Source: Pseudoxanthomonas daejeonensis (GTDB lineage Bacteria > Pseudomonadota > Gammaproteobacteria > Xanthomonadales > Xanthomonadaceae). Taken from it: DNA of 64,000 nt. Positions 1 to 64,000 of this stretch are shown here, one piece after another (positions within the stretch are counted from its first letter, which is position 1; each line of letters opens with the position of its first letter). The stretch lies in the NCBI RefSeq assembly GCF_010093205.1, contig NZ_PDWN01000001.1:186001-250000 (forward strand), read 5' to 3'. Made by a program: the position numbers and the translations under genes. The notes beneath the pieces are model-generated. The model was not told the DNA's origin and did not search any database. It saw only the letters and a list, made by a program, of their open reading frames with translations.

Positions 1-438
1 CTTGGGCACCTGCCGCCAGATCACCTGCAGGTCTTCCAGTTCGTTGTCTTCGAGGTCGAGCCTGGCGCGCGCGACCGCAGCGCCGGAGGTATTGCCTTCA
101 CCGGTCTCGGCATAGCTGAGGTAGACCCAGCCGTTCTGCGCGAACTGCGGATGCAGCACCACGTCGCCGAAGCCGCCCTGGCCGGCATGCACCACGTCCG
201 GCACGCGCTCGATGCGGGTGCGCTTGCCGCTGGTGACATCCTGCAACCACAGGCGACCGGCCTTCTCGGTGACCAGCAGGCGGCCGTCGGGCAGGAACGT
301 CATCGCCCAAGGCTCGTCGAAGCGACCCGCCTCCACGGCATTGAAGGGCTTTGCGGCGGTGCCGGGCGATTGCGCGCCGGCGCTGCTGCAGGCTACGGCA
401 AGCGCGGCGGCAAGCAGGAGGGTGGAATGGAAGCGCAT
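1..438 (-). CDS. PQQ-dependent sugar dehydrogenase (Asd/GDH-B type), N-terminal part, cut by window edge
   Basis: The first 146 codons of a secreted protein are present; the frame is still open at base 1. The ATG at 438 opens a hydrophobic signal sequence ending near AGA-Q (residues 21-23). The mature start reads 'FDEPWAMTFLPDGRLLVTEK' and then 'VVLHPQF' and 'GWVYLSYAE', the first blades of the glucose/sorbosone dehydrogenase beta-propeller family, which oxidises aldose sugars in the periplasm using PQQ. The catalytic His/Arg region lies beyond the edge, so activity cannot be judged. It reads away from phrB's stop (533), with a gap of about 95 bases to that gene. The family call rests on the N-terminal propeller pattern only. 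Confidence 0.8.
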   Translation of the reverse strand, partial: MRFHSTLLLAAALAVACSSAGAQSPGTAAKPFNAVEAGRFDEPWAMTFLPDGRLLVTEKAGRLWLQDVTSGKRTRIERVPDVVHAGQGGFGDVVLHPQFAQNGWVYLSYAETGEGNTSGAAVARARLDLEDNELEDLQVIWRQVPK

Positions 439-532
439 GCGATACACCTCGCTGGAAGGGATCATCCGATCCTACCCGTGGCGCGTCACGTGGCCGTGAC
501 GCCGCTGCGAACGCCGTCGGTGCGGGCCGCTG

Positions 533-1963
533 TCAGCGCGTGCGCTTGAGCGCGGCGAATGCTTCCAGCGCCGCCTGCCTGCCCTCGGCAAGATCGACCT
601 GCGGCATGCGCGGATAGCCCGGCGCGTGCCGCCGCAGGAGGTCCGGCTGCTCCCAGGGCGCGAACCGCGCGGGCAACGGCAACGCCGCCAGCTCCGGCAC
701 CCAGCGTGCGACGTACGCGCCGTCCGGATCGAACTTGCGCGCCTGGGTCACCGGATTGAACACGCGGAAGTAGGGGGCGGCATCGGCACCGGTGCCGGCG
801 GTCCATTGCCAGCCCTGCGTATTGTTGGCGAGGTCCGCGTCGACCAGCGTGTCCCAGAACCAGCGCGCGCCGTGTTGCCAGTGCACGCGCAGGTGCTTGG
901 TCAGCCAGCTGGCCACGATCATGCGCACGCGGTTGTGCATCCAGCCGGTGTGCCAGAGCTCGCGCATGCCCGCATCCACGATCGGTACGCCGGTACGGCC
1001 GTGGCGCCAGGCGTCGAGCCGGGCCTGCAGCGGCCGGGCCCAGCGGAAGTCCTCGAAGCGTGGGTCCAGGTCGCGCTCGGGCACGTGCGGGAAGTGGTGC
1101 ATGACGTGGTGCGCGAATTCACGCCAGCCCAGTTCGGCGAGGAAGCGGTCGCGGTCGGCGGGCGCGACGCCGTCGCCTGCATCGATGATCGACGCGGCCA
1201 CGCGCTGCACCGATATCTCGCCGAAGTGCAGGTGCGGGGACAGGCGCGAGGTGCCCGCCTCGGCGGCCATGTCGCGGGCCGCCGCGTAGCCGTCGAGCGA
1301 TGCGCCGAGAAAGCGCGCCAGCGCCTCGCGCGCGCCCGCTTCGCCCGCATTGAAGCGTTTCCAGAAGCCCGTGTCCCACGCCGGAACCGGCGCCGGCAGC
1401 GCATGATCCATCGACACGTCATGCGGTGCCTCGATGGCATCGGGCGAAGGCAGTTGCGCCGGCGCATCCCAGGTTTCCGGCACCCGCCACTGCGCGCGCG
1501 CCGAACGCCAGAACGGGGTGAACACGCGATAGGGATCGCCCTGCTTGGTGGCCAGTTCCCAGGGCTCGAACAACAGCGAGCCGTTGAAGCTCTCCGCGTG
1601 CAGGCCTGCCTGCCGCAGGCTGCGCTTGATTCTTGCATCGCGCTGTTCGATCGCCGGCTCGTAGCGGCGCGTCCACAGCACCGCCTCTGCGCCGGTGAGC
1701 GCGGCCAGCGCCTGCAGCGTGCCCAGGCTCGGGCCATGCAGCACCAGCAGGCGCGAACCGCGCCGCTCGAGCTCGGCCGACAGTGCAGCCAGCGAACGGC
1801 GACGCCACGCATCGGACGCCGCACCGGGAGCCCAGCCACCTTCTTCGTCGGGTGCGTGGATGTAGACCGGGATCGGCAACCAGCCGCGCTCGAGCGCCGC
1901 GCGCAGGGCGGGCTGGTCGTCCAGGCGCAGGTCGTCGCGGAACCAGACCAGGGCAGCTCCCAT
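533..1963 (-). CDS. phrB: Deoxyribodipyrimidine photo-lyase (class I)
   Basis: A 476-residue flavoprotein that repairs cyclobutane pyrimidine dimers in DNA with blue light. The N-terminal alpha/beta antenna domain starts 'ALVWFRDDLRLDDQPAL', a hallmark of class I enzymes. The C-terminal FAD domain contains 'SPHLHFGEIS', 'ELGWREFAHHVMHHFP', 'GMRELWHTGWMHNRVRMI' and 'NNTQGWQWTAGTGADAAPY', which carry the FAD-binding and electron-transfer tryptophan positions. The length matches the family (about 470). The ATG at 1963 is chosen because it begins exactly at the conserved N-terminus; longer versions add only low-complexity frame. It follows the acyltransferase stop by 8 bases and is probably co-transcribed with it and arfB. 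Confidence 0.95.
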   Translation of the reverse strand: MGAALVWFRDDLRLDDQPALRAALERGWLPIPVYIHAPDEEGGWAPGAASDAWRRRSLAALSAELERRGSRLLVLHGPSLGTLQALAALTGAEAVLWTRRYEPAIEQRDARIKRSLRQAGLHAESFNGSLLFEPWELATKQGDPYRVFTPFWRSARAQWRVPETWDAPAQLPSPDAIEAPHDVSMDHALPAPVPAWDTGFWKRFNAGEAGAREALARFLGASLDGYAAARDMAAEAGTSRLSPHLHFGEISVQRVAASIIDAGDGVAPADRDRFLAELGWREFAHHVMHHFPHVPERDLDPRFEDFRWARPLQARLDAWRHGRTGVPIVDAGMRELWHTGWMHNRVRMIVASWLTKHLRVHWQHGARWFWDTLVDADLANNTQGWQWTAGTGADAAPYFRVFNPVTQARKFDPDGAYVARWVPELAALPLPARFAPWEQPDLLRRHAPGYPRMPQVDLAEGRQAALEAFAALKRTR

Positions 1964-1971
1964 GCGCGCTC

Positions 1972-2577
1972 CTAGCCGGTGCCGCGGTTCTTGCCCCGCC
2001 AGGGGCGATACCACGCGCGGATCGCGGCCATGTCGGCGGCCAGGTCGCCGGTGGTGTGGAACAGCGGACCGAGGCCGATGACCTTGTCCGGATAGTGGAA
2101 ATAGGCCATCAGGATCGGCACCTCGGCGCCGTGGGCGATCTTGAGGAAGCCGGACTTCCACTGCTCGACCGGCTTGCGCGTGCCTTCTGGCGCGAGCGCG
2201 AACCACAGCCTGGGCGACTCCCGGATCAGGTCGACGCTCTGTCCGACCACGCCTTGGGGCTTGCTGCGGTCCAGCGGGATCACGCCCAGCCGGCGCAACA
2301 CCAGCGACAACGGCCACCAGAACAGCGAATCCTTGCCGAGGATGCGCGCATCGAAACCCATCGCCATCTTCGCCGCCAGGCCCAGGATGCCGTCCCAGTT
2401 GGAGGAATGCGGCGCGGCGATCAGGACCAGCTTCGGAATGTCCGGGAGGGTTCCCACGACGCGCCAGCCGGCGAGCCTGAGGATGCTGCGGCCAAGCCAG
2501 CGCGAGAAGCGGCGTGCAGGCGGCACCTGCGGCATGTTCGGCGGAAGCGCAGGCAACAGTGGCTCGTGGACGGCCAT
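1972..2577 (-). CDS. PlsC-type 1-acylglycerol-3-phosphate acyltransferase family protein
   Basis: A 201-residue member of the PlsC/AGPAT fold. The catalytic H(x)4D motif appears as 'APHSSNWDG' (the usual Asn before His is replaced by Pro), and the glycerol-phosphate-binding motif as 'APEGTRKPVEQWKSG'. This sub-group, with PHxxxxD, is a short soluble or peripheral form, and the lysophospholipid substrate is not certain. It lies between arfB (3 bases upstream) and phrB (8 bases downstream) on the same strand, so it is likely the middle gene of a three-gene unit. Nothing links its chemistry to either neighbour. Confidence 0.85.
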   Translation of the reverse strand: MAVHEPLLPALPPNMPQVPPARRFSRWLGRSILRLAGWRVVGTLPDIPKLVLIAAPHSSNWDGILGLAAKMAMGFDARILGKDSLFWWPLSLVLRRLGVIPLDRSKPQGVVGQSVDLIRESPRLWFALAPEGTRKPVEQWKSGFLKIAHGAEVPILMAYFHYPDKVIGLGPLFHTTGDLAADMAAIRAWYRPWRGKNRGTG

Positions 2578-2580
2578 GGG

Positions 2581-3012
2581 TCAGTCCCAGCTGCTGGTGC
2601 CGCGGCCGCGCTTGATCTCGCTGCGCTCGCGCTTGCCCTGCAGTCGACGCTGCTTCGATGCGCGGGTCGGCTTGGTCTCGATCCGCCGCTTGGGCACCGA
2701 CAGGCCGGCAACGACGAACGCGGCGAGCCGCTCGCGTGCGTCCTGGCGGTTGCGGTCCTGGGTGCGGAAGCGCTGCGCGTCTATCACCAGCACGCCGGCG
2801 TCGGTCACGCGTCGATCGCGCCGGGCCAGCAGCCGCGCACGCAGGGGCTCGGGCAGCGAGGGCGAGCCGGCGATGTCGAAGCGCAACTCGACCGCCGTGG
2901 ACACCTTGTTGACGTTCTGCCCGCCGGCGCCGCTGGCACGCACGAAACGCTCGACGATCTCGGCATCGGGGATCGCCAGGGTGGGGCTGATGACCAGGTC
3001 GTCGGCGGGCAT
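2581..3012 (-). CDS. arfB: Alternative ribosome-rescue factor / peptidyl-tRNA hydrolase ArfB (YaeJ)
   Basis: A 143-residue class-I release-factor-like protein. The catalytic GGQ is at residues 30-32 in 'SGAGGQNVNKVSTAVELRF'. The C-terminal tail is strongly basic ('KRRIETKPTRASKQRRLQGK...SEIKRGRG'), as in ArfB, where it threads into the empty mRNA channel of stalled ribosomes while GGQ hydrolyses the peptidyl-tRNA. There is no codon-recognition domain, which separates it from RF1/RF2. The ATG at 3012 gives the usual family length (about 140). It heads the arfB-acyltransferase-phrB run and is divergent from the DUF2059 gene. Confidence 0.95.
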   Translation of the reverse strand: MPADDLVISPTLAIPDAEIVERFVRASGAGGQNVNKVSTAVELRFDIAGSPSLPEPLRARLLARRDRRVTDAGVLVIDAQRFRTQDRNRQDARERLAAFVVAGLSVPKRRIETKPTRASKQRRLQGKRERSEIKRGRGTSSWD

Positions 3013-3119
3013 GGGCCGGAATTCTAAGCGAACAGCCGAGGCGCCGGGCGTGAGGGATGCGCAGGTTTTCCTGCCCGCGCGATAGGATCTCCAGCACCCC
3101 GCCAACCGGAGCCCGACCC

Positions 3120-3635
3120 ATGCTGATTGTCCGCGGCCTCGCCGCATTTCTGGCGCTTTCCGCCCTGGCCCTGCCGGCCGCGGCCGCAGCGCCGGACGAT
3201 GCACGCCTGCAGCGCCTGTTCGAGCTGACCAACGTCGAACAGGACTACGCCCGCGTCCTGGGCCAGATGGAGGCCATGCAGCGTGACCTGATCCAGGGCG
3301 CCCTGCCCGCCGATACCGCGCCCGAGCGGCGTGCGCAGCTGCAGCAGTTCTTCGAGGAACAGCAGGCGGAGATGCGCCAGATCCTTGCCTGGGAAAAGAT
3401 GCTTCCGCTTTACCTGGAGGTCTATCGCCAGACCTACGACGTACAGGACATCGAGGCGATGATCGCCTTCTACGAAACGGCTGCCGGGCAACGCATGATC
3501 GAACGCCAGCCGGCACTGTTGCAGAACCTGATGAGCGCGATCGTCCGGGTCATGGAGCCCGAGATGGCCGGGCTCCGCGAACGGACCGAAAGCCGGGTGG
3601 AAAAGATGCATGCATCCGGCGAGCCGGCCCGTTGA
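3120..3635 (+). CDS. Secreted DUF2059-domain protein
   Basis: A 171-residue protein with a clean Sec signal peptide (hydrophobic residues 4-22, Ala-rich cleavage region). The helical body includes 'PLYLEVYRQTYDVQDIEAMIAFYETAAGQRMIERQPAL', the diagnostic DUF2059 stretch. The biochemical function of the family is unknown; it is presumably periplasmic. The ATG at 3120 is preceded by CCGGAG eight bases upstream, and translation from it begins directly at the signal peptide. It is convergent with truC, with 3 bases between stops. Confidence 0.88.
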   Translation: MLIVRGLAAFLALSALALPAAAAAPDDARLQRLFELTNVEQDYARVLGQMEAMQRDLIQGALPADTAPERRAQLQQFFEEQQAEMRQILAWEKMLPLYLEVYRQTYDVQDIEAMIAFYETAAGQRMIERQPALLQNLMSAIVRVMEPEMAGLRERTESRVEKMHASGEPAR

Positions 3636-3638
3636 TGT

Positions 3639-4340
3639 TCACGAAAGTTCCGGCACGCGCCAGCCGAAAAGATCCATTGCCCTGACGAATTCACCCTGCG
3701 GCGGCGCTTGGACGTTCAAGATTTCGCCGCTGCGCGGGTGCGGGAATCCCAGTCGCCATGCATGCAGCAGCATCCGGTGCACGCCACGCATGCGGAACTC
3801 GCGGTTGTGGCGGCCGTCGCCGTGGCTGGTGTCGCCGACCAGGTGGTGCGAGGCGTGCTTGAGGTGGCGGCGGATCTGGCGGAAGCGGCCGGTCAGCAGC
3901 TCGCATTCCAGCAGCGCATAGCGCGAACTGTCGAAGCCACCCGACGGCACGGGCAGTTCGCCGGTGGCCAGGCGGCGGAACCGGGTGACCGCCGGCTTCT
4001 TCTGCGGCTTGCCCGGGCCGCCATCGAGTGCATGGTCGATCGTGAACGCCTCGTCCGGCCAACCGCGGCACACCGCGAGATAGCGCTTGTCGAGCTGCTG
4101 CGCCATCACCGCCTTGCCCAGCGCCGAGGCGCTGTCGCGGTCGAACGCCAGCAACAGGCAACCACTGGTCGCGCGATCCAGCCGGTGCACCAGGTGGATC
4201 GACCGCCCGAACTGCGCGCGCAGGCGATCGGCTGCGAAGTCGGTCTCGTCGGCGGCCAGTGCGCTGTCGTGCACCATCAGCCCGGCCGGCTTGTCGACCA
4301 CCGCCAGCCATTCGTCTTCGTACACCACCGGCAACTGCAT
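3639..4340 (-). CDS. truC: RluA-family pseudouridine synthase, probably tRNA pseudouridine(65) synthase TruC
   Basis: A 233-residue protein with the RluA-family catalytic block 'HLVHRLDRATSGCLLLAF'; the catalytic Asp is D55 in HRLDR. The N-terminus 'VVYEDEWLAVVDKPAGLMVH' and 'GRFRQIRRHLKHASHHLVGD' are also family signatures. It has no S4 RNA-binding domain. Length and the QIRRHLKH pattern resemble TruC, which modifies U65 in tRNA, better than RluC/RluD. Assignment to a specific tRNA position is inference. It is divergent from the M16 protease gene at 4469 and convergent with the DUF2059 gene. Confidence 0.85.
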   Translation of the reverse strand: MQLPVVYEDEWLAVVDKPAGLMVHDSALAADETDFAADRLRAQFGRSIHLVHRLDRATSGCLLLAFDRDSASALGKAVMAQQLDKRYLAVCRGWPDEAFTIDHALDGGPGKPQKKPAVTRFRRLATGELPVPSGGFDSSRYALLECELLTGRFRQIRRHLKHASHHLVGDTSHGDGRHNREFRMRGVHRMLLHAWRLGFPHPRSGEILNVQAPPQGEFVRAMDLFGWRVPELS

Positions 4341-4468
4341 CGATTCCTACCCTTTTGCGTGCGTAAACCCTACCGGGTTGCGAAACCTGCGGCGCAGCGG
4401 TCCGGGATGACATCTGCGACACTCGCCGGGCCGGCAACCCGCCCGGCCCTCTTCGTTGGAGACCACGG

Positions 4469-7273
4469 ATGATCCCCGGCAAGTCCATTCTCGCATTCGC
4501 CCTCGTCGTAGCCCTTGCGCTGCCCGGCCCCGTGCCGGCCGCCCCGGCGCAGGCACCCGCACTGCCCAAGGGCGTCGTCGCCGGGCCGAGCATCGAAGGC
4601 ATCAGCGAGTTCACCCTGGCCAACGGCCTGCGCGTGCTGCTGTTCCCCGACCCGACCAAGCCGACCGTCACCGTCAACCTCACCTATGGCGTGGGATCGG
4701 TGCACGAGAACTACGGCCAGACCGGCATGGCGCACCTGCTCGAGCACCTGCTGTTCAAGGGCACGCCGAGCCATGACGATATCAGCGGCGAGATGAAGCG
4801 CCGCGGCATCGCCTTCAACGCCACCACTTCGCTGGACCGCACCAACTATTTCGCCTCGTTCCCGGCCAACGCACAGACCCTGGACTGGGTGCTGGGCATG
4901 GAGGCCGACCGCATGCTCGCCTCGCGCGTGGCACGGAGCGACCTGGACAGCGAAATGACCGTGGTCCGCAACGAGCTGGAAGCCGGCGAGAACAATCCGA
5001 TCGGCGTGCTGATGCAGCGCCTGCGCTCGACCGCCTACCTCTGGCACAACTACGGCCACTCCACCATCGGCGCGCGCTCGGACGTGGAAGGCCTGCAGAT
5101 CGAGCAGCTGCAGGCGTTCTACCGGACCTGGTACCGGCCGGACAACGCCACCCTGGTGATCGCCGGGCGCATCGACCCTGACCAGACCCTGGCCAAGGTG
5201 CAGGCCGCATTCGGCCCGCTGAAGAACCCGAAGACGCCGCTGCCGCACGCGCCCACGCTCGAACCGGCGCAGGATGGCGAGCGCGAGGTCACCGTGCGCC
5301 GGGTCGGCGACCTCAACCTCGTCGCCGCCGCGTACCACATCCCCGCCCGCACCCACGCCGACAACGCGGCCCTGGCCGTGCTGGCCAACGTGCTCGGCCA
5401 CACCCCGGGCGGCCGCATGCACCGGGCGCTGGTCGAGACGCGCATTGCCGCTGCCTCCGGCGCCAGCGCCGAAGGGCTTGCCAATGCGGGCATGTTCACC
5501 GCCGTCGCGGTGCAGCCGCGCAACGGCGATGCACGGAAGATGGAAGAGGTGATGCTCGCCCAGGTCGAGCAGGTGGCCGGCCAGCCGGTGACCGCCGAGG
5601 AAGTGACGCAGGCGCAGCAGCGCATCGCCAATTCCTACGACCTGTACTTCACCGACGTCAACGCGGTCGGCATGGGCCTGTCGGAGTTCGTCTCCGCCGG
5701 CGACTGGCGCCTGCTGTTCACCAGCCGCGACGCGGTGGCCAAGGTCACCGCGGAAGACGTCAACCGTGTCGCCGCCCAGTACCTGCGTTCGGGCAACCGC
5801 ACCCTGGGTCGCTTCGTGCCGACCGACGCGCCCGACCGCGTCGAAGTACCGGCCGCACCGGCCGCCGCCAGCGTGGTCGCGGGGTACACCGGGCGCGCGG
5901 CGGTCGACGCAGGCGAGCATTTCGAGCCGACGCCGGCCAACATCGAGGCGCGCACCGAGCGTTTCATTCTCGGCGACAGCCTCAAGGTCGCGCTGCTGCC
6001 CAAGCGCACCCGCGGCGGCACGGTCGTGGTGAGCGGCAACTTCCGCTTCGGCGACGTCGCTTCACTGACCGGGCGCGATACGGCCGCCGACTTCACCGGC
6101 GCGATGCTGATGCGCGGAGCCAAGCAGTTGAGCCGCGTGCAGATCGACCAGAAGCTTGAAGCGCTGCAGACCAAGGGTGGTGTCGGCGGCAGTCTCCAGG
6201 GCGGCAGCCTGTCCTTGCTCAGCCGGCGGGCGCAGCTGCCCGAAGCGCTTGCGCTGATGGCCACGCTGTTGCGCGAGCCGACCTTCCCGCAGGACGAGTT
6301 CGAACAGCTCAAGTTGCAGGCGATCACCGGCCTGGAGGCTTCGCGCAGGGAACCGGGCAGCATCGCCGGCCAGGCGCTTGCCCTGCACTTCGACCCGTGG
6401 CCCGCCGGCCATCCCCTCCACACCGAGACGCTGGACGAATCCCTGGCCCGGCTGCGCTCGCTGACGCGCGAGGACCTGGTCGCTTTCCACCGCGACTTCT
6501 ACGGCACCGCGCAAGGCGAGATCGCCATCGTCGGCGACTTCGACGCCGAAGCGGTGAAGAAGCAGCTGGAGACGCTGTTCGCCGGCTGGAAGACCGCTCA
6601 CGCCTACGCGCCCATCAGCACGAGCTACACCGCCGTGGCCGCGGTCGACGAGCGCCTGCCCGCGCCGGACAAGCCCAATGCGGTGCTCATGGCCCGCCAC
6701 AACGTGGCCCTGCGCGTGACCGACGCCGACTATCCTGCCCTGATCGTAGCCAACCGCATCTTCGGCGGTGGCGCGCTGAAATCGCGCCTGGGCGACCGCA
6801 TCCGGCAGAAGGAAGGCCTGAGCTACGGAGTATCCAGCACGATCGGCGCCGACGACAGTCTCGCCGGCAAGGACGATGCCGGCAGCTTCTCGATCCAGGC
6901 CATCGCCGCCCCGCAGAACATGGACAAGGTCGAAGCGGCCGTGCGCGAGGAACTGCAGAAGCTGATCGCCAGCGGCATCACCTCCGAGGAGCTGCGTGAT
7001 GCGGTATCGGGCCTGTTGACCGAGCGCGAGCAGGGTCGTGCCAACGACGGCCAGGTCGTCGGCATGCTGCAGGACCAGCTGTATTTCGGCCGCACCATGC
7101 AGTTCACCGCGGACCTGGACGAGAAGTACCGCGCGCTGACGCTGGACCAGGTCAATGCCGCGATCCGCAAGCACCTGGATCCGGCGAAGCTGAGCGTGTT
7201 CGCCGCCGGCGACTTCGCCGCGGCGGCGAAAGCCGCATCGGCCGACGCGGGTGCCGGCCCCGCAGGCCGGTAA
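4469..7273 (+). CDS. Secreted M16-family zinc metallopeptidase, two-domain (pitrilysin-like)
   Basis: A 934-residue protease with a signal peptide (residues 1-26). The inverted zinc motif HLLEH is at residues 89-93, with the distal Glu ligand in 'VVRNELEAGEN' (E169). An inactive M16 half follows, including 'LIVANRIFGGGALKSRLGDRIRQKEGLSYGVSS', the R/Y substrate-binding signature. It is expected to work in the periplasm or at the envelope on peptides or unfolded proteins. The ATG at 4469 follows 'GGAGACCACGG' with good spacing. A second M16 protease of similar layout lies at 17002-19866. It is convergent with ubiB after about 250 featureless bases. Confidence 0.93.
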   Translation: MIPGKSILAFALVVALALPGPVPAAPAQAPALPKGVVAGPSIEGISEFTLANGLRVLLFPDPTKPTVTVNLTYGVGSVHENYGQTGMAHLLEHLLFKGTPSHDDISGEMKRRGIAFNATTSLDRTNYFASFPANAQTLDWVLGMEADRMLASRVARSDLDSEMTVVRNELEAGENNPIGVLMQRLRSTAYLWHNYGHSTIGARSDVEGLQIEQLQAFYRTWYRPDNATLVIAGRIDPDQTLAKVQAAFGPLKNPKTPLPHAPTLEPAQDGEREVTVRRVGDLNLVAAAYHIPARTHADNAALAVLANVLGHTPGGRMHRALVETRIAAASGASAEGLANAGMFTAVAVQPRNGDARKMEEVMLAQVEQVAGQPVTAEEVTQAQQRIANSYDLYFTDVNAVGMGLSEFVSAGDWRLLFTSRDAVAKVTAEDVNRVAAQYLRSGNRTLGRFVPTDAPDRVEVPAAPAAASVVAGYTGRAAVDAGEHFEPTPANIEARTERFILGDSLKVALLPKRTRGGTVVVSGNFRFGDVASLTGRDTAADFTGAMLMRGAKQLSRVQIDQKLEALQTKGGVGGSLQGGSLSLLSRRAQLPEALALMATLLREPTFPQDEFEQLKLQAITGLEASRREPGSIAGQALALHFDPWPAGHPLHTETLDESLARLRSLTREDLVAFHRDFYGTAQGEIAIVGDFDAEAVKKQLETLFAGWKTAHAYAPISTSYTAVAAVDERLPAPDKPNAVLMARHNVALRVTDADYPALIVANRIFGGGALKSRLGDRIRQKEGLSYGVSSTIGADDSLAGKDDAGSFSIQAIAAPQNMDKVEAAVREELQKLIASGITSEELRDAVSGLLTEREQGRANDGQVVGMLQDQLYFGRTMQFTADLDEKYRALTLDQVNAAIRKHLDPAKLSVFAAGDFAAAAKAASADAGAGPAGR

Positions 7274-7527
7274 GGCAATCCACGATAGCGCTGGTGGACG
7301 GGCGGCCGGCGAGGGTCGCCCGTTTCTTCTGCGCAACATCGCGCGATGCAAGCCGCGGCGCGCTGGCGGTCACCGGCTTGTGTCGTTGCATTCCTGCCCG
7401 CGGATCCGCTCTTCTGCGTCACGGGCCCGGGGCATGGCTGCGTCACCTGTGTCGATGACGCCGCACGTCGACGCATGCGCCACCGACCCGGGCAGTAATG
7501 GCATGGCGGCAACATCGCCGCCGCTCC

Positions 7528-9186
7528 CTACCGCCGCGGCAATGCCGCCAGGATCGCCCACAGGCCGCCGAGGCCGGCGATCCATGCCGAGGCCGGGATA
7601 CCCAGCACGCTCGGGCCACCGGCTTCCAGCGCGTACAGCACGGCCGCCACCAGCAAAAGGCCGCTGCCGAGGATCGCGGCCACCGAGCGGCGCTGCATCG
7701 TCTGCAGGGTGCGCGCCAGTTCGGCCAGGTCCTGCGAGCGGATGCCCATCTCGTGCCGGCCCTCGACCTGCTGCTCCAGCCAGGCATGCAGCAGTCGCGG
7801 CATCTCCGGTGCGCGGGTCATCAACTCCGGCACGCGCTTGCCGAATTCACGCAGCAGCCGGCGCGGGCTGTAGCGTTCGCGCAGGATCTTCTCCAGCACC
7901 GGCTGCGCCACCGCCCAGATATCCAGTGCCGGATCCAGCTGGCGGCCGACGCCCTCGATGTTCAGCAGGGTCTTCTGCAGGAGGATCAGCTGCGGTTGCA
8001 GGGTCAGCTCGTAGCGCTGCGCGGTGCGGAACAGCTTGGCCAGCACCTCGGCCAGCGGAACTTCGCTGAGCGGCCGGGTGAAGTACGGCTCGCACACCCC
8101 GCGCACGGCCGCCTCCAGTTCGTCGATGCGCACGGTCGCCGGCATCCAGCCGGCCTCCACGTGCAGCTCGGCGATGCGGCGGTAGTCCTTCCGGAAGATC
8201 GCCATGAAGTTCTCGGCCAGGTAGTACTGGTCCTGCGCCGACAGCTGGCCGACGATGCCGAAATCCAGGGCGATGAAACGCGGATCGTGCCGCCGCGCCG
8301 GATCGTCGTCGACCCAGATGTTGCCGGCATGCGCATCGGCGTGGAAGAAGTTGTCCCGGAACACCTGCGTGTAGAACACGCGCACGCCCTTGGCCGCGAG
8401 CACCTTGCGGTCGATGCCGGCCGCCTCCAGCGCGACCACGTCATCCGAAGGGATGCCGCTGACCCGCTCCATGGTCAACACGCGCGAGGCGGTGTGCGTC
8501 CACACCACCTCCGGCACGTACAGGTCCGGCGAATCGGCCCACAGCCGCCGCATCACGCTGGCATTGGCACCTTCGCGCTGCAGGTCCAGCTCCGCGGCCA
8601 GGGTCGTCTCCACTTCGGCGACCACCGCCTGCGGACGTATCTTGTCGGCGTTGGGATGGGTGCGGTCCACCAGCGCGGCCAGCGACCTGAGCAGGGCGAT
8701 GTCCGAAGCGATCTGCTTCTCGATGCGTGGACGCAGCACCTTGACCACGACCTCGCGCCCGCCGTGCAGGCGCGCGGCATGCACCTGCGCGATCGACGCG
8801 GACGCCAGCGGCACGGTGTCGAACGCGGCGAATGCGCTGGCGACCGGCTGGCCCAGCGCCTGCTCGACGATGACGCGCGCGGTGTCGCCGTCGAAAGGCG
8901 CCACCTGGTCCTGCAGCAGGGTCAGCTCTTCGGCGATGTCATGCGGCACCAGGTCGCGGCGGGTCGACAGGATCTGGCCGAACTTGACGAAGATCGGCCC
9001 CAGCTCCTGCAGGGCCAGGCGCAGGCGGGCGCCGCGCGGAAGTCCGGCGACGTGGGCCGACGCGCGCGGCACGAACGGCTTGCCCAGCCGCAGCCAGCGT
9101 TCGACCGGAGTGTCGTCGAGCAGTTCGTCCAGGCGGTAGCGCAGGACCACGCGACCGATGCGCCAGGCCCGCAATGCGGCCCTCAC
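7528..9186 (-). CDS. ubiB: Ubiquinone biosynthesis atypical kinase/ATPase UbiB
   Basis: A 552-residue ABC1/UbiB-family protein. It has the KxGQ motif (KFGQ, residues 68-71), the Ala-rich nucleotide loop 'ASASIAQVH' (128-136), a catalytic '[15 protein letters not shown]' segment followed by '[10 protein letters not shown]', and two C-terminal transmembrane helices (from about residue 500) that anchor it in the inner membrane. UbiB supports the late ring-modifying steps of coenzyme Q synthesis. Its start overlaps the ubiJ stop by four bases (ATGA), indicating translational coupling. The usual ubiE partner is not next to it in this window. Confidence 0.95.
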
Positions 9187-9806
9187 TGGGCCGCCTCCGC
9201 ACGCGGCAGGCGCGCCACGCGCGCGGCAATGCGCTCGACGTCGTCGCGCAAGGCATCGACGTCATCGTTGAATGCGGCCAGCTCGGCGCGCGCGACCACG
9301 TCGCGGGATTCCTCGGTGACGTACTCCGCCCCCGACCGGGCCAGGCCGGTAGCGGCCACCCGGGCGCCACGCAGCGCGGCGGCGGCGGCGTTGGCGACCT
9401 GCACGCCGATCACCTCGCCGAAGGCGGCGACGAAGGGCTGCTGCCAGTCCGGCTCGAATCCGGCGGCCAGGCGCTGCAGGCGTTGGGCCAGGTCCGCATC
9501 GCCGGAGACATGCAGGCGGCCGTTGCCCCGCGCGCCCGCCAGGAACGGCAGCTGCCCGAGCAGTCCGCCGATCGTGCCACGCACGGCGAGGTCGGCCTCG
9601 CGCAACGGCGGACCGACCTGCAGGTAGCCGCCGTGTACGCCGATCTCCAGCGCCAGCGGCGGCGATTCCAGCGCCAGCGAGATGCGCCGCCCGTCCATGG
9701 CCGCGAGCGCGGTGCGGGTATCGGGATCCAGCGCCACTGCGCGATTCAGCGCTGTTTCCAGGGCGCGTCCGGCCAGTGGCTTGAAGGCATCGAAGGGCGT
9801 GGGCAT
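9183..9806 (-). CDS. ubiJ: Ubiquinone biosynthesis accessory factor UbiJ (SCP2 domain)
   Basis: A 207-residue protein with an N-terminal SCP2-like lipid-binding domain (through about residue 110) and a C-terminal coiled-coil tail ('[27 protein letters not shown]'). UbiJ binds ubiquinone intermediates for the soluble Ubi metabolon together with UbiK. It is immediately upstream of ubiB with an ATGA overlap, the standard UbiJ-UbiB arrangement. The start at 9806 gives the conserved '[21 protein letters not shown]' beginning. Confidence 0.9.
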
Positions 9807-9883
9807 GGCCGCATTCTACCGGCCGCCACCAGGCCAGGGCGCAACGGCCTCGGTGCATGGCGGCGTGGCGACGGAAAAAGGAA

Positions 9884-9907
9884 CGGGCGAGGCTTGCGCC
9901 TCGCCCG
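9884..9907 (-). terminator. Rho-independent terminator downstream of the DUF1328 gene
   Basis: A perfect 10-bp stem (9884-9893 pairing with 9898-9907) around a TTGC loop. Read on the minus strand it is followed by a T-rich run (TTCCTTTTTCC), as expected for an intrinsic terminator. It lies about 80 bases past the DUF1328 stop and before ubiJ. Confidence 0.75.
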
Positions 9908-9984
9908 CTCCATGGCCTCCATGCCTGCCGCACGCCGGTTGCACACGGCCCGGGCGGCGAGCTCCCTCCTTGCGGTGCGTGGCG

Positions 9985-10143
9985 CTAGACCTTGCGGCCG
10001 CGCAGCAGCGAGATCGCGCCCAGGATCAGGAACACGACGAACAGGATCCAGGCGATGTTGGTCGCGGCACCGGCGATTCCGCTGAAACCCAGGATCGCGG
10101 CGATGACGGCGATGACGAAGAAGACGACGGCGTAATGAAGCAT
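9985..10143 (-). CDS. Small DUF1328 (YtjA-like) membrane protein
   Basis: A 52-residue protein encoded from an ATG at 10143 to a TAG at 9985. Two hydrophobic helices (about residues 4-22 and 28-46) flank the motif '[17 protein letters not shown]', the core of the DUF1328 family, ending in a basic 'LLRGRKV'. Its role is unknown; relatives are tiny inner-membrane proteins, often stress-induced. The upstream sequence 'GAGGGATACCCCG' offers a ribosome site. It is a monocistronic minus-strand gene with its own terminator at 9884-9907. Confidence 0.9.
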
Positions 10144-10210
10144 CGGGGTATCCCTCGGTGAGCGCCACTCCAGGCGGTTGCCGGGGATGCTGCGCGGTCG
10201 CCGGTGGTGA

Positions 10211-11218
10211 TCAGGTGATGGCGCCGGCTTCCTGCCATGCAGCCTTCAGCCTTGTGAGTCCCTCGTCAAAGGACACCCGCGGCACGTAACCGAAGTCGCG
10301 CCGTGCCGGCTCCATGCTGTACCAGTGCGGGGTACTGAGCTGCTCGGCGAGGAAGCGCGTCATCGGCGGCTCGCCGCGCAGGCGCAGCAGCGGCCACAAC
10401 CGTTCGCACACCGCACCGATGCGGTACGCGGCCTTGAACGACAGGTGCTTGTCCACGGGCGGAGCGCCCGCGGCGGCGAGCAATGCATTGAGCAGCTCGC
10501 GCATCGGCTTGGGTTCGCCGTTGGAGATGAAATAGGCCTTGCCGGCGCATGCGGCGCCGGGTGCGAGGTGCTCGAACGCGTCGAAGTGCGCCTGCGCGGC
10601 GTTGTCGATGTAGGTGGTGTCGACCAGGTTGTCGCCACTGCCGACGATGCGCAGCCGGCCTGCGCGCGAGCGCTCGACCAGGCGCGGCAGGATCTGCGCG
10701 TCGCCCGGTCCCCAGATCAGGCGCGGGCGCAGTGCGACGACGGCCAGCTGCGCGCTGTTGGCGGCCAGGACTTCCTGCTCGGCGATCGTCTTGGTCGCTG
10801 CGTAGGGCGCCTGGAAGTCCTCGCCGTAGGGCACTTCGTCGGCGCCGAGTCCTTCCACCGGATGGGTGGCGCGATGGGTCACGCTGGGCGTGGAGGTGTA
10901 GACCAGCCTGCCGACCCGGTGCTCGCGGCAGGCCGCCAGCACGTTGCGGGTGCCCACGACATTGGCCTGGAAATAGCTGTCGTAGCTGCCCCATGCGCCG
11001 GCCTTGGCCGCGTTGTGGAAGACCGCGTCGATGCCGGCGGCAGCGTGCATCACCGCGTGCCCGTCGGCGAGGTCGCCGCGGATCTGGCCGACGCCGAGCG
11101 CGGCCAGCGCCGGCGAGTGGCTGCGCTGGAAGCTGACCACCTCGTGCCCGCGCTGGCGCAGGCCGCGGCACAGCGCCTGGCCCAGGAATCCGCCACCGCC
11201 GGTGACCAGGATCTTCAT
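10211..11218 (-). CDS. oleD: 2-alkyl-3-oxoalkanoate reductase OleD
   Basis: A 335-residue extended short-chain dehydrogenase. It has an N-terminal Rossmann motif 'TGGGGFLG' (residues 6-13) and the catalytic Tyr139/Lys143 in 'YAATK', with 'YTSTPSV' supplying the Ser/Thr. OleD reduces the 2-alkyl-3-ketoacid made by OleA to a 2-alkyl-3-hydroxyacid using NADPH, in long-chain olefin synthesis. Its ATG overlaps the oleC stop by four bases, so the two are translationally coupled. The identification depends strongly on this ole context. Confidence 0.93.
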
Positions 11219-12876
11219 GCATTCGCTCCGAGGCGGGCGGTGGCCCAGGCGGCCAGCTTCTCGCGGCCGATCTTGGCATTGTGGCGGATGTCGACCGGGA
11301 ACCCCGGGTGCTGCAGGAAACGCTCGACGCGTGCGGCATGGGCGTGCCGCGCGCCGCGCGCGCGAAGTTCCGCTTCGATCCGCGCGAACTCGCCCGCATG
11401 CACGCCCGCCGCCAGCTCCACGCACAGCACCACGCGCTGCGTGCCGCGCGCGCCGACGCCGACCAGCGCGGTGCGGCGCACCTGCGGGTGCACGTTGAAC
11501 ACCGGCTCGACCTGTTCGGTATGGAGCGGCCCGCCGCTCGCTTCCACGCGCTGGGTCTTGCGGCCGCAGAACCAGAGCCGGCCTTCGTCGTCGAAATAGC
11601 CGACGTCGCCCATGCGATGCACGACCCGCTCGGCACCCGCCTGCGTTTCGCGGATCTTGGCCGCGGCCGTGGCCGCGTCGCGGTTGAAGTAGCTGTCGGT
11701 GGCGGTGGGGCCAGCCACGGTGATCTCGCCGACCTCACCCGGCGCCAGCTCGCGCACGCCGGACCAGTCTGCGATCGGTGCATCGTCGATGGCGATGATC
11801 CTGACTTCATTCGGCGGCACCGGGCGACCGACGCAGGTGCCGGCTCCGGCTTCGGTCGCCGCGCGCGTGTCCTGCAGCTCGCGCCCTTCGATCACCGCCA
11901 CCGGCAGGCATTCGGTGGCGCCGTACGGCGTCCAGAACTGCGCGTCGTCGGGCAGCAGGGTGCGGATCTTCTCGACCACTTCCGGCGGCACCGGTGCACC
12001 GGCGGAGGTCACCCGGCGCAGGCTGGGCAGTGGACGGCCATGCTCGGCCAGCACCCGCATCAGCGCCGGCGAGCCGAACAGCTGGGTCACCCCGAAGCGG
12101 CGGATCGCGTCGTGCAACCGCTCCGGATTGGCCCGCGCCGGCCGGGTCGGGTCCATGTCGGGGATCACCGAGGTCAGGCCCAGCGCCGGATCGAACAGCG
12201 CGAACGGCGGGAACGTCGGCAGGTCCACGCCGCCGGGCTCGATGCCGAATGCGGTGCGCATCATCTCGATCTGGGCGACGAAGTGGCGATGGCGGTAAAC
12301 CACCCCCTTGGGCACGCCGGTCGATCCGCTGGTGAACAGGATCGCGGCGACATCGTCCGGCGCGGTGTCGGCCAGTTGCGGCCCGGCGGCGGAGCCCTGG
12401 CGTTCGACCTGGGCCAGCGTCGCGCCGCCCCAGCCCCAGCGCCGGCCCACGGTGACCAGCACCTGTGCCGACTTCGCCCAGCCCAGCACGCGACGCGCGA
12501 CGTGGGCCAGCGGGATGCCGATGAAGGCCTGCGCCTGCGCCTCGTCCAGGCATTGCCGCAGCGCGCGCCGGTCGATGCCCGGATCGACCAGCACCGGCAC
12601 CGCGCCGGCCTTGAACAGGGCGAACATCAGCAGGAAGAACTCCGGCGACGGCCGCACCATGACCACCGTGCGCATGCCGCGGACGATCCCGTGCCGGGCC
12701 AGGCCGGCGGCGATCGCGTCGCTGCGCACATCCAGCGCGCGGTAATCCAGGACGACGTCATAGGCGGCCAGGCCCGCGCCCGCGCCACGCTGGCCGGGGC
12801 AGCGGATCGCGGGCTGGTCGGGACGTTCGGCGGCCAGTCGCGGCAGCGCCGCGGCGATGTTGCAGGGTTGCGTCAT
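11215..12876 (-). CDS. oleC: Olefin beta-lactone synthetase OleC
   Basis: A 553-residue member of the acyl-adenylate-forming superfamily with the P-loop '[11 protein letters not shown]' at residues 181-191, then '[12 protein letters not shown]' and '[18 protein letters not shown]'. In the olefin pathway OleC adenylates the 2-alkyl-3-hydroxyacid and closes it to a beta-lactone instead of making a CoA ester. The ATG at 12876 is the start matching homologue length. It is the first gene of the oleC-oleD pair. The upstream neighbour on the other strand (12994) is divergent, so the oleCD promoter lies in the 117-base gap. Confidence 0.94.
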
Positions 12877-12993
12877 CGGCCGATTATCGCCGATCCCCCC
12901 GTACGCTCGCCTTGGCCGAAGCTGAAGCGCCGCCGCTTGCGCCGGCCCGCGGTTCCGGCAGAATGCCGCGCCCCCCTCGCATCGCGGCTCCCG

Positions 12994-13377
12994 ATGGCGC
13001 ATCCCTGCCTGACCTGTGGTGCCTGCTGCGCCTACTTCCGCGTCAGCTTCCACTGGAGCGAGGCCGACGCCGCTCACGGCGGACGGGTGCCGCTGGAGTT
13101 GACCGACACCCTGCGCACCCATGAGCGCGTCATGCGCGGCACCTCGCAGGCGCAGCCGCGCTGCATTGCCCTGGACGCCGACATCGGCCGCTACAGCCGC
13201 TGCACGATCCACGACCGCCGGCCGTCGGCGTGCGCCGCGGTGCCGGCTTCGCTGGAGTTCGGCGCGCGCAGCGCGCAATGCGACAAGTCGCGACTGGCGC
13301 ATGGGCTGCACGCGTTGACCGAAGCGGACTGGATCGGCGTCGGCGAAGCCGAACGCAATCCGCCGCCGGACGCGTAA
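12994..13377 (+). CDS. YkgJ/UPF0153-family cysteine-cluster protein
   Basis: A 127-residue protein with 'CLTCGACCAYFRV' at its N-terminus and 'CTIHDRRPSACAAVPA' further on, the CxxCxxCC...CxxH/C pattern of the UPF0153 zinc- or iron-binding family. The family's function is not established. It sits on the plus strand between oleC and oleB, which are both on the minus strand, so it splits the olefin cluster without being part of its transcript. The ATG at 12994 begins six residues before the first cysteine pair, as is usual for the family. Confidence 0.85.
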   Translation: MAHPCLTCGACCAYFRVSFHWSEADAAHGGRVPLELTDTLRTHERVMRGTSQAQPRCIALDADIGRYSRCTIHDRRPSACAAVPASLEFGARSAQCDKSRLAHGLHALTEADWIGVGEAERNPPPDA

Positions 13378-13407
13378 GCCCATCACGGTGCATCGAAGTC
13401 GTGCCGC

Positions 13408-13511
13408 GCTCCTGTAGGAGCGGGCATGACCGCGACACGGGCATCGGAATCACGAGAGCGTCGCCTGCGCCAATGACGTCGGGTCGCGGTCATGCCCGCT
13501 CCTGCAAGAGC
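13408..13511. repeat. Inverted pair of GTAG-type REP elements (REPIN-like)
   Basis: Two 29-base arms, 13408-13436 and 13483-13511, are inverted copies of each other with only two mismatches, separated by 46 bases. The left arm carries the GTAG tetranucleotide followed by a GGAGCGGGCATGACCGCGAC-type short palindrome, as in the REP/SMAG repeats of Pseudomonas, Stenotrophomonas and Xanthomonas that are mobilised by RAYT transposases. It fills the gap between the YkgJ-type gene and the oleB stop. It could also fold as a long RNA hairpin ending the oleB transcript. Confidence 0.82.
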
Positions 13512-13516
13512 ACGGC

Positions 13517-14482
13517 TCAGTCGCTGTTCGGCGGATTCGCGTCGAGGAAACGCCGGATCGCCGGCACCAGCACTTCATGCCTGTCTTCGAGCACGTAATG
13601 CCCGGCATCCTCGAATGCATGCACTTCGGCCTGCGGCAGGTCGGCGCGGAAGCGTTCGAGGAAGTGGTGGTCGAACACGAAGTCCTTCAGGCCCCAGCCG
13701 ATGAAGGCCGGACGGTCGGCGAACGAGGGCAGCGCCTTGCCGGCGGCCTCGAGCAGCGGCCAGGCCTCGTCCTTGGGCGACAGCGGGATGTCCTGCATGA
13801 AGCGGATCGTGGAGATCCGGTTCTTCCACGAGTCGTACGGCGCCACGTAGGCACGACGCACGTCGGCCGGCATCTTCCGCTCCACGCCCAGCCAGGACGC
13901 GCCGGCGGAGAACGCATTGAACGTGCGGATCACCAGCTCGCCGACGAAGTAGTCGCGGCCCAGCGCGATCTGCCACGGCATCGCCTTGTCGGCCGGCATC
14001 GGGAACGCAGCGGTGTTGAGGATCACCAGCCGCTTCACCTGCGCGGCGTGCTTCAGCGCCCAGCCGAAGCCGATCATCCCGCCCCAGTCGTGCACGGCCA
14101 GGGTCACCGGCGTGCCATCGTCGACGCCGGCATGGCGCAGCAGCGCTTCCAGGTCGTCCACCCGCGACTGCAGGGTGTAGTCGTAGCGCGGCGAGGACGC
14201 CAGGTAGTCGTCCGGCTTGTCCGACAGGCCCATGCCGACGTGGTCGGGGACGATCACCCGGTATTGCTTGCCGCCAGCCGGGTCCGTCAACCCGGCCACG
14301 AGCGTGCGCCAGTAGTAGCTCCACGACGGATTGCCGTGCAGCGCGACCACCACTTCGCCGTCGCGCGGGCCCTCGTCCAGGTAGGACATGGCGATGCCGG
14401 GACGGACTTCGAAGCGCTTCGGGTCGCGGGGATAACCGGGAAACTGGGGCACGGGCAGCGGGTTCGCGCGGAAACCCCGCAT
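13517..14482 (-). CDS. oleB: Olefin beta-lactone decarboxylase OleB (alpha/beta-hydrolase)
   Basis: A 321-residue haloalkane-dehalogenase-like hydrolase. The nucleophile is D132 in '[13 protein letters not shown]', the HGNP oxyanion motif is at residues 49-52, and the C-terminal 'DAGHYVLED' supplies the catalytic His. OleB cleaves the beta-lactone made by OleC to a cis-olefin and CO2. It lies on the same strand as oleA and oleC but is separated from each by a plus-strand gene. The start at 14482 is ATG; longer in-frame extensions run into low-complexity frame overlapping the opposite gene. Confidence 0.93.
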
Positions 14483-14557
14483 TGTAGGCCAGTGCGACCC
14501 GGCGCCAGCCGGCGGTGCAGGCGACGGCGACAGCCCTCGTGCCTCGCAGGGACTACC

Positions 14558-15316
14558 ATGCACGCCCCTCCCACCATCCCGCCCGCCATGGCCAAGCCCC
14601 CGCTCCAGCTCGACGACACGCAGATCGAACGGCTCTCCGCGCTGCTCGAACAACGCGCCGTGCCGTTCCGCGGCTTCAACCTGGAAGCGCTGGACGGGTT
14701 TCTTTCGGCGCTGGTAGTGGCGCCCTCGCCGGTGCCGCCGGAGGAGTGGCAGCCGGTGGTATGGGGCGGCAAGGCGCCCGGCTGGGGCAGCCCGGAGGAG
14801 GCGCAGGAAGTCCAGGACCTGCTGGCCGGCCACTGGAACATGTGCGCCGCCCGCGCGCGCCACGGGGAGCAGGACCTGCCGGACCACCTGATGCCGCTGA
14901 TGTGGCTGCCGGAGGATCCGGAAGACGGCGATGAGGCCCTGGGCGAGGATGAACTCGACGTCGGCCGGGAATGGGCGCTGGGCTTCTTCGAAGGCGTGGC
15001 CTTGCGGGAGGCCGAATGGGACCAGTGGCTGGAAGCGAACGACTGGATCGACGAGCTCTTCGACCTGCTCGAGCGCCTGGCCTCAGGCGAAGTCGCCGAC
15101 GCAGACGATCCGGAGAAGGCCCCGGCGCCACTGGGCTATCGCGAGCGGCTGGAGATCGTGATGGACCTGCCGGCCATGCTGGCCGATCTCAACCACCACC
15201 ACATCGCCGCGCTGACCCCGCGTACGCCGATCCGCCGCGAGGCGGGCCCGGGCCGCAACGATCCCTGCCCGTGCGGCAGCGGGAAGAAGCACAAGAAGTG
15301 CTGCGGGGCGGACTGA
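14558..15316 (+). CDS. UPF0149 (YecA-type) protein with C-terminal SEC-C zinc motif
   Basis: A 252-residue acidic, mostly helical UPF0149 protein ('[19 protein letters not shown]' near the N-terminus) ending in a canonical SEC-C motif, '[19 protein letters not shown]', which binds zinc and in SecA mediates SecB and ribosome contacts. Two starts are possible: ATG 14558, preceded by AGGGA at good spacing, and ATG 14588 with no visible ribosome site; the first is preferred. It is on the opposite strand to oleA and oleB, between them. A role in protein targeting is only suggested by the zinc motif. Confidence 0.9.
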
Positions 15317-15393
15317 ACAGCGACCCTGGCTGAGACGGGCCCGGGCAACCTGCCGGGATCCGGCGACGCCAATCCCGTTGGGCCAGACATGAA

Positions 15394-15416
15394 AAGGGCC
15401 GGACAAGCCGGCCCTT
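15394..15416 (-). terminator. Terminator for oleA, possibly bidirectional
   Basis: A perfect 9-bp stem (15394-15402 with 15408-15416) and a 5-base loop. It lies between the converging oleA and UPF0149 stops. On the minus strand the stem runs into TTTTC, supporting termination of oleA; on the plus strand it is followed only by CGTT. Confidence 0.75.
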
Positions 15417-15444
15417 CGTTCCACTCAGGTGTGCGCGGGGCGCC

Positions 15445-16461
15445 TCACCATTCGACCTCGGCCATCGAGCAGTTCAGGCCGGAGCCGATCCCGAGCAGGG
15501 CGATGCGGTCGCCCTTCTTCAGCCGGCCCAGCTCCTTGAGCTTGCTCAGCACGATCGGCACCGAGGCCGGGCCGATGTTGCCGTGCTCGCCGAAAATGGT
15601 CATGACCTTCTTCGGGTCGATGCCGATCGACTTCACGAACGCGGCGGTGTGCGGGCGGCTGACCTGGTGGATCACGAACTGGTCCAGCTCGTCCACCGCC
15701 CAGCCCAACGCCAGCTTGGCCGCGATGAAGGTCTTCTGCGCCAGCTTGATGCCCTCGATCAGCAGCATGCGGGTGTCGGTGACCATGCGGTCCAGGTTGC
15801 CGCGGCACAGCTGGTTGAATTCGGTGGCCGAGCGGGTCACGCCGCCCTTGTAGCGCGGCGCGTCCGGGACCAGCTCGCGGCGGGCCATGACCATCGCCGC
15901 GGCGCCGCAGCCCAGGGTCAGGGCGGCCATCTCATCGCGGAACTGCTGCTCGGTCACGTCCGGGGAAGCCATCCGCTCGAGGGTCTTCTCATAGACCAGG
16001 TTGGCGGTCTCGCCGTCCACCACCAGCGCGTAGTCGATCTCGCCGCGCTCGAGCATGCGGGCGGCGATATCCATGCCGTTGATGAAGGCCAGGCAGGCGT
16101 TGGCGACGTCGAAGGTCATGCAGTGGTCGGACACGCCCAGGTTGCCGGACACGATCGACGCGGTGGACGGCTCCAGGTAGTCGCGGCTGACGGAGGTGTT
16201 GACCAGCAGGCCGATCTTGTCCACGCCGATGCCGGCGTCGAGCAGCGCCTTGCGCGCGGCCAGGGTGGCCACGTCGGAGGCCTGCTGGTCGTCGTCCCAC
16301 ATGCGGCGGGCATGGATGCCGGCGATGTCGCCGAGCACGTCGGTGCGGATGCCCAGGCGGTCCAGGGTCGGCTTCAACCGTTCGTTGATTGCCTGCGAGG
16401 TCAGCGTGTGCGGCGCATCGATGTGCGCCAGACCCGCGATGGAGACATTCTTGAAAAGCAT
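15445..16461 (-). CDS. oleA: Acyl-CoA head-to-head condensing thiolase OleA
   Basis: A 338-residue thiolase-superfamily enzyme, close to the KAS III fold, that joins two fatty acyl-CoAs to a 2-alkyl-3-ketoacid, the first step of long-chain olefin synthesis. Active-site positions are all present: Glu97 in 'RDYLEPST', the nucleophile Cys123 in 'VANACLAF', His265 in 'VIHQVSRPH' and Asn295 in 'GEHGNIGPAS'. They match the Glu117/Cys143/His285/Asn315 set described for Xanthomonas campestris OleA with a constant offset of 20. The upstream ATG at about 16493 is out of frame, so the 16461 start is firm. It has its own terminator at 15394-15416. Confidence 0.96.
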   Translation of the reverse strand: MLFKNVSIAGLAHIDAPHTLTSQAINERLKPTLDRLGIRTDVLGDIAGIHARRMWDDDQQASDVATLAARKALLDAGIGVDKIGLLVNTSVSRDYLEPSTASIVSGNLGVSDHCMTFDVANACLAFINGMDIAARMLERGEIDYALVVDGETANLVYEKTLERMASPDVTEQQFRDEMAALTLGCGAAAMVMARRELVPDAPRYKGGVTRSATEFNQLCRGNLDRMVTDTRMLLIEGIKLAQKTFIAAKLALGWAVDELDQFVIHQVSRPHTAAFVKSIGIDPKKVMTIFGEHGNIGPASVPIVLSKLKELGRLKKGDRIALLGIGSGLNCSMAEVEW

Positions 16462-16554
16462 GGCAGGCCGCGCCGGAAGGGCGAAAGGGGCATCGATTCT
16501 AGCGGCTGGCCGCCTTCACCGCACCTTTACGTATCGACCGTCCCCGGCCGGCAT

Positions 16555-16872
16555 TCAGCGGGCGCAGCGCCAGGCGGCGAAACGCTGGGTGCCGTCGGCC
16601 GGCTCGCCCAGCGGCTGCAGGGTGTCGGCCGGCAGGCCCAGGGCCTCGTTGCGGGCCAGGGTTTCCAGCTCGTCGCGCACCTTGACGGTGTTGCGCTCGT
16701 AGAAGGCCACGCTGTTCTTCACCGAGACCTCGATCTCGCCCTGCTTGGTACACCCGGCAGGTGCGGCCCCGGCCGGGACCACCCGGACCTGCTTGGCCTC
16801 GGGCTTGAGCGATACCCAGGTACAGGCCGCCAGCGGCAGGACCAGGAGCAGGACGGACAGGGGACGGAGCAT
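16555..16872 (-). CDS. DUF4156-family outer-envelope lipoprotein
   Basis: A 105-residue lipoprotein precursor: hydrophobic leader and lipobox LAAC (Cys17), then a small domain with two cysteines (C41 in 'AGCTKQGEIEVSV' and C103 near the C-terminus) that could form a disulfide. The pattern fits DUF4156, a family of RcsF-like fold. Its role is unknown. The ATG at 16872 directly precedes the leader. It lies between the M16 protease (upstream) and oleA (downstream), all on the minus strand but with gaps near 100 bases. Confidence 0.82.
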   Translation of the reverse strand: MLRPLSVLLLVLPLAACTWVSLKPEAKQVRVVPAGAAPAGCTKQGEIEVSVKNSVAFYERNTVKVRDELETLARNEALGLPADTLQPLGEPADGTQRFAAWRCAR

Positions 16873-16963
16873 GGCGGGGTTCCAGTTGGGGGCGAAGCCG
16901 GCCCAAAGAGTGCCGGAGAGCCCGGCATGGAAGATGAACGGCGCGCGAGCGCGTGACACGCAA

Positions 16964-16997
16964 GGGCCCGGATGCGGCAAGCGCCGCATCCGGGCCC
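16964..16997 (-). terminator. Strong hairpin following the M16 protease gene
   Basis: A perfect 15-bp stem (16964-16978 pairing with 16983-16997) with the four-base loop AAGC, starting five bases beyond the stop of the gene at 17002. There is only a weak T-run (TTGCGTGT) after it on the minus strand. It is either an intrinsic terminator or a 3'-end-protecting hairpin. Confidence 0.7.
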
Positions 16998-17001
16998 GCG
17001 A

Positions 17002-19866
17002 TCACTTCTTCGCCGCGGCGACCGGCTTGCCGTCCGCATCGACCACGCGCACCTCGCCCAGGTTCAGCGCGCGCACCGGCGCCTCCACCTGCTTGAGGTC
17101 GCCGACCACGACCCAGACCAGCTTGTCCGGATCCAGGGTGGACGCGGCCTGCGTCACCTGCTCCAGGGTCAGCGCCTCGATTTCCGCCTTGCGCTTGAAC
17201 ACGTAGTCATCCGGACGGTCGTAGCGGACGATGCCGCCCAGCGTGCCCATCACCGCGCGACCGGTCTCGTAGGCGCCGGGCAGGCTGCGGATCTCGGTGG
17301 CCTGGATCTTGTTCACCTCGGCGGCCGTCGGCGGGGTCTTGCCGCCCGCGTATTCGCGGATCTCGCGGTCCAGTTCCTTCAGCGATTCGGCGGTCTTGTC
17401 GATCTGCACCGGGGCGAAGACGATCCACGGCCGCTGGCCCTGGGCACCGGGGCTGGAGCTGTAGGCGCCATAGGCCCAGTGCTTGTCCTCGCGCAGGTTC
17501 ATGTTGAGGCGCGAGGTGAACTCGCCGCCGAGCACCGAGTTGGCGAAGTCGAACTTGATCGCGCCCGGGTCGCGGGTCGAAGGCACGACCTGGCCGGCCA
17601 GGATCGTGGCCTGGACGGCGCCGGGCTGGTCGACCAGATAGACCGTGGACCTGGCCGGACGCTGCACCGCCGGCAAGGCGGCGGCTGCGGCAACCGGAAC
17701 GCTGGCCTTCCAGTCGCCGAGGTGCTTCTCCAGCAGCGGCACCACCTCGTCCAGGGTGGTGTCGCCCACCACCAGGACGGTGGCGTTGTCCGGGCGCACC
17801 CACTGCCGGTGGAAGGCGACCAGGTCGTCGCGGGTCAGCGAGGCGATCGAGGCCTCGGTGCCGCTGCCACTGAACGGAATCGCATAGGGATGGCCCTTGC
17901 CGTACAGCAGCGGCGGCAGGACGCGCAGCGCCGCACCATTCGGACGCGCCTTCTCCTGGCCGATGCCGGCGATCCAGGTCGCGCGGACGCGGTCGATCTC
18001 CTTGGTGTCGAAGCGCGGGCGGCGCAGCATGTCGGCGTACAGGCCGACCGACTCGTCCAGGTTCTCCTTCAGCGCCGACAGGTAGGCGTTGCCGCCATCC
18101 AGCGAGGCGCCGGCGCCGAGTGAAGCGCCAAGCGATTCGGCGCGGTTGGCGAAGGCCAGGGCATCCAGCTCGCCGGCACCTTCGTCGAGCATGCCCATGG
18201 TGAAGCTGGAGGTACCCAGCTTGCGGCCCTGGTCGGCGGCGAAGCCACCCTTGAATTCATAGCTGAACTGCACCACCGGGACCGCGTCGCGACGCGCCAG
18301 GATCACCTGGGTGCCGTTGCTCAGGGTGGCGCGCTCGAGCGCCGGGAACTTGAGGTCGGGGAAGCTCTCGGGCATCGGCACGCCCTTGCTGCGATCGACC
18401 GTGGTCTTGACCGTCTTGAACTTCGCGTCGGGCTTGGGCAGCACGAACGGCGCCGGCGTCGGCGATGCTTCCTCGGCCAGCACGGTACGCTCGCCCGGCA
18501 GCACCACCAGGGTGTGCGAGCCCTCGCCCAGCCAGCGGGCGCCGCTCTTCTGCAGGTCGGCGGCGCTGGCCTTGGCGATCACGTCCAGACTGGTGCGGAA
18601 GCAGCCCGGGTCCTTGGCGTAGACCGCGCACTCGGCCAGCGCGTCGGCCTTGCCGCCGAAGCCGCCGATGCGCTCGACGCCGCGCACGAAGCCGGCCTTG
18701 ATCATGGTCTGCGCCTGCGCGAGTTCGGCGGCGGTCGGGCCTTCGGCGAGCAGCTTGCGCAGCTCCTCGTCGATGATCGCCTCGACCCTGGCCGGGTCCA
18801 CGCCCTGCTTCACGTCGGCCTCGATGTAGAAGGTGGAGGCAAGCTCGAACGGCTGCACGTAGGCGCTGACCTTGTCGACCAGCTTTTCCTCATGGACCAG
18901 GCGGCGGTCCAGGCGCGAGCTCTTGCTGCCGCCCAGCACCTGGCCCAGCAGCTGCAGCCGGTCCAGGTCGGCGTCGGCGTAGCCGGCCACGCTCCAGGCG
19001 CGGTGGATGCGCGCCTGCGGCACCTTGTCGGTCATCGTCGCGCGGCTTGTCTCGCGCTTGACCGGGCCTGCCTGGACCCGCGCCATCGCCGGACCGGCCG
19101 GGATGTCGCCGAAATAGCGGGTCACTTTTTCCTTCGCGGTGGCCACGTCGATGTCGCCGGCCAGCACCAGCACGGTGTTGTTCGGGCCGTACCAGGCGCG
19201 GAACCAGTTCTTCACGTCCTCCAGCGAGGCCGCGTCGAGGTCGTTCATCGAGCCGATCGTGCTGTGGTGGTACGGATGGCCCTTCGGGTACAGCGCGCGG
19301 TAGATCTCGTCGTCGGCCTGGCCGTAGGGCTGGTTCTCGCCCTGGCGCTTCTCGTTCTGGACCACGCCGCGCTGCTCGTCGAGCACCTTCTGGTCGATCG
19401 CGCCGAGCAGGTGGCCCATGCGGTCGGACTCCATCCACAGCGCCATGTCCAGCGCGGTGGTCGGCACGTTCTGGAAGTAGTTGGTGCGGTCCAGCCAGGT
19501 GGTGCCGTTCTGGTCGGTGGCGCCGGCCAGCTCGAACGGCCCGAAGTATTCGTCGCGGTGGTTTTCCGAGCCGTTGAACATCAGGTGCTCGAACAGGTGC
19601 GCGAAGCCGCTGCGCCCGGCCGGCTCATCCTTGCTGCCGACGTGGTACCAGAGGTTCACCGCCACGACCGGCGCCTTGCGGTCGGTGTGCACGATCACCC
19701 GCAGGCCGTTGGGCAGGGTGAACTCCTCGTACGGGACCAGCTGCTCGCTGGGAACTGCGGCGGTCCTGGCGGCGAAGGCCGGCGCAGGAGCCAGCGCGGC
19801 GACGCCGAGCGAAGCGGTGATGGCCAGAACCAGGGCGGCCGTGCGAGGGCGGCGGGCTACCGTCAT
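17002..19866 (-). CDS. Secreted M16-family zinc metallopeptidase, two-domain
   Basis: A 954-residue protease with a signal peptide (residues 1-33). The inverted zinc motif HLFEH is at residues 90-94 in 'GFAHLFEHLMFNG', with the distal Glu ligand at E172 in 'VVQNEKRQGEN'. The C-terminal M16 half has 'FANSVLGGEFTSRLNMNLREDKHWAYGAYS', the R/Y motif that binds the substrate end. The layout matches the protease at 4469-7273, but the sequences are clearly different, so they are paralogues of separate sub-groups. It is expected in the periplasm. It is divergent from the SDR gene at 19957. Confidence 0.93.
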   Translation of the reverse strand: MTVARRPRTAALVLAITASLGVAALAPAPAFAARTAAVPSEQLVPYEEFTLPNGLRVIVHTDRKAPVVAVNLWYHVGSKDEPAGRSGFAHLFEHLMFNGSENHRDEYFGPFELAGATDQNGTTWLDRTNYFQNVPTTALDMALWMESDRMGHLLGAIDQKVLDEQRGVVQNEKRQGENQPYGQADDEIYRALYPKGHPYHHSTIGSMNDLDAASLEDVKNWFRAWYGPNNTVLVLAGDIDVATAKEKVTRYFGDIPAGPAMARVQAGPVKRETSRATMTDKVPQARIHRAWSVAGYADADLDRLQLLGQVLGGSKSSRLDRRLVHEEKLVDKVSAYVQPFELASTFYIEADVKQGVDPARVEAIIDEELRKLLAEGPTAAELAQAQTMIKAGFVRGVERIGGFGGKADALAECAVYAKDPGCFRTSLDVIAKASAADLQKSGARWLGEGSHTLVVLPGERTVLAEEASPTPAPFVLPKPDAKFKTVKTTVDRSKGVPMPESFPDLKFPALERATLSNGTQVILARRDAVPVVQFSYEFKGGFAADQGRKLGTSSFTMGMLDEGAGELDALAFANRAESLGASLGAGASLDGGNAYLSALKENLDESVGLYADMLRRPRFDTKEIDRVRATWIAGIGQEKARPNGAALRVLPPLLYGKGHPYAIPFSGSGTEASIASLTRDDLVAFHRQWVRPDNATVLVVGDTTLDEVVPLLEKHLGDWKASVPVAAAAALPAVQRPARSTVYLVDQPGAVQATILAGQVVPSTRDPGAIKFDFANSVLGGEFTSRLNMNLREDKHWAYGAYSSSPGAQGQRPWIVFAPVQIDKTAESLKELDREIREYAGGKTPPTAAEVNKIQATEIRSLPGAYETGRAVMGTLGGIVRYDRPDDYVFKRKAEIEALTLEQVTQAASTLDPDKLVWVVVGDLKQVEAPVRALNLGEVRVVDADGKPVAAAKK

Positions 19867-19956
19867 GGTGACGCTCCATAGGATGTGATCCCCGATCCTA
19901 ACCAGCGCCCCCGGCCTTTACACTAGGCCACAAGCCATGCCGGAGCGGAGCCCGTG

Positions 19957-20691
19957 ATGCCGGATCGCACCGAGTCGGACCGCCACTGCCTGGTGACCGG
20001 AGCCAACCGCGGCCTGGGCCTGGAATTCGTGCGCCAGCTGCTCGTCCGCGGCGAGCGCGTGGTCGCCGCCTGCCGCCAGCCCGGGCGCGCCACCGCCCTG
20101 AACATGCTGGCCGGCGAACATCCCGGCCGCCTGCACGTGCTGCCGCTGGATGTCACGACCGCCCGCAGCCGCGACGAACTGGTGCGCGAACTGCCGCTGG
20201 TGCTGGACGGCGCTCGGATCGGACTGCTGGTCAACAACGCCGGTGTGCTGCACGGCGGCGAGCGCTTCGGCCAGGTGGCCGAGGCCGACCTGGAGACCAG
20301 CCTGCGTACCAACGCGACCGGTCCGTTCCTGTTGACCCAGGCGGTGGCCGCGCTCCTGGCGGACGGCGCGGACCGGCCAGGTGCGGTGGTGGCCAACCTG
20401 TCTTCCGAGATCGGCTCGCTGGCGCGACGCCATGAGTTCCGCACCCCCAGTTACGCGATCGGCAAGGCCGCGCAGAACATGGGCAGCGTCCTGCTCGCGC
20501 GGGCGCTGGCCCCGCGCGGCATCCGCGTGGTCGCCCTGCATCCGGGCTGGGTTCGCACCGACATGGGTGGAGCGCAGGCGACGTTGTCGGCGGCCGAAGC
20601 GGTAACCGCGCTGCTGCAGGTGATCGAAGGCCTGGGAGCGGACGACAGCGGCGTGTTCCTCGACCGGCAGGGGCAGGCGTTGCCCTGGTAG
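19957..20691 (+). CDS. Short-chain dehydrogenase/reductase
   Basis: A 244-residue classical SDR: the nucleotide-binding TGANRGLG is at residues 14-21, NNAG at 93-96, Ser at 149-150 in 'NLSSEIGS' and catalytic Tyr166/Lys170 in 'YAIGK'. It resembles the C-factor/sniffer-like group ('GANRGLGLEFVRQLL', 'HPGWVRTDMGG'); the substrate is unknown. GGAG six bases before ATG 19957 supports this start, though a GTG at 19954 is in frame directly before it. Divergent from the M16 protease. Confidence 0.88.
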   Translation: MPDRTESDRHCLVTGANRGLGLEFVRQLLVRGERVVAACRQPGRATALNMLAGEHPGRLHVLPLDVTTARSRDELVRELPLVLDGARIGLLVNNAGVLHGGERFGQVAEADLETSLRTNATGPFLLTQAVAALLADGADRPGAVVANLSSEIGSLARRHEFRTPSYAIGKAAQNMGSVLLARALAPRGIRVVALHPGWVRTDMGGAQATLSAAEAVTALLQVIEGLGADDSGVFLDRQGQALPW

Positions 20692-21075
20692 CAGTTCCTG
20701 GTCGGCAACCGGACTGTCCGTCCGGCACGTTCCGCCCGGCCCCACCCGCCTTCATGGCGCTGGTCCCTCATGCGGCAAGCCGCAACCCGGGCCGTCTTCG
20801 GCGCATCCATAAAACGCATGTCGATCGTGCCGCGCACGTCTCTGCGGACGTCCGCATCCGGGCACGGACACCGCGGACGCCACCGCATTCCTAGTTATTT
20901 CAGGCATTTACGGTTGGCACGCCGTATGCGTTGCTTATGGGCAACGAAGCGCAGCACCCAGCATCACTGAACGAACAATGAACCAGGGCGGAAAAGAGTG
21001 GACTTCCCCTTGCGCTTGCTGATTAGGTGTATTACCTTACTACCACACCACCGCTACACAACACCGGAGCACGCC
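20692..21075. other. 384-base intergenic region upstream of the repeat-protein gene
   Basis: No credible gene is seen; a short plus-strand frame (20770-20970) is Arg-rich and has no ribosome site. The first half is GC-rich, and from about 20890 the sequence becomes AT-richer and carries the -24/-12 promoter candidate at 20914-20929. The rest (to 21075) would be a leader of roughly 135 bases for the gene at 21076. Confidence 0.6.
20914..20929 (+). promoter_or_regulatory. Candidate sigma-54 (RpoN) promoter, TTGGCACG-N4-ATGC
   Basis: The -24 element TTGGCACG (20914-20921) is a perfect match to the sigma-54 consensus. The -12 element ATGC (20926-20929) keeps the invariant GC, and the GG-to-GC spacing is exactly ten bases. 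Transcription would start near 20941 and read into the gene at 21076. Only one other -24/-12 element of this quality was found, upstream of glnA. Confidence 0.6.
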
Positions 21076-21489
21076 ATGAACGCCAAGACCCTGTCCGCCG
21101 CGATGAGCCTGATCCTGTCGCTGGCCGCCCTGTCCGCCACCGCCACGGCCGCCGACACCGCGCACGCCGACCGTATCATCGACCTGCCGACTGTCACCGT
21201 CCGCCCCGACGCCGCCCTGGCCGCCGAGCTGGCCACCGGCACCGCCCGCGTCGATCACATCGTCGACCTGCCGGCCGTCACCGTCCGCCCCGACGCCGCG
21301 CTGCGCACCGAACTGGCCGCCCACGCCTTCGTGGCCCGGATCGTCGACCTGCCGGCCATCAACGTCCGTCCGACCGGCGAGCAGCTGGCCGAGCGCGCCG
21401 CGATCGTCGCCACCGAGCAGGCCAAGGCCCTGACCGCGCAGCTGGCCACCACCCTGCTGGCCGAAACGCTGGTCGTCGCGCTGCCCTGA
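21076..21489 (+). CDS. Small secreted protein with three tandem IVDLPAVTVRPDAAL-type repeats
   Basis: A 137-residue protein that I do not recognise. A signal peptide spans residues 1-26. Three related units follow at residues 33-53, 61-81 and 88-108, each built as [R/H]-I-[I/V]-D-L-P-x-[V/I]-x-V-R-P followed by a charged helix-like stretch ('DAALAAELA'). The tail is Ala/Thr/Leu-rich, ending 'LVVALP'. The ATG at 21076 has GGAG six bases upstream. A sigma-54-type promoter lies about 150 bases upstream. The product should be periplasmic or extracellular. The mature part has no cysteines and no known catalytic motif. Confidence 0.75.
   Translation: MNAKTLSAAMSLILSLAALSATATAADTAHADRIIDLPTVTVRPDAALAAELATGTARVDHIVDLPAVTVRPDAALRTELAAHAFVARIVDLPAINVRPTGEQLAERAAIVATEQAKALTAQLATTLLAETLVVALP
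21169..21399 (+). repeat. Three in-frame coding repeats within the 21076 gene
   Basis: Three copies of a 63-base coding unit spaced about 84 bases apart (first near 21172, second near 21256, third near 21337). Copies one and two are nearly identical through GACCTGCCG...GTCACCGTCCGCCCCGACGCCGC, and the third has diverged. The pattern indicates internal duplication. Confidence 0.8.
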
Positions 21490-21540
21490 TCGCTGCATCC
21501 GCGCGGCGTCAGGCGGGCCTGCCCGCATACAATCGCCGCG

Positions 21541-22017
21541 ATGCCAGACCCTGTTTACGACGTCCTGCTCTACCAGCCCGAGATCCCGCCGAACACCGGC
21601 AACGTGATCCGGCTGTGTGCCAACACCGGCGCGCGCCTGCACCTCGTCGAACCGCTCGGGTTCGCGATGGAAGACAAGCAGCTGCGGCGCGCCGGGCTGG
21701 ACTACCACGAGTTCGCCCGCGTGCAGGTGCACGCCAGCCTGGATGCCGCACTCGACGCGATCCGCCCGCAACGCCTGTTCGCCCTCAGTACCCGCGGCCA
21801 GGTCCGCCACGACCAGCCGCAGTACGCCGATGGCGATGCCTTCCTGTTCGGCCCGGAAACGCGCGGCCTGCCGGACGAGGTCCTTGACGCGATTCCAGCG
21901 GCACAGCGCCTGCGCCTGCCGATGCGGCCGGACAACCGCAGCCTGAACCTGTCCAACGCGGTCGCGGTTGTGGTGTTCGAGGCCTGGCGTCAGTCCGGAT
22001 TCGCCGGCGCCGGTTGA
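21541..22017 (+). CDS. trmL: tRNA (cytidine(34)-2'-O)-methyltransferase TrmL
   Basis: A 158-residue SPOUT-class methyltransferase of typical TrmL length. It begins 'VLLYQPEIPPNTGNVIRLCANTG' and ends with the knot motifs 'FLFGPETRGLP' and 'LPMRPDNRSLNLSNAVAVVVFEAWRQ', which form the SAM site. It methylates the 2'-O of the wobble nucleotide in some leucine tRNAs. It lies 51 bases after the repeat-protein gene on the same strand and probably has its own expression signals; no functional link is evident. Confidence 0.95.
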   Translation: MPDPVYDVLLYQPEIPPNTGNVIRLCANTGARLHLVEPLGFAMEDKQLRRAGLDYHEFARVQVHASLDAALDAIRPQRLFALSTRGQVRHDQPQYADGDAFLFGPETRGLPDEVLDAIPAAQRLRLPMRPDNRSLNLSNAVAVVVFEAWRQSGFAGAG

Positions 22018-22179
22018 ACCCGTAGCACGCCGGATCTTCCGAAGTTCCCCAAGGGCGCGATCAATTTATGTACCGGTCAGTTTGATATTCAGGCTGGATT
22101 GAGGCGCGCCCCGAATAATTGTGTCCACCGGCTGGGCCAATGGCCGGAAACAACAACCGACATAGAGGTCGATAGAACA

Positions 22180-22734
22180 ATGAAGAAGTCCCTGCTTGCC
22201 CTGACCCTGCTGGTCGCCGCCCCCTTCGCCGCCTCGGCCGCCGAGGGCGTGTCCTACAACTACGTCGAGGGTGGCTATGCCGCCACCAACACCGACTATG
22301 CCGACACCGACGGCTGGGGTCTGAACGGCTCGGTCGCGATCGCCCCGAACTTCCACCTGTTCGGCGGCTATACCAACCAGGAATTCGACAACACCTCGTT
22401 CGACTTCGACCAGTGGCGCGTGGGCGTGGGCTACAACCGCGAGATCGCCCCGGCGGCCGACCTGGTCACCCGCGTGGCCTACGAGAGCTTCGACGCCGGC
22501 TACGGCATCGACTACGACGGCTGGAGCGCCGAAGTCGGCGTGCGCGGCGCGCTGCACCCGAACTTCGAGGGCTACGTGATGGCCGGCTATGAAGACGGCG
22601 ACAACTACGACGGCGAGTTCTACGGCCGCGTGGGCGCCCAGGCCAAGTTCAACCAGAACTGGGGCGTGAGCGGCGACGTGAAGTTCGTCGACGGCGACAC
22701 CCAGTGGTTCGTCGGTCCGCGCTTCAGCTGGTAA
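22180..22734 (+). CDS. Ax21-family outer-membrane beta-barrel protein
   Basis: A 184-residue protein with a signal peptide ('MKKSLLALTLLVAAPFAASA') and a mature part made of alternating aromatic/polar strands ('YNYVEGGYAATNTDYAD', 'FHLFGGYTNQEFDN', 'GVGYNREI', 'WFVGPRFSW') ending in a C-terminal Trp after a strand, as in small outer-membrane barrels. It matches the Xanthomonas/Stenotrophomonas Ax21 family, which is secreted by the Sec route and found in outer-membrane vesicles; early claims that it triggers rice XA21 immunity were withdrawn. GAGG upstream supports ATG 22180. The upstream 130 bases are unusually AT-rich (promoter region), and two hairpins follow. Confidence 0.88.
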   Translation: MKKSLLALTLLVAAPFAASAAEGVSYNYVEGGYAATNTDYADTDGWGLNGSVAIAPNFHLFGGYTNQEFDNTSFDFDQWRVGVGYNREIAPAADLVTRVAYESFDAGYGIDYDGWSAEVGVRGALHPNFEGYVMAGYEDGDNYDGEFYGRVGAQAKFNQNWGVSGDVKFVDGDTQWFVGPRFSW

Positions 22735-22751
22735 GCCGAAAGGCGTGCAAT

Positions 22752-22789
22752 AGCCGGGGGGCGGTCCCTCTCTCTCCCGTTCCCCGGCT
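22752..22789 (+). terminator. Hairpin after the Ax21-family gene
   Basis: An 8-bp stem AGCCGGGG (22752-22759) / CCCCGGCT (22782-22789) around a pyrimidine-rich loop, followed by TGTTT, 17 bases past the stop. A plausible first terminator of this transcript. Confidence 0.6.
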
Positions 22790-22828
22790 TGTTTCACTGG
22801 CGTGTTTCCCTCCCCACACGCCAGACCG

Positions 22829-22855
22829 GAGCCCGGCGCAAGCCGGGCTCTTTTT
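22829..22855 (+). terminator. Strong rho-independent terminator
   Basis: A perfect 9-bp stem GAGCCCGGC (22829-22837) / GCCGGGCTC (22842-22850) with a GCAA tetraloop and a T5 run (22851-22855). It backs up the weaker hairpin at 22752 in ending the Ax21-family transcript. A third short palindrome (22799-22818) lies between them. Confidence 0.9.
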
Positions 22856-22954
22856 ATGTGCGCGATAAGCGCGCGCATCAAAGCGCGCTGCGGCAACGTC
22901 GGCACGGGACGGCCGCCGCAGCGCGACGCGCAGGTCGCGCGACGGGGTCGCGAC

Positions 22955-23980
22955 TCAGCGGAACAGGGTGTCCGGGTACTCGGGCTTCTGCTCGCGCCCC
23001 AGCAGCTGGCGCAGCCCGTCGACCGGGGTGATGTCCCCATGCAGCACCGCGCGCACGCCGGCGGAAATCGGCAGCTCGATGCCATGCCGGTCGGCCAGGC
23101 GCATGACCTCGTCGGCGGTCTGCACCGATTCGACCACCTGCCCGATCTGCGCGATCGCCTCGCCCATCGGCTGGCCACGACCCAGGGCCAGGCCCAGGCG
23201 GCGGTTGCGCGACAGGTCGCCGGTACAGGTCAGCACCAGGTCGCCGAGGCCGGCCAGGCCCATCAGCGTTTCCGGGCGGGCGCCGATCGCCGCGGCCAGG
23301 CGCAGCATTTCGTTGAGGCCGCGGGTGATCAGGCCGGCGCGGGCATTCAGGCCCAGCTCCATGCCATCGGCCACGCCGGTGGCGACGGCCAGCACGTTCT
23401 TCATCGCCCCGCCCAGTTCGGCGCCGACCATGTCGTTGCCGGTGTAGGCGCGGAAGGCCGGGCCATGCAGCGTGTCGGCCACGACCTGGGCGAACTCCGC
23501 ATCGGCGCCATGCACGGTCACCGCGGTGGGCAGGCCGAGCGCGACTTCCTTGGCGAATGACGGGCCGGTGACCACGGCCAGCGGCACGTCCGCGCCCAGC
23601 ACGTCCTCGGCCACCTCGTGCAGGAAGCGCCCGGACCCCGGCTCGAAGCCCTTGGTCGCCCAGGCCACGCCGGCACCGGCCGGCAGCAGCGGCTTGAGCG
23701 CATGCAGGGTTTCGGTGAACGCGTGCGAGGGCACCACGACCAGCACCCAACTGGCACCGCGGACGGCGGCGGCCAGGTCGGTGGTGGCGCGCAGGGTCGC
23801 CGGGAGTTCGATTCCGGGCAGGTAACGCGGGTTCTGGTGGTCGCGGTCGATCGCCGCGGCCATCGCCGGATCCCGGCCCCACAGGGTGGTGGCCAGGCCG
23901 TTGCGCGCGGCCAGGGTGGCCAGCGCCGTGCCCCACGAGCCGGCGCCGAGGACCGCCAGGGTGTCAGGCACGGCAGTCAC
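22955..23980 (-). CDS. gpsA: Glycerol-3-phosphate dehydrogenase [NAD(P)+]
   Basis: A 341-residue cytosolic enzyme reducing dihydroxyacetone phosphate to sn-glycerol-3-phosphate for phospholipid synthesis. The Rossmann motif GAGSWG is at residues 12-17. The signatures '[19 protein letters not shown]', '[20 protein letters not shown]' (with the catalytic Lys) and '[20 protein letters not shown]' are intact. It is 23 bases downstream of secB, the conserved rhodanese-secB-gpsA order of gammaproteobacteria. Confidence 0.97.
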
Positions 23981-24003
23981 GGGGCCGGCGCGGGACTGCA
24001 GGC

Positions 24004-24522
24004 TCAGGCGTTGCCGACCGGCTCGGCCAGGGCCGCTTCAGCGGCGCCCGCCTGCTGCTGGCGCTGGCGCAGGGTCTCGGCGTACAGCGCGTCGAAATTG
24101 ATCGGCTGCAGCAGGAACGGCGGGAAGCCGCCAGCCTGGATCAGGTCGCCGACCGTCTGGCGCACGTACGGGAACAGGATGTTCGGGCACTGGGTGCCCA
24201 GCAGGACGTCGATCGCCTGCGGCTGCAGGCCGACCAGGCCGAACACGCCAGCCTGCTCGACTTCGGCCACGTACGCGGTCTTGTCGCCGACCTTGCAGGT
24301 CAGGGTGACGGTCAGCACGACCTCGAACAGCGCCTCGTTCAGGCGCTGCACGCGCTGGTTGAGGTTGAGCTGCAGGTCCGGCTGGCCCGGCTCGCTGAAG
24401 ATGCCCGGGGCGCCCGGGGCCTCGAAGGAAACGTCCTTGACGTAGATCTTCTCGACGCTGAAAGCAGGACCCGCGGCTTCCGGCTGGGCGACGGCGGCGC
24501 CGTTGGTGGTTTCGTCGGACAT
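24004..24522 (-). CDS. secB: Protein-export chaperone SecB
   Basis: A 172-residue tetrameric chaperone that keeps preproteins unfolded and hands them to SecA. Typical SecB segments are visible: '[19 protein letters not shown]', '[27 protein letters not shown]' and '[36 protein letters not shown]'. Short polar extensions at both ends are usual in Xanthomonadaceae. ATG 24522 is chosen because it starts the conserved region; the frame upstream is non-coding in character. Upstream is the rhodanese gene, downstream gpsA. Confidence 0.97.
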
Positions 24523-24624
24523 TTCAGGAACTCCAGATGCATTGGGAACGCGACCAGCATTGATCGCAGTGAACGCCGGATTATGGCATGCCCACCCGGG
24601 CATGGCCGCTCCGCCGGGGGTATG

Positions 24625-25062
24625 TCAGGCGCGGCCCTTGACCAGCGGCAGGCCGGCCGCGTCCCACGCGCCGGTGCCACCCTCGAGCCAGTGGACCTGC
24701 TCGAAACCGGCCTTCTTCAGCTTCTTGGCCGCATCGGCCGACGCCATGCCGTTGCGGCACACCAGCACCACCGGCGACTGCTGCTTGCCCGCCAGCAGCT
24801 TGCCCTGCGGGTCGAACTGGCTGGGGATCACGTTGCGGCTGCCGGGGATGTGGCCTTTCTCGAAATCGGCGATCGCCGACAGGTCCACCACCAGCGCACC
24901 GCCCTGGTTGACCAGGCTGGTCAGCTCGGCCGGCTTGAGCGCCTTGTAGCCACGGAACAGGCGGGCGATCTCGGTGTAGGCGATGGCCACGGTCAGGCCT
25001 GCCAGCGCCATCGACAGCATGGGGTGGCGGCCGAAGAAGGCCATCAGGGTTTCTGCATTCAC
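24625..25062 (-). CDS. Membrane-anchored rhodanese-domain protein (YibN-like)
   Basis: A 145-residue protein with an N-terminal membrane helix ('HPMLSMALAGLTVAIAYTEIARLF', about residues 13-36) and a rhodanese domain with the active-site loop 'VLVCRNGMASADAAKKL' (Cys as sulfur acceptor) and 'GHIPGSRNVIPSQF'. A GTG start at 25062 is preferred because it reproduces the usual family N-terminus; ATG alternatives lie further upstream and downstream. It precedes secB and gpsA, the conserved yibN-secB-gpsA order. The sulfur acceptor is unknown. Confidence 0.9.
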   Translation of the reverse strand: MNAETLMAFFGRHPMLSMALAGLTVAIAYTEIARLFRGYKALKPAELTSLVNQGGALVVDLSAIADFEKGHIPGSRNVIPSQFDPQGKLLAGKQQSPVVLVCRNGMASADAAKKLKKAGFEQVHWLEGGTGAWDAAGLPLVKGRA

Positions 25063-25129
25063 GACAGTCGGGATCGGCAGCGGAAAGGGCGGCGATTGTC
25101 GCACAGCCCCCGGTCGCGACGCGCCGCGG

Positions 25130-25549
25130 CTACTTGCCTTCCCAGAAATCGGGCAGCCCGGCCACCTGCCACCAGCGCTTGGCCTTGGGGTCCCAGCGCC
25201 ACTTTTCCTGGTAGCGGACCGAGCGTTCGGCCTGGGTGTGGCGGTTGATCACGCCAACCTCGACCGACCGCACCACCGTGCCGTCCTCCAGTTCGCCATT
25301 GCCGCCTTCGCGGTAACTGGACACCTGCAACTGGTTGTAGCGCTCCAGCTGCAGGTCGGTCAGCGGCTGCGCCTCGCGCAAGGCGGGGTCGACCATCTGC
25401 CAGGCGCCTTCGTAGTCGCTCCAGCGCATGGCCGAAGAGAACACCGTCTGCGCCTGCTCGAGCTTGCGCGAACTGCCACCGGCGGCCTCGGCGTGCGGCA
25501 TCGCCAGCAGCATCAGCCAGGCGAGCAGCAGGGTCGGGATCGTGCGCAT
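25130..25549 (-). CDS. Secreted protein of unknown function
   Basis: A 139-residue protein not recognised. It has a signal peptide (residues 1-22, cleavage after AEA). The mature part is acidic-basic mixed with many aromatic residues near the C-terminus ('YQEKWRWDPKAKRWWQVAGLPDFWEGK'), giving a cystatin- or NTF2-like alpha+beta look ('AMRWSDYEGAWQMVDPALRE'). It is on the minus strand, 67 bases upstream of the rhodanese gene and 51 bases after the thioesterase stop, so it might be part of either unit. Confidence 0.75.
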   Translation of the reverse strand: MRTIPTLLLAWLMLLAMPHAEAAGGSSRKLEQAQTVFSSAMRWSDYEGAWQMVDPALREAQPLTDLQLERYNQLQVSSYREGGNGELEDGTVVRSVEVGVINRHTQAERSVRYQEKWRWDPKAKRWWQVAGLPDFWEGK

Positions 25550-25600
25550 GCAGGGGCTCCGGGGCGGATACGACCCATCCTAGCAGGGCCGAAGCGGTGC

Positions 25601-26056
25601 TCAGTCCGGGCGCAGGGCCACGAAGCGCCCGCTGAACACGGTCGCCTCGCCGCCGTCGGGCAGGCGGACGCAGGCGGCGATGCGGCACCGGGAGCGGCCG
25701 CGCTGGCGGAAGGTGGCGACGAAGGTTTCCCAGCCACCCTCCTCCAGCCAGGCCTCCGCCCGCAGGTCGGCCTCCAGCGGCGCCAGGTAACGCACGGTGC
25801 TGTCGGCGACGTAGACCTCGGCCTTCAGCCCTGCGTCGGCCAGCCGCGAGGTGGCCAGGGCCCAGCCGGCCAGGGTCATCAGCGAAGCCAGGCTGCCGCC
25901 GAAAGCGGAGCCCTTGTCGTTGATATTCGGTGCCAGCGGCGCGTCCAGGCGCAGGCGCCCGGCCGTTTCGCCCACGATCTCGACCTGCATTGCGCGGACC
26001 TGCGGGATCGACTGCAGGTGGGTGCGCAGTGCGGCCAAGCTTGAAGCTTCGATCAT
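25601..26056 (-). CDS. YiiD C-terminal-domain-type hotdog thioesterase
   Basis: A 151-residue single hotdog domain. The segment 'APNINDKGSAFGGSLASLMTLAGWALA' carries the hotdog helix and the N/D-x-G active-site pattern of the YiiD C-terminal family, followed by 'VYVADSTVRYLAPLEADLRAEA'. It probably hydrolyses an acyl-thioester, but the substrate is unknown. The start at ATG 26056 is chosen; an in-frame ATG at 26065 would add three residues. It is divergent from hemD, with 53 bases between starts. Confidence 0.85.
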   Translation of the reverse strand: MIEASSLAALRTHLQSIPQVRAMQVEIVGETAGRLRLDAPLAPNINDKGSAFGGSLASLMTLAGWALATSRLADAGLKAEVYVADSTVRYLAPLEADLRAEAWLEEGGWETFVATFRQRGRSRCRIAACVRLPDGGEATVFSGRFVALRPD

Positions 26057-26109
26057 CGGATACATCCACGGGCGCGTGGTCCCACGCGCGGGGCCCGCAT
26101 AATGCCGCA

Positions 26110-26871
26110 ATGTCCGCGCCACGTCCGCCCGCCTGGTACCTGATCTCATTGCGTGCGCAGGCCGATCATTCAGCCCCGCGCCGCGCCGCCGCGCGCCATG
26201 GCGGTGGATTGCTGCCGCTGTCGCCCTGGCGGATACGGCTGCGAGACGATGCGGCCAGCCGGCAGGCGCTCGAAGTGGCCCTGGACGCTCCGGTCCTGGT
26301 GTTCACCAGCCCTGCCGCGGTCCGTGCCGCCGTCGCGCTGCGGACGCTTTCCGCCGCGCCGGCGCAGCAGTGGCTGGCGGTGGGTGCGGGTACGGCCGCC
26401 GCACTGCGCCGGGCCGGCATCGGGCGGGTGCAGGCGCCATCGAGGATGGACAGCGAAGGCCTGCTGGCGCTGCCGGCCCTGGCCGGTGCCACCCGGGTCG
26501 GCCTGGTAACCGCCCCCGAGGGGCGTGGACTGCTCGCGGCCACGCTGGCCGATCGCGGCACCCGGGTGGACCGCGCCGATGTCTACCAGCGGGAGCCGTT
26601 GCCTCTGACGGCGCCCGCGGTGGCCCGGCTGGCAGCGCTCCAGGCGCCAGCCTGCCTGGCCCTGAGCAGCGAGCTGGCCCTGCGCCTGGTGCTGCCGCAG
26701 CTGCCGCCTCCGGCCCTGCGGGTCCTGCAGGGCGCAGCGGTGGCCGCCGCCAGCCCGCGCCTGGCCGGGTTTGCCCGCGAGCTGGGCTGGCAACGGGTGG
26801 TGGTCGCCGGCAGTCCGCGCCCGGCGGCGCTGGTCCGGGCCGCGGTCGAGGCGCTGTCGACCAAGGTCTGA
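26110..26871 (+). CDS. hemD: Uroporphyrinogen-III synthase
   Basis: A 253-residue HemD-family protein that cyclises hydroxymethylbilane with inversion of ring D in haem synthesis. The family is poorly conserved; visible marks are 'LVFTSPAAVRAAVAL' (the substrate-contacting Ser/Ala loop), 'WLAVGAGTAAALRRAG', 'RVGLVTAPEGRGLLAATLADRG...VYQREP' and 'GWQRVVVAGSPRPAALVRAAV'. The following hemX and hemY genes strongly support the call. hemC is not in this window next to it. Confidence 0.92.
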   Translation: MSAPRPPAWYLISLRAQADHSAPRRAAARHGGGLLPLSPWRIRLRDDAASRQALEVALDAPVLVFTSPAAVRAAVALRTLSAAPAQQWLAVGAGTAAALRRAGIGRVQAPSRMDSEGLLALPALAGATRVGLVTAPEGRGLLAATLADRGTRVDRADVYQREPLPLTAPAVARLAALQAPACLALSSELALRLVLPQLPPPALRVLQGAAVAAASPRLAGFARELGWQRVVVAGSPRPAALVRAAVEALSTKV

Positions 26872-26984
26872 ACTGGTTGCGCTTGCAGCGCCACGGGCGC
26901 CAAGCGATCCTTTCGACAGGGTCGCCGGTACGACGCACGTCACGGTTGACGACGCGGCAGCGGCCCACGGACAAGGACGCTCCC

Positions 26985-27971
26985 GTGAACGAGGTTTCTC
27001 CCGCCGCTTCCCGCCGCGTCCGTTGGCGCGCGCCTGTCGCCGCACTGCTGGTGCTGGCGCTGGGAGTGGCCGGCTGGTCCGGATGGCATGGCTGGCACCA
27101 GCGCCAGCAGCAGGCACGTGTGCAGGCACAGGAGGACGCGCGCCAGATAGATGCGCTCGGCCAGCGCATGGACACGCTGCGCGGCGACCTGCGCGCGCAG
27201 GGCCGACTGCTGCAGGATGCCGCCGCGTCCAACCGCGTGCTGCGCGACGAAGTGCTGGGCCTGGGCCAGCGCAATGCGCTGCTCGAGGACACCGTGGCCA
27301 GGCTCGACGCGAACAGTCGACAGGGCCACCAGGCCCTGCGCCTGGACGAAGCGGAACTGGCGCTGGTCGCGGGCGCGCAACGCCTGCACCTGGCCGGCGA
27401 CCTGGATGGCGCGCGCCGCGCCTATGCGCTGGCCGCAGGCATGCTCGACGACCTCGACGATACGGCCGTGCTCAACCTGCGCCAGACTCTCGCCGCGGAA
27501 CGCGCCGCGCTCGATGCGCTCGGCCCCGGTCCGCGCGCGAACCTGGCCCGGCGGCTGCAGGCGCTCGATGAAGCACTCGGGCAACTGCCTCGCGAGCCGT
27601 CCGTGTCCGCCACGCGGCAGGCACGTCTGCCACTGTGGCAGCGCCTGCTTTCGCCGTTGCTGGAAATCCGGCCCTCAGGCAGCAACGCGCTCATGGGCGC
27701 CGCGCAGCGTCGCGAGGGCGCGGATGCGCTGCAGGTGGAGCTGACCCTGGCGCGCGCGGCCCTGGAACGCGGCGACGTTGACGGCTTCCATACCGCGCTG
27801 AACCGCAGTGCGGCGTGGATCGCCCGCTTATGGCCTGATTCACCTGCGCTGCACGATGTTCTCGGTGAACTGGATTCGATGCGCGAGGCACCGCTGCAAC
27901 CACAGTCGCCGCTGCTCGACAGCACGCTGCCGCAGCTGCGGGCCCTGCGCGACGGGAGGGACGCGCCATGA
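26985..27971 (+). CDS. hemX: HemX-family membrane protein (uroporphyrinogen-III C-methyltransferase-like)
   Basis: A 328-residue inner-membrane protein: a cytoplasmic basic start, one transmembrane helix (about residues 18-34), a long coiled coil (about 40-105) and the HemX domain ('LDEAELALVAGAQRLHLAGDLDGARRAYALA'). Despite the historical name it has no methyltransferase motifs, and its role in haem synthesis is unclear. A GTG start at 26985 with AAGGA upstream is used. Its stop overlaps the hemY start (ATGA), so hemX-hemY are coupled; hemD is 113 bases upstream. Confidence 0.92.
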   Translation: MNEVSPAASRRVRWRAPVAALLVLALGVAGWSGWHGWHQRQQQARVQAQEDARQIDALGQRMDTLRGDLRAQGRLLQDAAASNRVLRDEVLGLGQRNALLEDTVARLDANSRQGHQALRLDEAELALVAGAQRLHLAGDLDGARRAYALAAGMLDDLDDTAVLNLRQTLAAERAALDALGPGPRANLARRLQALDEALGQLPREPSVSATRQARLPLWQRLLSPLLEIRPSGSNALMGAAQRREGADALQVELTLARAALERGDVDGFHTALNRSAAWIARLWPDSPALHDVLGELDSMREAPLQPQSPLLDSTLPQLRALRDGRDAP

Positions 27972-29236
27972 ACATGAAGCCGTACCGTTGGCTGGTCGCG
28001 CTGCTGGTGGTCGCCGTGCTCGGCGTGCTCGGGTCGCAGTGGCTGGCGCAGCACAACGCCTCGGACCTGGGCCAGGTGATCGTGCGCAGCGGCGGTTACG
28101 ACTACAGCACGACGCTGCCACGCGCGGCGTTGCTGCTGCTGCTGGCGTGGCTGGTGCTCGCTGCCGCATGGTCCTTGCTGCGCCTGCCGTTCCGGATCTG
28201 GGGCCGCTATCGCAAGCGCCAGGGTCGCGCGCGACTGATCGAGGGGCTGCGCGCGCTGCAGGGCGGCCACTGGCTGCGCGCCGAGCGTCTGTTCGCCGCA
28301 GCCGTGGACGACCCCGAAGTCGGCGCGATCGCGCTGGCCGCTGCGGTGCGCGCGGCCGACGGCCGCGGCGATCCGGCCGCCGCCGAAGGCTGGCTGACCG
28401 CGCTGGCCACACGCGATCCCGCCGCACACGCGATGCTTGCCGGGGAACGCCTGCTCGAACGTGGCCTGCCGGTCGATGCGATCAATGCACTCGACGTCGC
28501 CGCCGCTCAACCGCTGCCGCCACGCGGACTGCTGTTGCGCACGCGCGCGCTGAAGAGCATCGGCCGCGCCGGTGAAGCCTATGGCCTGCTCGGCGCGCTG
28601 CGCCAGCAGTCGGCCTTGCCCGAAGCGGAGCTGGCACGACTGGAGATGGAACTCGCCACCCAGTCACTGCGCGAAGCCGCCGATGCCAACCTGCTGGCCG
28701 AGCGCTGGGAAGCCATGCCCAAGCCGTTGCGCACCGAACCACCGGTGGTGGCCGCCTATGCCGCCCGCGCCGCCGCGCTGCGCTGGGACGAGGCCGCGCT
28801 GCGCCATCTCGAGCAGGCGCTGGACGCGCGCTGGGACGAGTCGCTTGCCGACCTGTATGGAAGCCTGGCGGTCGGCCATGTCGATTCGCGCCGTGCCAGC
28901 GCCCAGCGCTGGCTGCAGGCACATCCGGCCAGCCCGGCCCTGCTGCTGGCGCTCGCGCGGCTTTCGCGCAAGCAGGGCCAATGGCTGCAGGCGCAGGACT
29001 TCCTGCATCGCGCCATCGCCCAGGGGGCGGGTGCGGAAGCATGGGAAGAAATGGGTGCCGGGTTCGCTGCGGCCGGCGAAGAAGGCCTGGCGCGGCGCGC
29101 GTATGCCAACGCATTGCATGCCGCACGTGGCGAAGCTGCCGAGGAACTTCCTGGCCGCGACCTGCGCGAGAAGATCTACGACCTGGCGGTGGGCGAGGAC
29201 CGCGACGCGCACGGCATCCCGCGACTGAAGGACTGA
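27968..29236 (+). CDS. hemY: HemY-family TPR membrane protein
   Basis: A 422-residue protein with two N-terminal membrane helices (about residues 6-24 and 45-63) framing the periplasmic HemY_N segment 'GQVIVRSGGYDYSTTLPRAALLLL'. A cytoplasmic array of TPR-like helices follows ('RLIEGLRALQGGHWLRAERLFAAA', 'AEAWEEMGAGFAAAGEEGLARRAYANAL'). This is the proteobacterial HemY associated with hemX, not the protoporphyrinogen oxidase also called HemY. It is coupled to hemX. It is convergent with the gene at 29246. Confidence 0.92.
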   Translation: MNMKPYRWLVALLVVAVLGVLGSQWLAQHNASDLGQVIVRSGGYDYSTTLPRAALLLLLAWLVLAAAWSLLRLPFRIWGRYRKRQGRARLIEGLRALQGGHWLRAERLFAAAVDDPEVGAIALAAAVRAADGRGDPAAAEGWLTALATRDPAAHAMLAGERLLERGLPVDAINALDVAAAQPLPPRGLLLRTRALKSIGRAGEAYGLLGALRQQSALPEAELARLEMELATQSLREAADANLLAERWEAMPKPLRTEPPVVAAYAARAAALRWDEAALRHLEQALDARWDESLADLYGSLAVGHVDSRRASAQRWLQAHPASPALLLALARLSRKQGQWLQAQDFLHRAIAQGAGAEAWEEMGAGFAAAGEEGLARRAYANALHAARGEAAEELPGRDLREKIYDLAVGEDRDAHGIPRLKD

Positions 29237-29245
29237 CGCGGAAGC

Positions 29246-30037
29246 TCAGCGGCCCGGGTCGGCTGCCGCATCGGCGGCGGCCTCGACATCCCCTGCAACG
29301 CCTGCGTCCTTCCCGGCCATGGAGGCCATCGTCCTGCGCGCGTCTCCCTGTTCCACCAGCGCGAGCTGCTGGGCCACTTCGGATGCGTACTGGGCACGCG
29401 CATCGGCATCACCCACCAGCTGCGGCGGCAACGGCTGCAGGTGCTCGAAGCGCGCGCGGGCGGCATCGAAGCGCGAGGTCCGACGCTCCCATTCGCCGCG
29501 GATCAGCTGGCAATACAGCCATTGCTCGTCGCGCTGCGTGTGCGCGGCATCATCCGGACAGGCGGCGGCGAAGGCGGCGGCGGCAGCTTCCACGTAATGC
29601 GGGTACTGCGCCGGCGACGCTTGCCAGGTCGCGCGCATCAGGGTGCCGGCGCGATCGACCAAGGACACGCCGAGCGCTTCCTGCAGGGACGCCGCCAGCC
29701 AGTAAGTTGTTTCGGTCTGGCGCAGCTGCTGGTATGCCTGGCCCTGGACGAAGGCTGTCAGCACCTCCAGTTCCGCCGGGCTGAAATCGTCGCGATACAT
29801 GACGAAACCGTTGCCGGGGCATTTCGCCAGCGGCCACGGGGACATGATCGGCCCGTAGGCCTGGCCGTCCAGGTAGTGGCCGAAGGCCGTCCCCGAGCCT
29901 GCCGTTTCCTGGCGGAAGCGCTCGCCTCCGACGGGGCACTGGTAATCCATCTCCATGATGGTCAATGCCCGTGCAGGCCCGGCCGCGACCAACGCCAGCC
30001 ACACCCCCGCGCACGCCCACGCTGCCATCCGGCTCAT
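29246..30037 (-). CDS. Secreted protein of unknown function, DUF2225-like N-terminus
   Basis: A 263-residue protein with a signal peptide (residues 1-25, ending ARA). The mature N-terminus 'MDYQCPVGGERFRQETAGSG' followed by 'PWPLAKCPGNGFVMY' has spaced cysteines recalling DUF2225-type zinc-knuckle proteins, though one CxxC pair is reduced to single cysteines. A helical, possibly TPR-like region follows ('EQWLYCQLIRGEWERRTSRFDAARARFEHLQ') and then an Ala/Asp-rich tail. The function is unknown. ATG 30037 is chosen at the signal peptide. It is 102 bases downstream of the thiolase, with a hairpin between them. Confidence 0.72.
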   Translation of the reverse strand: MSRMAAWACAGVWLALVAAGPARALTIMEMDYQCPVGGERFRQETAGSGTAFGHYLDGQAYGPIMSPWPLAKCPGNGFVMYRDDFSPAELEVLTAFVQGQAYQQLRQTETTYWLAASLQEALGVSLVDRAGTLMRATWQASPAQYPHYVEAAAAAFAAACPDDAAHTQRDEQWLYCQLIRGEWERRTSRFDAARARFEHLQPLPPQLVGDADARAQYASEVAQQLALVEQGDARRTMASMAGKDAGVAGDVEAAADAAADPGR

Positions 30038-30095
30038 CCGCGCCCCTTCGCATCTTGTCCGCGATCCACGATAGCAGCACGGTGCCCCGAAACGC

Positions 30096-30120
30096 GGAAG
30101 GGCGGCCAAGCCGCCCTTCC
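30096..30120 (-). terminator. Hairpin terminator after the thiolase gene
   Basis: A perfect 10-bp stem GGAAGGGCGG (30096-30105) / CCGCCCTTCC (30111-30120) with the loop CCAAG, 20 bases past the thiolase stop on the minus strand. The downstream T-tract is weak (GCGTTTCG). Confidence 0.65.
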
Positions 30121-30139
30121 GGTGGACAGGATCCTTCGC

Positions 30140-31417
30140 TCAGCGTTCGACGATCGCGACCACACCCATGCCGCCGGCCGTGCAGATCGAGACCAGTGCG
30201 CGGCCACCCCCGCGTTCGGCGAGCTGCTTGGCGGCGGTCGCGATGACGCGAGCACCCGTGGCGGCGAAAGGATGGCCGGTGGCCAGCGAGGAACCGACCG
30301 GGTTGATCTTCTCCGGATCGATCCGGCCCAGCGGCGCATCCAGCCCCAACCGGTTGCGGCAGTAGTCCTCGCTCTCCCACGCGCGCAGCGTGCACAGCAC
30401 CTGCGCGGCGAAGGCCTCGTGGATCTCGTAGAGGTCGAAATCCTGCAGCGTGAGTCCATGACGGCGAAGCATCTCCGGCACCGCGACGGTCGGCGCCATC
30501 AGCAGGCCTTCGCCATGGACGAAGTCGACCGCGGCCACCTGCGCGTCGCGCAGGTACGCCAGCGGCTCGTGGCCATGCGCACGCGCCCATTCCTCCGACG
30601 CCAGCAGCACCGCGGCGGCACCATCGGTCAGCGGAGTGGAATTGGCGGCGGTCAGCGTGCCGCGACCGGAAACCTTGTCGAATGCCGGCTTCAGCGTCGC
30701 CAGCTTTTCGAGCGAGGTGTCGGCACGCAGGATGTTGTCGCGCTCCACGCCGCGGAACGGCGCGATCAGTCCGTCGAAGAAGCCGCGCTCGTAGGCCGCG
30801 GCCAGCTTGCGGTGCGACGACACCGCCCACTCGTCCTGCGAGTCGCGCGAGATGTTCCACTGCTTGGCCATGTCCTCGCAGTGGTCGCCCATGCTCTTGC
30901 CGGTGCGCGGCTCGGCCACGCCGGGGAACTCGGGCTTCAGCTCGGCCAGCTTGAAACCCTTGAAGGCGGCGATCTTGTCCGTGGTGGTTTTCGCCCGGTT
31001 GGCGGCCAGCAGGCGCGCGCGCAGCTTCTTGCCGTAGACGATCGGCACGTCGGAGGTGGTGTCCGAACCGCCGCCGATGCCCGACTCGATCTGGCCGACC
31101 GCGATCTTGTTGGCGATCGTGATGATCGAATCCAGGCTGGTGCCGCAGGCGCGCTGCAGGGTGATGCCCGGGGTCAGCGGCGACAGGCCCGACGACAGCG
31201 CCGCCTCGCGACCCAGGTTCCAGTCCGACGAGTGCTTGATCACCGCGCCCATCGCCACTTCGCCCAGCTGCTGGCCGTGCAGGCCGAAGCGCTCGACCAG
31301 CGCGCCGAGGGTCCGCACCGACATGCCGAGGTTGCCGACGTCCGAATAGGCGGTGTTCTGGCGGCAGAACGGGATGCGGACGCCGCCTAGGATGGCGACG
31401 GGACGGACGGCTGGCAT
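30140..31417 (-). CDS. Acetyl-CoA C-acyltransferase (thiolase, FadI-like)
   Basis: A 425-residue thiolase. The nucleophilic Cys is in 'ITLQRACGTSLDSI', the catalytic His in 'EIHEAFAAQVL' and 'GHPFAATGARVI', and the second Cys in 'SICTAGGMGVVAIV'. The whole frame aligns by pattern with the FadI type ('TGKSMGDHCEDMAKQWNISRD', 'TLTAANSTPLTDGAAAVLLAS'). It either cleaves 3-ketoacyl-CoA in beta-oxidation or condenses acyl-CoA. No fadJ/fadB partner is adjacent, so the pathway direction is open. ATG 31417 starts the conserved N-terminus 'VAILGGVRIPFCRQNTAYSD'. Confidence 0.9.
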   Translation of the reverse strand: MPAVRPVAILGGVRIPFCRQNTAYSDVGNLGMSVRTLGALVERFGLHGQQLGEVAMGAVIKHSSDWNLGREAALSSGLSPLTPGITLQRACGTSLDSIITIANKIAVGQIESGIGGGSDTTSDVPIVYGKKLRARLLAANRAKTTTDKIAAFKGFKLAELKPEFPGVAEPRTGKSMGDHCEDMAKQWNISRDSQDEWAVSSHRKLAAAYERGFFDGLIAPFRGVERDNILRADTSLEKLATLKPAFDKVSGRGTLTAANSTPLTDGAAAVLLASEEWARAHGHEPLAYLRDAQVAAVDFVHGEGLLMAPTVAVPEMLRRHGLTLQDFDLYEIHEAFAAQVLCTLRAWESEDYCRNRLGLDAPLGRIDPEKINPVGSSLATGHPFAATGARVIATAAKQLAERGGGRALVSICTAGGMGVVAIVER

Positions 31418-31593
31418 GCGGTGACCTCGGTCGGATTCCGTTCGTGGGGGCGGCCTGCATACGCGGCCGAATGCATAATGCGCAGTGTAGCCCCGACCCG
31501 TCAGGCGGCCAATGATCCAGACCCACCCCGGCATGAACGAAGTGACCGCGCGCACGGCCCGTGTGTGCGACAACGCCCGATGGAGGCAGGCGC

Positions 31594-32463
31594 ATGGCTG
31601 AAGCGATATTCAGGGGCGCGTTCGCGCTGGAGCTGGCCGGCGGCGCCGAACCCGGGCACGCCGCGTTGCCGCCGGAGCAGGCCGGCGAACTGGCCATCCG
31701 GGTCGGTCGCGACCTGGCGGCGCTGGTTGAGGGCGTATCGGACCTGGACCTGGTCCTGGCTGCCGCACACTTCGATCCGGCCGAATCGCTGCGCCCGGGC
31801 TGGCCACTGCACCAGCGGCTGCAGGAACTGCATGCGCGCGCGCCCGGTCGAGACCAGGGTCCGCGCGTGCTCGCCTTCGGCGCCGATGCCGAGGGCGGGG
31901 TGCCGATGCCGTTCCAGGCCGATCCGGCGCTGGCTGGCGGCGGCCTGCGCGTGCTGCCGTTCGTCCTTGTGGGCGCCGCGGATACGGTTTCCGCGGTCGC
32001 CGAAGCCCTCGAGGAAAAGTTGCTGGCCCTGGGCATGGCCCAGCCCGATACCGCGCTGGCCGCGCAGGACGGCTTCGCGGCACGGGTCGAGCACGCCCGC
32101 TATCTCAGCGTGCACGACCTCGCCGCGATGATGGCGATGCAATACGACAACCAGGGCCTGGCGCCGTTGTGGAACCTGGTCGAGGCCGCCTTGCTCGCCC
32201 CCCACGCGGTCGAGTGGCTGGACCAGGGCGCCGAACCGCTGCTGCGGCTGGAGAACGGCGAAGTGCGGATGGCGCTGTTCGATCCGGCCGGCTGGTGCAT
32301 GCACTACCAGGGCGGTGAAGGCGATTGCGACCGGCTGCAGCGCGTGTACGAGCACTTCCTCGCGCGCCAGCGCCAGTTCGCCGCCGTGCTCGAAGCACAC
32401 GGCATCCCGGTGCTGTTCGTGCATTGCGACGGCCAGCAGGACGCGCGCGCGCAATTGCAGTAG
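31594..32463 (+). CDS. Hypothetical protein, unrecognised
   Basis: A 289-residue protein with no signal peptide or membrane segment. It is acidic, with regular hydrophobic spacing and clear coding character throughout. Notable stretches are 'VLAFGADAEGGVPMPFQADPAL', 'VEHARYLSVHDLAAMMAMQYDNQGLAPLWNLVEAALL' and a C-terminal 'HGIPVLFVHCDGQQD'. No catalytic motif is recognised. ATG 31594 lies after GGAGGCAGG with suitable spacing. It is divergent from the thiolase gene (176 bases between starts) and convergent with sodC. Confidence 0.75.
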   Translation: MAEAIFRGAFALELAGGAEPGHAALPPEQAGELAIRVGRDLAALVEGVSDLDLVLAAAHFDPAESLRPGWPLHQRLQELHARAPGRDQGPRVLAFGADAEGGVPMPFQADPALAGGGLRVLPFVLVGAADTVSAVAEALEEKLLALGMAQPDTALAAQDGFAARVEHARYLSVHDLAAMMAMQYDNQGLAPLWNLVEAALLAPHAVEWLDQGAEPLLRLENGEVRMALFDPAGWCMHYQGGEGDCDRLQRVYEHFLARQRQFAAVLEAHGIPVLFVHCDGQQDARAQLQ

Positions 32464-32581
32464 GTCGTCACGCCTTCCCGCGCCCTCGCATCACGGCATC
32501 GCGGCCCGCCGCTCAACGGTCGCCGGTCACCGCGCGCGGCGGCCGGCATCCTTATACGATCGCCTCGACCGCGCCGCGGAG

Positions 32582-33145
32582 CTACTGCACCACCTTGATC
32601 ACGCCACAGGCGACCCGCGCGCCGGCATTGCCGGTGGGCTGGGTGTGGTAGTCGTCCGGTGCGGCATGCACGATCACCGCGCGGCCGGCGATGTCGTTGG
32701 CCGCTCCGCCGCCCAGGGTGACGCCGCGCAGGTGCACGTTGACCCTGGCCACGCCGCCGGCATCGCTGGTGATGTTGTCCATGTCGCCGGCATGGTGGAT
32801 CGGGGTGCCGGCACGCCCATGCGCGCTGGTGGCCGGATTGAAATGCCCGCCGGCGCTGGTCGCGTCGACCGCGCTGCAGTCGCCCTTCTCGTGCACGTGG
32901 AACCCGGACTGCGTGTTCGGTACCAGGCCGCCGACCTCCCCGCTGATGTGCACGCCGTCGCCCATCGGGGCCAGGGTCAGCTTGCCGCTTACCCGGCTGC
33001 CCGAGGCCGAGGCCATGACCGCGACCGCCTGCTGCGCGGTGCTGGTGGCGACGGGCGGCGCCGGTGCGGCGGGCGGCGTGCTGCTGCAGGCAGCCAGGAC
33101 GGCGAGTGAACCGAGCAGGCCAAGGGGGACGAATGCGGTTCGCAT
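32582..33145 (-). CDS. sodC: Cu/Zn superoxide dismutase, lipoprotein form
   Basis: A 187-residue precursor with a lipobox LAAC (Cys20) and a Pro/Ala-rich linker, so the enzyme is probably tethered to a membrane in the periplasm. Metal ligands are present: His83 and His85 in 'GFHVHEKGDC', His101 in 'GGHFNP', His109, and 'PIHHAGDMDN' for the Zn/Cu bridge. The second copper His is in 'VIVHAAPDDYHTQPTGNAG', and cysteines at 90 and near the C-terminus ('ARVACGVI') can form the structural disulfide. It removes superoxide in the envelope. Confidence 0.95.
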   Translation of the reverse strand: MRTAFVPLGLLGSLAVLAACSSTPPAAPAPPVATSTAQQAVAVMASASGSRVSGKLTLAPMGDGVHISGEVGGLVPNTQSGFHVHEKGDCSAVDATSAGGHFNPATSAHGRAGTPIHHAGDMDNITSDAGGVARVNVHLRGVTLGGGAANDIAGRAVIVHAAPDDYHTQPTGNAGARVACGVIKVVQ

Positions 33146-33252
33146 GGTGGAACTCCCAGCGGGAATGGACGAAGCGACCCCGAGCATAAGCCGCATGCCG
33201 GTTCAGGCGGCATGAACGTGCGCGCGCCGTGGCGCGCAGTGCTGACCCGGCG

Positions 33253-34703
<1,451 letters not shown>

Positions 34704-34707
<4 letters not shown>

Positions 34708-35756
34708 GCGGTGGGTGCTCCTTCGGATTCGTTGTGCGGCAGCAGCAGCGTGAAAACGGTATGCCCGGGGCGCGAGCGGAAGGTCAGCGAACCGCGATGC
34801 TCGCGCGCGACCTGGTGGGCCAGGGCCAGGCCCAGGCCGGTGCCCTCGGCGCGACCGCTGACCAGGGGCAGGAACAGGTGTTCGGCCAGCTCGTCGGGCA
34901 CGCCGCGGCCGTCGTCCACGATCTCCACCCGCAGCGCGCGGGCGTGCAGGTGGTCGCGGATATGCAGGCCGTTCTCGACCCGGGTGCGCAGGATGATCGT
35001 CGACGCGCTGGCCTGCTGCGCGTTGCGGACCAGGTTCCACACCGCCTGGGTAAGGCGGTCGGCATCGCCTGCGAATTCGGGGATGCTGGGGTCGTAGTCG
35101 CGCTGCACGCGCACCGTCCAGCCGCCTTCGGCCTCGGCCAGGCGCAGCACGCGCTCGAGCACGGCATGGATGTTCAACGGCGCATGCGGTCGATGCGGCG
35201 CCGGCGACAGCAGCTGGTCGACCAGCTGGCTGAGGCGATCGATCTCCGCGCCGATCAGTTCGATCAGTTCGCGCTCGCCCGTCTCCTCCGGGCGCTGGCC
35301 GGCGCGGCGCGACAGCAGCTGGGCGGCGCCCTTGAGCCCGGCCAGCGGATTGCGCAGCTCATGGGCCAGGCCCTTGAGCGCGGCCTGCAAGGCGCCTGGG
35401 AGTGCCCGGGCCGGGTCGGGCTCGGCGAACGCATCGGCCGGATGGGCTTCCAGCAGCCAACCGTCGGCGGTGCGGGTGACCCAGCCATCGGCGTAGCGCG
35501 GCGCTTCGCCGGGCAGTCCCAGCGCGATCCGGTGCAGGCGCAGCACCTCGCGCTCGTCCTGTTCCAGGAAGCGGGCCAGGGCATCCCCGTCCAGCTCGAG
35601 CGCCGCCAGCGGCTGGCCGAGCAGCCGCCGCGGACCCACCCCCAGCCAGCGCGGGAACGCCGGGTTGACCCCGGTGATGCGCGCCTGATGGTCCGCCCAG
35701 GCCACCGGGGTGCCCAGCTGTTCGAGGGTGGGGGCTGCGGGGGTCACGGCGTCCAT
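34704..35756 (-). CDS. ntrB: Nitrogen regulation sensor histidine kinase NtrB
   Basis: A 350-residue soluble kinase without membrane segments: an N-terminal PAS domain (to about residue 115), the dimerisation/phosphotransfer helix with His132 in 'LKGLAHELRNPLAGLKGAAQLL', and the ATP-binding boxes 'LTQAVWNLVRNAQQAS', 'IVDDGRGVP' and 'GTGLGLALAHQVAREHRG'. It phosphorylates NtrC in nitrogen limitation and dephosphorylates it when PII is bound. It is coupled to ntrC by an ATGA overlap. An NtrC-type palindrome abuts the start codon, suggesting autoregulation. Confidence 0.96.
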
Positions 35757-35773
35757 TGCACCAATTTAGTGCA
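35757..35773. promoter_or_regulatory. NtrC-type binding site directly upstream of ntrB
   Basis: TGCACC-AATTT-AGTGCA is a 17-base palindrome differing at one position from the NtrC consensus TGCACC-N5-GGTGCA. It ends at the base immediately before the ntrB ATG, a position where bound NtrC would block transcription or sit over the start site, like the negative autoregulation known at the enteric glnL promoter. Confidence 0.7.
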
Positions 35774-35810
35774 TAGAGGCGTGCCGTGCGATATCCCCCC
35801 GGTTGCGGCG

Positions 35811-36551
35811 TCAGCGGACCCGGCGCGCCTGCAGCACCAGCGAATGCAGGATGCGATGGTCGTCCTGGTCCAGGACCTCGGCCTCGTCGCCCCGGTAGTG
35901 GCGGCGGTATGCACGCACCGTGGCGGCGCGGTCGTCGAGCGGGTAACCGATCGCCTGCAGCGCCAGCCAGGGATCGAAGCCCGGGGGCGGGATACCGTCG
36001 GCCGGATCGGGCCACAGGCCGAAGCCTGCGTCGGCCAGTTGCCGCCACGGGAAACGCGGCCCCGGATCGCGCTTGCGCGTCGGCGCCATGTCTGCATGCG
36101 CGATGACCGCGTGGCGCGGGATGCGCAGCCGCGCGCTGACGTCCTCGAGCAGGCGCAGCAGCGCGTCGATCTGCGCGGGCGGGAAAGGCTCAGTGCCATC
36201 GTTGTCCAGCTCGATGCCGATGGACGCCGAATTCAGGTCGTCGATCGTGCCCCAGCTGCCACCCCCGGCATGCCAGGCGCGGCGCGAATCCTCGACCAGC
36301 TGGTACAGCGACCCGTCGGCACCGACCAGGTAATGCGCGCTGACCGGCCCGCCGCTGTTGGCGGTGCGCAGCGTGTGCAGGCTCTGCGCCACCGACTCCT
36401 GCTCGGTCGCATGCAGCACCACCACGATCGCGCGGCGCGCATCGTGGTTGGGCGATGGCTCCCACTGCGCGAGCGGATTGCGCACCGGTGCCGGCGCGCA
36501 GGCGCACAGCAGCAGGGCGGACATCAGGAGGGAGAACCGGTGAAGGGCCAT
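35811..36551 (-). CDS. N-acetylmuramoyl-L-alanine amidase, AmpD/AmiD-type lipoprotein
   Basis: A 246-residue amidase_2 protein with a lipoprotein-like leader (Cys18 in 'LLLCACAP'). The zinc ligands are expected in 'IVVVLHATEQES' and in 'VIAHADMAPTRKRDPGPRFPW', the AmpD-family C-terminal signature. 'SAHYLVGADGSLYQLV' and 'SASIGIELDND' complete the fold. The leader suggests the outer-membrane AmiD type, which trims anhydro-muropeptides in the periplasm, rather than cytosolic AmpD. It sits between amtB and ntrB on the same strand, but no link to nitrogen control is evident. Confidence 0.9.
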   Translation of the reverse strand: MALHRFSLLMSALLLCACAPAPVRNPLAQWEPSPNHDARRAIVVVLHATEQESVAQSLHTLRTANSGGPVSAHYLVGADGSLYQLVEDSRRAWHAGGGSWGTIDDLNSASIGIELDNDGTEPFPPAQIDALLRLLEDVSARLRIPRHAVIAHADMAPTRKRDPGPRFPWRQLADAGFGLWPDPADGIPPPGFDPWLALQAIGYPLDDRAATVRAYRRHYRGDEAEVLDQDDHRILHSLVLQARRVR

Positions 36552-36723
36552 GGCCCATTGCAGCGGCAGCCGGCGCCAATGGCAAGCGCGGGCCGCGGAT
36601 CGGGGAAATGAGGGGGAACACGGGATCACCTCGGCGATGGCGGATGCGCTACGCCCCCCGGCAGCGCGCTTGGCAGTAACCGCCCGGGGATGCGGCCGAC
36701 CACGCCGGCCGCATCGGGAGGAA

Positions 36724-36750
36724 CCGGCCCACGGCTGCACCGTGGGCCGG
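36724..36750 (-). terminator. Hairpin terminator after amtB
   Basis: A perfect 11-bp stem (36724-36734 pairing with 36740-36750, loop CTGCA), 19 bases beyond the amtB stop. On the minus strand it is followed by TTCC. A second imperfect palindrome (GATGCGGCC...GGCCGCATC, about 36690-36715) lies just beyond. Together they probably end the glnA-glnK-amtB transcript. Confidence 0.7.
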
Positions 36751-36769
36751 GTATCGCTTGACCGCCGTA

Positions 36770-38272
36770 TCAGGCCTCGTAGGCCGACTCGCCGTGCGAG
36801 GTGATGTCCAGGCCGATGCGCTCGGACTCCTCGTTCACCCGCAGGCCGAACACCAGCTTGGCCACGCTGAAGCCGATCACCGAGACGAGGCCGATCCAGG
36901 CGATGGTCAGGCCCACGCCCAGCGCCTGGGTCGCTACCTGGGAAGCCATGTCGAAGTCCTCGCCGCCCTGGCCACCCAGCGCCGGCGAGAAGAACACGCC
37001 GGTCAGGATCGCACCGACGATGCCGCCGACCGCGTGCACGCCGAACACGTCCAGGCTGTCATCCGCACCCAGCAGCTTCTTCAGGCCGGTGACGCCCCAC
37101 ACGCAGATCACGCCGGCCGCAAAACCGATGGCCACCGCGCCGAACGGACCGACCAGGCCCGCGGCCGGGGTGATGCCGACCAGGCCGGCGACCATGCCCG
37201 AGGCCACGCCCAGCGCCGAGGACTTGCCCTTGACCAGCTTCTCGGTCAGCGACCAGCCCAGCACCGCGGCGGCGGTGGCGACCAGGGTGTTGAGGAAGGC
37301 CAGCGCCGCGCCGGCGGTCGCCTCGAGGTTGGAGCCGGCATTGAAGCCGAACCAGCCCACCCACAGCAGCGAAGCGCCCACGAAGGTCAGGGTCACGTTG
37401 TGCGGCTTCAGCGCGGTCTGGCCATAGCCCAGGCGCTTGCCGATGAAGTAGGCACCCACCAGGCCCGCGACGCCGGCATTGATGTGCACCACGGTGCCGC
37501 CGGCGAAGTCCAGCGCGCCCTTCTCGAACAGGAAACCACCGGTCGCCCACACCATGTGCGCCAGCGGCAGGTAGCCGAACGTGAACCAGATCACCGAGAA
37601 CAGCAGCACCGCCGCCAGCTTGGCGCGTTCGGCGAAGGCGCCGACGATTAGCGCGCCGGTAATGCCGGCGAAGGTCGCCTGGAAGCCGACGAACACGTAC
37701 TCCGGCAGGCTCACTCCCTCGGTGAAGGTGGCCGCCAGGGTGCCGATGGTGACGCCCTTCAGGAACAGCTTGTCGAGGTTGCCGATCCACGCGCCCTCGC
37801 CCGAGAAGGCCAGGCTGTAGCCGTAGACGATCCACAACACCGTCAGCAGCGAGAACACCACGGCGACCTGGACCAGCACCGACAGCACGTTCTTCGCGCG
37901 GACCATGCCGCCGTAGAACAGGGCCAGGCCGGGCACGACCATCAGCAGCACCAGCATGGTCGAGGTCAGCATCCAGGCGACGTCGCCCTTGTCGACGACA
38001 GGCTCGGCGGCGGGCGCTTCGACTGCAGCGACTGCGGCGGCGACGGCCGTGTCGGCCGCCGCTACGGCAGCCGCAGCCGCCGCATCGACTTCACCGGACG
38101 TACCAGCGGCCTCATCGGCAGCAACGGCGGCCGCTTCGGCAGCCGACGGCGCGGCGGGTTCCTGCGCGATCGCCGAACCGGCGAACGTGGTGACCGCCAG
38201 CGCGCTGACCAGCATGGTCAGGCAGATGGCATAGAACCGGGCTTTCCACCCGGACAGCAAACGGATGTTCAT
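36770..38272 (-). CDS. amtB: Ammonium transporter AmtB, with long Ala-rich N-terminal segment
   Basis: A 500-residue Amt/Rh/MEP channel. The conserved core runs from 'VAWMLTSTMLVLLMVVPGLALFYGGMVRAKNVLS' to 'FGVHAVGGIVGAILTGVFF', with 'GGTVVHINAGVAGLVGAYFIGKRLG' carrying a pore histidine. It conducts ammonium and is blocked by GlnK when nitrogen is plentiful. Unusually, residues 38-92, between the cleavable signal peptide (to about 36) and the first core helix, are more than half alanine. glnK lies 21 bases upstream, the standard glnK-amtB pair. Confidence 0.95.
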   Translation of the reverse strand: MNIRLLSGWKARFYAICLTMLVSALAVTTFAGSAIAQEPAAPSAAEAAAVAADEAAGTSGEVDAAAAAAVAAADTAVAAAVAAVEAPAAEPVVDKGDVAWMLTSTMLVLLMVVPGLALFYGGMVRAKNVLSVLVQVAVVFSLLTVLWIVYGYSLAFSGEGAWIGNLDKLFLKGVTIGTLAATFTEGVSLPEYVFVGFQATFAGITGALIVGAFAERAKLAAVLLFSVIWFTFGYLPLAHMVWATGGFLFEKGALDFAGGTVVHINAGVAGLVGAYFIGKRLGYGQTALKPHNVTLTFVGASLLWVGWFGFNAGSNLEATAGAALAFLNTLVATAAAVLGWSLTEKLVKGKSSALGVASGMVAGLVGITPAAGLVGPFGAVAIGFAAGVICVWGVTGLKKLLGADDSLDVFGVHAVGGIVGAILTGVFFSPALGGQGGEDFDMASQVATQALGVGLTIAWIGLVSVIGFSVAKLVFGLRVNEESERIGLDITSHGESAYEA

Positions 38273-38293
38273 GGGCTGTGCTCCGAGTGGTGG

Positions 38294-38922
<629 letters not shown>

Positions 38923-40332
38923 TCAGTTGCCGTAGTACAGCTGGTATTCCAGCGGGTGCGTGGCCGCGCGGAACTTGGTCACTTCCTGCATCTTCAGCGC
39001 GATGTAGCCGTCGATGAAGTCGTCGGTCATGACGCCGCCGGCCTTGAGGAACTCGCGGTCCGCGTCCAGCGCCTCGAGCGCCTGGTCCAGGCTCGAGCAC
39101 ACCTGCGGGATCAGCTTCTCTTCTTCCGGCGGCAGGTCGTACAGGTCCTTGTCGCTCGGCGCGCCCGGGTCGATCTGGTTCTTGATGCCGTCCAGGCCGG
39201 CCATCATCAGCGCGGTGAAGGTCAGGTAGCCGGACTGCAGCGGATCGGGGAAGCGGATCTCGATGCGGCGCGCCTTCGGGTTGGACACCCACGGGATGCG
39301 GCACGAGGCCGAGCGGTTGCGCGCCGAGTAGGCCAGCATCACCGGCGCCTCGAACCCGGGCACCAGGCGCTTGTAGCTGTTGGTGCCGGAGTTGGCGAAC
39401 GCGTTGATCGCCTTGGCGTGCTTGAAGATGCCGCCGATGTACCACAGCGCCATCTGCGACAGGCCGCCGTAACCGTCGCCGGAGAACAGGTTGGTGCCGC
39501 CCTTGGCCAGCGACTGGTGCACGTGCATGCCGCTGCCGTTGTCGCCGACGATCGGCTTGGGCATGAAGGTGGCGGTCTTGCCGTTGCGGTGGGCGACGTT
39601 CTTGATGATGTACTTGGTGGTGAGCAGCTCGTCGGCCTTCTTCACCAGGGTGTTGAACTTGGTGCCGATCTCGCACTGGCCGGCGGTGGCGACCTCATGG
39701 TGGTGGACCTCGACCTCGATGCCGGCCGCTTCCAGCTCCTTGCACATCTCCGAGCGCAGGTCGTGCAGCGAATCGGTCGGCGCGACCGGGAAGTAGCCAC
39801 CCTTCACGCCCGGGCGGTAGCCGGTGTTGCCGCTCTCGTACTTGGTGCCGGTGTTCCAGGCCGCCTCTTCCGAATCGATCTTGAAGAAGGTGTGGCCCAT
39901 GTCGTTGGCGAAGCGCACCGCGTCGAAGATGAAGAACTCCGGCTCCGGGCCGAAGAACGCCACGTCGGCGATGCCGAGCGACTTCAGGTACGCCTCGGCG
40001 CGCTTGGCGATGCCGCGCGGGCAGCGCGAGTAGCCCTGCATCGTGGCCGGATCGAGCACGTCGCAGGTCAGGATCAGGGTCGGGTCGGCGGTGAACGGGT
40101 CGAGCACCGCGGTGTCGGCGTCGGGCAGCAGGACCATGTCCGATTCGTTGATGCCCTTCCAGCCGGCGATCGAAGAGCCATCGAACATCTTGCCGTCCTC
40201 GAACAGCGACGCTTCCACGATGCTGGCGGGGAAGGTCACGTGCTGCTGCACGCCGCGCATGTCGACGAAACGCAGGTCGACGAACTCGACCTGGTTGTCC
40301 TTGATCAGCTTCTCAACGTTTTCCACGGACAT
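38923..40332 (-). CDS. glnA: Glutamine synthetase, type I
   Basis: A 469-residue GSI-beta subunit of the dodecameric enzyme that makes glutamine from glutamate, ammonia and ATP. It has the N-terminal '[19 protein letters not shown]', the flap and metal-site segments ('[11 protein letters not shown]', '[11 protein letters not shown]', '[14 protein letters not shown]'), and the adenylylation tyrosine Tyr398 in '[10 protein letters not shown]', so activity should be shut down by GlnE. ATG 40332 gives the exact family length. A sigma-54 promoter lies 39 bases upstream with NtrC sites beyond. It is probably followed in the same transcript by glnK-amtB. Confidence 0.98.
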
Positions 40333-40370
40333 CGCGTGCAACCTCGGGGTTGTTAGGTATCGATGACCTA

Positions 40371-40387
40371 GCAGGGCGCATGCCAAC
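40371..40387 (-). promoter_or_regulatory. Sigma-54 promoter of glnA
   Basis: On the minus strand the sequence reads TTGGCATG-CGCC-CTGC: a -24 element with the invariant GG (40383-40384) and a -12 element with GC (40371-40372), exactly ten bases apart. The predicted start near 40359 leaves a 26-base leader before the glnA ATG. NtrC-type sites at 40446-40497 lie at enhancer distance. Confidence 0.85.
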
Positions 40388-40445
40388 CACGGAGCGAATC
40401 ACAAGTTGTTGATTTGACTGAACGTCGAGGTGCGAATGATGCAAT

Positions 40446-40462
40446 TGCACCATTCGGGTGCA
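40446..40462. promoter_or_regulatory. NtrC binding site 1, perfect palindrome
   Basis: TGCACC-ATTCG-GGTGCA matches both half-sites of the NtrC consensus exactly. Its centre is about 95 bases upstream of the predicted glnA start site, the normal enhancer position. Confidence 0.9.
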
Positions 40463-40475
40463 TCAATTCGGTGCA
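40459..40475. promoter_or_regulatory. NtrC binding site 2, overlapping site 1
   Basis: TGCATC-AATTC-GGTGCA, one mismatch to consensus, shares four bases (40459-40462) with site 1. The 13-base centre-to-centre distance would put the two sites on different faces of the helix, so simultaneous binding may not be possible. Confidence 0.75.
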
Positions 40476-40480
40476 TGCTT

Positions 40481-40497
40481 AGAACCTTTTTGGTGCA
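40481..40497. promoter_or_regulatory. NtrC binding site 3, weaker
   Basis: AGAACC-TTTTT-GGTGCA: one perfect half-site and one with two mismatches. Its centre is 22 bases (about two helical turns) from site 2, allowing cooperative binding. It lies near the 5' end of the divergent uppP transcript and could affect that promoter too. Confidence 0.55.
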
Positions 40498-40556
40498 TGG
40501 AGGGCGAGGGGCGGATTGCTTATCCTGTGCGCCCTTCTTCCCGCCCGGTTCCCGTC

Positions 40557-41351
40557 GTGTCCGACCTGTTCGCCGCCCTGCTGCTGGGCATCCTCGAAGG
40601 CGTGACCGAATTCCTGCCGATCTCCAGCACCGGGCACCTGCTGATCGCGCAGCACTGGCTGGGCGCCCGCTCGGATTTCTTCAACATCGTCATCCAGGCC
40701 GGCGCGATCCTCGCGGTCACCCTGGCCTTCCGGCACCGCCTGTGGGAGCTGGCGACCGGGCTGGGCCAGCCGGCGAATCGCGATTACGTGGCCAAGATCG
40801 GCGTCGCCTTCCTGGTCACCGCGCTGGTCGGCCTGCCCGTACGCCTTGCCGGCTGGGAGCTGCCCGAGACGGTGACCCCGATCGCCTGGGCGCTGGTCCT
40901 GGGCGGCCTGTGGATGCTGGTGGCCGAACACTTCGCAGAAAAGCGCGGCGACCTGGCCACGGTGACCTGGAAGGTGGCCGTGCTGGTCGGGCTGGCCCAG
41001 GTCGTGGCAGGAATATTCCCCGGCACCTCGCGCTCGGCCGCGGCGATCTTCGTGGCGATGCTGGCCGGCACCAGTCGCCGCGCCTCGGCGACCGAGTTCG
41101 TGTTCCTGGTCGGCATCCCGACCATGTTCGCCGCCAGCGGCTTCGCCTTCCTCGAACTGGCGATGGCCGGCGGGCTCGGCGACGAGGACTGGTCCTCGGT
41201 CGCGGTCGCCTTCACCGCCGCGGCGATCACCGGCTTCGTGGTGGTGCGCTGGCTGATGGGGTATATCAAGGCACACCGCTTCACCGGTTTCGCGATCTAC
41301 CGGATCGTGCTGGGCCTGCTCCTGCTGGCGCTGATGCCGGCGGGGGCCTGA
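40557..41351 (+). CDS. uppP: Undecaprenyl-diphosphate phosphatase UppP (BacA)
   Basis: A 264-residue polytopic membrane enzyme that recycles undecaprenyl diphosphate to the monophosphate carrier for peptidoglycan and O-antigen assembly. It has both catalytic regions: 'GILEGVTEFLPISSTGHLLI' near the N-terminus and 'GIFPGTSRSAAAIFVAML' in the second half. A GTG start at 40557 reproduces the family N-terminus; the in-frame extension upstream runs through the NtrC-site region and is not coding in character. Divergent from glnA. Confidence 0.95.
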   Translation: MSDLFAALLLGILEGVTEFLPISSTGHLLIAQHWLGARSDFFNIVIQAGAILAVTLAFRHRLWELATGLGQPANRDYVAKIGVAFLVTALVGLPVRLAGWELPETVTPIAWALVLGGLWMLVAEHFAEKRGDLATVTWKVAVLVGLAQVVAGIFPGTSRSAAAIFVAMLAGTSRRASATEFVFLVGIPTMFAASGFAFLELAMAGGLGDEDWSSVAVAFTAAAITGFVVVRWLMGYIKAHRFTGFAIYRIVLGLLLLALMPAGA

Positions 41352-41458
41352 CCGGCGACGTTCACGCCCGGCGAACCCCGGCGGGCGCATCCAGCCGTTG
41401 TACCGATACGTGCCGCATCCCACTGCCGGCCCCGCGGCCGGCCCGCACCGGAGGTCCC

Positions 41459-42328
41459 ATGAAGCTCCCGCACACCCGTAGCCCGCTGGCGCTCCCGCTC
41501 GTCCTGCTGCTGCCCCTTGCGCTGGCCGCCTGCACCAAGCCGGCGTCCGACTCCGCCGAACCGCCCCCGGGCGAGCTGCCTGCCGCGGCCACGTCCGATC
41601 CGGCCGCGCCGCCGACGATGGCCACGCCCGGCGACACCGCCGCCTTGCTGCCGGCCTTCCACTGGAAGCTGGCCACCGCCACCGATGCCCAGGGGCAATC
41701 CATCGAGGCCCTGCTGGTACGCGCCGATGCCCCGCTGCAACTGGACTTCGCCGACGGGCGGCTGGCGGTATCCAACACCTGCAACCGCATGTCCGGCGGC
41801 TTCACCCTGGCCGGCGACACGCTGAGCCTCAGTCCGATGGCGTCCACCATGATGGCCTGCTCCGATCCGAAGCTGGCGGCGCTGGACGCGGAGGTCGGCA
41901 AGCGCCTGGCCGGCACGCTGGGTGTCGCCAGCACCGCCGGCGACACGCCCGAGCTGGTGCTGACCAATGCCGGCGGCGACCGCCTGGTGTTCCAGGGATC
42001 GCCCACCGCGGCCAACCGTTTCGGCGGCCCGGCCGAACGCGTCTTCCTCGAGGTCGGACCGGAAACCAAGCCGTGCAGCCATCCGCTGATCCCGGACAAG
42101 CAGTGCCTGCAGGTGCGCGAGATCCGGTTCGACGAGAACGGCCTGCGCGCCGGCGAGCCGGGCGAGTGGCAGAACTTCTTCGACGAGATCGAGGGCTATA
42201 CGCACCAGCCCGGCGTGCGCAACGTGCTGCGCATCGACCGCTACACGCGCAAGGACGTGCCGGCCGACGCCTCGAGGTATGCGTACGTGCTGGACATGGT
42301 CGTGGAGTCGGAGCAGGTGAAGCGCTGA
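41459..42328 (+). CDS. Lipoprotein with META (HslJ-like) and DUF4377 domains
   Basis: A 289-residue lipoprotein (lipobox LAAC, Cys25) with a Pro/Ala-rich linker to about residue 60. A META domain follows ('FHWKLATATDAQGQSIEAL...LAVSNTCNRMSGGFTLAGDTLSLSPMASTMMAC'), then a DUF4377 domain ('VFLEVGPETKPCSHPLIPDKQCLQVREIRFDENG...YTRKDVPADASRYAYVLDMVVESE'). Proteins of this kind are outer-envelope lipoproteins tied to heat or antibiotic tolerance in some bacteria; the molecular role is unknown. GGAGGT precedes ATG 41459. It has its own terminator downstream. Confidence 0.9.
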   Translation: MKLPHTRSPLALPLVLLLPLALAACTKPASDSAEPPPGELPAAATSDPAAPPTMATPGDTAALLPAFHWKLATATDAQGQSIEALLVRADAPLQLDFADGRLAVSNTCNRMSGGFTLAGDTLSLSPMASTMMACSDPKLAALDAEVGKRLAGTLGVASTAGDTPELVLTNAGGDRLVFQGSPTAANRFGGPAERVFLEVGPETKPCSHPLIPDKQCLQVREIRFDENGLRAGEPGEWQNFFDEIEGYTHQPGVRNVLRIDRYTRKDVPADASRYAYVLDMVVESEQVKR

Positions 42329-42351
42329 TCGATCCGGCCAGCGTTTCGAGA

Positions 42352-42383
42352 GGACGGCCGCCTTCGCGCGGCCGTTCCTTTTT
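42352..42383 (+). terminator. Rho-independent terminator of the META/DUF4377 lipoprotein gene
   Basis: A ten-pair stem with one G-T pair (42352-42361 with 42368-42378) and the loop CTTCGC, followed by T5 (42379-42383), 24 bases after the stop. Confidence 0.88.
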
Positions 42384-42494
42384 CCGGTGCTGCACGCGGC
42401 CGTGCGAGCTCGCCCCCTGGCGGACGATGTGCTGCCGTACCCGGCAGCGCCCGATGGCGGGACCAGCCCCTGTGCCACTCGCGCCGGACCGGCG

Positions 42495-43106
42495 CTACGA
42501 CAGCGATGGATTCAGGCTGTAGGTGCCGTAGACCGACGCCTCGGCCAGCACGTGGCCCTGCATCGCGCGATGCACGTCGCCGGCGGTGAAGCGCGCCGGC
42601 AGGTCCAGCGTGGCCACGTCCAGGGCGAACAGGCGGAAGAAGTAGCGGTGCACGCGCAGGTCGTTGAACGGCGGATACGGGCCGTCGTAGCCGAAGTAGT
42701 CGCCGCCCATCTGCGCGTCGCCGGCGAACCAGCCGGTGTAGTCGTTCAGGCCCTGGCGGGCGCCCGGCAATCCGGGTGGCGAACGCTTGCCCTTCGCCGT
42801 GATTCCGTCCGAGCAACTGCCGGCGGCGACCAGGCGCACGTCCGCCGCGATGTCCGCCACCGCCCAGTGGACGAAGTCCGCGCGCGGCTGTTCGACCGGG
42901 ATCTGCAGGTCTTCGCGGCCGACCGTCTCCGGCACGGTCGGCGCATCCGGATCGATGCACAACAGGGCGAAGGAACGGGTGCCGTCGGGCACGCCGTCCC
43001 AGGCCAGGTGCGGATTGCGGTTGGCGGCGAATCCATCGGCCTGGCCCATGGCGAACTCGGCCGGAATCGAACCGCGAGGATCGAAACTGTCGCTCCCGAT
43101 GCGCAT
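42495..43106 (-). CDS. YbhB/YbcL-family (Raf kinase inhibitor-like, PEBP) protein
   Basis: A 203-residue phosphatidylethanolamine-binding-protein fold. Family marks are 'NRNPHLAWDGVPDGTRSFALLCIDPDAPT', 'DFVHWAVADIAADVRLVAAG', 'GLNDYTGWFAGDAQMGGDYFGYDGPYPPFND' and 'HRYFFRLFALDVATLDL'. It has no signal peptide, so it is cytosolic. The ligand and role in bacteria are unknown. The start at ATG 43106 precedes the conserved segment closely. It follows the TPR-sulfotransferase gene by 16 bases and is probably co-transcribed. Confidence 0.92.
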   Translation of the reverse strand: MRIGSDSFDPRGSIPAEFAMGQADGFAANRNPHLAWDGVPDGTRSFALLCIDPDAPTVPETVGREDLQIPVEQPRADFVHWAVADIAADVRLVAAGSCSDGITAKGKRSPPGLPGARQGLNDYTGWFAGDAQMGGDYFGYDGPYPPFNDLRVHRYFFRLFALDVATLDLPARFTAGDVHRAMQGHVLAEASVYGTYSLNPSLS

Positions 43107-43122
43107 GCTCGGCTCCTTTGGA

Positions 43123-45183
43123 TCAGGCGTCAGGGTAGCCCAGCCGCGCCGCGACTGGCGCCAGGTGGGCGAACGGACCGGCCAGCAGATCGGCGTACGC
43201 ACGCCAGCGACCCGGCGGCATGCGCCGTGGCGCGGGCGGCGGCGGCGGCAGCTGCACCCCGAGCGCCTGCCCGACCACGGCGGCCAGCTGCGCCGGCGCA
43301 TCCAGCACCCCATCCAGTCGCATCAGCAGGTGCGGATAAAGATCCTGCTCGTGCAGGTCAGCCAGCTGTTCCAGGCCCTGGGCCAGCCATGCCGCGGCGG
43401 TGTCCGGATCGTCCAGCGCCAGCGGCACCGGCGACCCGCTCGCCAGCCAGTCCAGCAGCATGTCGCGCGGATCGCGCACCGCCACCATCAGCAGGCCTTC
43501 GGGCAGGTGCGGCCGCAAAGCCAGCAGCAGGGCGTTGTCCCACCAGGTCAGCCAATCGATCACGTTGCCGTCGGCGATGCCGCGCGCGGGCAGCTGTGCG
43601 CGCCACTGCTCGACCAGCTGTGCCGGAGCGAGCGTGCCATCGCGCAACGCATGCGCCGATGCGGGTGCGGCCAGCGGGTCGGCGGGCGCCTGGTCGCTGA
43701 AGCGGTCGCGCAGCATCGGGCCGGCCGCCAGCGTATCGACGACGCGCTCGATGCCCGAGCCCGGCAGGCCCCACAGCAGGATGGGATGGCCGGTGCCGGG
43801 AACGGGCGTGGACAGCGCCGGCCAGCCGGCGTCCGGCGCCGGCGCAAGGACGGGCAAGGCCAGCCGGTTCGCGCCGAACTCGGCGTGCAGGGATCGCCAC
43901 TGGGCCAGTGCGTCGGCGGGGCGTCCGGCGCGATCGAGCAGGCGACCGAGCCAGCCGCGCATCGGCGTGCGCGTCTCTTCCGAAGCCTGCGCGGCCACCG
44001 CCGCGCGTGCGCGGTTCACGGCCGCGTCGGGATCACCGGCCAGCAAGGATTCGGCCAGGAACTGCCCCGCCGCCGGATGCGCCGGCTGCAGCTCCAGCAG
44101 GCGGGCCGCGAAACGGCCGGCGCCTTCCAGGTCCGCGGCGCGGTCGCGCTGGAACATCGCCGTCTCCAGCGCCGGCACGAAGTCGGGCATCGCCCCGAGC
44201 CAGCGCTCCAGCACCTGTTCGCCCTCGGCGGTGCCGGGAGTTTCCAGCGCCAGTCGCGCGGCCCACAGGTCGCCGGCGTCGCGGTGCGTCGCCAATGCCG
44301 CCTCCAGCGTCGCCTGGGCCTCGTCGCGGTCATCACGTTCGCGCCACAGCTGCATCAGCCCCTGCAGCACCGCGCGATCGGGACCCGCGGCCAGGGCACG
44401 GCGCAGTTGCTCCAGCGCCTGGTCGGTACGCCCGGCCTGCAGCGCGTACAAGCCGCCGACGCGACGCAGCGCCGCCGTGGCGGTCGCCTCGTCCTCGAGC
44501 AGCGGCGCGACCAGGTCGGCCGCCTCGCCCATCCGGCCCTGCGCGGCGGCCAGCTGCGCCAGCAGCGGGCGCAGCGCGCGCGCATCGGGCAGCAGTTCGG
44601 ACACGCGGCGGAAGGCCTGCTCGGCGAACGCCCAATGGCGCTTGGCCAGGTAGCCGAAACCGAGCACCGAGAGCAGCTGCGGATCGTCGGTGACCTTCGC
44701 GCTTGCCGCCGAGGCCAGGGCCAGGGCGCGATCGGCATCGCCGCCGCGCAGGGCCAGCAACGCATCCAGGGCGGCCAGGCGCGGGTGTTCGGGATCGATC
44801 CGCGCGGCGGTGCGGCTCAGCCGCTCGGCTTCGGCAATGTCGCCGCGCGCCAGTGCGATCTGCGCCTGCACCAGGTAGGACGGCAGGTGGTTCGGGTCCA
44901 GGCCCAGGCTCTGGCCCAGCGCATCGCGGGCCGCATCGTTGTCGCGCGAGCGCAGCAGCAGCGCGGCGCGCTCGAAGTGCAGGCCCGCGTCCTCCGGTGC
45001 CAGCAGGATCGCCTGGTCCAGCGCGACCAGTGCGGCCGCCACGTCGCCGGCCTGGGCCAGGGTGGTGGACAGCGCGCGCTGCGCCTGTGCGTCGTCGGGG
45101 GCCTGGGCCACCCAGTCCTGGGCCAGGGCCAGCGCCTCGTCGACGGCATCGCGCTTCAGCGCCTCGTGGATCCGTTCCAGCAT
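43123..45183 (-). CDS. TPR-repeat protein with C-terminal sulfotransferase-like domain
   Basis: A 686-residue protein. Residues 1 to about 460 are at least ten degenerate tetratricopeptide helix pairs ('AQAQRALSTTLAQAGDVAAALVALDQAILLAPED', 'ALEQLRRALAAGPDRAVLQGLMQLW'). The last third begins with a P-loop-like 'PILLWGLPGSGIERVVDTL', the PAPS-binding position of sulfotransferases, and has 'LLMVAVRDPRDMLLDWLASG', resembling the 3'-phosphate site. It has no signal peptide. The acceptor is unknown; a sulfotransferase call is by pattern only. ATG 45183 is the start; the frame upstream lacks a ribosome site. Confidence 0.78.
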   Translation of the reverse strand: MLERIHEALKRDAVDEALALAQDWVAQAPDDAQAQRALSTTLAQAGDVAAALVALDQAILLAPEDAGLHFERAALLLRSRDNDAARDALGQSLGLDPNHLPSYLVQAQIALARGDIAEAERLSRTAARIDPEHPRLAALDALLALRGGDADRALALASAASAKVTDDPQLLSVLGFGYLAKRHWAFAEQAFRRVSELLPDARALRPLLAQLAAAQGRMGEAADLVAPLLEDEATATAALRRVGGLYALQAGRTDQALEQLRRALAAGPDRAVLQGLMQLWRERDDRDEAQATLEAALATHRDAGDLWAARLALETPGTAEGEQVLERWLGAMPDFVPALETAMFQRDRAADLEGAGRFAARLLELQPAHPAAGQFLAESLLAGDPDAAVNRARAAVAAQASEETRTPMRGWLGRLLDRAGRPADALAQWRSLHAEFGANRLALPVLAPAPDAGWPALSTPVPGTGHPILLWGLPGSGIERVVDTLAAGPMLRDRFSDQAPADPLAAPASAHALRDGTLAPAQLVEQWRAQLPARGIADGNVIDWLTWWDNALLLALRPHLPEGLLMVAVRDPRDMLLDWLASGSPVPLALDDPDTAAAWLAQGLEQLADLHEQDLYPHLLMRLDGVLDAPAQLAAVVGQALGVQLPPPPPAPRRMPPGRWRAYADLLAGPFAHLAPVAARLGYPDA

Positions 45184-45241
45184 TTCGGGGTCTTCCGCGG
45201 AAAACCCGCAGTTTACCGCGCCCGTCGCGGGCAACCGCTGT

Positions 45242-46237
45242 TCAGCGGCCCGGCAGGGCGGCGCGCAGCCGTTCGGCGACCCAGCGCTCGGCGAAACCGT
45301 CCCCGTACAGGTTCTCCACGAACGCGCAATGCCCGCCCCAGCGGGCCACTTCCAGTTGCGCCGTTGGTGGCAGCCGCCAGCGGTGGAAGTCGTCGAACGG
45401 GATCACCGGGTCGTCCTCGGCCATCAGGATGTTCGCCGGCACGCCCAGCGTCGCCAGCCGGTCCCCGGCGATCGAGTAGCTGTCGAAGTAGTCCTCGACG
45501 CGGCCGAACCCGGCATAACGCTGGGCCAGCCACGCGGTCAGGCTGCGCATGTCCAGGGCCAGGGTGGCGTCGTCGTAGCGGTGCTGCTCGGGAAACAACG
45601 CGCGCTTGCGCAATAGCGAGGTGCGCCACTTGCGGCGGAAATACCAGTCGTAGATCTGCGGCGCGCGTTCCATGCAGGCCATGGTCGTGGCCGGATCGAC
45701 CAGCGGGCAGACCGCGGCGATCCGCCGCAAGGGCAGCCCGGCCACCTCGGCGCGCAGGCCCACGCGCAGCGCGAAGTTGCCGCCCAGCGAATACCCGGCC
45801 ACGACCAGGTCGCGCACGCGCAGCAGGCGAACCATGTCGGCGACCGCGTGCACCACCTCGTCCAGGCGGTTGGAGTGGAACAGCCCTTCGTTGAGGTGAT
45901 GCGTGTCCCCGTGGTCGCGGAAGTTGAGGCGGAACACATCCATCCCGTCGGCCAGCAGGCGCGCCGCGGTCAGTCGCATGTAGCCCGACTCGGCACTGCC
46001 TTCCCAGCCGTGCAGCAGCAAGGCGGTACCGCGCGCTTCGCGACCCGGGATGTGGCTGTGCCAGCCCTGCAGGCGCGCGCCACCGCCGCCGTCGAGGATG
46101 TGCTCGGTGGTGGTGGCGCCGCTGGCGAGCAGTGCGCGCAGTCCGCGCCGCCGGCGCAGCGCGCTGGAACCCAGCACCGATTGCAGGTGCGGATTGCGCA
46201 GGAGTCTGGGGGGCTGGTAGTCGGCGGCGTTGAGCAT
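45242..46237 (-). CDS. YheT-family alpha/beta hydrolase (UPF0017)
   Basis: A 331-residue hydrolase. The nucleophile elbow is 'VVAGYSLGGNFALRVG'; the acid is in 'MAEDDPVIPFDDF' and the His in 'RWGGHCAFVENL'. The N-terminus 'PPRLLRNPHLQSVLGSSALRRR' and 'DGGGGARLQGWHS' are typical of the YheT/ABHD1-3 group, which act as esterases or lipases on lipid-like substrates. ATG 46237 starts this conserved N-terminus. It is 58 bases upstream of the TPR-sulfotransferase gene, same strand. Confidence 0.9.
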   Translation of the reverse strand: MLNAADYQPPRLLRNPHLQSVLGSSALRRRRGLRALLASGATTTEHILDGGGGARLQGWHSHIPGREARGTALLLHGWEGSAESGYMRLTAARLLADGMDVFRLNFRDHGDTHHLNEGLFHSNRLDEVVHAVADMVRLLRVRDLVVAGYSLGGNFALRVGLRAEVAGLPLRRIAAVCPLVDPATTMACMERAPQIYDWYFRRKWRTSLLRKRALFPEQHRYDDATLALDMRSLTAWLAQRYAGFGRVEDYFDSYSIAGDRLATLGVPANILMAEDDPVIPFDDFHRWRLPPTAQLEVARWGGHCAFVENLYGDGFAERWVAERLRAALPGR

Positions 46238-46336
46238 GGCGGGGGTATCGGGCGACGGGCGCCCGGGACCATTTTGCACCGCAGCATCCGGGGCGCAAGT
46301 GCGCCGGTGGTGCCTCAACGTCCCATTACCGTCGCC

Positions 46337-47146
46337 TCAACCGGCCATGGCCGCCACGATCCGCTCCCGGGCCAGTTCGGCGATGCGGCGCCGGCCGTCG
46401 ACATCGCCCGGCGCGACCGGGGCGAGGAAGTGCACCTCGGCCACGCGTGGGCGCTCACCGAGCAGGCGCAGGAAGTTGGCCAGGAAGCTCTCCCGCGGCG
46501 CGAACGCGACCACGGTCTGCGCGTCGCCGCCGTTTCCGTACCGCAGCGCCACCGGCTGCACCGGCACCTGCGCATCGACGGCGGCCTGGAAAATCCGCGC
46601 ATGGAACGGCCCCACTTCCTCGCCGCTGCGGGTACGCCCCTCCGGGAACACGCCCACCGCGCGCCCCTCGCGAAGCCGGCCGACCATCAGTTCGATCACG
46701 CCGTTGAGCGAGTCGGTGCTGCCACGCTGGTGGAAGATGGTCTGCCCGCGCGCGGCCAGCCAGCCCACCAGCGGCCAGCGGGCGATCTCGCTCTTGGCCA
46801 CGAACCCCATCATCCGCTGGCTGTGCAGGGTCTCGATGTCGATCCAGCTGACATGGTTGGCCACGAACAGGGCCGCGCCCGGCAGCGGCGTGCCGAAGCG
46901 GCGCAGGCGGAAGCCGAAGATCCACAGCAGCCCGGCCGACCACGCGCGCACCGCGCGATCGCCCAGTGTCTCCGGTCCCCACGCGATGCGCGCGAACGGT
47001 GGCGCCAGGCAAAGCATGGTCAGCGGCAGCGGCAGCAGCAGGTGCAGCAGCAGCAGCGGAATGCGGTAGAGGTAGCGGCAGATGCGCGCAAGGCCGCCAG
47101 CCGGTCGTCGGGAGCGCCGGGGGGCACGTGGGGGGGTGGGGTTCAT
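46337..47146 (-). CDS. plsC: 1-acyl-sn-glycerol-3-phosphate acyltransferase (PlsC family)
   Basis: A 269-residue membrane acyltransferase. The basic N-terminus is followed by one or two hydrophobic helices ('YRIPLLLLHLLLPLPLTMLCLAPP'). The catalytic H(x)4D is in 'FVANHVSWIDIE' and the substrate motif in 'GVFPEGRTRSGEEVGPFHARIFQAAV'. It transfers an acyl chain to lysophosphatidic acid in phospholipid synthesis. It differs from the shorter paralogue at 1972-2577, which lacks the membrane helix. ATG 47146 is used. Confidence 0.9.
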   Translation of the reverse strand: MNPTPPRAPRRSRRPAGGLARICRYLYRIPLLLLHLLLPLPLTMLCLAPPFARIAWGPETLGDRAVRAWSAGLLWIFGFRLRRFGTPLPGAALFVANHVSWIDIETLHSQRMMGFVAKSEIARWPLVGWLAARGQTIFHQRGSTDSLNGVIELMVGRLREGRAVGVFPEGRTRSGEEVGPFHARIFQAAVDAQVPVQPVALRYGNGGDAQTVVAFAPRESFLANFLRLLGERPRVAEVHFLAPVAPGDVDGRRRIAELARERIVAAMAG

Positions 47147-47315
47147 GGTCGCGCACGATACCGCGCCATGGCGCGTCGTGGATATCGCGCCGCGATGCGA
47201 AGCCACGCCGGCGACGAAGGACGCCATGTCGGAAGGATCGAGCGGACGCGCCGCTGCCCGGCCGGTCCGCCCACGGCAGCCATCCGGCGCGACCCCCGAC
47301 CGCTGTCCGTCGTGC

Positions 47316-47747
47316 CTACGCCGGGCTCGACACCGGCACCACGGCCAGGGTCAGCCGCGATACGCACACCGCGCGGCCACGTGCGTCTTCGATCCGGATG
47401 TCCCAGACCTGCGTAGTGCGGCCGACGTGCAGCGCCCGCGCGGTGCCGGTGACCGTGCCCTCGCGTGCCGCCCGCAGGTGGTTGGCGTTGATCTCCAGGC
47501 CCACCGCCATCTGCTCGCGCGTGTCCAGGCACAGGTTGCCGGCGCTGCTGCCCAGCGTCTCGGCCAGCACCACCGAGGCGCCGCCATGCAGCAACCCGTA
47601 GGGCTGGCGCGTGCGCGCGTCGACCGGCATGGTCGCCCGGACCCAGTCCTCGCCGGCTTCGGTGAAGACGATGCCGAGGTGCTCGATAAGCGTGCCCCGG
47701 CTGAGCGTGTTGAGGGCTTCGATGGAAACGGGGGCGCGGAAGACCAT
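47316..47747 (-). CDS. PaaI/YdiI-type hotdog-fold acyl-CoA thioesterase
   Basis: A 143-residue hotdog thioesterase. The active-site helix 'TRQPYGLLHGGASVVLAETLGSSAGN' contains the catalytic Gln/Glu region and HGG, and 'VGLEINANHLRAAREGTVTGTARALHVGRTTQVWDIRI' forms the strand. It resembles the YdiI/MenI and EntH group (hydroxybenzoyl-type or DHNA-CoA thioesterases). The substrate is unknown, and no menaquinone genes are near. Confidence 0.9.
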   Translation of the reverse strand: MVFRAPVSIEALNTLSRGTLIEHLGIVFTEAGEDWVRATMPVDARTRQPYGLLHGGASVVLAETLGSSAGNLCLDTREQMAVGLEINANHLRAAREGTVTGTARALHVGRTTQVWDIRIEDARGRAVCVSRLTLAVVPVSSPA

Positions 47748-48099
47748 GGCCGGATTCGCTTTCGGGGATGGCGAAGATTATCGCCGTGGAGGTTCGGGTG
47801 CGGATGGATTACCGCGCTGCAACCTGGAGCGGGCAACTGGTGTGGCCTTGGGCACGCCCACCGCGCATCGGTTCACGCGAGCGCTTGCCGCCGGACCAGG
47901 CGCCGGACATGGCGAGTCTGCTTGCCGCGCTGTGCAGGTCTAAAGCATCCGCTTCGGTGGGGCTGCCGGGCCATGGGGGTATCGCGGCAGCGGACATGGA
48001 TGCCCGCGTCGGCGCGCCGGCACAAGGACGTGCCGTCGTGCCGACCGCGATAGCCCCGGCCTGCCGCGGCCCAGACCGGGGCCGACCGCTCCGCAAGGA
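47748..48099. other. 352-base intergenic region, no gene identified
   Basis: It lies between the start of the thioesterase gene and the stop of the phospholipase D gene. Open frames here are short, Arg/Pro/Gly-rich and lack ribosome sites. No tRNA fold, repeat or promoter match stood out beyond an ordinary leader region next to 47747. Confidence 0.6.
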
Positions 48100-50040
48100 T
48101 CAGAGGATCGGCACCAGTCCCGCGCCGAAGGCGGTCAGCATGCGGGTGAAGATCGTCTTCGGCCCCAGGCTTACTTCAGGGAAGTCGCCCACCGCCACGT
48201 AGCACCGATGGAATGCAGGGTCACGGCGCGACACCGGCAGGGGACAGTCCGGACCGGGCTGGAATTCATAGTTAGTGGCGTAGCGCCAAGGCCACAGGTC
48301 CAGGATCGGCGAAGCCTCCAGCACCTTGCCCATGCTGTAGTTCAGTCCGGAAAGCACCGGCGGCTTTTCCCGCGGCGCCACCGTCCACGAATTTCCCGGC
48401 GCGATGTCGCGCTCGATGCTCTGCGCCAGTGCGAGCGCGAAAACGGGGTCGTCGATCACCACCACCGCTTCGGTGTTGTAGGTCTCGCTGCGCGGATCGA
48501 AGTTGTGCGTGCCGACCACGCCGATGCGGCGGTCGATCACCACCGATTTCGCGTGCAGGCCGGTGCGCGGGCCCTCGCCGCTGACCGGAACCGGGCGGTT
48601 GGCCGGCGCGCTGGTGCGCAGCAGCGACGGACGCGTTTCGGTGCGCAGCTTGTCCTCGACCTGGCGGTCCTCACTGGCGCCACCACTGCCGCTGCTGCCA
48701 CCCGGCGCTTCGCTGCGCGCCACCGCGGGCGAGGCGCCGGGATCGCCCGGCTGCCAAGCACCCAGCTCGGGATCCACCGGTGGATCGGCAGGGAACGGTT
48801 TGTATTCGAAGATGTCGAAGCCCAACTCGCGCACATGCCTGCGCTTGTACTTGTAGGTCAACGCGTAGACCACGGGGTTGTCTGTCGCGGCCAGGCTGTT
48901 GGTGGACACCACCACCCTTGGAGGCTCGGGCCGGGCACGCAGGTCCCGGAAGATTTCCAGCGCACTGTCGGACAGGACCAGGTACGGCGTCTGCAGCAGG
49001 ATCTCCTCCTGCGCGCCAGCCAGCAACCCGGCCAGCCCGGAGACGCCTGCGCCGTCGGGGTCCGGCCCTTCGTGGTGCTTCTGCGGCACGTCGGCCAGAT
49101 ACGTCACCTCGCCCACCGCGATCGCGCGCGCCACCAGGCGCGCATGCACCATCTCCGCGTCGGCGGCGGCGCGCGACATCATTTCCACCCGCTCCGGCCG
49201 CTGCGACGGTGCCGGCGGCAGCGGAGGAACGCCCTGCGCCAGCAACACATGCGCGACATCGTTGAGGCGCTCGGCCGGCACGCTGCGCGGATCGGCCCAG
49301 TACTCGGCGAAGTTGCGCTCCATCTCCCGCACCACCGGCCCGGCGACGAGCACGTCGCGGTCGCGGAAATTGAACTCCGCGTCCCAGTCGTAATAATCGT
49401 CCTGGTAGTTGCGCCCGCCGGCGATGGCGACCGCGTCGTCGATCACCAGCAGCTTGTTGTGCATGCGCTGGTTGAAGCGGCGGAAGCAGCAGATCACGCT
49501 GGCCGAGTAGTGCATGTAGTTGGGCATGGCCAGGCCGAACGTGGGGTTGTAGATGCGCAACTCCAGGTTCTGGTGCGCGCCGGCCAGCGCGGCCAGGATC
49601 TGCAGGTCGGCGATGGCCGACAGCTGGTCGATCAGCACCCGCACGTGGACCCCGCGCTTGGCAGCCGCCAGCAGCTCGTCGATCACCAGCCGCGCGCTGT
49701 CGTCCTTGTCGAAGATGTAGGTCTGCAGGTCGATCTTGCGGGTCGCGCTGCGGATCAGGTTGATCCGCGCCAGCAGCGCGTCCCCGCCCTCGTCCAGGAT
49801 CAACACGTGATGCCGGGGCGGCGCGTCGGGCCCGGCCGCCGAGGCGGCGAACGCCTCGCCGCCCAGCGCGCGCAGCTCCGACGGGACCGCGCAGCGGTCC
49901 GCGCGTTCGCAATCGACCGTAGTGGCGCGCCCGGCCACCGCGATCGCGGCCGCGCGCTCATGCTGGCGCGGGGTCAGGCTGCTGCAGGCGGCGGACGACA
50001 ACAGCAGCGCGACCAGCGACGCCCGCAGCAGCAGGGTCAC
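48100..50040 (-). CDS. Phospholipase D-family lipoprotein (cardiolipin-synthase-like)
   Basis: A 646-residue protein with a lipobox-like 'SSAACSS' near residue 19. Two HKD motifs are visible: 'RMHNKLLVIDDAVAIAGGRNYQDDYYDW' and 'GLHAKSVVIDRRIGVVGTHNFDPRSE'. This fits the ClsC/YmdC-type envelope enzymes that swap phosphatidyl groups. Between the motifs is a low-complexity Gly/Ser-rich insert (about 48670-48720) that looks disordered. The GTG start at 50040 overlaps the YceI stop as GTGA, indicating coupling. It is the last gene of the ParA-SixA-YceI-PLD run. Confidence 0.88.
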   Translation of the reverse strand: MTLLLRASLVALLLSSAACSSLTPRQHERAAAIAVAGRATTVDCERADRCAVPSELRALGGEAFAASAAGPDAPPRHHVLILDEGGDALLARINLIRSATRKIDLQTYIFDKDDSARLVIDELLAAAKRGVHVRVLIDQLSAIADLQILAALAGAHQNLELRIYNPTFGLAMPNYMHYSASVICCFRRFNQRMHNKLLVIDDAVAIAGGRNYQDDYYDWDAEFNFRDRDVLVAGPVVREMERNFAEYWADPRSVPAERLNDVAHVLLAQGVPPLPPAPSQRPERVEMMSRAAADAEMVHARLVARAIAVGEVTYLADVPQKHHEGPDPDGAGVSGLAGLLAGAQEEILLQTPYLVLSDSALEIFRDLRARPEPPRVVVSTNSLAATDNPVVYALTYKYKRRHVRELGFDIFEYKPFPADPPVDPELGAWQPGDPGASPAVARSEAPGGSSGSGGASEDRQVEDKLRTETRPSLLRTSAPANRPVPVSGEGPRTGLHAKSVVIDRRIGVVGTHNFDPRSETYNTEAVVVIDDPVFALALAQSIERDIAPGNSWTVAPREKPPVLSGLNYSMGKVLEASPILDLWPWRYATNYEFQPGPDCPLPVSRRDPAFHRCYVAVGDFPEVSLGPKTIFTRMLTAFGAGLVPIL

Positions 50041-50621
50041 GGCGCGGTCTCTTGCAGGCGCACCCGCACCTCCAGGTGCACCTGGTCGGCCAGGGCGAAC
50101 TGCCATTCGCGCATGCCGTAGTCGGCCCGCTCGATCGCGCCGCTCACCTGGATGTCGCACTCCAGGCCCGGGCGCGCGCAACCCGCCGGCGCCACCTCCA
50201 GCTCCACGTCGCGGGTTACCCCGCGCAGGCTGAGCCGGCCCCGCAACGGCCCGCCGTCGTGCAGCAGCGAGGGTGCATAGGGTTCGGACACGAATTCCAT
50301 CCACGGATGGCGGATCGCGTCGAAGAAGCTCTGGCTGCGCATCCAGCTGGTGTAGCGCGGGCGGTCGGGGATCATCGCCTCGCTGGTGGCGATCCGCAGG
50401 CGCACCCGGTGGTTGCCGTCAGGCAGGTGCTCGACGGCGCCCTGGTAGCGCGGGAACTCGCCGGCCAGGCGCTGGCCGAAGCGGGTCCGGACCTCGAAGC
50501 CCAGCCAGCTCCTGGCCGTGTCGAAGGCCACCGTCGGCGACGCCGGCTGCGCGCCGGCCGTGGGTGCGCTCACAACCAGGGCTACGCACAGCAGCCACAC
50601 ATGCAGCCCGGATTTCCACAT
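50037..50621 (-). CDS. YceI-family periplasmic lipid-binding protein
   Basis: A 194-residue protein with a signal peptide (residues 1-26, ending AQP) and a YceI lipocalin-like barrel: 'FDTARSWLGFEVRTRFGQRLAGEFPRYQG', 'ASEAMIPDRPRYTSWMRSQSFFDAIRHPWMEFVSE' and 'LRGVTRDVELEV'. Family members bind polyisoprenoid lipids in the periplasm. Its stop overlaps the start of the phospholipase D gene, suggesting a shared role in envelope lipids; SixA is 3 bases upstream. Confidence 0.9.
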   Translation of the reverse strand: MWKSGLHVWLLCVALVVSAPTAGAQPASPTVAFDTARSWLGFEVRTRFGQRLAGEFPRYQGAVEHLPDGNHRVRLRIATSEAMIPDRPRYTSWMRSQSFFDAIRHPWMEFVSEPYAPSLLHDGGPLRGRLSLRGVTRDVELEVAPAGCARPGLECDIQVSGAIERADYGMREWQFALADQVHLEVRVRLQETAP

Positions 50622-50624
50622 CGG

Positions 50625-51110
50625 TTAAGGCCACCAGAACGCCGTCAGCCGGCCAAGACCCGGTTCGATCGGATCCTGCCCGGGAAGTTCCGGCAACGCG
50701 AGCACGGCCACGGCCGCCGGCGGCATGCCGCGGTAGTCGCTGGTCTGGCCGCTGTCGAGCAGCGCCACCAGGCGCTCCAGCCCCGGGTTGTGCCCGACCA
50801 GCAGCAGGCGTTCGACCTCCTCCTGGCCCTGCAGCAATCCGATCAGGGTGCCCGGGGTGGCTTCGTAGATGGATTCGTCGAGCCTCTGCTCGGCGTAGCC
50901 GATGATCCCCAGTACCGCCTCGAGCGTCTCGCGGGTGCGTCGGGCCGGCGAACACAGCACGCGATCGGGCTGCAGGCCCTGTTCGGCCAGCCAGCGGCCG
51001 GCAGCTTCGGCCTCGGCCAGCCCGACCGGCGACAGCGGCCGGTCCAGGTCGGCCTGTCCCGGCGAGGCCGGCTCGGCGTGTGCATGGCGCAGCAGAATCA
51101 CCTGTCTCAT
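50625..51110 (-). CDS. sixA: SixA-type phosphohistidine phosphatase
   Basis: A 161-residue histidine-phosphatase-superfamily protein starting 'RQVILLRHAHAEP', where His9 is the phospho-acceptor; the second catalytic His is in 'LLLVGHNPGLERL'. Length and the N-terminal RHA motif fit SixA, which removes phosphate from histidine of phosphotransfer domains or the nitrogen-PTS. The target here is unknown. It is 16 bases after the ParA-like gene and 3 bases before YceI. Confidence 0.88.
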   Translation of the reverse strand: MRQVILLRHAHAEPASPGQADLDRPLSPVGLAEAEAAGRWLAEQGLQPDRVLCSPARRTRETLEAVLGIIGYAEQRLDESIYEATPGTLIGLLQGQEEVERLLLVGHNPGLERLVALLDSGQTSDYRGMPPAAVAVLALPELPGQDPIEPGLGRLTAFWWP

Positions 51111-51126
51111 CGCGTACTCCCCCCGG

Positions 51127-51759
51127 TCACGCCTTGGCCAGCCACTTCAGCAACGGCTCCCAGTCTGCCTGGTGCTCGCGTACCTGCGCGGAGTGGTAAT
51201 CGAACAGGCTGCGGCCCAGCCCGACCAGGACGACGTAGGCCTGGGTATCGCGCAACTGGCCGACCACCGGATACGGCCAGCCCTTGAGCATCTCCAGCGC
51301 CTGCTGGCTGGCATTGGTCCGCGGCTTGGTCCGGTTGAGCACCAGCCCGACCGGCAGCTTGCGGTTGTGCACGCGCGGCACCTTGGCCAGCGTGTTGAGG
51401 AAGCCCACGGTGGCCTCGATGTCCAGCGCGGAGGGCTGGACCGGCACCACGATCGCGTCGGCATGGTCGATGAAGCTGTCCAGATCGTCGGCCAGCGCGC
51501 CGGCGGGGGCATCGATCACGACCTGCTGTGCATCGTCGGGCAACCACGAGCGCCAGGCGCGGCGACGGCTGGCATCGATCGGCAGCACGGCACTTTCCAG
51601 TTCCGCGCGGCGCTCGGCCCAGCGCGTGGCCGAATGCTGCGGATCGGCATCCACCAGGACCGTGCGCCGCCCCTGCAGGGCGGAGTGCGCCGCGAGATGC
51701 GTGGCGATGGTGGTCTTGCCCACTCCCCCCTTGGAACCGGCCACCAAAATCGTCTTCAT
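51127..51759 (-). CDS. Solitary ParA-family ATPase
   Basis: A 210-residue small ParA/MinD-type ATPase with the deviant Walker A 'SKGGVGKTT' (residues 9-17, signature Lys10), '[14 protein letters not shown]' and '[10 protein letters not shown]'. It lacks an N-terminal DNA-binding domain, and no parB gene or centromere-like repeats are adjacent, so chromosome or plasmid partition is unlikely; such orphan forms often position other complexes in the cell. ATG 51759 is chosen, since an upstream in-frame start would add only a low-complexity stretch. It heads the ParA-SixA-YceI-PLD run. Confidence 0.88.
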
Positions 51760-51872
51760 GCGCGGTCTGCCTCCGGATTGGCTGTCCGCAGGGTACACCG
51801 GCCTCCGTGGAGGCGGTAGGAAGGCCGGGCATGCCGCTGCTATCGTGCGCCGGCCCCCGCCACGGACCGCCC

Positions 51873-53357
51873 ATGAGCCAGCTGCAGGACCTGACCGCCC
51901 TGATCCGGGCCAACACTCCGTTGATCGTGATCGAGACCCGCGACGAGGAGCGGGTGGTGGAACTGTTCCGGCAGGCGCTGATGCAGGTGTGGCGCGCGTT
52001 GCACCGCTGGACGATCACCGAAGGCCTGCGCCGGATGGACCTGGACCGCGAGGACGCGGCCGAGGGCCCGCCCGACGCCAGTTCGGTCCTGCAAGCGATC
52101 CGCCAGGCCGACCAGCGCGGCATCTACCTGCTGCTCGATATCCATCCCTACCTGGGCTACGCCAGCCACCAGCGCCTGCTGCGCGACATCGTCCAGCGCC
52201 GCGGCTGCGAACCGCACGTGCTGGTCCTGGTCGGCGCCAAGGTGGAGTTGCCGGCGGAACTCGAAGCGCTGGCCGTGCGCTTCAGCCCGCGCCTGCCCGA
52301 TGCGGCCGCGCTGCTGAGGCTGGTCAAGGAAGAAGCGGCCGCCTACGCGCGCGAGAACGGCGGCCGCCGGGTCGAGGCCGAAGAGGACGCGGTGCGCCAG
52401 ATCGTGCGCCACCTGCAGGGCCTGGACCTGCACGACGCGCGCCGGATCGCCCGCCAGCTGATCCATGGCGACGGCGCGATCACCGCCTCGGACGTTCCGC
52501 AACTGGCGAAGCTGAAATTCGAACTGCTCAACCGCAGCGGCCACCTCCACTACGAGTACGACACCGCCGGCTTCGACGACGTGGCCGGCGCGCGCCGGCT
52601 CAAGCGCTGGATCGGCCAGCGCCGCGCCGCGTTCGGCGGCAGCCCGCCGCCCGGGCTCGAGCCGCCGCGCGGCGTGCTCCTGCTCGGCGTGCAGGGCTGC
52701 GGCAAGTCGCTGCTGGCCAAGGCCATTGCCGGTGGCTTCGGCGTGCCTTTGCTGCGCCTGGACTTCGGCACCCTCTATGCGAAGTACCACGGTGAGACCG
52801 AGCAGAACCTTCGCGCCGCGCTGGCTTCGGCCGAACAGCTGGCGCCATGCGTGCTGTGGATCGACGAGATCGAGAAGGGCGTGTCGGCCGATGCCGGCGA
52901 GGGCGATGGCGGCGTGTCGCGGCGCGTGCTCGGCTACCTGCTGACCTGGATGGCCGAGCGCACCGCACCGGTGTTCCTGGTCGCCACCGCCAACCAGGTC
53001 CAGCACCTGCCGGCCGAACTGCTGCGCAAGGGCCGCTTCGACGAGATCTTCTTCGTCGACCTGCCCGATCCGGATACACGGATGGAATTGCTGCGGATCC
53101 ACCTGCACGAGCGCGGGCTGGATCCTGAAGCTTTCGCGCTGCCGGCACTGGCCGCGGCCGCCAACGGCTTTTCCGGCGCAGAAATCGAACAGGCGATCGT
53201 CTCCGGCCTGTATGCCGCGCATGCCGAACAGCGCGTGCTCGACACCGACCTGCTCATGCACGAGATCCGCGGTACGCGGCCGCTGTCGGTGCTGATGTCC
53301 GAGCAGGTCGAGGCGTTGCGGGCGTGGGCGCTGGAGCGGACGGTGCCGGCGGACTAG
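51873..53357 (+). CDS. Ycf46-like AAA-family ATPase
   Basis: A 494-residue protein: an N-terminal alpha/beta domain (1 to about 220, starting '[26 protein letters not shown]'), then an AAA+ module with Walker A GVQGCGKS at 272-279, Walker B '[11 protein letters not shown]' (D331-E332) and '[17 protein letters not shown]' with the arginine finger. There is no protease domain. This layout matches the Ycf46 family of cyanobacteria and plastids, linked there to carbon-uptake control; the role here is unknown. ATG 51873 is chosen. Its last four bases overlap the stop of the convergent gene at 53354. Confidence 0.87.
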
Positions 53358-54610
53358 CCGGCGCCGGGCTTTGCTGCCGCCGAATCCGGCGGGCTTGGCG
53401 CGGGCGCCACCGGTTCGCGTCCCTCGAGCACCAATCCGCGCATGCGTGGATTCTCCGGCAGCCAACCCGCGGGCGCCTGCAATGGGATGCCGCTTGCCTC
53501 CAGCAGCGCGTTCATTGCCGCCATCTCGCCGTCGCGCAGGGAGCGCTGCAGGTAATCGGCCGGCAGTGGCGCCGTCGAGGACATGATCAGATGCTGCGCC
53601 TGCTCCTGGGTCCAGTTGAGCTGACGCAGGCGCTCACGCCACGCGGCGGCCTCCTTCCCTTCGCCGGCCAGGCGCACGCTGCGTACGGTGCCGAGCATGG
53701 CTTCGATCAGGATCGGGCTGTCGGCCAGCCGCGCCATGATCCGCGTGCAGTCGTCGCGGAGCCCGGCCGACGTATCGGCATCGACCCTGCACATGCTGCT
53801 GAGCGGGCCGTAGGCGGGCAACGCCTGGGCCGCCCATACGGCCATCGCCACGACTCCGTTCTGGTCCGCAACGGTGGCCGCGCGATTGAGCCGGAAGTCA
53901 CTGCCGAGCGCGGCGGCGACTTCCGGCGGCATCGCGGGAGCCTGCAGGGTCGCGACGGAATCCAGCAGCAGTCGCCCCAGCTCCACCAGCGGACCCGAGT
54001 TCCGCACCGCCTGCACCGCAGCGTGGAGATGGTGGGCTGCGGCCTCCATCTCGCCGCGCTGATGGGCGGCAGCCAGCGCCGAAAGGTGCACGGCCATATC
54101 GTCGCCGGCGGTTTCCAGCAGGAATGCAAGCGCGCCGGCCGGATCGCAATGGCGCCAGAGCGGCTGGCAACCGGTGGTCTCCCGCCAGGCCACCAGCGGA
54201 TCGCGCGGCCGGACCGCGGACGCGGCATCGAACCAGCCGTCGCCTTCGGATGCGACGGCCGACGACCCGGTACCGGTCGCCGGGTCGACCCCGGCGATGG
54301 CCGGCCGCAGCAGCGCAGCGGCGAGCAGGCCACGTGCGTTTCCTTGCGCCGCCAATCCCTGCAGGTGCGCCTTGAGCGCGCGTGCGTAGGCCGCGTTCCA
54401 GTCCTTTACCGCCGCGCGGTGTGTCGCATGCGCATCGTGCCCGGCGACCGCGTTGGCCTGGGTCCCGGCTTCCTTGCCGGCGACGGCCGCCTGCGCAGGC
54501 GGGTCGTGCGCCCAGGCCGGCATCCCCGCACCCAACGCCATTACGGCGGCGAAACCGTACCGGAAGGCGCCTTGCCTCCGCGGGCCGCGCGAAATCGCTC
54601 TCTTGGCCAT
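53354..54610 (-). CDS. Secreted or membrane-anchored protein of unknown function
   Basis: A 418-residue protein not recognised. A basic start is followed by a hydrophobic segment (about residues 16-34, ending AWA), likely a signal peptide. The body is Ala/Leu-rich and helical, with TPR/Sel1-like patterns ('HLSALAAAHQRGEMEAAAHHLHAAVQAVRNSGPLVELGRLLLDSVATL') and a few cysteines ('GCQPLWRHCDP'), ending in a Pro/Ala tail. It is an alternative reading of the same region as a long antisense frame, but codon pattern and signal peptide favour this strand. It overlaps the convergent ATPase gene by four bases. Confidence 0.7.
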   Translation of the reverse strand: MAKRAISRGPRRQGAFRYGFAAVMALGAGMPAWAHDPPAQAAVAGKEAGTQANAVAGHDAHATHRAAVKDWNAAYARALKAHLQGLAAQGNARGLLAAALLRPAIAGVDPATGTGSSAVASEGDGWFDAASAVRPRDPLVAWRETTGCQPLWRHCDPAGALAFLLETAGDDMAVHLSALAAAHQRGEMEAAAHHLHAAVQAVRNSGPLVELGRLLLDSVATLQAPAMPPEVAAALGSDFRLNRAATVADQNGVVAMAVWAAQALPAYGPLSSMCRVDADTSAGLRDDCTRIMARLADSPILIEAMLGTVRSVRLAGEGKEAAAWRERLRQLNWTQEQAQHLIMSSTAPLPADYLQRSLRDGEMAAMNALLEASGIPLQAPAGWLPENPRMRGLVLEGREPVAPAPSPPDSAAAKPGAG

Positions 54611-54694
54611 GCTCCATCCCGTTGGCTATCGACCGGTGCTCGCCGGAAACATAGCATCCGACGCCAGCCGTGCCGCCGGCCGGAGAGCCGCGGA

Positions 54695-55615
54695 TCAGCT
54701 GGTGAGCCGCCCCAGCAGCCACGCCCACGCCGGCAGGGTGAACAGGCACAGCACGATCCCGTAGCCGACCAGCGCGGCGGCCAGGCGCGGCGCCAGGCCA
54801 TGCGCCATCGCCAGCGCGGCGGCGGAGATCATGGTCGGCATCGCCGATTCGAGGACGTTGGCGCGCAGCATCGTGTCGGACATGCCGAACGCCAGCGAGA
54901 TCGGCACGGCCAGCGCGGGCATCACCAGCAGCTTGAGCACCAGGCCGGTCGCCAGTGGCCGGATCTCGTCGCGCGGCAGGCGCAGCTGGATCGACAGGCC
55001 CACCGCCAGCATCACCAGCGGCAACATCGCCTCGGCCAGCCGGCGCAGGCCCGAAGCGATCCACTCCGGCGGCTGTTCCGGCATCAGGGTCAAGCCGAAC
55101 AGCAGCGCCCACGCGGGCGGGAAGCGCGCGATCCGCGAAGCGATTTCGCGCGCGCCCGGCGTGGCGTCGCCGCTGTAGCGGGCGACGACATAGATCCCCA
55201 CCGTCGACAGCAGCATGAAGGTGCCGAACTGGTCGTAGACCACCGCGTACTGCACCGAGTCCTCGCCCAGCAAAGCGCGCACCATCGGATAGCCGATGAA
55301 ACTGGAATTGCACAGGCCCACGCACAGCAGCAGCACCGCGTACTCGTCGCGGCGGAACTTCCACGCGCGCGCCGCCAGCGTCACCAGCACCCAGGTCGCG
55401 CCCATCAGCAGCCACGGGGTGAGGGCCACGCCGAGCAGCGACCATTCCATGTGCAGCCGCGGCACGTACAGCAGCACCGCCGCCGGCAGGCACACGTACA
55501 GCACCACCAGGTTCAGCGTTTCCGACGCGTTGGCCGGCAACAGCGTGGTCCGGCCCAGGGCCATGCCCAGGCCGAGCATGGCCAGGATCAGGGCGAATGC
55601 GTCCCAGGCGACCAT
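54695..55615 (-). CDS. AEC-family (auxin efflux carrier-like) permease
   Basis: A 306-residue membrane protein with about ten hydrophobic helices. The first half starts 'FALILAMLGLGMALGRTTLLP'; 'LLLCVGLCNSSFIGYPMVRALLG' and 'LESAMPTMISAAALAMAHGLAPRLAAALVGYGIVL' are the N-S-x-F-x-G-x-P and broken-helix signatures of the AEC family. The family moves small carboxylates or auxin-like acids; the substrate is unknown. It is 9 bases downstream of the 2OG-oxygenase gene on the same strand. Confidence 0.9.
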   Translation of the reverse strand: MVAWDAFALILAMLGLGMALGRTTLLPANASETLNLVVLYVCLPAAVLLYVPRLHMEWSLLGVALTPWLLMGATWVLVTLAARAWKFRRDEYAVLLLCVGLCNSSFIGYPMVRALLGEDSVQYAVVYDQFGTFMLLSTVGIYVVARYSGDATPGAREIASRIARFPPAWALLFGLTLMPEQPPEWIASGLRRLAEAMLPLVMLAVGLSIQLRLPRDEIRPLATGLVLKLLVMPALAVPISLAFGMSDTMLRANVLESAMPTMISAAALAMAHGLAPRLAAALVGYGIVLCLFTLPAWAWLLGRLTS

Positions 55616-55624
55616 CCAGCCGGC

Positions 55625-56329
55625 TCAGCCGCGACGGAACCAGCCGGTGATGCTGTAGCGCGGCGAACCGGCCCACGGCGCCACCAGGCTGACCACGTGC
55701 GGCTGCGGCACGCGGAACAGGCTCAGCGAATTCCACCGCGGGGTGAAGGTGTCGACCACGCGCTGTCCGGCCGGGTCGAGGAACTGCAGCAGCCCACCCC
55801 AGTCCGGCAGCCAGTCGCGGCTGAGGTTCAGCACATAGGCGAAGGCACGGTCCTCCTCGCTGGCGTGGTCGCTGTGCGAACGCAGGAAGTGGCCGTGGCG
55901 GTAGCGCACCGCGATCGCGCTGACCATGCGGATCGCAGGGTCGCCGGTCAGCTGCCGGGCGAAGTCGAGGAAGGGCGCGCTGTTGAGGAAATCGACCACC
56001 GCGTGCAGGACCAGTTCCGGATCCTGTCCGTCACGGCGCGCATCGATCATGCGGTAGCGGTCGAAGTAGAACTCGAAGCCGTCGCGGGCACGCAGGGTGG
56101 CGGCTTCAAGCAACGCCGCGTCTTCCGCGCTACCGGGTGCCGCGCTGTGCACCAGGCCTTCCGCCAGTTCTGCGTCGGTGCGCTGCGCGGTCTCCCAGCG
56201 CACCTCGTCGCGCAGGCAATCGTGCAGGCGCGAGGCCGCCTCGGCCTGCAGGAAACCGGGAATCTGCACCCTGCCCTGCGCGCGCAGGCGCGCGCGCCAG
56301 GGGTCGATGTCGAGTTCGTTGCTGATCAT
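55625..56329 (-). CDS. 2-oxoglutarate/Fe(II)-dependent oxygenase
   Basis: A 234-residue oxygenase, Tpa1/prolyl-4-hydroxylase-like. The iron motif H-x-D is in 'FLRSHSDHASEEDR', followed by 'AFAYVLNLSRDWLPDWGGLLQFLDP'. The distal His is in 'VPQPHVVSLV' and the 2OG-binding Arg in 'SPRYSITGWFRR'. It hydroxylates an unknown substrate; relatives modify proline in ribosomal or surface proteins. ATG 56329 starts 'ELDIDPWRARLRAQGRVQI', the usual N-terminus. Likely co-transcribed with the AEC permease gene. Confidence 0.9.
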   Translation of the reverse strand: MISNELDIDPWRARLRAQGRVQIPGFLQAEAASRLHDCLRDEVRWETAQRTDAELAEGLVHSAAPGSAEDAALLEAATLRARDGFEFYFDRYRMIDARRDGQDPELVLHAVVDFLNSAPFLDFARQLTGDPAIRMVSAIAVRYRHGHFLRSHSDHASEEDRAFAYVLNLSRDWLPDWGGLLQFLDPAGQRVVDTFTPRWNSLSLFRVPQPHVVSLVAPWAGSPRYSITGWFRRG

Positions 56330-56407
56330 GGACCGCTGCGGAAAGGGCGCCGGTCCGGCGCCATCGCATTTTCGCACAGCCCGCCGGTGCGGCCCCGTGG
56401 CCGGCGC

Positions 56408-57040
56408 TTACGGCCAGGCCGGCGGATCGGCCTGCCAGGCAGCCTGCACCTCGGCCAGCGTGCCGCGGTCTTCCTCGCGCCAGTCCGGCAGCATCTGCGC
56501 GTAGGTGGAGGCCACGCTCCACTGCTGAGGTTCGGTGCGCACGGCCGCCGCATACCAGGCGATCGCTTCGGCCTTGTGGCCCATCTTCCACAACGCGAGC
56601 GCCAGCGTCGGCGGCTGCCAGGAAGGCGTGCTCGGCCAGCCACCGATCAGCTTCTGCCACTGTTCCAGCGCGCGCGGGTGTTCACCGGCACGATAGAGGT
56701 CCCATCCGTAGTTCCACGCCACCGCGCGCGCCAGGCGCTGGTTGCTCCCGGCATTCTTCTGGGCGGCACGGTACAGCTCGTCGCCCAGTTCCAGGCGTCC
56801 GGTCTGCATCGCGATCCGGGCCAGTTGCACCCGCGATTCGACGTCAGCCGGCTTGCGGGCGACCGTGGACGCGAGCCGGTCGACCACCGCATCGCCCTCG
56901 CCCGGGACAGCCACGATCGCACGCGTGGTCTGCGGATCGGGGTCGAAATAGAACTCCTTCGGTGCCGGCAGCGATTGCGCCGCTGCAGACAGCGAAAACA
57001 ACGCCAGCCCCAAGGCGAGCGGAAAAAGCAGCTTTTTCAC
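56408..57040 (-). CDS. Secreted TPR protein of unknown function
   Basis: A 210-residue precursor starting at GTG 57040 with a signal peptide ('KKLLFPLALGLALFSLSAAAQ'). At least three TPR-like helix pairs follow ('ADVESRVQLARIAMQTGRLELGDELYRAAQKNAG', 'WNYGWDLYRAGEHPRALEQWQKLIGG', 'LALWKMGHKAEAIAWYAAAVRTEPQQW'). It probably scaffolds partners in the periplasm. It lies 78 bases upstream of the oxygenase gene and is divergent from the indolepyruvate oxidoreductase gene. GGGGA upstream supports the GTG. Confidence 0.8.
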   Translation of the reverse strand: MKKLLFPLALGLALFSLSAAAQSLPAPKEFYFDPDPQTTRAIVAVPGEGDAVVDRLASTVARKPADVESRVQLARIAMQTGRLELGDELYRAAQKNAGSNQRLARAVAWNYGWDLYRAGEHPRALEQWQKLIGGWPSTPSWQPPTLALALWKMGHKAEAIAWYAAAVRTEPQQWSVASTYAQMLPDWREEDRGTLAEVQAAWQADPPAWP

Positions 57041-57188
57041 CTGATCATCCCCGAGAACAACCTCCCCACCCCGCATCCTAACCGCAGCAGCGCACAGTCG
57101 GGGAGTGCGGGCCATCACAGAATGGCGCTTGATATCATTCCGCACCGGGCCGGCGAGGCCCAGCTCCAGCCAGCGCCAGGGCCCGTCC

Positions 57189-60100
57189 ATGACCAGCACC
57201 GCCGAACTGACCTCGCCCGCTTCGGCCAACCGGCCGGAGCTGGATACGTTCGACAACGACTACACGCTCGAGCACAAGTACACCCGCCGCGATGGCCGCA
57301 TCTATCTCAGCGGCGTGCAGGCGCTGGTCCGGCTGCCGCTGATGCAGCAGCTGCGCGATGCCGCCGCAGGACTGGATACCGCCGGCTTCATCAGCGGCTA
57401 CCGCGGCAGCCCGCTGGGCGGCTTCGACCTGGAACTGTGGCGCGCGCGCAAGCACCTGGAGGCGGCGAAGGTGCGCTTCCAGCCCGGCCTCAACGAGGAC
57501 CTGGGCGCGACCATGGTCTGGGGCACGCAGCAGACCAACCTGTTCCCCGGCGCCAGGGTCGATGGCGTCTACGCCATGTGGTACGGCAAGGGCCCGGGCG
57601 TGGACCGCTGCGGCGACGTGTTCAAGCACGGCAACGCGGCCGGCACCTGGCGCAACGGCGGCGTGCTCGCGCTGGCCGCCGACGACCATGCCTGCCGCAG
57701 CTCGACCCTGCCGCATGGCAGCGAGGACGAGTTCGTCAGCGCGATGATGCCGGTGCTCAACCCGGCCGGCGTGCAGGACATCCTCGACCTGGGCCTGGTG
57801 GGCTGGGCGATGAGCCGCTACACCGGCCGCTGGATCGGCTTCAAGACGATCGCCGAGACGGTGGAGTCGTCGGCCTCGGTGCAGGTCGATCCGTTCGCGC
57901 GCCAGATCGTGCTGCCGGAGGATTTCGAACTGCCGCCCGGCGGGCTCAACATCCGCTGGCCCGATCCGCCGCTGGACCAGGAGATGCGCCTGCACCGTTA
58001 CGCGGTGCGCGCCGCGCAGGCGTTCGCCCGCGCCAACGGCATCGACAAGGTGGTGATGGATGCGCCGAACGCGCGCCTGGGCATCGTCACCACCGGCAAG
58101 AGCTACCTGGACGTGCTGCAGGCGCTGGAATACCTGGGCCTGGACGAGGCGGCCTGCCGCGACATCGGCATCCGCGTCTACAAGGTCGGCATGACCTGGC
58201 CGCTGGAGCCCGAAGGCATCGCCCGCTTCGCCCGCGGGCTGGAAGACATCGTCGTGGTCGAGGAGAAGCGCGCCTTCCTCGAGCGGCAGATGAAGGAACA
58301 GTTCTACAACTGGCCCAACGACTGGGGCCGGCGCCCGAGCATCGTCGGCAAGTACGACGAAGCCGGCGAGTGGATCCTGCCGTCCACCGGCGAGCTGACC
58401 CCGGCGACGATTGCCGGCGTGATCGGCCGCCGCATTCTGCGCCTGCTCCCATCAAGTGCGATCAATACCGAGTCGATCGAGCAGCGCCTGCGCTGGATGG
58501 ACGCCAAGGAGGCGGAGATGGCGCTGCCGCGCGCCAGCTTCCCGCGCGTGCCGCACTACTGTTCGGGCTGCCCGCACAACACCTCCACGGTGGTGCCGGA
58601 GGGCTCGCGCGCGCTGGGCGGCATCGGCTGCCACTACATGGTCACGTGGATGGACCGCTCCACCGACACCTTCACCCACATGGGCGGCGAAGGCGTGACC
58701 TGGGCCGGGCAGGCCGCGTTCACCGACACCCCGCACGTGTTCCAGAACCTGGGCGACGGCACCTATTTCCACAGCGGCTCGCTGGCCATCCGCCAGGCCG
58801 TCGCGGCGAAGGTGAACATCACCTACAAGATCCTCTACAACGACGCGGTCGCGATGACCGGCGGCCAGCCGGTGGACGGCAGCCTGACCGTACCGGACAT
58901 CGCCCACCAGATGCGCGCCGAAGGCATCGACACGATCATGCTGGTCAGCGACGACATCGGCCGCTGGCACAAGCGCGAACTGTTCCCCTCGGGCGTGGAG
59001 TTCCACGACCGCGCAGAGCTCGATGCGGTGCAGAAGCGCCTGCGCGAGGTGAAGGGCGTCAGCATCCTGATCTACGACCAGACCTGCGCGACCGAGAAGC
59101 GGCGCCGGCGCAAGCGCGGCAAGATCGAGGACCCGCAGAAGCGGGTGATGGTCAACACGCTGGTGTGCGAGGGCTGCGGCGACTGCGGGCAGAAGAGCTT
59201 CTGCGTGTCGGTGCTGCCCAAGGAAACCGAATTCGGCCGCAAGCGCGAGATCGACCAGTCCAACTGCAACAAGGACTACTCGTGCGTGTCGGGCTTCTGC
59301 CCGAGCTTCGTCACCGTGCACGGCGGCAAGCCGCGCAAGGGACGCAAGGCAGACGCGGCGTCGCGGCTGGAGGGCCTGCCCGACCCGGTCTTCCGCTCCG
59401 TGCTCGACCAGCCCTGGAACATCCTGATCACCGGCGTCGGCGGGACCGGCGTGGTCACCATCGGCGCATTGCTGGGCATGGCCGGCCACCTGGAAGGCAA
59501 GGGCGCCACGGTGCTCGACCAGACCGGCCTGGCGCAGAAGGGCGGCGCGGTCACCACCCACATCCGCATCGCGCGCACGCCCGAAGACATCCACGCGGTG
59601 CGTATCGCCGCCGGCGAAGCCGACCTGGTGCTGGGCTGCGACATGGTCGTGGTCAACGACTACTGGGCGCTGTCGAAGGTGCGCGGCGAGCGCTCCGAAG
59701 TGGTGCTCAACACCTACGAAGCGATGCCGGGCACGTTCACCATGCGCCCGGACCTGCACTTCCCCGCCGCCGACATCATCGCCGGGATCAAGCTCGCACT
59801 GGGTGGGCGCGAACCGCGCCTGCTGGACGCCACCCAGCTGGCCACCGCGTTGCTGGGCGATGCCATCGCCACCAACCTGTTCATGCTCGGCTACGCCTGG
59901 CAGCTGGGCCTGGTGCCGATCTCGCACGCCGCGCTGATGCGCGCGATCGAGCTCAACGGCGCGGCGATCGAGATGAACCAGCAGGCCTTCGCCTGGGGCC
60001 GCCTGGCCTCGGTCGATCCGCAGGCGGTGGCGGCCGCCGCCGGCCTGGTCTCCAATCCGGTGACCGCCGACGAGCGCGTGCCCGATGGCCTGCACCAGTT

Positions 60101-60947
60101 GCCGCCCGGCGACTGGGAAGGCAGCGAGTGGGGCAGCACCAGTGCGCCGCACCCGGTGCGGGCCGAGCGCGAGCTGCGAGGCCTGCCCGAACGCGAGGGT
60201 GTCGCCGCAGGCACCGCATCACCGCTGGATGTCGCCACCGGCGAGGTCGCCGCGCTGCCACTGGACGACCTGCGCCTGTCACGCAGCCTCGACGAACTGG
60301 TCGCGCGCCGCGAGAAGTTCCTCACCGATTACCAGGACGCCGCCTATGCACGCCGCTACACCGGCCTGGTAGCCAGGGTCCGCAGCGCCGAGGCACTGAA
60401 GGCCCCGGGTTCGACCGCGCTGGCGGAAGCCGTGGCCCGCTATGCCTTCAAGCTGATGGCCTACAAGGACGAGTACGAGGTCGCCCGCCTGTACACCAGC
60501 GGCGAGTTCCAGCGCCGCCTGCAGCAGCAGTTCGAAGGCGACTACACGCTGCGCTTCCACCTCGCCCCGCCGCTGCTGGCGAAGAAGGACGAACAGGGTC
60601 GGCTGCTCAAGCGCGAGTACGGGCCGTGGATGTTCACCGCGTTCCGCTGGCTGGCCAAGCTGAAGTTCCTGCGCGGCGGTCCGCTGGACCCGTTCGGTCG
60701 CAGCGAAGAACGGCGCACGGAGCGGCAACTCGTCACCGACTACTTCGCCACCATCGACCGGCTGCTGGCGGGGCTCGACGGCGGCAACCTCGCCTTGGCC
60801 GCGGAGATCGCCAGCCTCCCCGAGCACATCCGCGGCTACGGACACGTCAAGGAAGCGCACCTGCACAAGGCCCAGGCTCGTGAAGCCGACCTGCTCCGGG
60901 AGTGGGACAACCCGCTGCGCGTGGTGTTGCGCAGCGACGCTGCCTGA
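57189..60947 (+). CDS. Indolepyruvate:ferredoxin oxidoreductase, single-chain alpha-beta fusion
   Basis: A 1252-residue, oxygen-tolerant-type 2-ketoacid oxidoreductase. The N-terminal half is the TPP-binding IorA region ('FISGYRGSPLGGFDLELW', 'PHYCSGCPHNTSTVVPEGSRALGGIGCHYM', 'GDGTYFHSGSLAIRQAVAA'). A cysteine-rich segment ('VCEGCGDCGQKSFC...NCNKDYSCVSGFCP') can hold iron-sulfur clusters, and the C-terminal IorB region has 'ITGVGGTGVVTIGALLGMA' and a DUF6537-like end. It oxidatively decarboxylates aryl or branched 2-oxoacids to acyl-CoA. ATG 57189 is chosen; an earlier in-frame ATG at 57105 extends into the divergent promoter region. Confidence 0.92.
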   Translation: MTSTAELTSPASANRPELDTFDNDYTLEHKYTRRDGRIYLSGVQALVRLPLMQQLRDAAAGLDTAGFISGYRGSPLGGFDLELWRARKHLEAAKVRFQPGLNEDLGATMVWGTQQTNLFPGARVDGVYAMWYGKGPGVDRCGDVFKHGNAAGTWRNGGVLALAADDHACRSSTLPHGSEDEFVSAMMPVLNPAGVQDILDLGLVGWAMSRYTGRWIGFKTIAETVESSASVQVDPFARQIVLPEDFELPPGGLNIRWPDPPLDQEMRLHRYAVRAAQAFARANGIDKVVMDAPNARLGIVTTGKSYLDVLQALEYLGLDEAACRDIGIRVYKVGMTWPLEPEGIARFARGLEDIVVVEEKRAFLERQMKEQFYNWPNDWGRRPSIVGKYDEAGEWILPSTGELTPATIAGVIGRRILRLLPSSAINTESIEQRLRWMDAKEAEMALPRASFPRVPHYCSGCPHNTSTVVPEGSRALGGIGCHYMVTWMDRSTDTFTHMGGEGVTWAGQAAFTDTPHVFQNLGDGTYFHSGSLAIRQAVAAKVNITYKILYNDAVAMTGGQPVDGSLTVPDIAHQMRAEGIDTIMLVSDDIGRWHKRELFPSGVEFHDRAELDAVQKRLREVKGVSILIYDQTCATEKRRRRKRGKIEDPQKRVMVNTLVCEGCGDCGQKSFCVSVLPKETEFGRKREIDQSNCNKDYSCVSGFCPSFVTVHGGKPRKGRKADAASRLEGLPDPVFRSVLDQPWNILITGVGGTGVVTIGALLGMAGHLEGKGATVLDQTGLAQKGGAVTTHIRIARTPEDIHAVRIAAGEADLVLGCDMVVVNDYWALSKVRGERSEVVLNTYEAMPGTFTMRPDLHFPAADIIAGIKLALGGREPRLLDATQLATALLGDAIATNLFMLGYAWQLGLVPISHAALMRAIELNGAAIEMNQQAFAWGRLASVDPQAVAAAAGLVSNPVTADERVPDGLHQLPPGDWEGSEWGSTSAPHPVRAERELRGLPEREGVAAGTASPLDVATGEVAALPLDDLRLSRSLDELVARREKFLTDYQDAAYARRYTGLVARVRSAEALKAPGSTALAEAVARYAFKLMAYKDEYEVARLYTSGEFQRRLQQQFEGDYTLRFHLAPPLLAKKDEQGRLLKREYGPWMFTAFRWLAKLKFLRGGPLDPFGRSEERRTERQLVTDYFATIDRLLAGLDGGNLALAAEIASLPEHIRGYGHVKEAHLHKAQAREADLLREWDNPLRVVLRSDAA

Positions 60948-61045
60948 GAGGCCTGTCGGGCCGTTTGCCGGGACGCTGGCCTGTCGTTGCGCGCCGTCGC
61001 CCCGCGTCGGCGGCAGGGATCGGCGCGCAGCGGATCCCGATCCAC

Positions 61046-62428
61046 CTAGAAGGTGATCGGGACGCGCGTGGTGAGGGTCAGGTCGGGCGTGTCGCGGGTA
61101 ACCCCCGCGCCTAATGCGACGTTCAACGAAACGTGGTCGTTGAAGCGGTAGGTGCCGCCCAGCAGCAACGTGCCCAGGGTGACCCGGACCGAGCCGGGCA
61201 CGTCCTCGCCGTTCTGCGTGGTCTTGCCGACCATGCTCTGGTCGTAACCGAGGCTGATGGAGGCCTTCTCGTTCAGCGCCAGGCCCAGGCCCACGTTGAA
61301 GCCCCAGATATCGCCGGCCTTCACGTCGCCCAGGTGCTCCTGCTCGCCACCGATCACGGTGCGCGAGACGTCGGTGCGCTCGAAGTTGTAGAGGTAACTG
61401 AAGCTGCCGAAGAACACGACCGGATCGGAGGGATACAGCCAGGTGATGCCCGGCTGGAGCGCATCGAAGCCGCTGCCCATGGGCAGCTCCAGCGGCAGGC
61501 CCGTGCCGGTGGCGTTGGCGACGCACCGGGTCACGCAATCGGTGACGACGTCGAAGATGTCGGTGCCGGACCGGCTCTTGTAGCGCAGCCATCCCACGTA
61601 GAACGCCTTGTCCGGGCCGCCGCGGTTGAACTGGTAGCGCACGGACATCTCCATGTCGCCCAGGCCGCGTCCGCTGGAATTGAACACGCGGTCCAGCGCC
61701 GACCCGGTGAAGATTTCGCGACTGACCGTATCGCCGCTGGCGTAGACGTAGGGAACCTTGAACTCCAGTTCCAGCCGGTTGTTCAGCCCGTAGCGTCCCG
61801 TCATCGTGGCGATCGCGGTGGTCGTCTTGACCTGGCGCACATCGATCAGCCCGATCAGGATCGCCGGGATGACGGTGTATCCGACCAGCACGACGCGATC
61901 GTTGGCCGTATAGCCGTACTGGAGGGAGGGTTCCAGCACGAACGTTCCGGCCGGCGTGAGCGCGCCGGGCTGGTCGAAGATCTGCGCGACTTCCGGGGGG
62001 CGCGAGTCGGACTCGGGGGCCTGGCCCACGGCCTGGGTCTGCGCGTCGGACGCAGGGGGTTGTTGCGTCGGCTGGGCCGCCTGCGCTTGCCCGGTTTCCT
62101 GCGGCGCGTAGGCGACCCCCTGGGCCAACGATGGCACCAGGACCGGAACGGCCGCGCCGCGCGCGCGCGCGTTGGCCAGTATTTCCTCGTTCAATGCAGC
62201 CTGCAGCTGCGCCATTCCCCGGGTCTGTTCGCCCAGCTCGTCGCGCAGCTCCTCTATCCGCCGGGACTGCTGGTTGATCCGGCTCTGCAGCGCATCCAGC
62301 CGGGCCTCGGGCGTAGCTCCACCCGCGGTGTCACCCGAAGACGCTTCCTGCGCACCAACCTGTCCACAGACGACCAGGCCGATGGCCAGGGCCAGCGGCG
62401 CGGCGGCATTGGGCGACATCCGTTTCAT
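61046..62428 (-). CDS. FapF-like outer-membrane protein: coiled coil plus beta-barrel
   Basis: A 460-residue secreted protein: signal peptide (1-26), a coiled coil at about 40-85 ('RLDALQSRINQQSRRIEELRDEL'), a Gln/Pro/Ala linker (about 108-140), then a transmembrane-beta-like domain starting 'GALTPAGTFVLEPSLQYGY' and ending '...TRVPITF', with the C-terminal Phe of outer-membrane barrels. This is the domain order of FapF, the export channel of the Pseudomonas Fap amyloid system; 'SSGRGLGDMEMSVRYQFN' is a strong family-like segment. AAGGAGA precedes ATG 62428. It is the last gene of the operon. Confidence 0.75.
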   Translation of the reverse strand: MKRMSPNAAAPLALAIGLVVCGQVGAQEASSGDTAGGATPEARLDALQSRINQQSRRIEELRDELGEQTRGMAQLQAALNEEILANARARGAAVPVLVPSLAQGVAYAPQETGQAQAAQPTQQPPASDAQTQAVGQAPESDSRPPEVAQIFDQPGALTPAGTFVLEPSLQYGYTANDRVVLVGYTVIPAILIGLIDVRQVKTTTAIATMTGRYGLNNRLELEFKVPYVYASGDTVSREIFTGSALDRVFNSSGRGLGDMEMSVRYQFNRGGPDKAFYVGWLRYKSRSGTDIFDVVTDCVTRCVANATGTGLPLELPMGSGFDALQPGITWLYPSDPVVFFGSFSYLYNFERTDVSRTVIGGEQEHLGDVKAGDIWGFNVGLGLALNEKASISLGYDQSMVGKTTQNGEDVPGSVRVTLGTLLLGGTYRFNDHVSLNVALGAGVTRDTPDLTLTTRVPITF

Positions 62429-62472
62429 GGCGCTCTCCTTGGGGCGGGAGCCGGGTGGCGTGGGCATCGGTA

Positions 62473-62982
62473 TCAGGGCGGGCCTGGAACGCGCGCCAAT
62501 GCATCGCCAAGCGCACCATAGGAGTTGATGCCCTGGAAGACACCCAATGCACCGGTGCCCACTTCGACATGGGTGACCGTGCGGATACGCTGGCTGTCGA
62601 GCGTGTTCTGTATCACCACGCCACCGGCAACACCTGCGGGATCGAAGTGGTTGCCTTCGCCCACCTGGACCACGATGCCCTTGTTGAAATCGGCCAGGGC
62701 CTGCGCCTGTCCGGCATCAAGGTCCACCACATCCGGAATCCGCACCGAGACGCTGGCGACCAGCACGTCGTTGACATAGACGACGCGCTCGATCCCGAAC
62801 GAGAGCATCTGCCCGGACGGCAGCTGGAAACCGCCGCGCATCTCCGCCAGGCGCGCCGGATCGATCGGCTTCCACGCCCCGCCCAACGGCGTGGACCGGC
62901 CATCCCATGCCTGCGCCTGCGCGGACACCGCGGCGCATGCAACAAGCAGCAACGCGGGAAACGATCGACGGACGACGTTCAT
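62473..62982 (-). CDS. FapE-like secreted protein with LAEMRGG motif
   Basis: A 169-residue secreted protein (signal peptide 1-23). After a short linker comes 'DPARLAEMRGGFQLPSGQ' with Gly50-Gly51, then 'FGIERVVYVNDVLVASVSVRIPD', a Gly/Val/Asn-rich middle ('GGVVIQNTLDSQRIRT') and 'GALGVFQGINSYGALGDAL'. The order, size and IQN/FQG patterns recall FapE, a protein of the Pseudomonas amyloid fibre operon. The DPARLAEMRGG motif nearly repeats in the upstream gene at 63682, as if both were processed alike. Four bases separate it from the C39 peptidase gene. Confidence 0.65.
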   Translation of the reverse strand: MNVVRRSFPALLLVACAAVSAQAQAWDGRSTPLGGAWKPIDPARLAEMRGGFQLPSGQMLSFGIERVVYVNDVLVASVSVRIPDVVDLDAGQAQALADFNKGIVVQVGEGNHFDPAGVAGGVVIQNTLDSQRIRTVTHVEVGTGALGVFQGINSYGALGDALARVPGPP

Positions 62983-62986
62983 GGCT

Positions 62987-63685
62987 TCAGATGTCCGTGG
63001 GGCCGCGCCTGGGCGCGGTGATGTTGCGCAATCCATCGCGCTGGATGCCCATGTCGAGCGGCGCCGGGGGCGCCGTGCGCCAGTCGTCGGGATTGTTGAA
63101 GCCGGCCTGCTCCCGCCGGTTGTGCACGACGAACAGCACCCGGTTGTCCCATAGCGCTTCGAAGCGAGAACGCGGCATCGCGCGCGTGCCCCGCGCGGGA
63201 TCGCCCAGCAGCACGCGTCCATTGCGCATGCCCTTGACCACCACGAAATGCCGGTACCCGCGATCGTTCAGGAGCACGATCGCCGGAACACCCTCTTCTT
63301 CGAGCTTTTCCAGCGGCAGCTCGAAGCCATCCGCCTCGAAGCCCTTCGTAGCCAGGTATCGGCGCATGTCCAGCAGCGAGAACCCTTCCTTCCGGATCCT
63401 GGCCTGGTCGCCGTTGTCGTACATCTGCACGAAGACGTCCGCTTCGCTGACCGGATGGCCGTACTGGTAGGTCAACAGCGTCGCCGTGGCCGCGGAGCCG
63501 CAACTGAAGTCGTACTGCTGGGGGACCGTGGTACGGAAGCGCGCCTCCTTCAGGCTGACGACGCGCATGCCGTAGGTGCCGCCACCCTGCGGTACGCGGA
63601 TGTCGGTACTGGCGGCCCACGCGCCATGCGCGCACGCGAATGCGCACGCCAGCGCGCCCCACCCCGCCAGGCGCCGATTGCTCAT
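62987..63685 (-). CDS. Stand-alone secreted C39 peptidase (FapD-like)
   Basis: A 232-residue protein with a signal peptide (1-25) and a peptidase-C39 domain: Gln56/57 and Cys62 in 'QQYDFSCGSAATATLL', His146 in 'GYRHFVVVKG' and Asp162 in 'VLLGDPARGT', the full catalytic set. Unlike bacteriocin exporters it lacks ABC-transporter domains, so it acts free in the periplasm, as FapD of the Fap amyloid system is thought to. Its ATG overlaps the stop of the upstream gene (ATGA), so the two are coupled. It probably processes the neighbours' products. Confidence 0.85.
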   Translation of the reverse strand: MSNRRLAGWGALACAFACAHGAWAASTDIRVPQGGGTYGMRVVSLKEARFRTTVPQQYDFSCGSAATATLLTYQYGHPVSEADVFVQMYDNGDQARIRKEGFSLLDMRRYLATKGFEADGFELPLEKLEEEGVPAIVLLNDRGYRHFVVVKGMRNGRVLLGDPARGTRAMPRSRFEALWDNRVLFVVHNRREQAGFNNPDDWRTAPPAPLDMGIQRDGLRNITAPRRGPTDI

Positions 63686-64000
63686 TGGCCTGGGTTGGCG
63701 AAGATGACCTGGATGCTCATCCCGTTCTGGATCAGCACGTTGCTGCCGCTGTTCTGGATGACCGTGTTGAGGCCGCTGGCGTTGGAGAAGGCTTCGCCGT
63801 TGATGGAATTGGAACCACTGACGACGTGGTCGGCCGTGTTGTCGTGGACGCTACCATCCACGGAAGTGTTGCTTTCATTCGTCTCTTCGCCACCGCGCAT
63901 GGCGGCCAACCGTTCGATATCGACTGCCTCGCTGCCGGCGAAGCCGGGAACGGATGCTGCAGGGAGAAGCGCCTGCCTAGCGTCCGGCGTTGAGGTCGCC
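63682..64000 (-). CDS. Asn/Gly/Ser-rich secreted protein with LAAMRGG motif, cut by window edge
   Basis: The last 105 codons of a gene running off the right edge. The visible part has 'DIERLAAMRGGEETNES' (Gly-Gly at visible residues 36-37) followed by an Asn/Ser/Gly-rich region: 'VVSGSNSINGEAFSNASGLN' and 'TVIQNSGSNVLIQNG', ending 'VIFANPGQ'. Such N/G/S- and IQN-rich sequence fits an amyloid-like or beta-helical subunit. Internal ATG 63900 and TTG 63909 could start a short version, but the open frame upstream and the motif shared with the next-but-one gene argue that the gene is longer. Its position before fapD-E-F-like genes is that of fapC. Confidence 0.65.
   Translation of the reverse strand, partial: ATSTPDARQALLPAASVPGFAGSEAVDIERLAAMRGGEETNESNTSVDGSVHDNTADHVVSGSNSINGEAFSNASGLNTVIQNSGSNVLIQNGMSIQVIFANPGQ

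Follow-up and report, generated by a model that had tools for sequence, protein, structure and literature searches.

Two small proteins encoded on either side of a free C39 peptidase gene in Pseudoxanthomonas daejeonensis carry a common motif, RLA[A/E]MRGG, which is likely to be the core of a bacteriocin-type leader that stands behind a Sec signal and is read by a FapD-type peptidase, the two elements making up a two-step signal. Comparison of sequences across related operons makes it very probable that FapD-type peptidases dock on this motif, and probable that proteins of the type found here are cut at its double glycine. The genes belong to an operon at the end of the 64,000-nucleotide stretch of DNA that was analyzed, hereafter the window (G000:C11:186001-250000).

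The window operon and the motif shared by its exported proteins

The operon lies on the minus strand and comprises, in 5' to 3' order, P0001, P0002, P0003, P0004 and P0005. P0001, situated just outside the window at the upstream end of the operon, is a Gly-rich, fibre-like protein of 465 aa with a Sec-like signal and no match to the NCBIfam FapC model. P0002 (63682..64000 in the window, minus strand) is a small Sec-exported, FapB-like protein of 162 aa whose gene extends beyond the window; translation probably begins at a GTG at 64170, by which the full gene would span 63682-64170. Its match to NCBIfam FapB is weak and covers residues 100-155 (E 3.9e-4, 20.1 bits against a cut-off of 190). P0003 (62987..63685, minus strand; 232 aa) is a free C39 peptidase related to FapD and FilB, and P0004 (62473..62982, minus strand; 169 aa) a small Sec-exported, FapE-like protein that has no NCBIfam FapE match of its own. 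The most likely start of P0004 is at 62982, directly past the P0003 stop codon, the listed 249-aa ORF overlapping the peptidase. P0005 (61046..62467, minus strand; up to 473 aa) is a FapF-like outer-membrane barrel with an N-terminal coiled coil, matching NCBIfam FapF with an E of 4.2e-44 and 151 bits (cut-off 700). The C39 peptidase adjoins a FapF-type pore as in fapABCDEF operons, but the six-gene set of the latter is not there, as the scores for FapB and FapC attest. Given that the FapA and FapE models each match this genome once, at another operon, the window operon is a second one that we term Fap-like only. Most of it lies in the window, from the FapB-like protein through the FapD-type C39 peptidase and the FapE-like protein to the FapF-type pore; the fibre-like protein is encoded outside. 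Residues 105-111 of P0004 (window 62650-62670) form a VQVGEGN stretch, which we take to be RHIM-like, and a homologue of P0004 (L077 2108-2590) weakly matches the Pfam RHIM amyloid motif at residues 88-101 (E 0.054). On the plus strand, at 57105-60947, there is a 1280-aa ORF that by eye resembles an indolepyruvate ferredoxin oxidoreductase.

As the earlier note had proposed, the gene between the two motif-bearing proteins encodes a C39 peptidase without the transporter part: P0003 matches PF03412 (Peptidase_C39) with 77.2 bits (cut-off 22; E 1.3e-21). Both the double-glycine peptidase fold and the catalytic residues are intact, with C62 the predicted nucleophile and Q56, C62, H146 and D162 (the catalytic Cys/His/Asp and the oxyanion Gln) invariant in 26 and in 40 aligned sequences. 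Its nearest NCBIfam models are FapD (4.6e-40) and FilB (1.7e-35), both matches lying below the curated cut-offs; for the FapD equivalog NF058616, P0003 scores 137.3 bits against 330. Since P0003 has a Sec-like signal too, the peptidase and the leader-bearing proteins should meet in the periplasm. The groove residue I59 of PCAT1 corresponds to R108 in an alignment with LahT, this position being K/R in most relatives, while an alignment with PCAT1 that is gapped differently puts L105 there; docking of the leader on P0003 may differ in detail from that on PCAT1. Many leaders are acidic within -8 to -10, and we would guess that these residues form a subfamily-specific contact with K/R108 on the groove helix.

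The 11-mers that had first drawn attention, DIERLAAMRGG in P0002 and DPARLAEMRGG in P0004, are identical at 8 of 11 positions and lie in these genes as had been claimed. One residue to their left V and I occupy -12; the leader cores, from -12 to -1, are VDIERLAAMRGG in P0002 (63889..63924, minus strand) and IDPARLAEMRGG in P0004 (62830..62865, minus strand), and both read hydrophobic -12, L-7, M-4, G-2, G-1. A blastp comparison of the two whole proteins recovered the motif stretch (8/14, E 0.014), its only other match being a meaningless one of 8 residues. In the available excerpts of PMC6959990 the PCAT leader consensus is given as L(-12)xxxE(-8)L(-7)xxxxG(-2)G(-1), and the leader bound to PCAT1 is described as helical at -10 to -4 with -12, -7 and -4 docking; the LahT leader makes its contacts through V-4, L-7 and L-12 (PMC6363468, in excerpt). 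The spacing of the window motif equals the LahT contact positions and, apart from Glu-8, the PCAT consensus: hydrophobic residues at -12, -7 and -4, Gly at -2 and one of G/A/S at -1 are found in both P0002 and P0004, whereas both have Arg at -8 in place of Glu. The leaders of PCAT1, ComA and LahT differ further from those described here, which are not N-terminal leaders of proteins exported by an ABC transporter but stand behind a Sec-like signal, with the peptidase predicted to be periplasmic and without a transporter. The window motif looks like a double-glycine leader and is not filed here as a PCAT substrate. It ends a median of 27 residues (P0004 type) or 47 residues (P0002 type) past the predicted Sec cut, as placed by a crude home-made rule for Sec signals. 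The NCBIfam bacteriocin-leader models gave no match to P0002 or P0004 at E up to 10, in a search whose HMMER filters drop most matches above 0.1; the Type-A lantibiotic model weakly matches the leader of one homologue (the L077 protein, E 0.11), and the mersacidin-family model that of this genome's FapE (E 0.91). In the AlphaFold (AF2) model of P0004 an isolated helix at 42-48, which corresponds to -10 to -4, is followed by RGG and then by a folded core at 60-143; pLDDT is at least 87 in 7 of the 8 ten-residue blocks spanning residues 61-140, and the helix falls in a block of pLDDT 66.

Conservation of the leader in related loci

Homologues of P0004 occur in 35 of 250 genomes of the order, and all 30 loci fetched from these 35 matches have C39, P0002-type and barrel neighbors. 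To these were added the best 80 of at least 582 confirmed loci from a profile scan of genome contigs with a 26-sequence C39 alignment; as the latter were found through the peptidase, its presence there is no evidence of linkage. The resulting 110 loci, including that of the window itself (L016), come from, among others, Lysobacter, Dyella, Luteibacter, Burkholderia, Cupriavidus, Massilia, Duganella, Variovorax, Thiobacillus and a Nitrospira MAG; they may repeat species, and the two families of 109 proteins each contain 100 and 98 distinct 14-mers. A P0002-type gene is present in 109/110 of the listed loci, always upstream of C39, in the same orientation and within 2 kb. The P0004-type gene is likewise present in 109/110, in 108 cases within 2 kb downstream of C39 and in one further off, the locus without it (L159) being a truncated contig. 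A FapF-type barrel accompanies them in 105 of the 110.

Alignment of the homologues, set beforehand as the test on which the idea of a common GG site could fall, did not overturn it. Upon realignment, L-7 and GG are both present in 109/109 of the downstream, P0004-type proteins; L-7 is equally invariant (109/109) in the upstream, P0002-type proteins, which have GG in 97, GK in 5, AG in 4, GR in 2 and GS in 1. Position -12 is V/I/L/M in 103/109 P0004-type and 88/109 P0002-type proteins, and -4 is M/L/I/V/F/Y/A in 91/109 of the former and just 80/109 of the latter. Among 44 aligned P0004-type proteins, L45 (-7), R49 (-3), G50 (-2) and G51 (-1) constitute four of the eight invariant columns, and in 45 aligned P0002-type proteins the leader is a conserved island in an otherwise poorly alignable N-terminal half. 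Hence, of the GG processing site envisaged in the earlier note, the conservation, the full C39-leader spacing and the occurrence in two Sec-exported neighbors stand, but the double glycine is not universal, being absent from 12/109 upstream proteins and from all 32 FapE proteins considered below.

With the 100 residues after the signal shuffled as a control, the pattern [VILM]x4Lx4GG was observed in 77/108 upstream-type proteins against 1.5 expected, and in 90/107 downstream-type proteins against 2.6; a looser pattern separates less well (105/108 versus 21.4 upstream, 97/107 versus 31.3 downstream). The C39 proteins, which serve as an internal control, have the strict pattern in 0/110 cases, with 1.1 expected. 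Conservation is nevertheless stronger evidence against chance than such pattern counts. When compared as profiles, the upstream and downstream leaders score 34.7 against each other, the maximum in 91 control windows being 8.2.

The strict pattern also turns up in 25/103 FapF-type barrels of the Fap-like operons (0.8 expected; 42/105 with the loose pattern), close to where the coiled coil ends, between it and the barrel, as in VIGPDVLARKRGG. This is the region for which processing of FapF has been suggested; the window's own barrel, P0005, lacks the pattern. Barrels with the pattern include those of L025, L027, L029, L043, L105, L106, L111, L116, L121, L123, L127, L133, L137 and L138, and a double glycine in FapF was noted before (PMC5135000, in the part available). 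Such barrels could either be a third substrate or signal that coiled-coil ends mimic the leader. In Massilia cavernae (L167) the opposite, minus strand of the locus encodes two small Sec-type proteins with KLDSETMKDYKGKF and KLDSEDFKYYKGSY, the one with KLDSETMKDYKGKF being the top scorer among the control ORFs of the leader search described below.

Leader variants in classical Fap operons and candidates at distant free C39 loci

The genome has two Fap-type fibre systems. The other, 89 kb from the window operon (L005 6173-12154; contig C11 336172-342153), has the order fapABCDEF, and all six Fap models match it, below the NCBIfam cut-offs though much more strongly than they match the window operon; its FapD scores 260.4 bits, below 330 as well. 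In the window operon as in the Fap system of Pseudomonas, a free C39 peptidase exported by Sec is encoded alongside small fibre-type proteins, likewise Sec-exported, and a pore of coiled coil and barrel; FapD and FapF are the best NCBIfam matches of the corresponding window proteins. The two systems differ in that the window's FapB, FapD and FapF matches are far below cut-off with no FapA or FapE match, and in that the FapB-like protein of the window carries a leader, whereas FapB and FapC of this genome's fap operon have none on reading.

FapE has the spacing of the window leader. We assembled 32 FapE loci, 21 from 22 matches (L067, FapB-like on reading, was excluded) and 11 picked by eye from the survey of 30 loci described below, with two places represented twice (L059/L085, L057/L089) and the window genome's own FapE included (L060). 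All 32 proteins have, behind the signal, [LIV] at -12, [LM] at -7 and G at -2, with D-10 in 27, E-8 in 26 and M/L/I at -4 in 27, which is the PCAT consensus save for -1: this residue is R in 23 and K in 9, giving G-[R/K] where the window proteins have a real GG. A C39 gene is present in all 21 of the FapE loci that were found without using the peptidase. The FapE leader profile scores 23.3 and 19.7 against the two window-type leaders, again with a control maximum of 8.2 in 91 windows. Counted by reading, and with some leaders identical, FapA has a leader of the form [LM]x4[FIY]x2[VIM]x[SAG]G, as in LSDGDFASVASG, in 13 of 17 loci, the FapA proteins of L187, L190, L193 and L194 not fitting it. 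Its profile scores 17.0 against that of FapE and about 10, barely above controls, against the P0002 and P0004 leaders. In classical FapF the pattern was not seen on reading, except perhaps in L063. Given that both FapE and FapA carry variants of the leader, we propose that it may be the recognition site of FapD in general.

A further survey matched 44 of 274 genomes, and the 30 loci listed from it divide on reading into 11 classical, 9 window-like and 10 distant ones. The leader is seen in 8 of the 9 window-like loci, L095 being the exception. Scored on a leader matrix that was trained on the Fap-type families, a neighbor bearing a Sec-like signal outranks 99% of 267 control ORFs at 6 of the 10 distant loci, and none does so at the other 4. 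Neighbors of this kind have LTDADMDSITAG (L091, score 17.7), LQDGVLAATEGG (L096) and LSNAQMDGVAAG (L097), with a further one at L069 scoring 17.0; that of L088 is weak at 9.4 and doubtful, since parts of three C39 proteins reach 9-11 on the same matrix. Only L069 and L091 exceed the control maximum of 15.4, and hence single distant cases prove little. At L068, the sixth such locus, a Sec-exported DUF6160 neighbor of a FilB-like C39 peptidase carries a leader-like LNDTGLEQATGQ after its signal, and we infer that this protein corresponds to FilA, named as the subunit of the pilus in the Fil system (FilA, FilB, FilC) of Acinetobacter (PMC11784438, in excerpt). The FilB and FilC models also match the window's peptidase and barrel, the difference being that at this one FilB-like locus GQ replaces GG.

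A proposed two-step export signal and its rivals

From the sequences, the course of events that we judge probable is as follows. The Sec system would export the proteins and signal peptidase remove the first signal, whereupon the leader helix at -10 to -4 would dock through -12, -7 and -4 on the FapD-type peptidase in the periplasm. The peptidase would then cut after the double glycine and free the FapB-like and FapE-like cores, which could pass through or prime the pore, so that fibres would form where and when they are needed. By the cut, the fibre nucleator and the FapE-like protein would be released from a form in which they are silenced or bound to the pore.

The main difficulty lies at -1. 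C39 enzymes normally accept Gly, Ala or Ser there, and the R/K of FapE therefore implies that the cut may lie elsewhere or that the motif only docks. Together with GK/GR in 7/109 P0002-type proteins and with FapA reported as unprocessed, this argues against a plain GG rule: the enzymes of this subfamily may accept R/K at -1, or such proteins may dock and be cut elsewhere. An alternative that we deem unlikely is that the leader only gives the C39 protein a grip on its clients for holding or chaperoning them, in the manner of the inactive C39-like domains of type I secretion, with the essential protease activity directed elsewhere, at FapF or further along FapE. Besides the residues at -1 in 32/32 FapE and in the seven upstream-type proteins, it draws on the accessible parts of PMC5557850, in which FapA-D are reported as unprocessed by mass spectrometry, FapD is suggested to cleave the FapF linker, and FapE seems N-terminally processed, with N-terminal peptides missing over about 70 residues and thus beyond the leader. 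Yet the GG, needless for docking alone, is invariant in 109/109 downstream-type proteins, the catalytic residues are invariant, and in the same source Cys38 of FapD is required for FapC secretion, the Cys38Ala mutant failing.

Still less probable is a structural origin, in which the peptidase plays no part and paralogues inherited the motif as a routine conserved piece of one Fap fold. The mature parts of the P0002 and P0004 families do match as profiles (probability 85.7, E 5.5e-6; 25.5 in an earlier attempt with 30 sequences each), and the motif may hence be inherited by paralogues; of the earlier remark that the two proteins share it in different overall contexts, the sharing holds and their unrelatedness becomes doubtful. 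However, the conserved block has the positions of a leader and sits in a poorly alignable N-terminal half, apart from the folded core in the AF2 model; it recurs in FapA and in neighbors of distant free C39 enzymes; and a C39 gene is found in 30/30 fetched P0004 loci (of 35 matches) and 21/21 FapE loci, all located without the peptidase. Chance likeness between two short stretches rich in Ala, Arg and Gly, in a genome of high G+C, is refuted by the conservation in 109/109 and 97/109 proteins. In its favor one might cite that, of the 9 sites of a DNA pattern for [L/V/I/M/F]xxMRGG in the 3.56-Mb genome, 7 lie outside the operon; but 9 sites exceed the 2 of the reversed pattern, and in the translations read only the P0002 and P0004 sites follow a Sec-like signal.

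The preferred reading, a leader behind a Sec signal that is read by the peptidase, had been put forward as a new use of C39 chemistry, which needs qualification. FapD has already been published as a periplasmic, transporter-free C39 enzyme in fibre export, with Fap proteins said to be without such a leader (PMC5557850, in the parts available), homologues of fapD and fapF adjoin each other in five further phyla (PMC6173800, in excerpt), and the target of FapD is described as unclear in published work. The main text of open-licence full texts yielded no publication describing a leader in Fap or neighboring proteins. Thus, while the free periplasmic C39 peptidase and the processing of FapE were known before, the leader on Fap-type proteins seems to be the new part.

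Whether one can go further, to a general second-stage export code of Gram-negatives in which Sec-exported fibre proteins with a leader, a periplasmic C39 peptidase and a coiled-coil barrel pore act together, is in our estimation an even call. Such a code, if true, would cover Fap, the window operon, Fil-like and several unnamed systems, and would name the substrates of FapD. The presence of the leader in FapE and FapA, along with a sister operon that has a true GG, turns the question of the FapD target into a simple peptide assay. If the proposal is correct, the peptidase-leader module of bacteriocin export would have found a second use in the periplasm, in the control of surface fibres.
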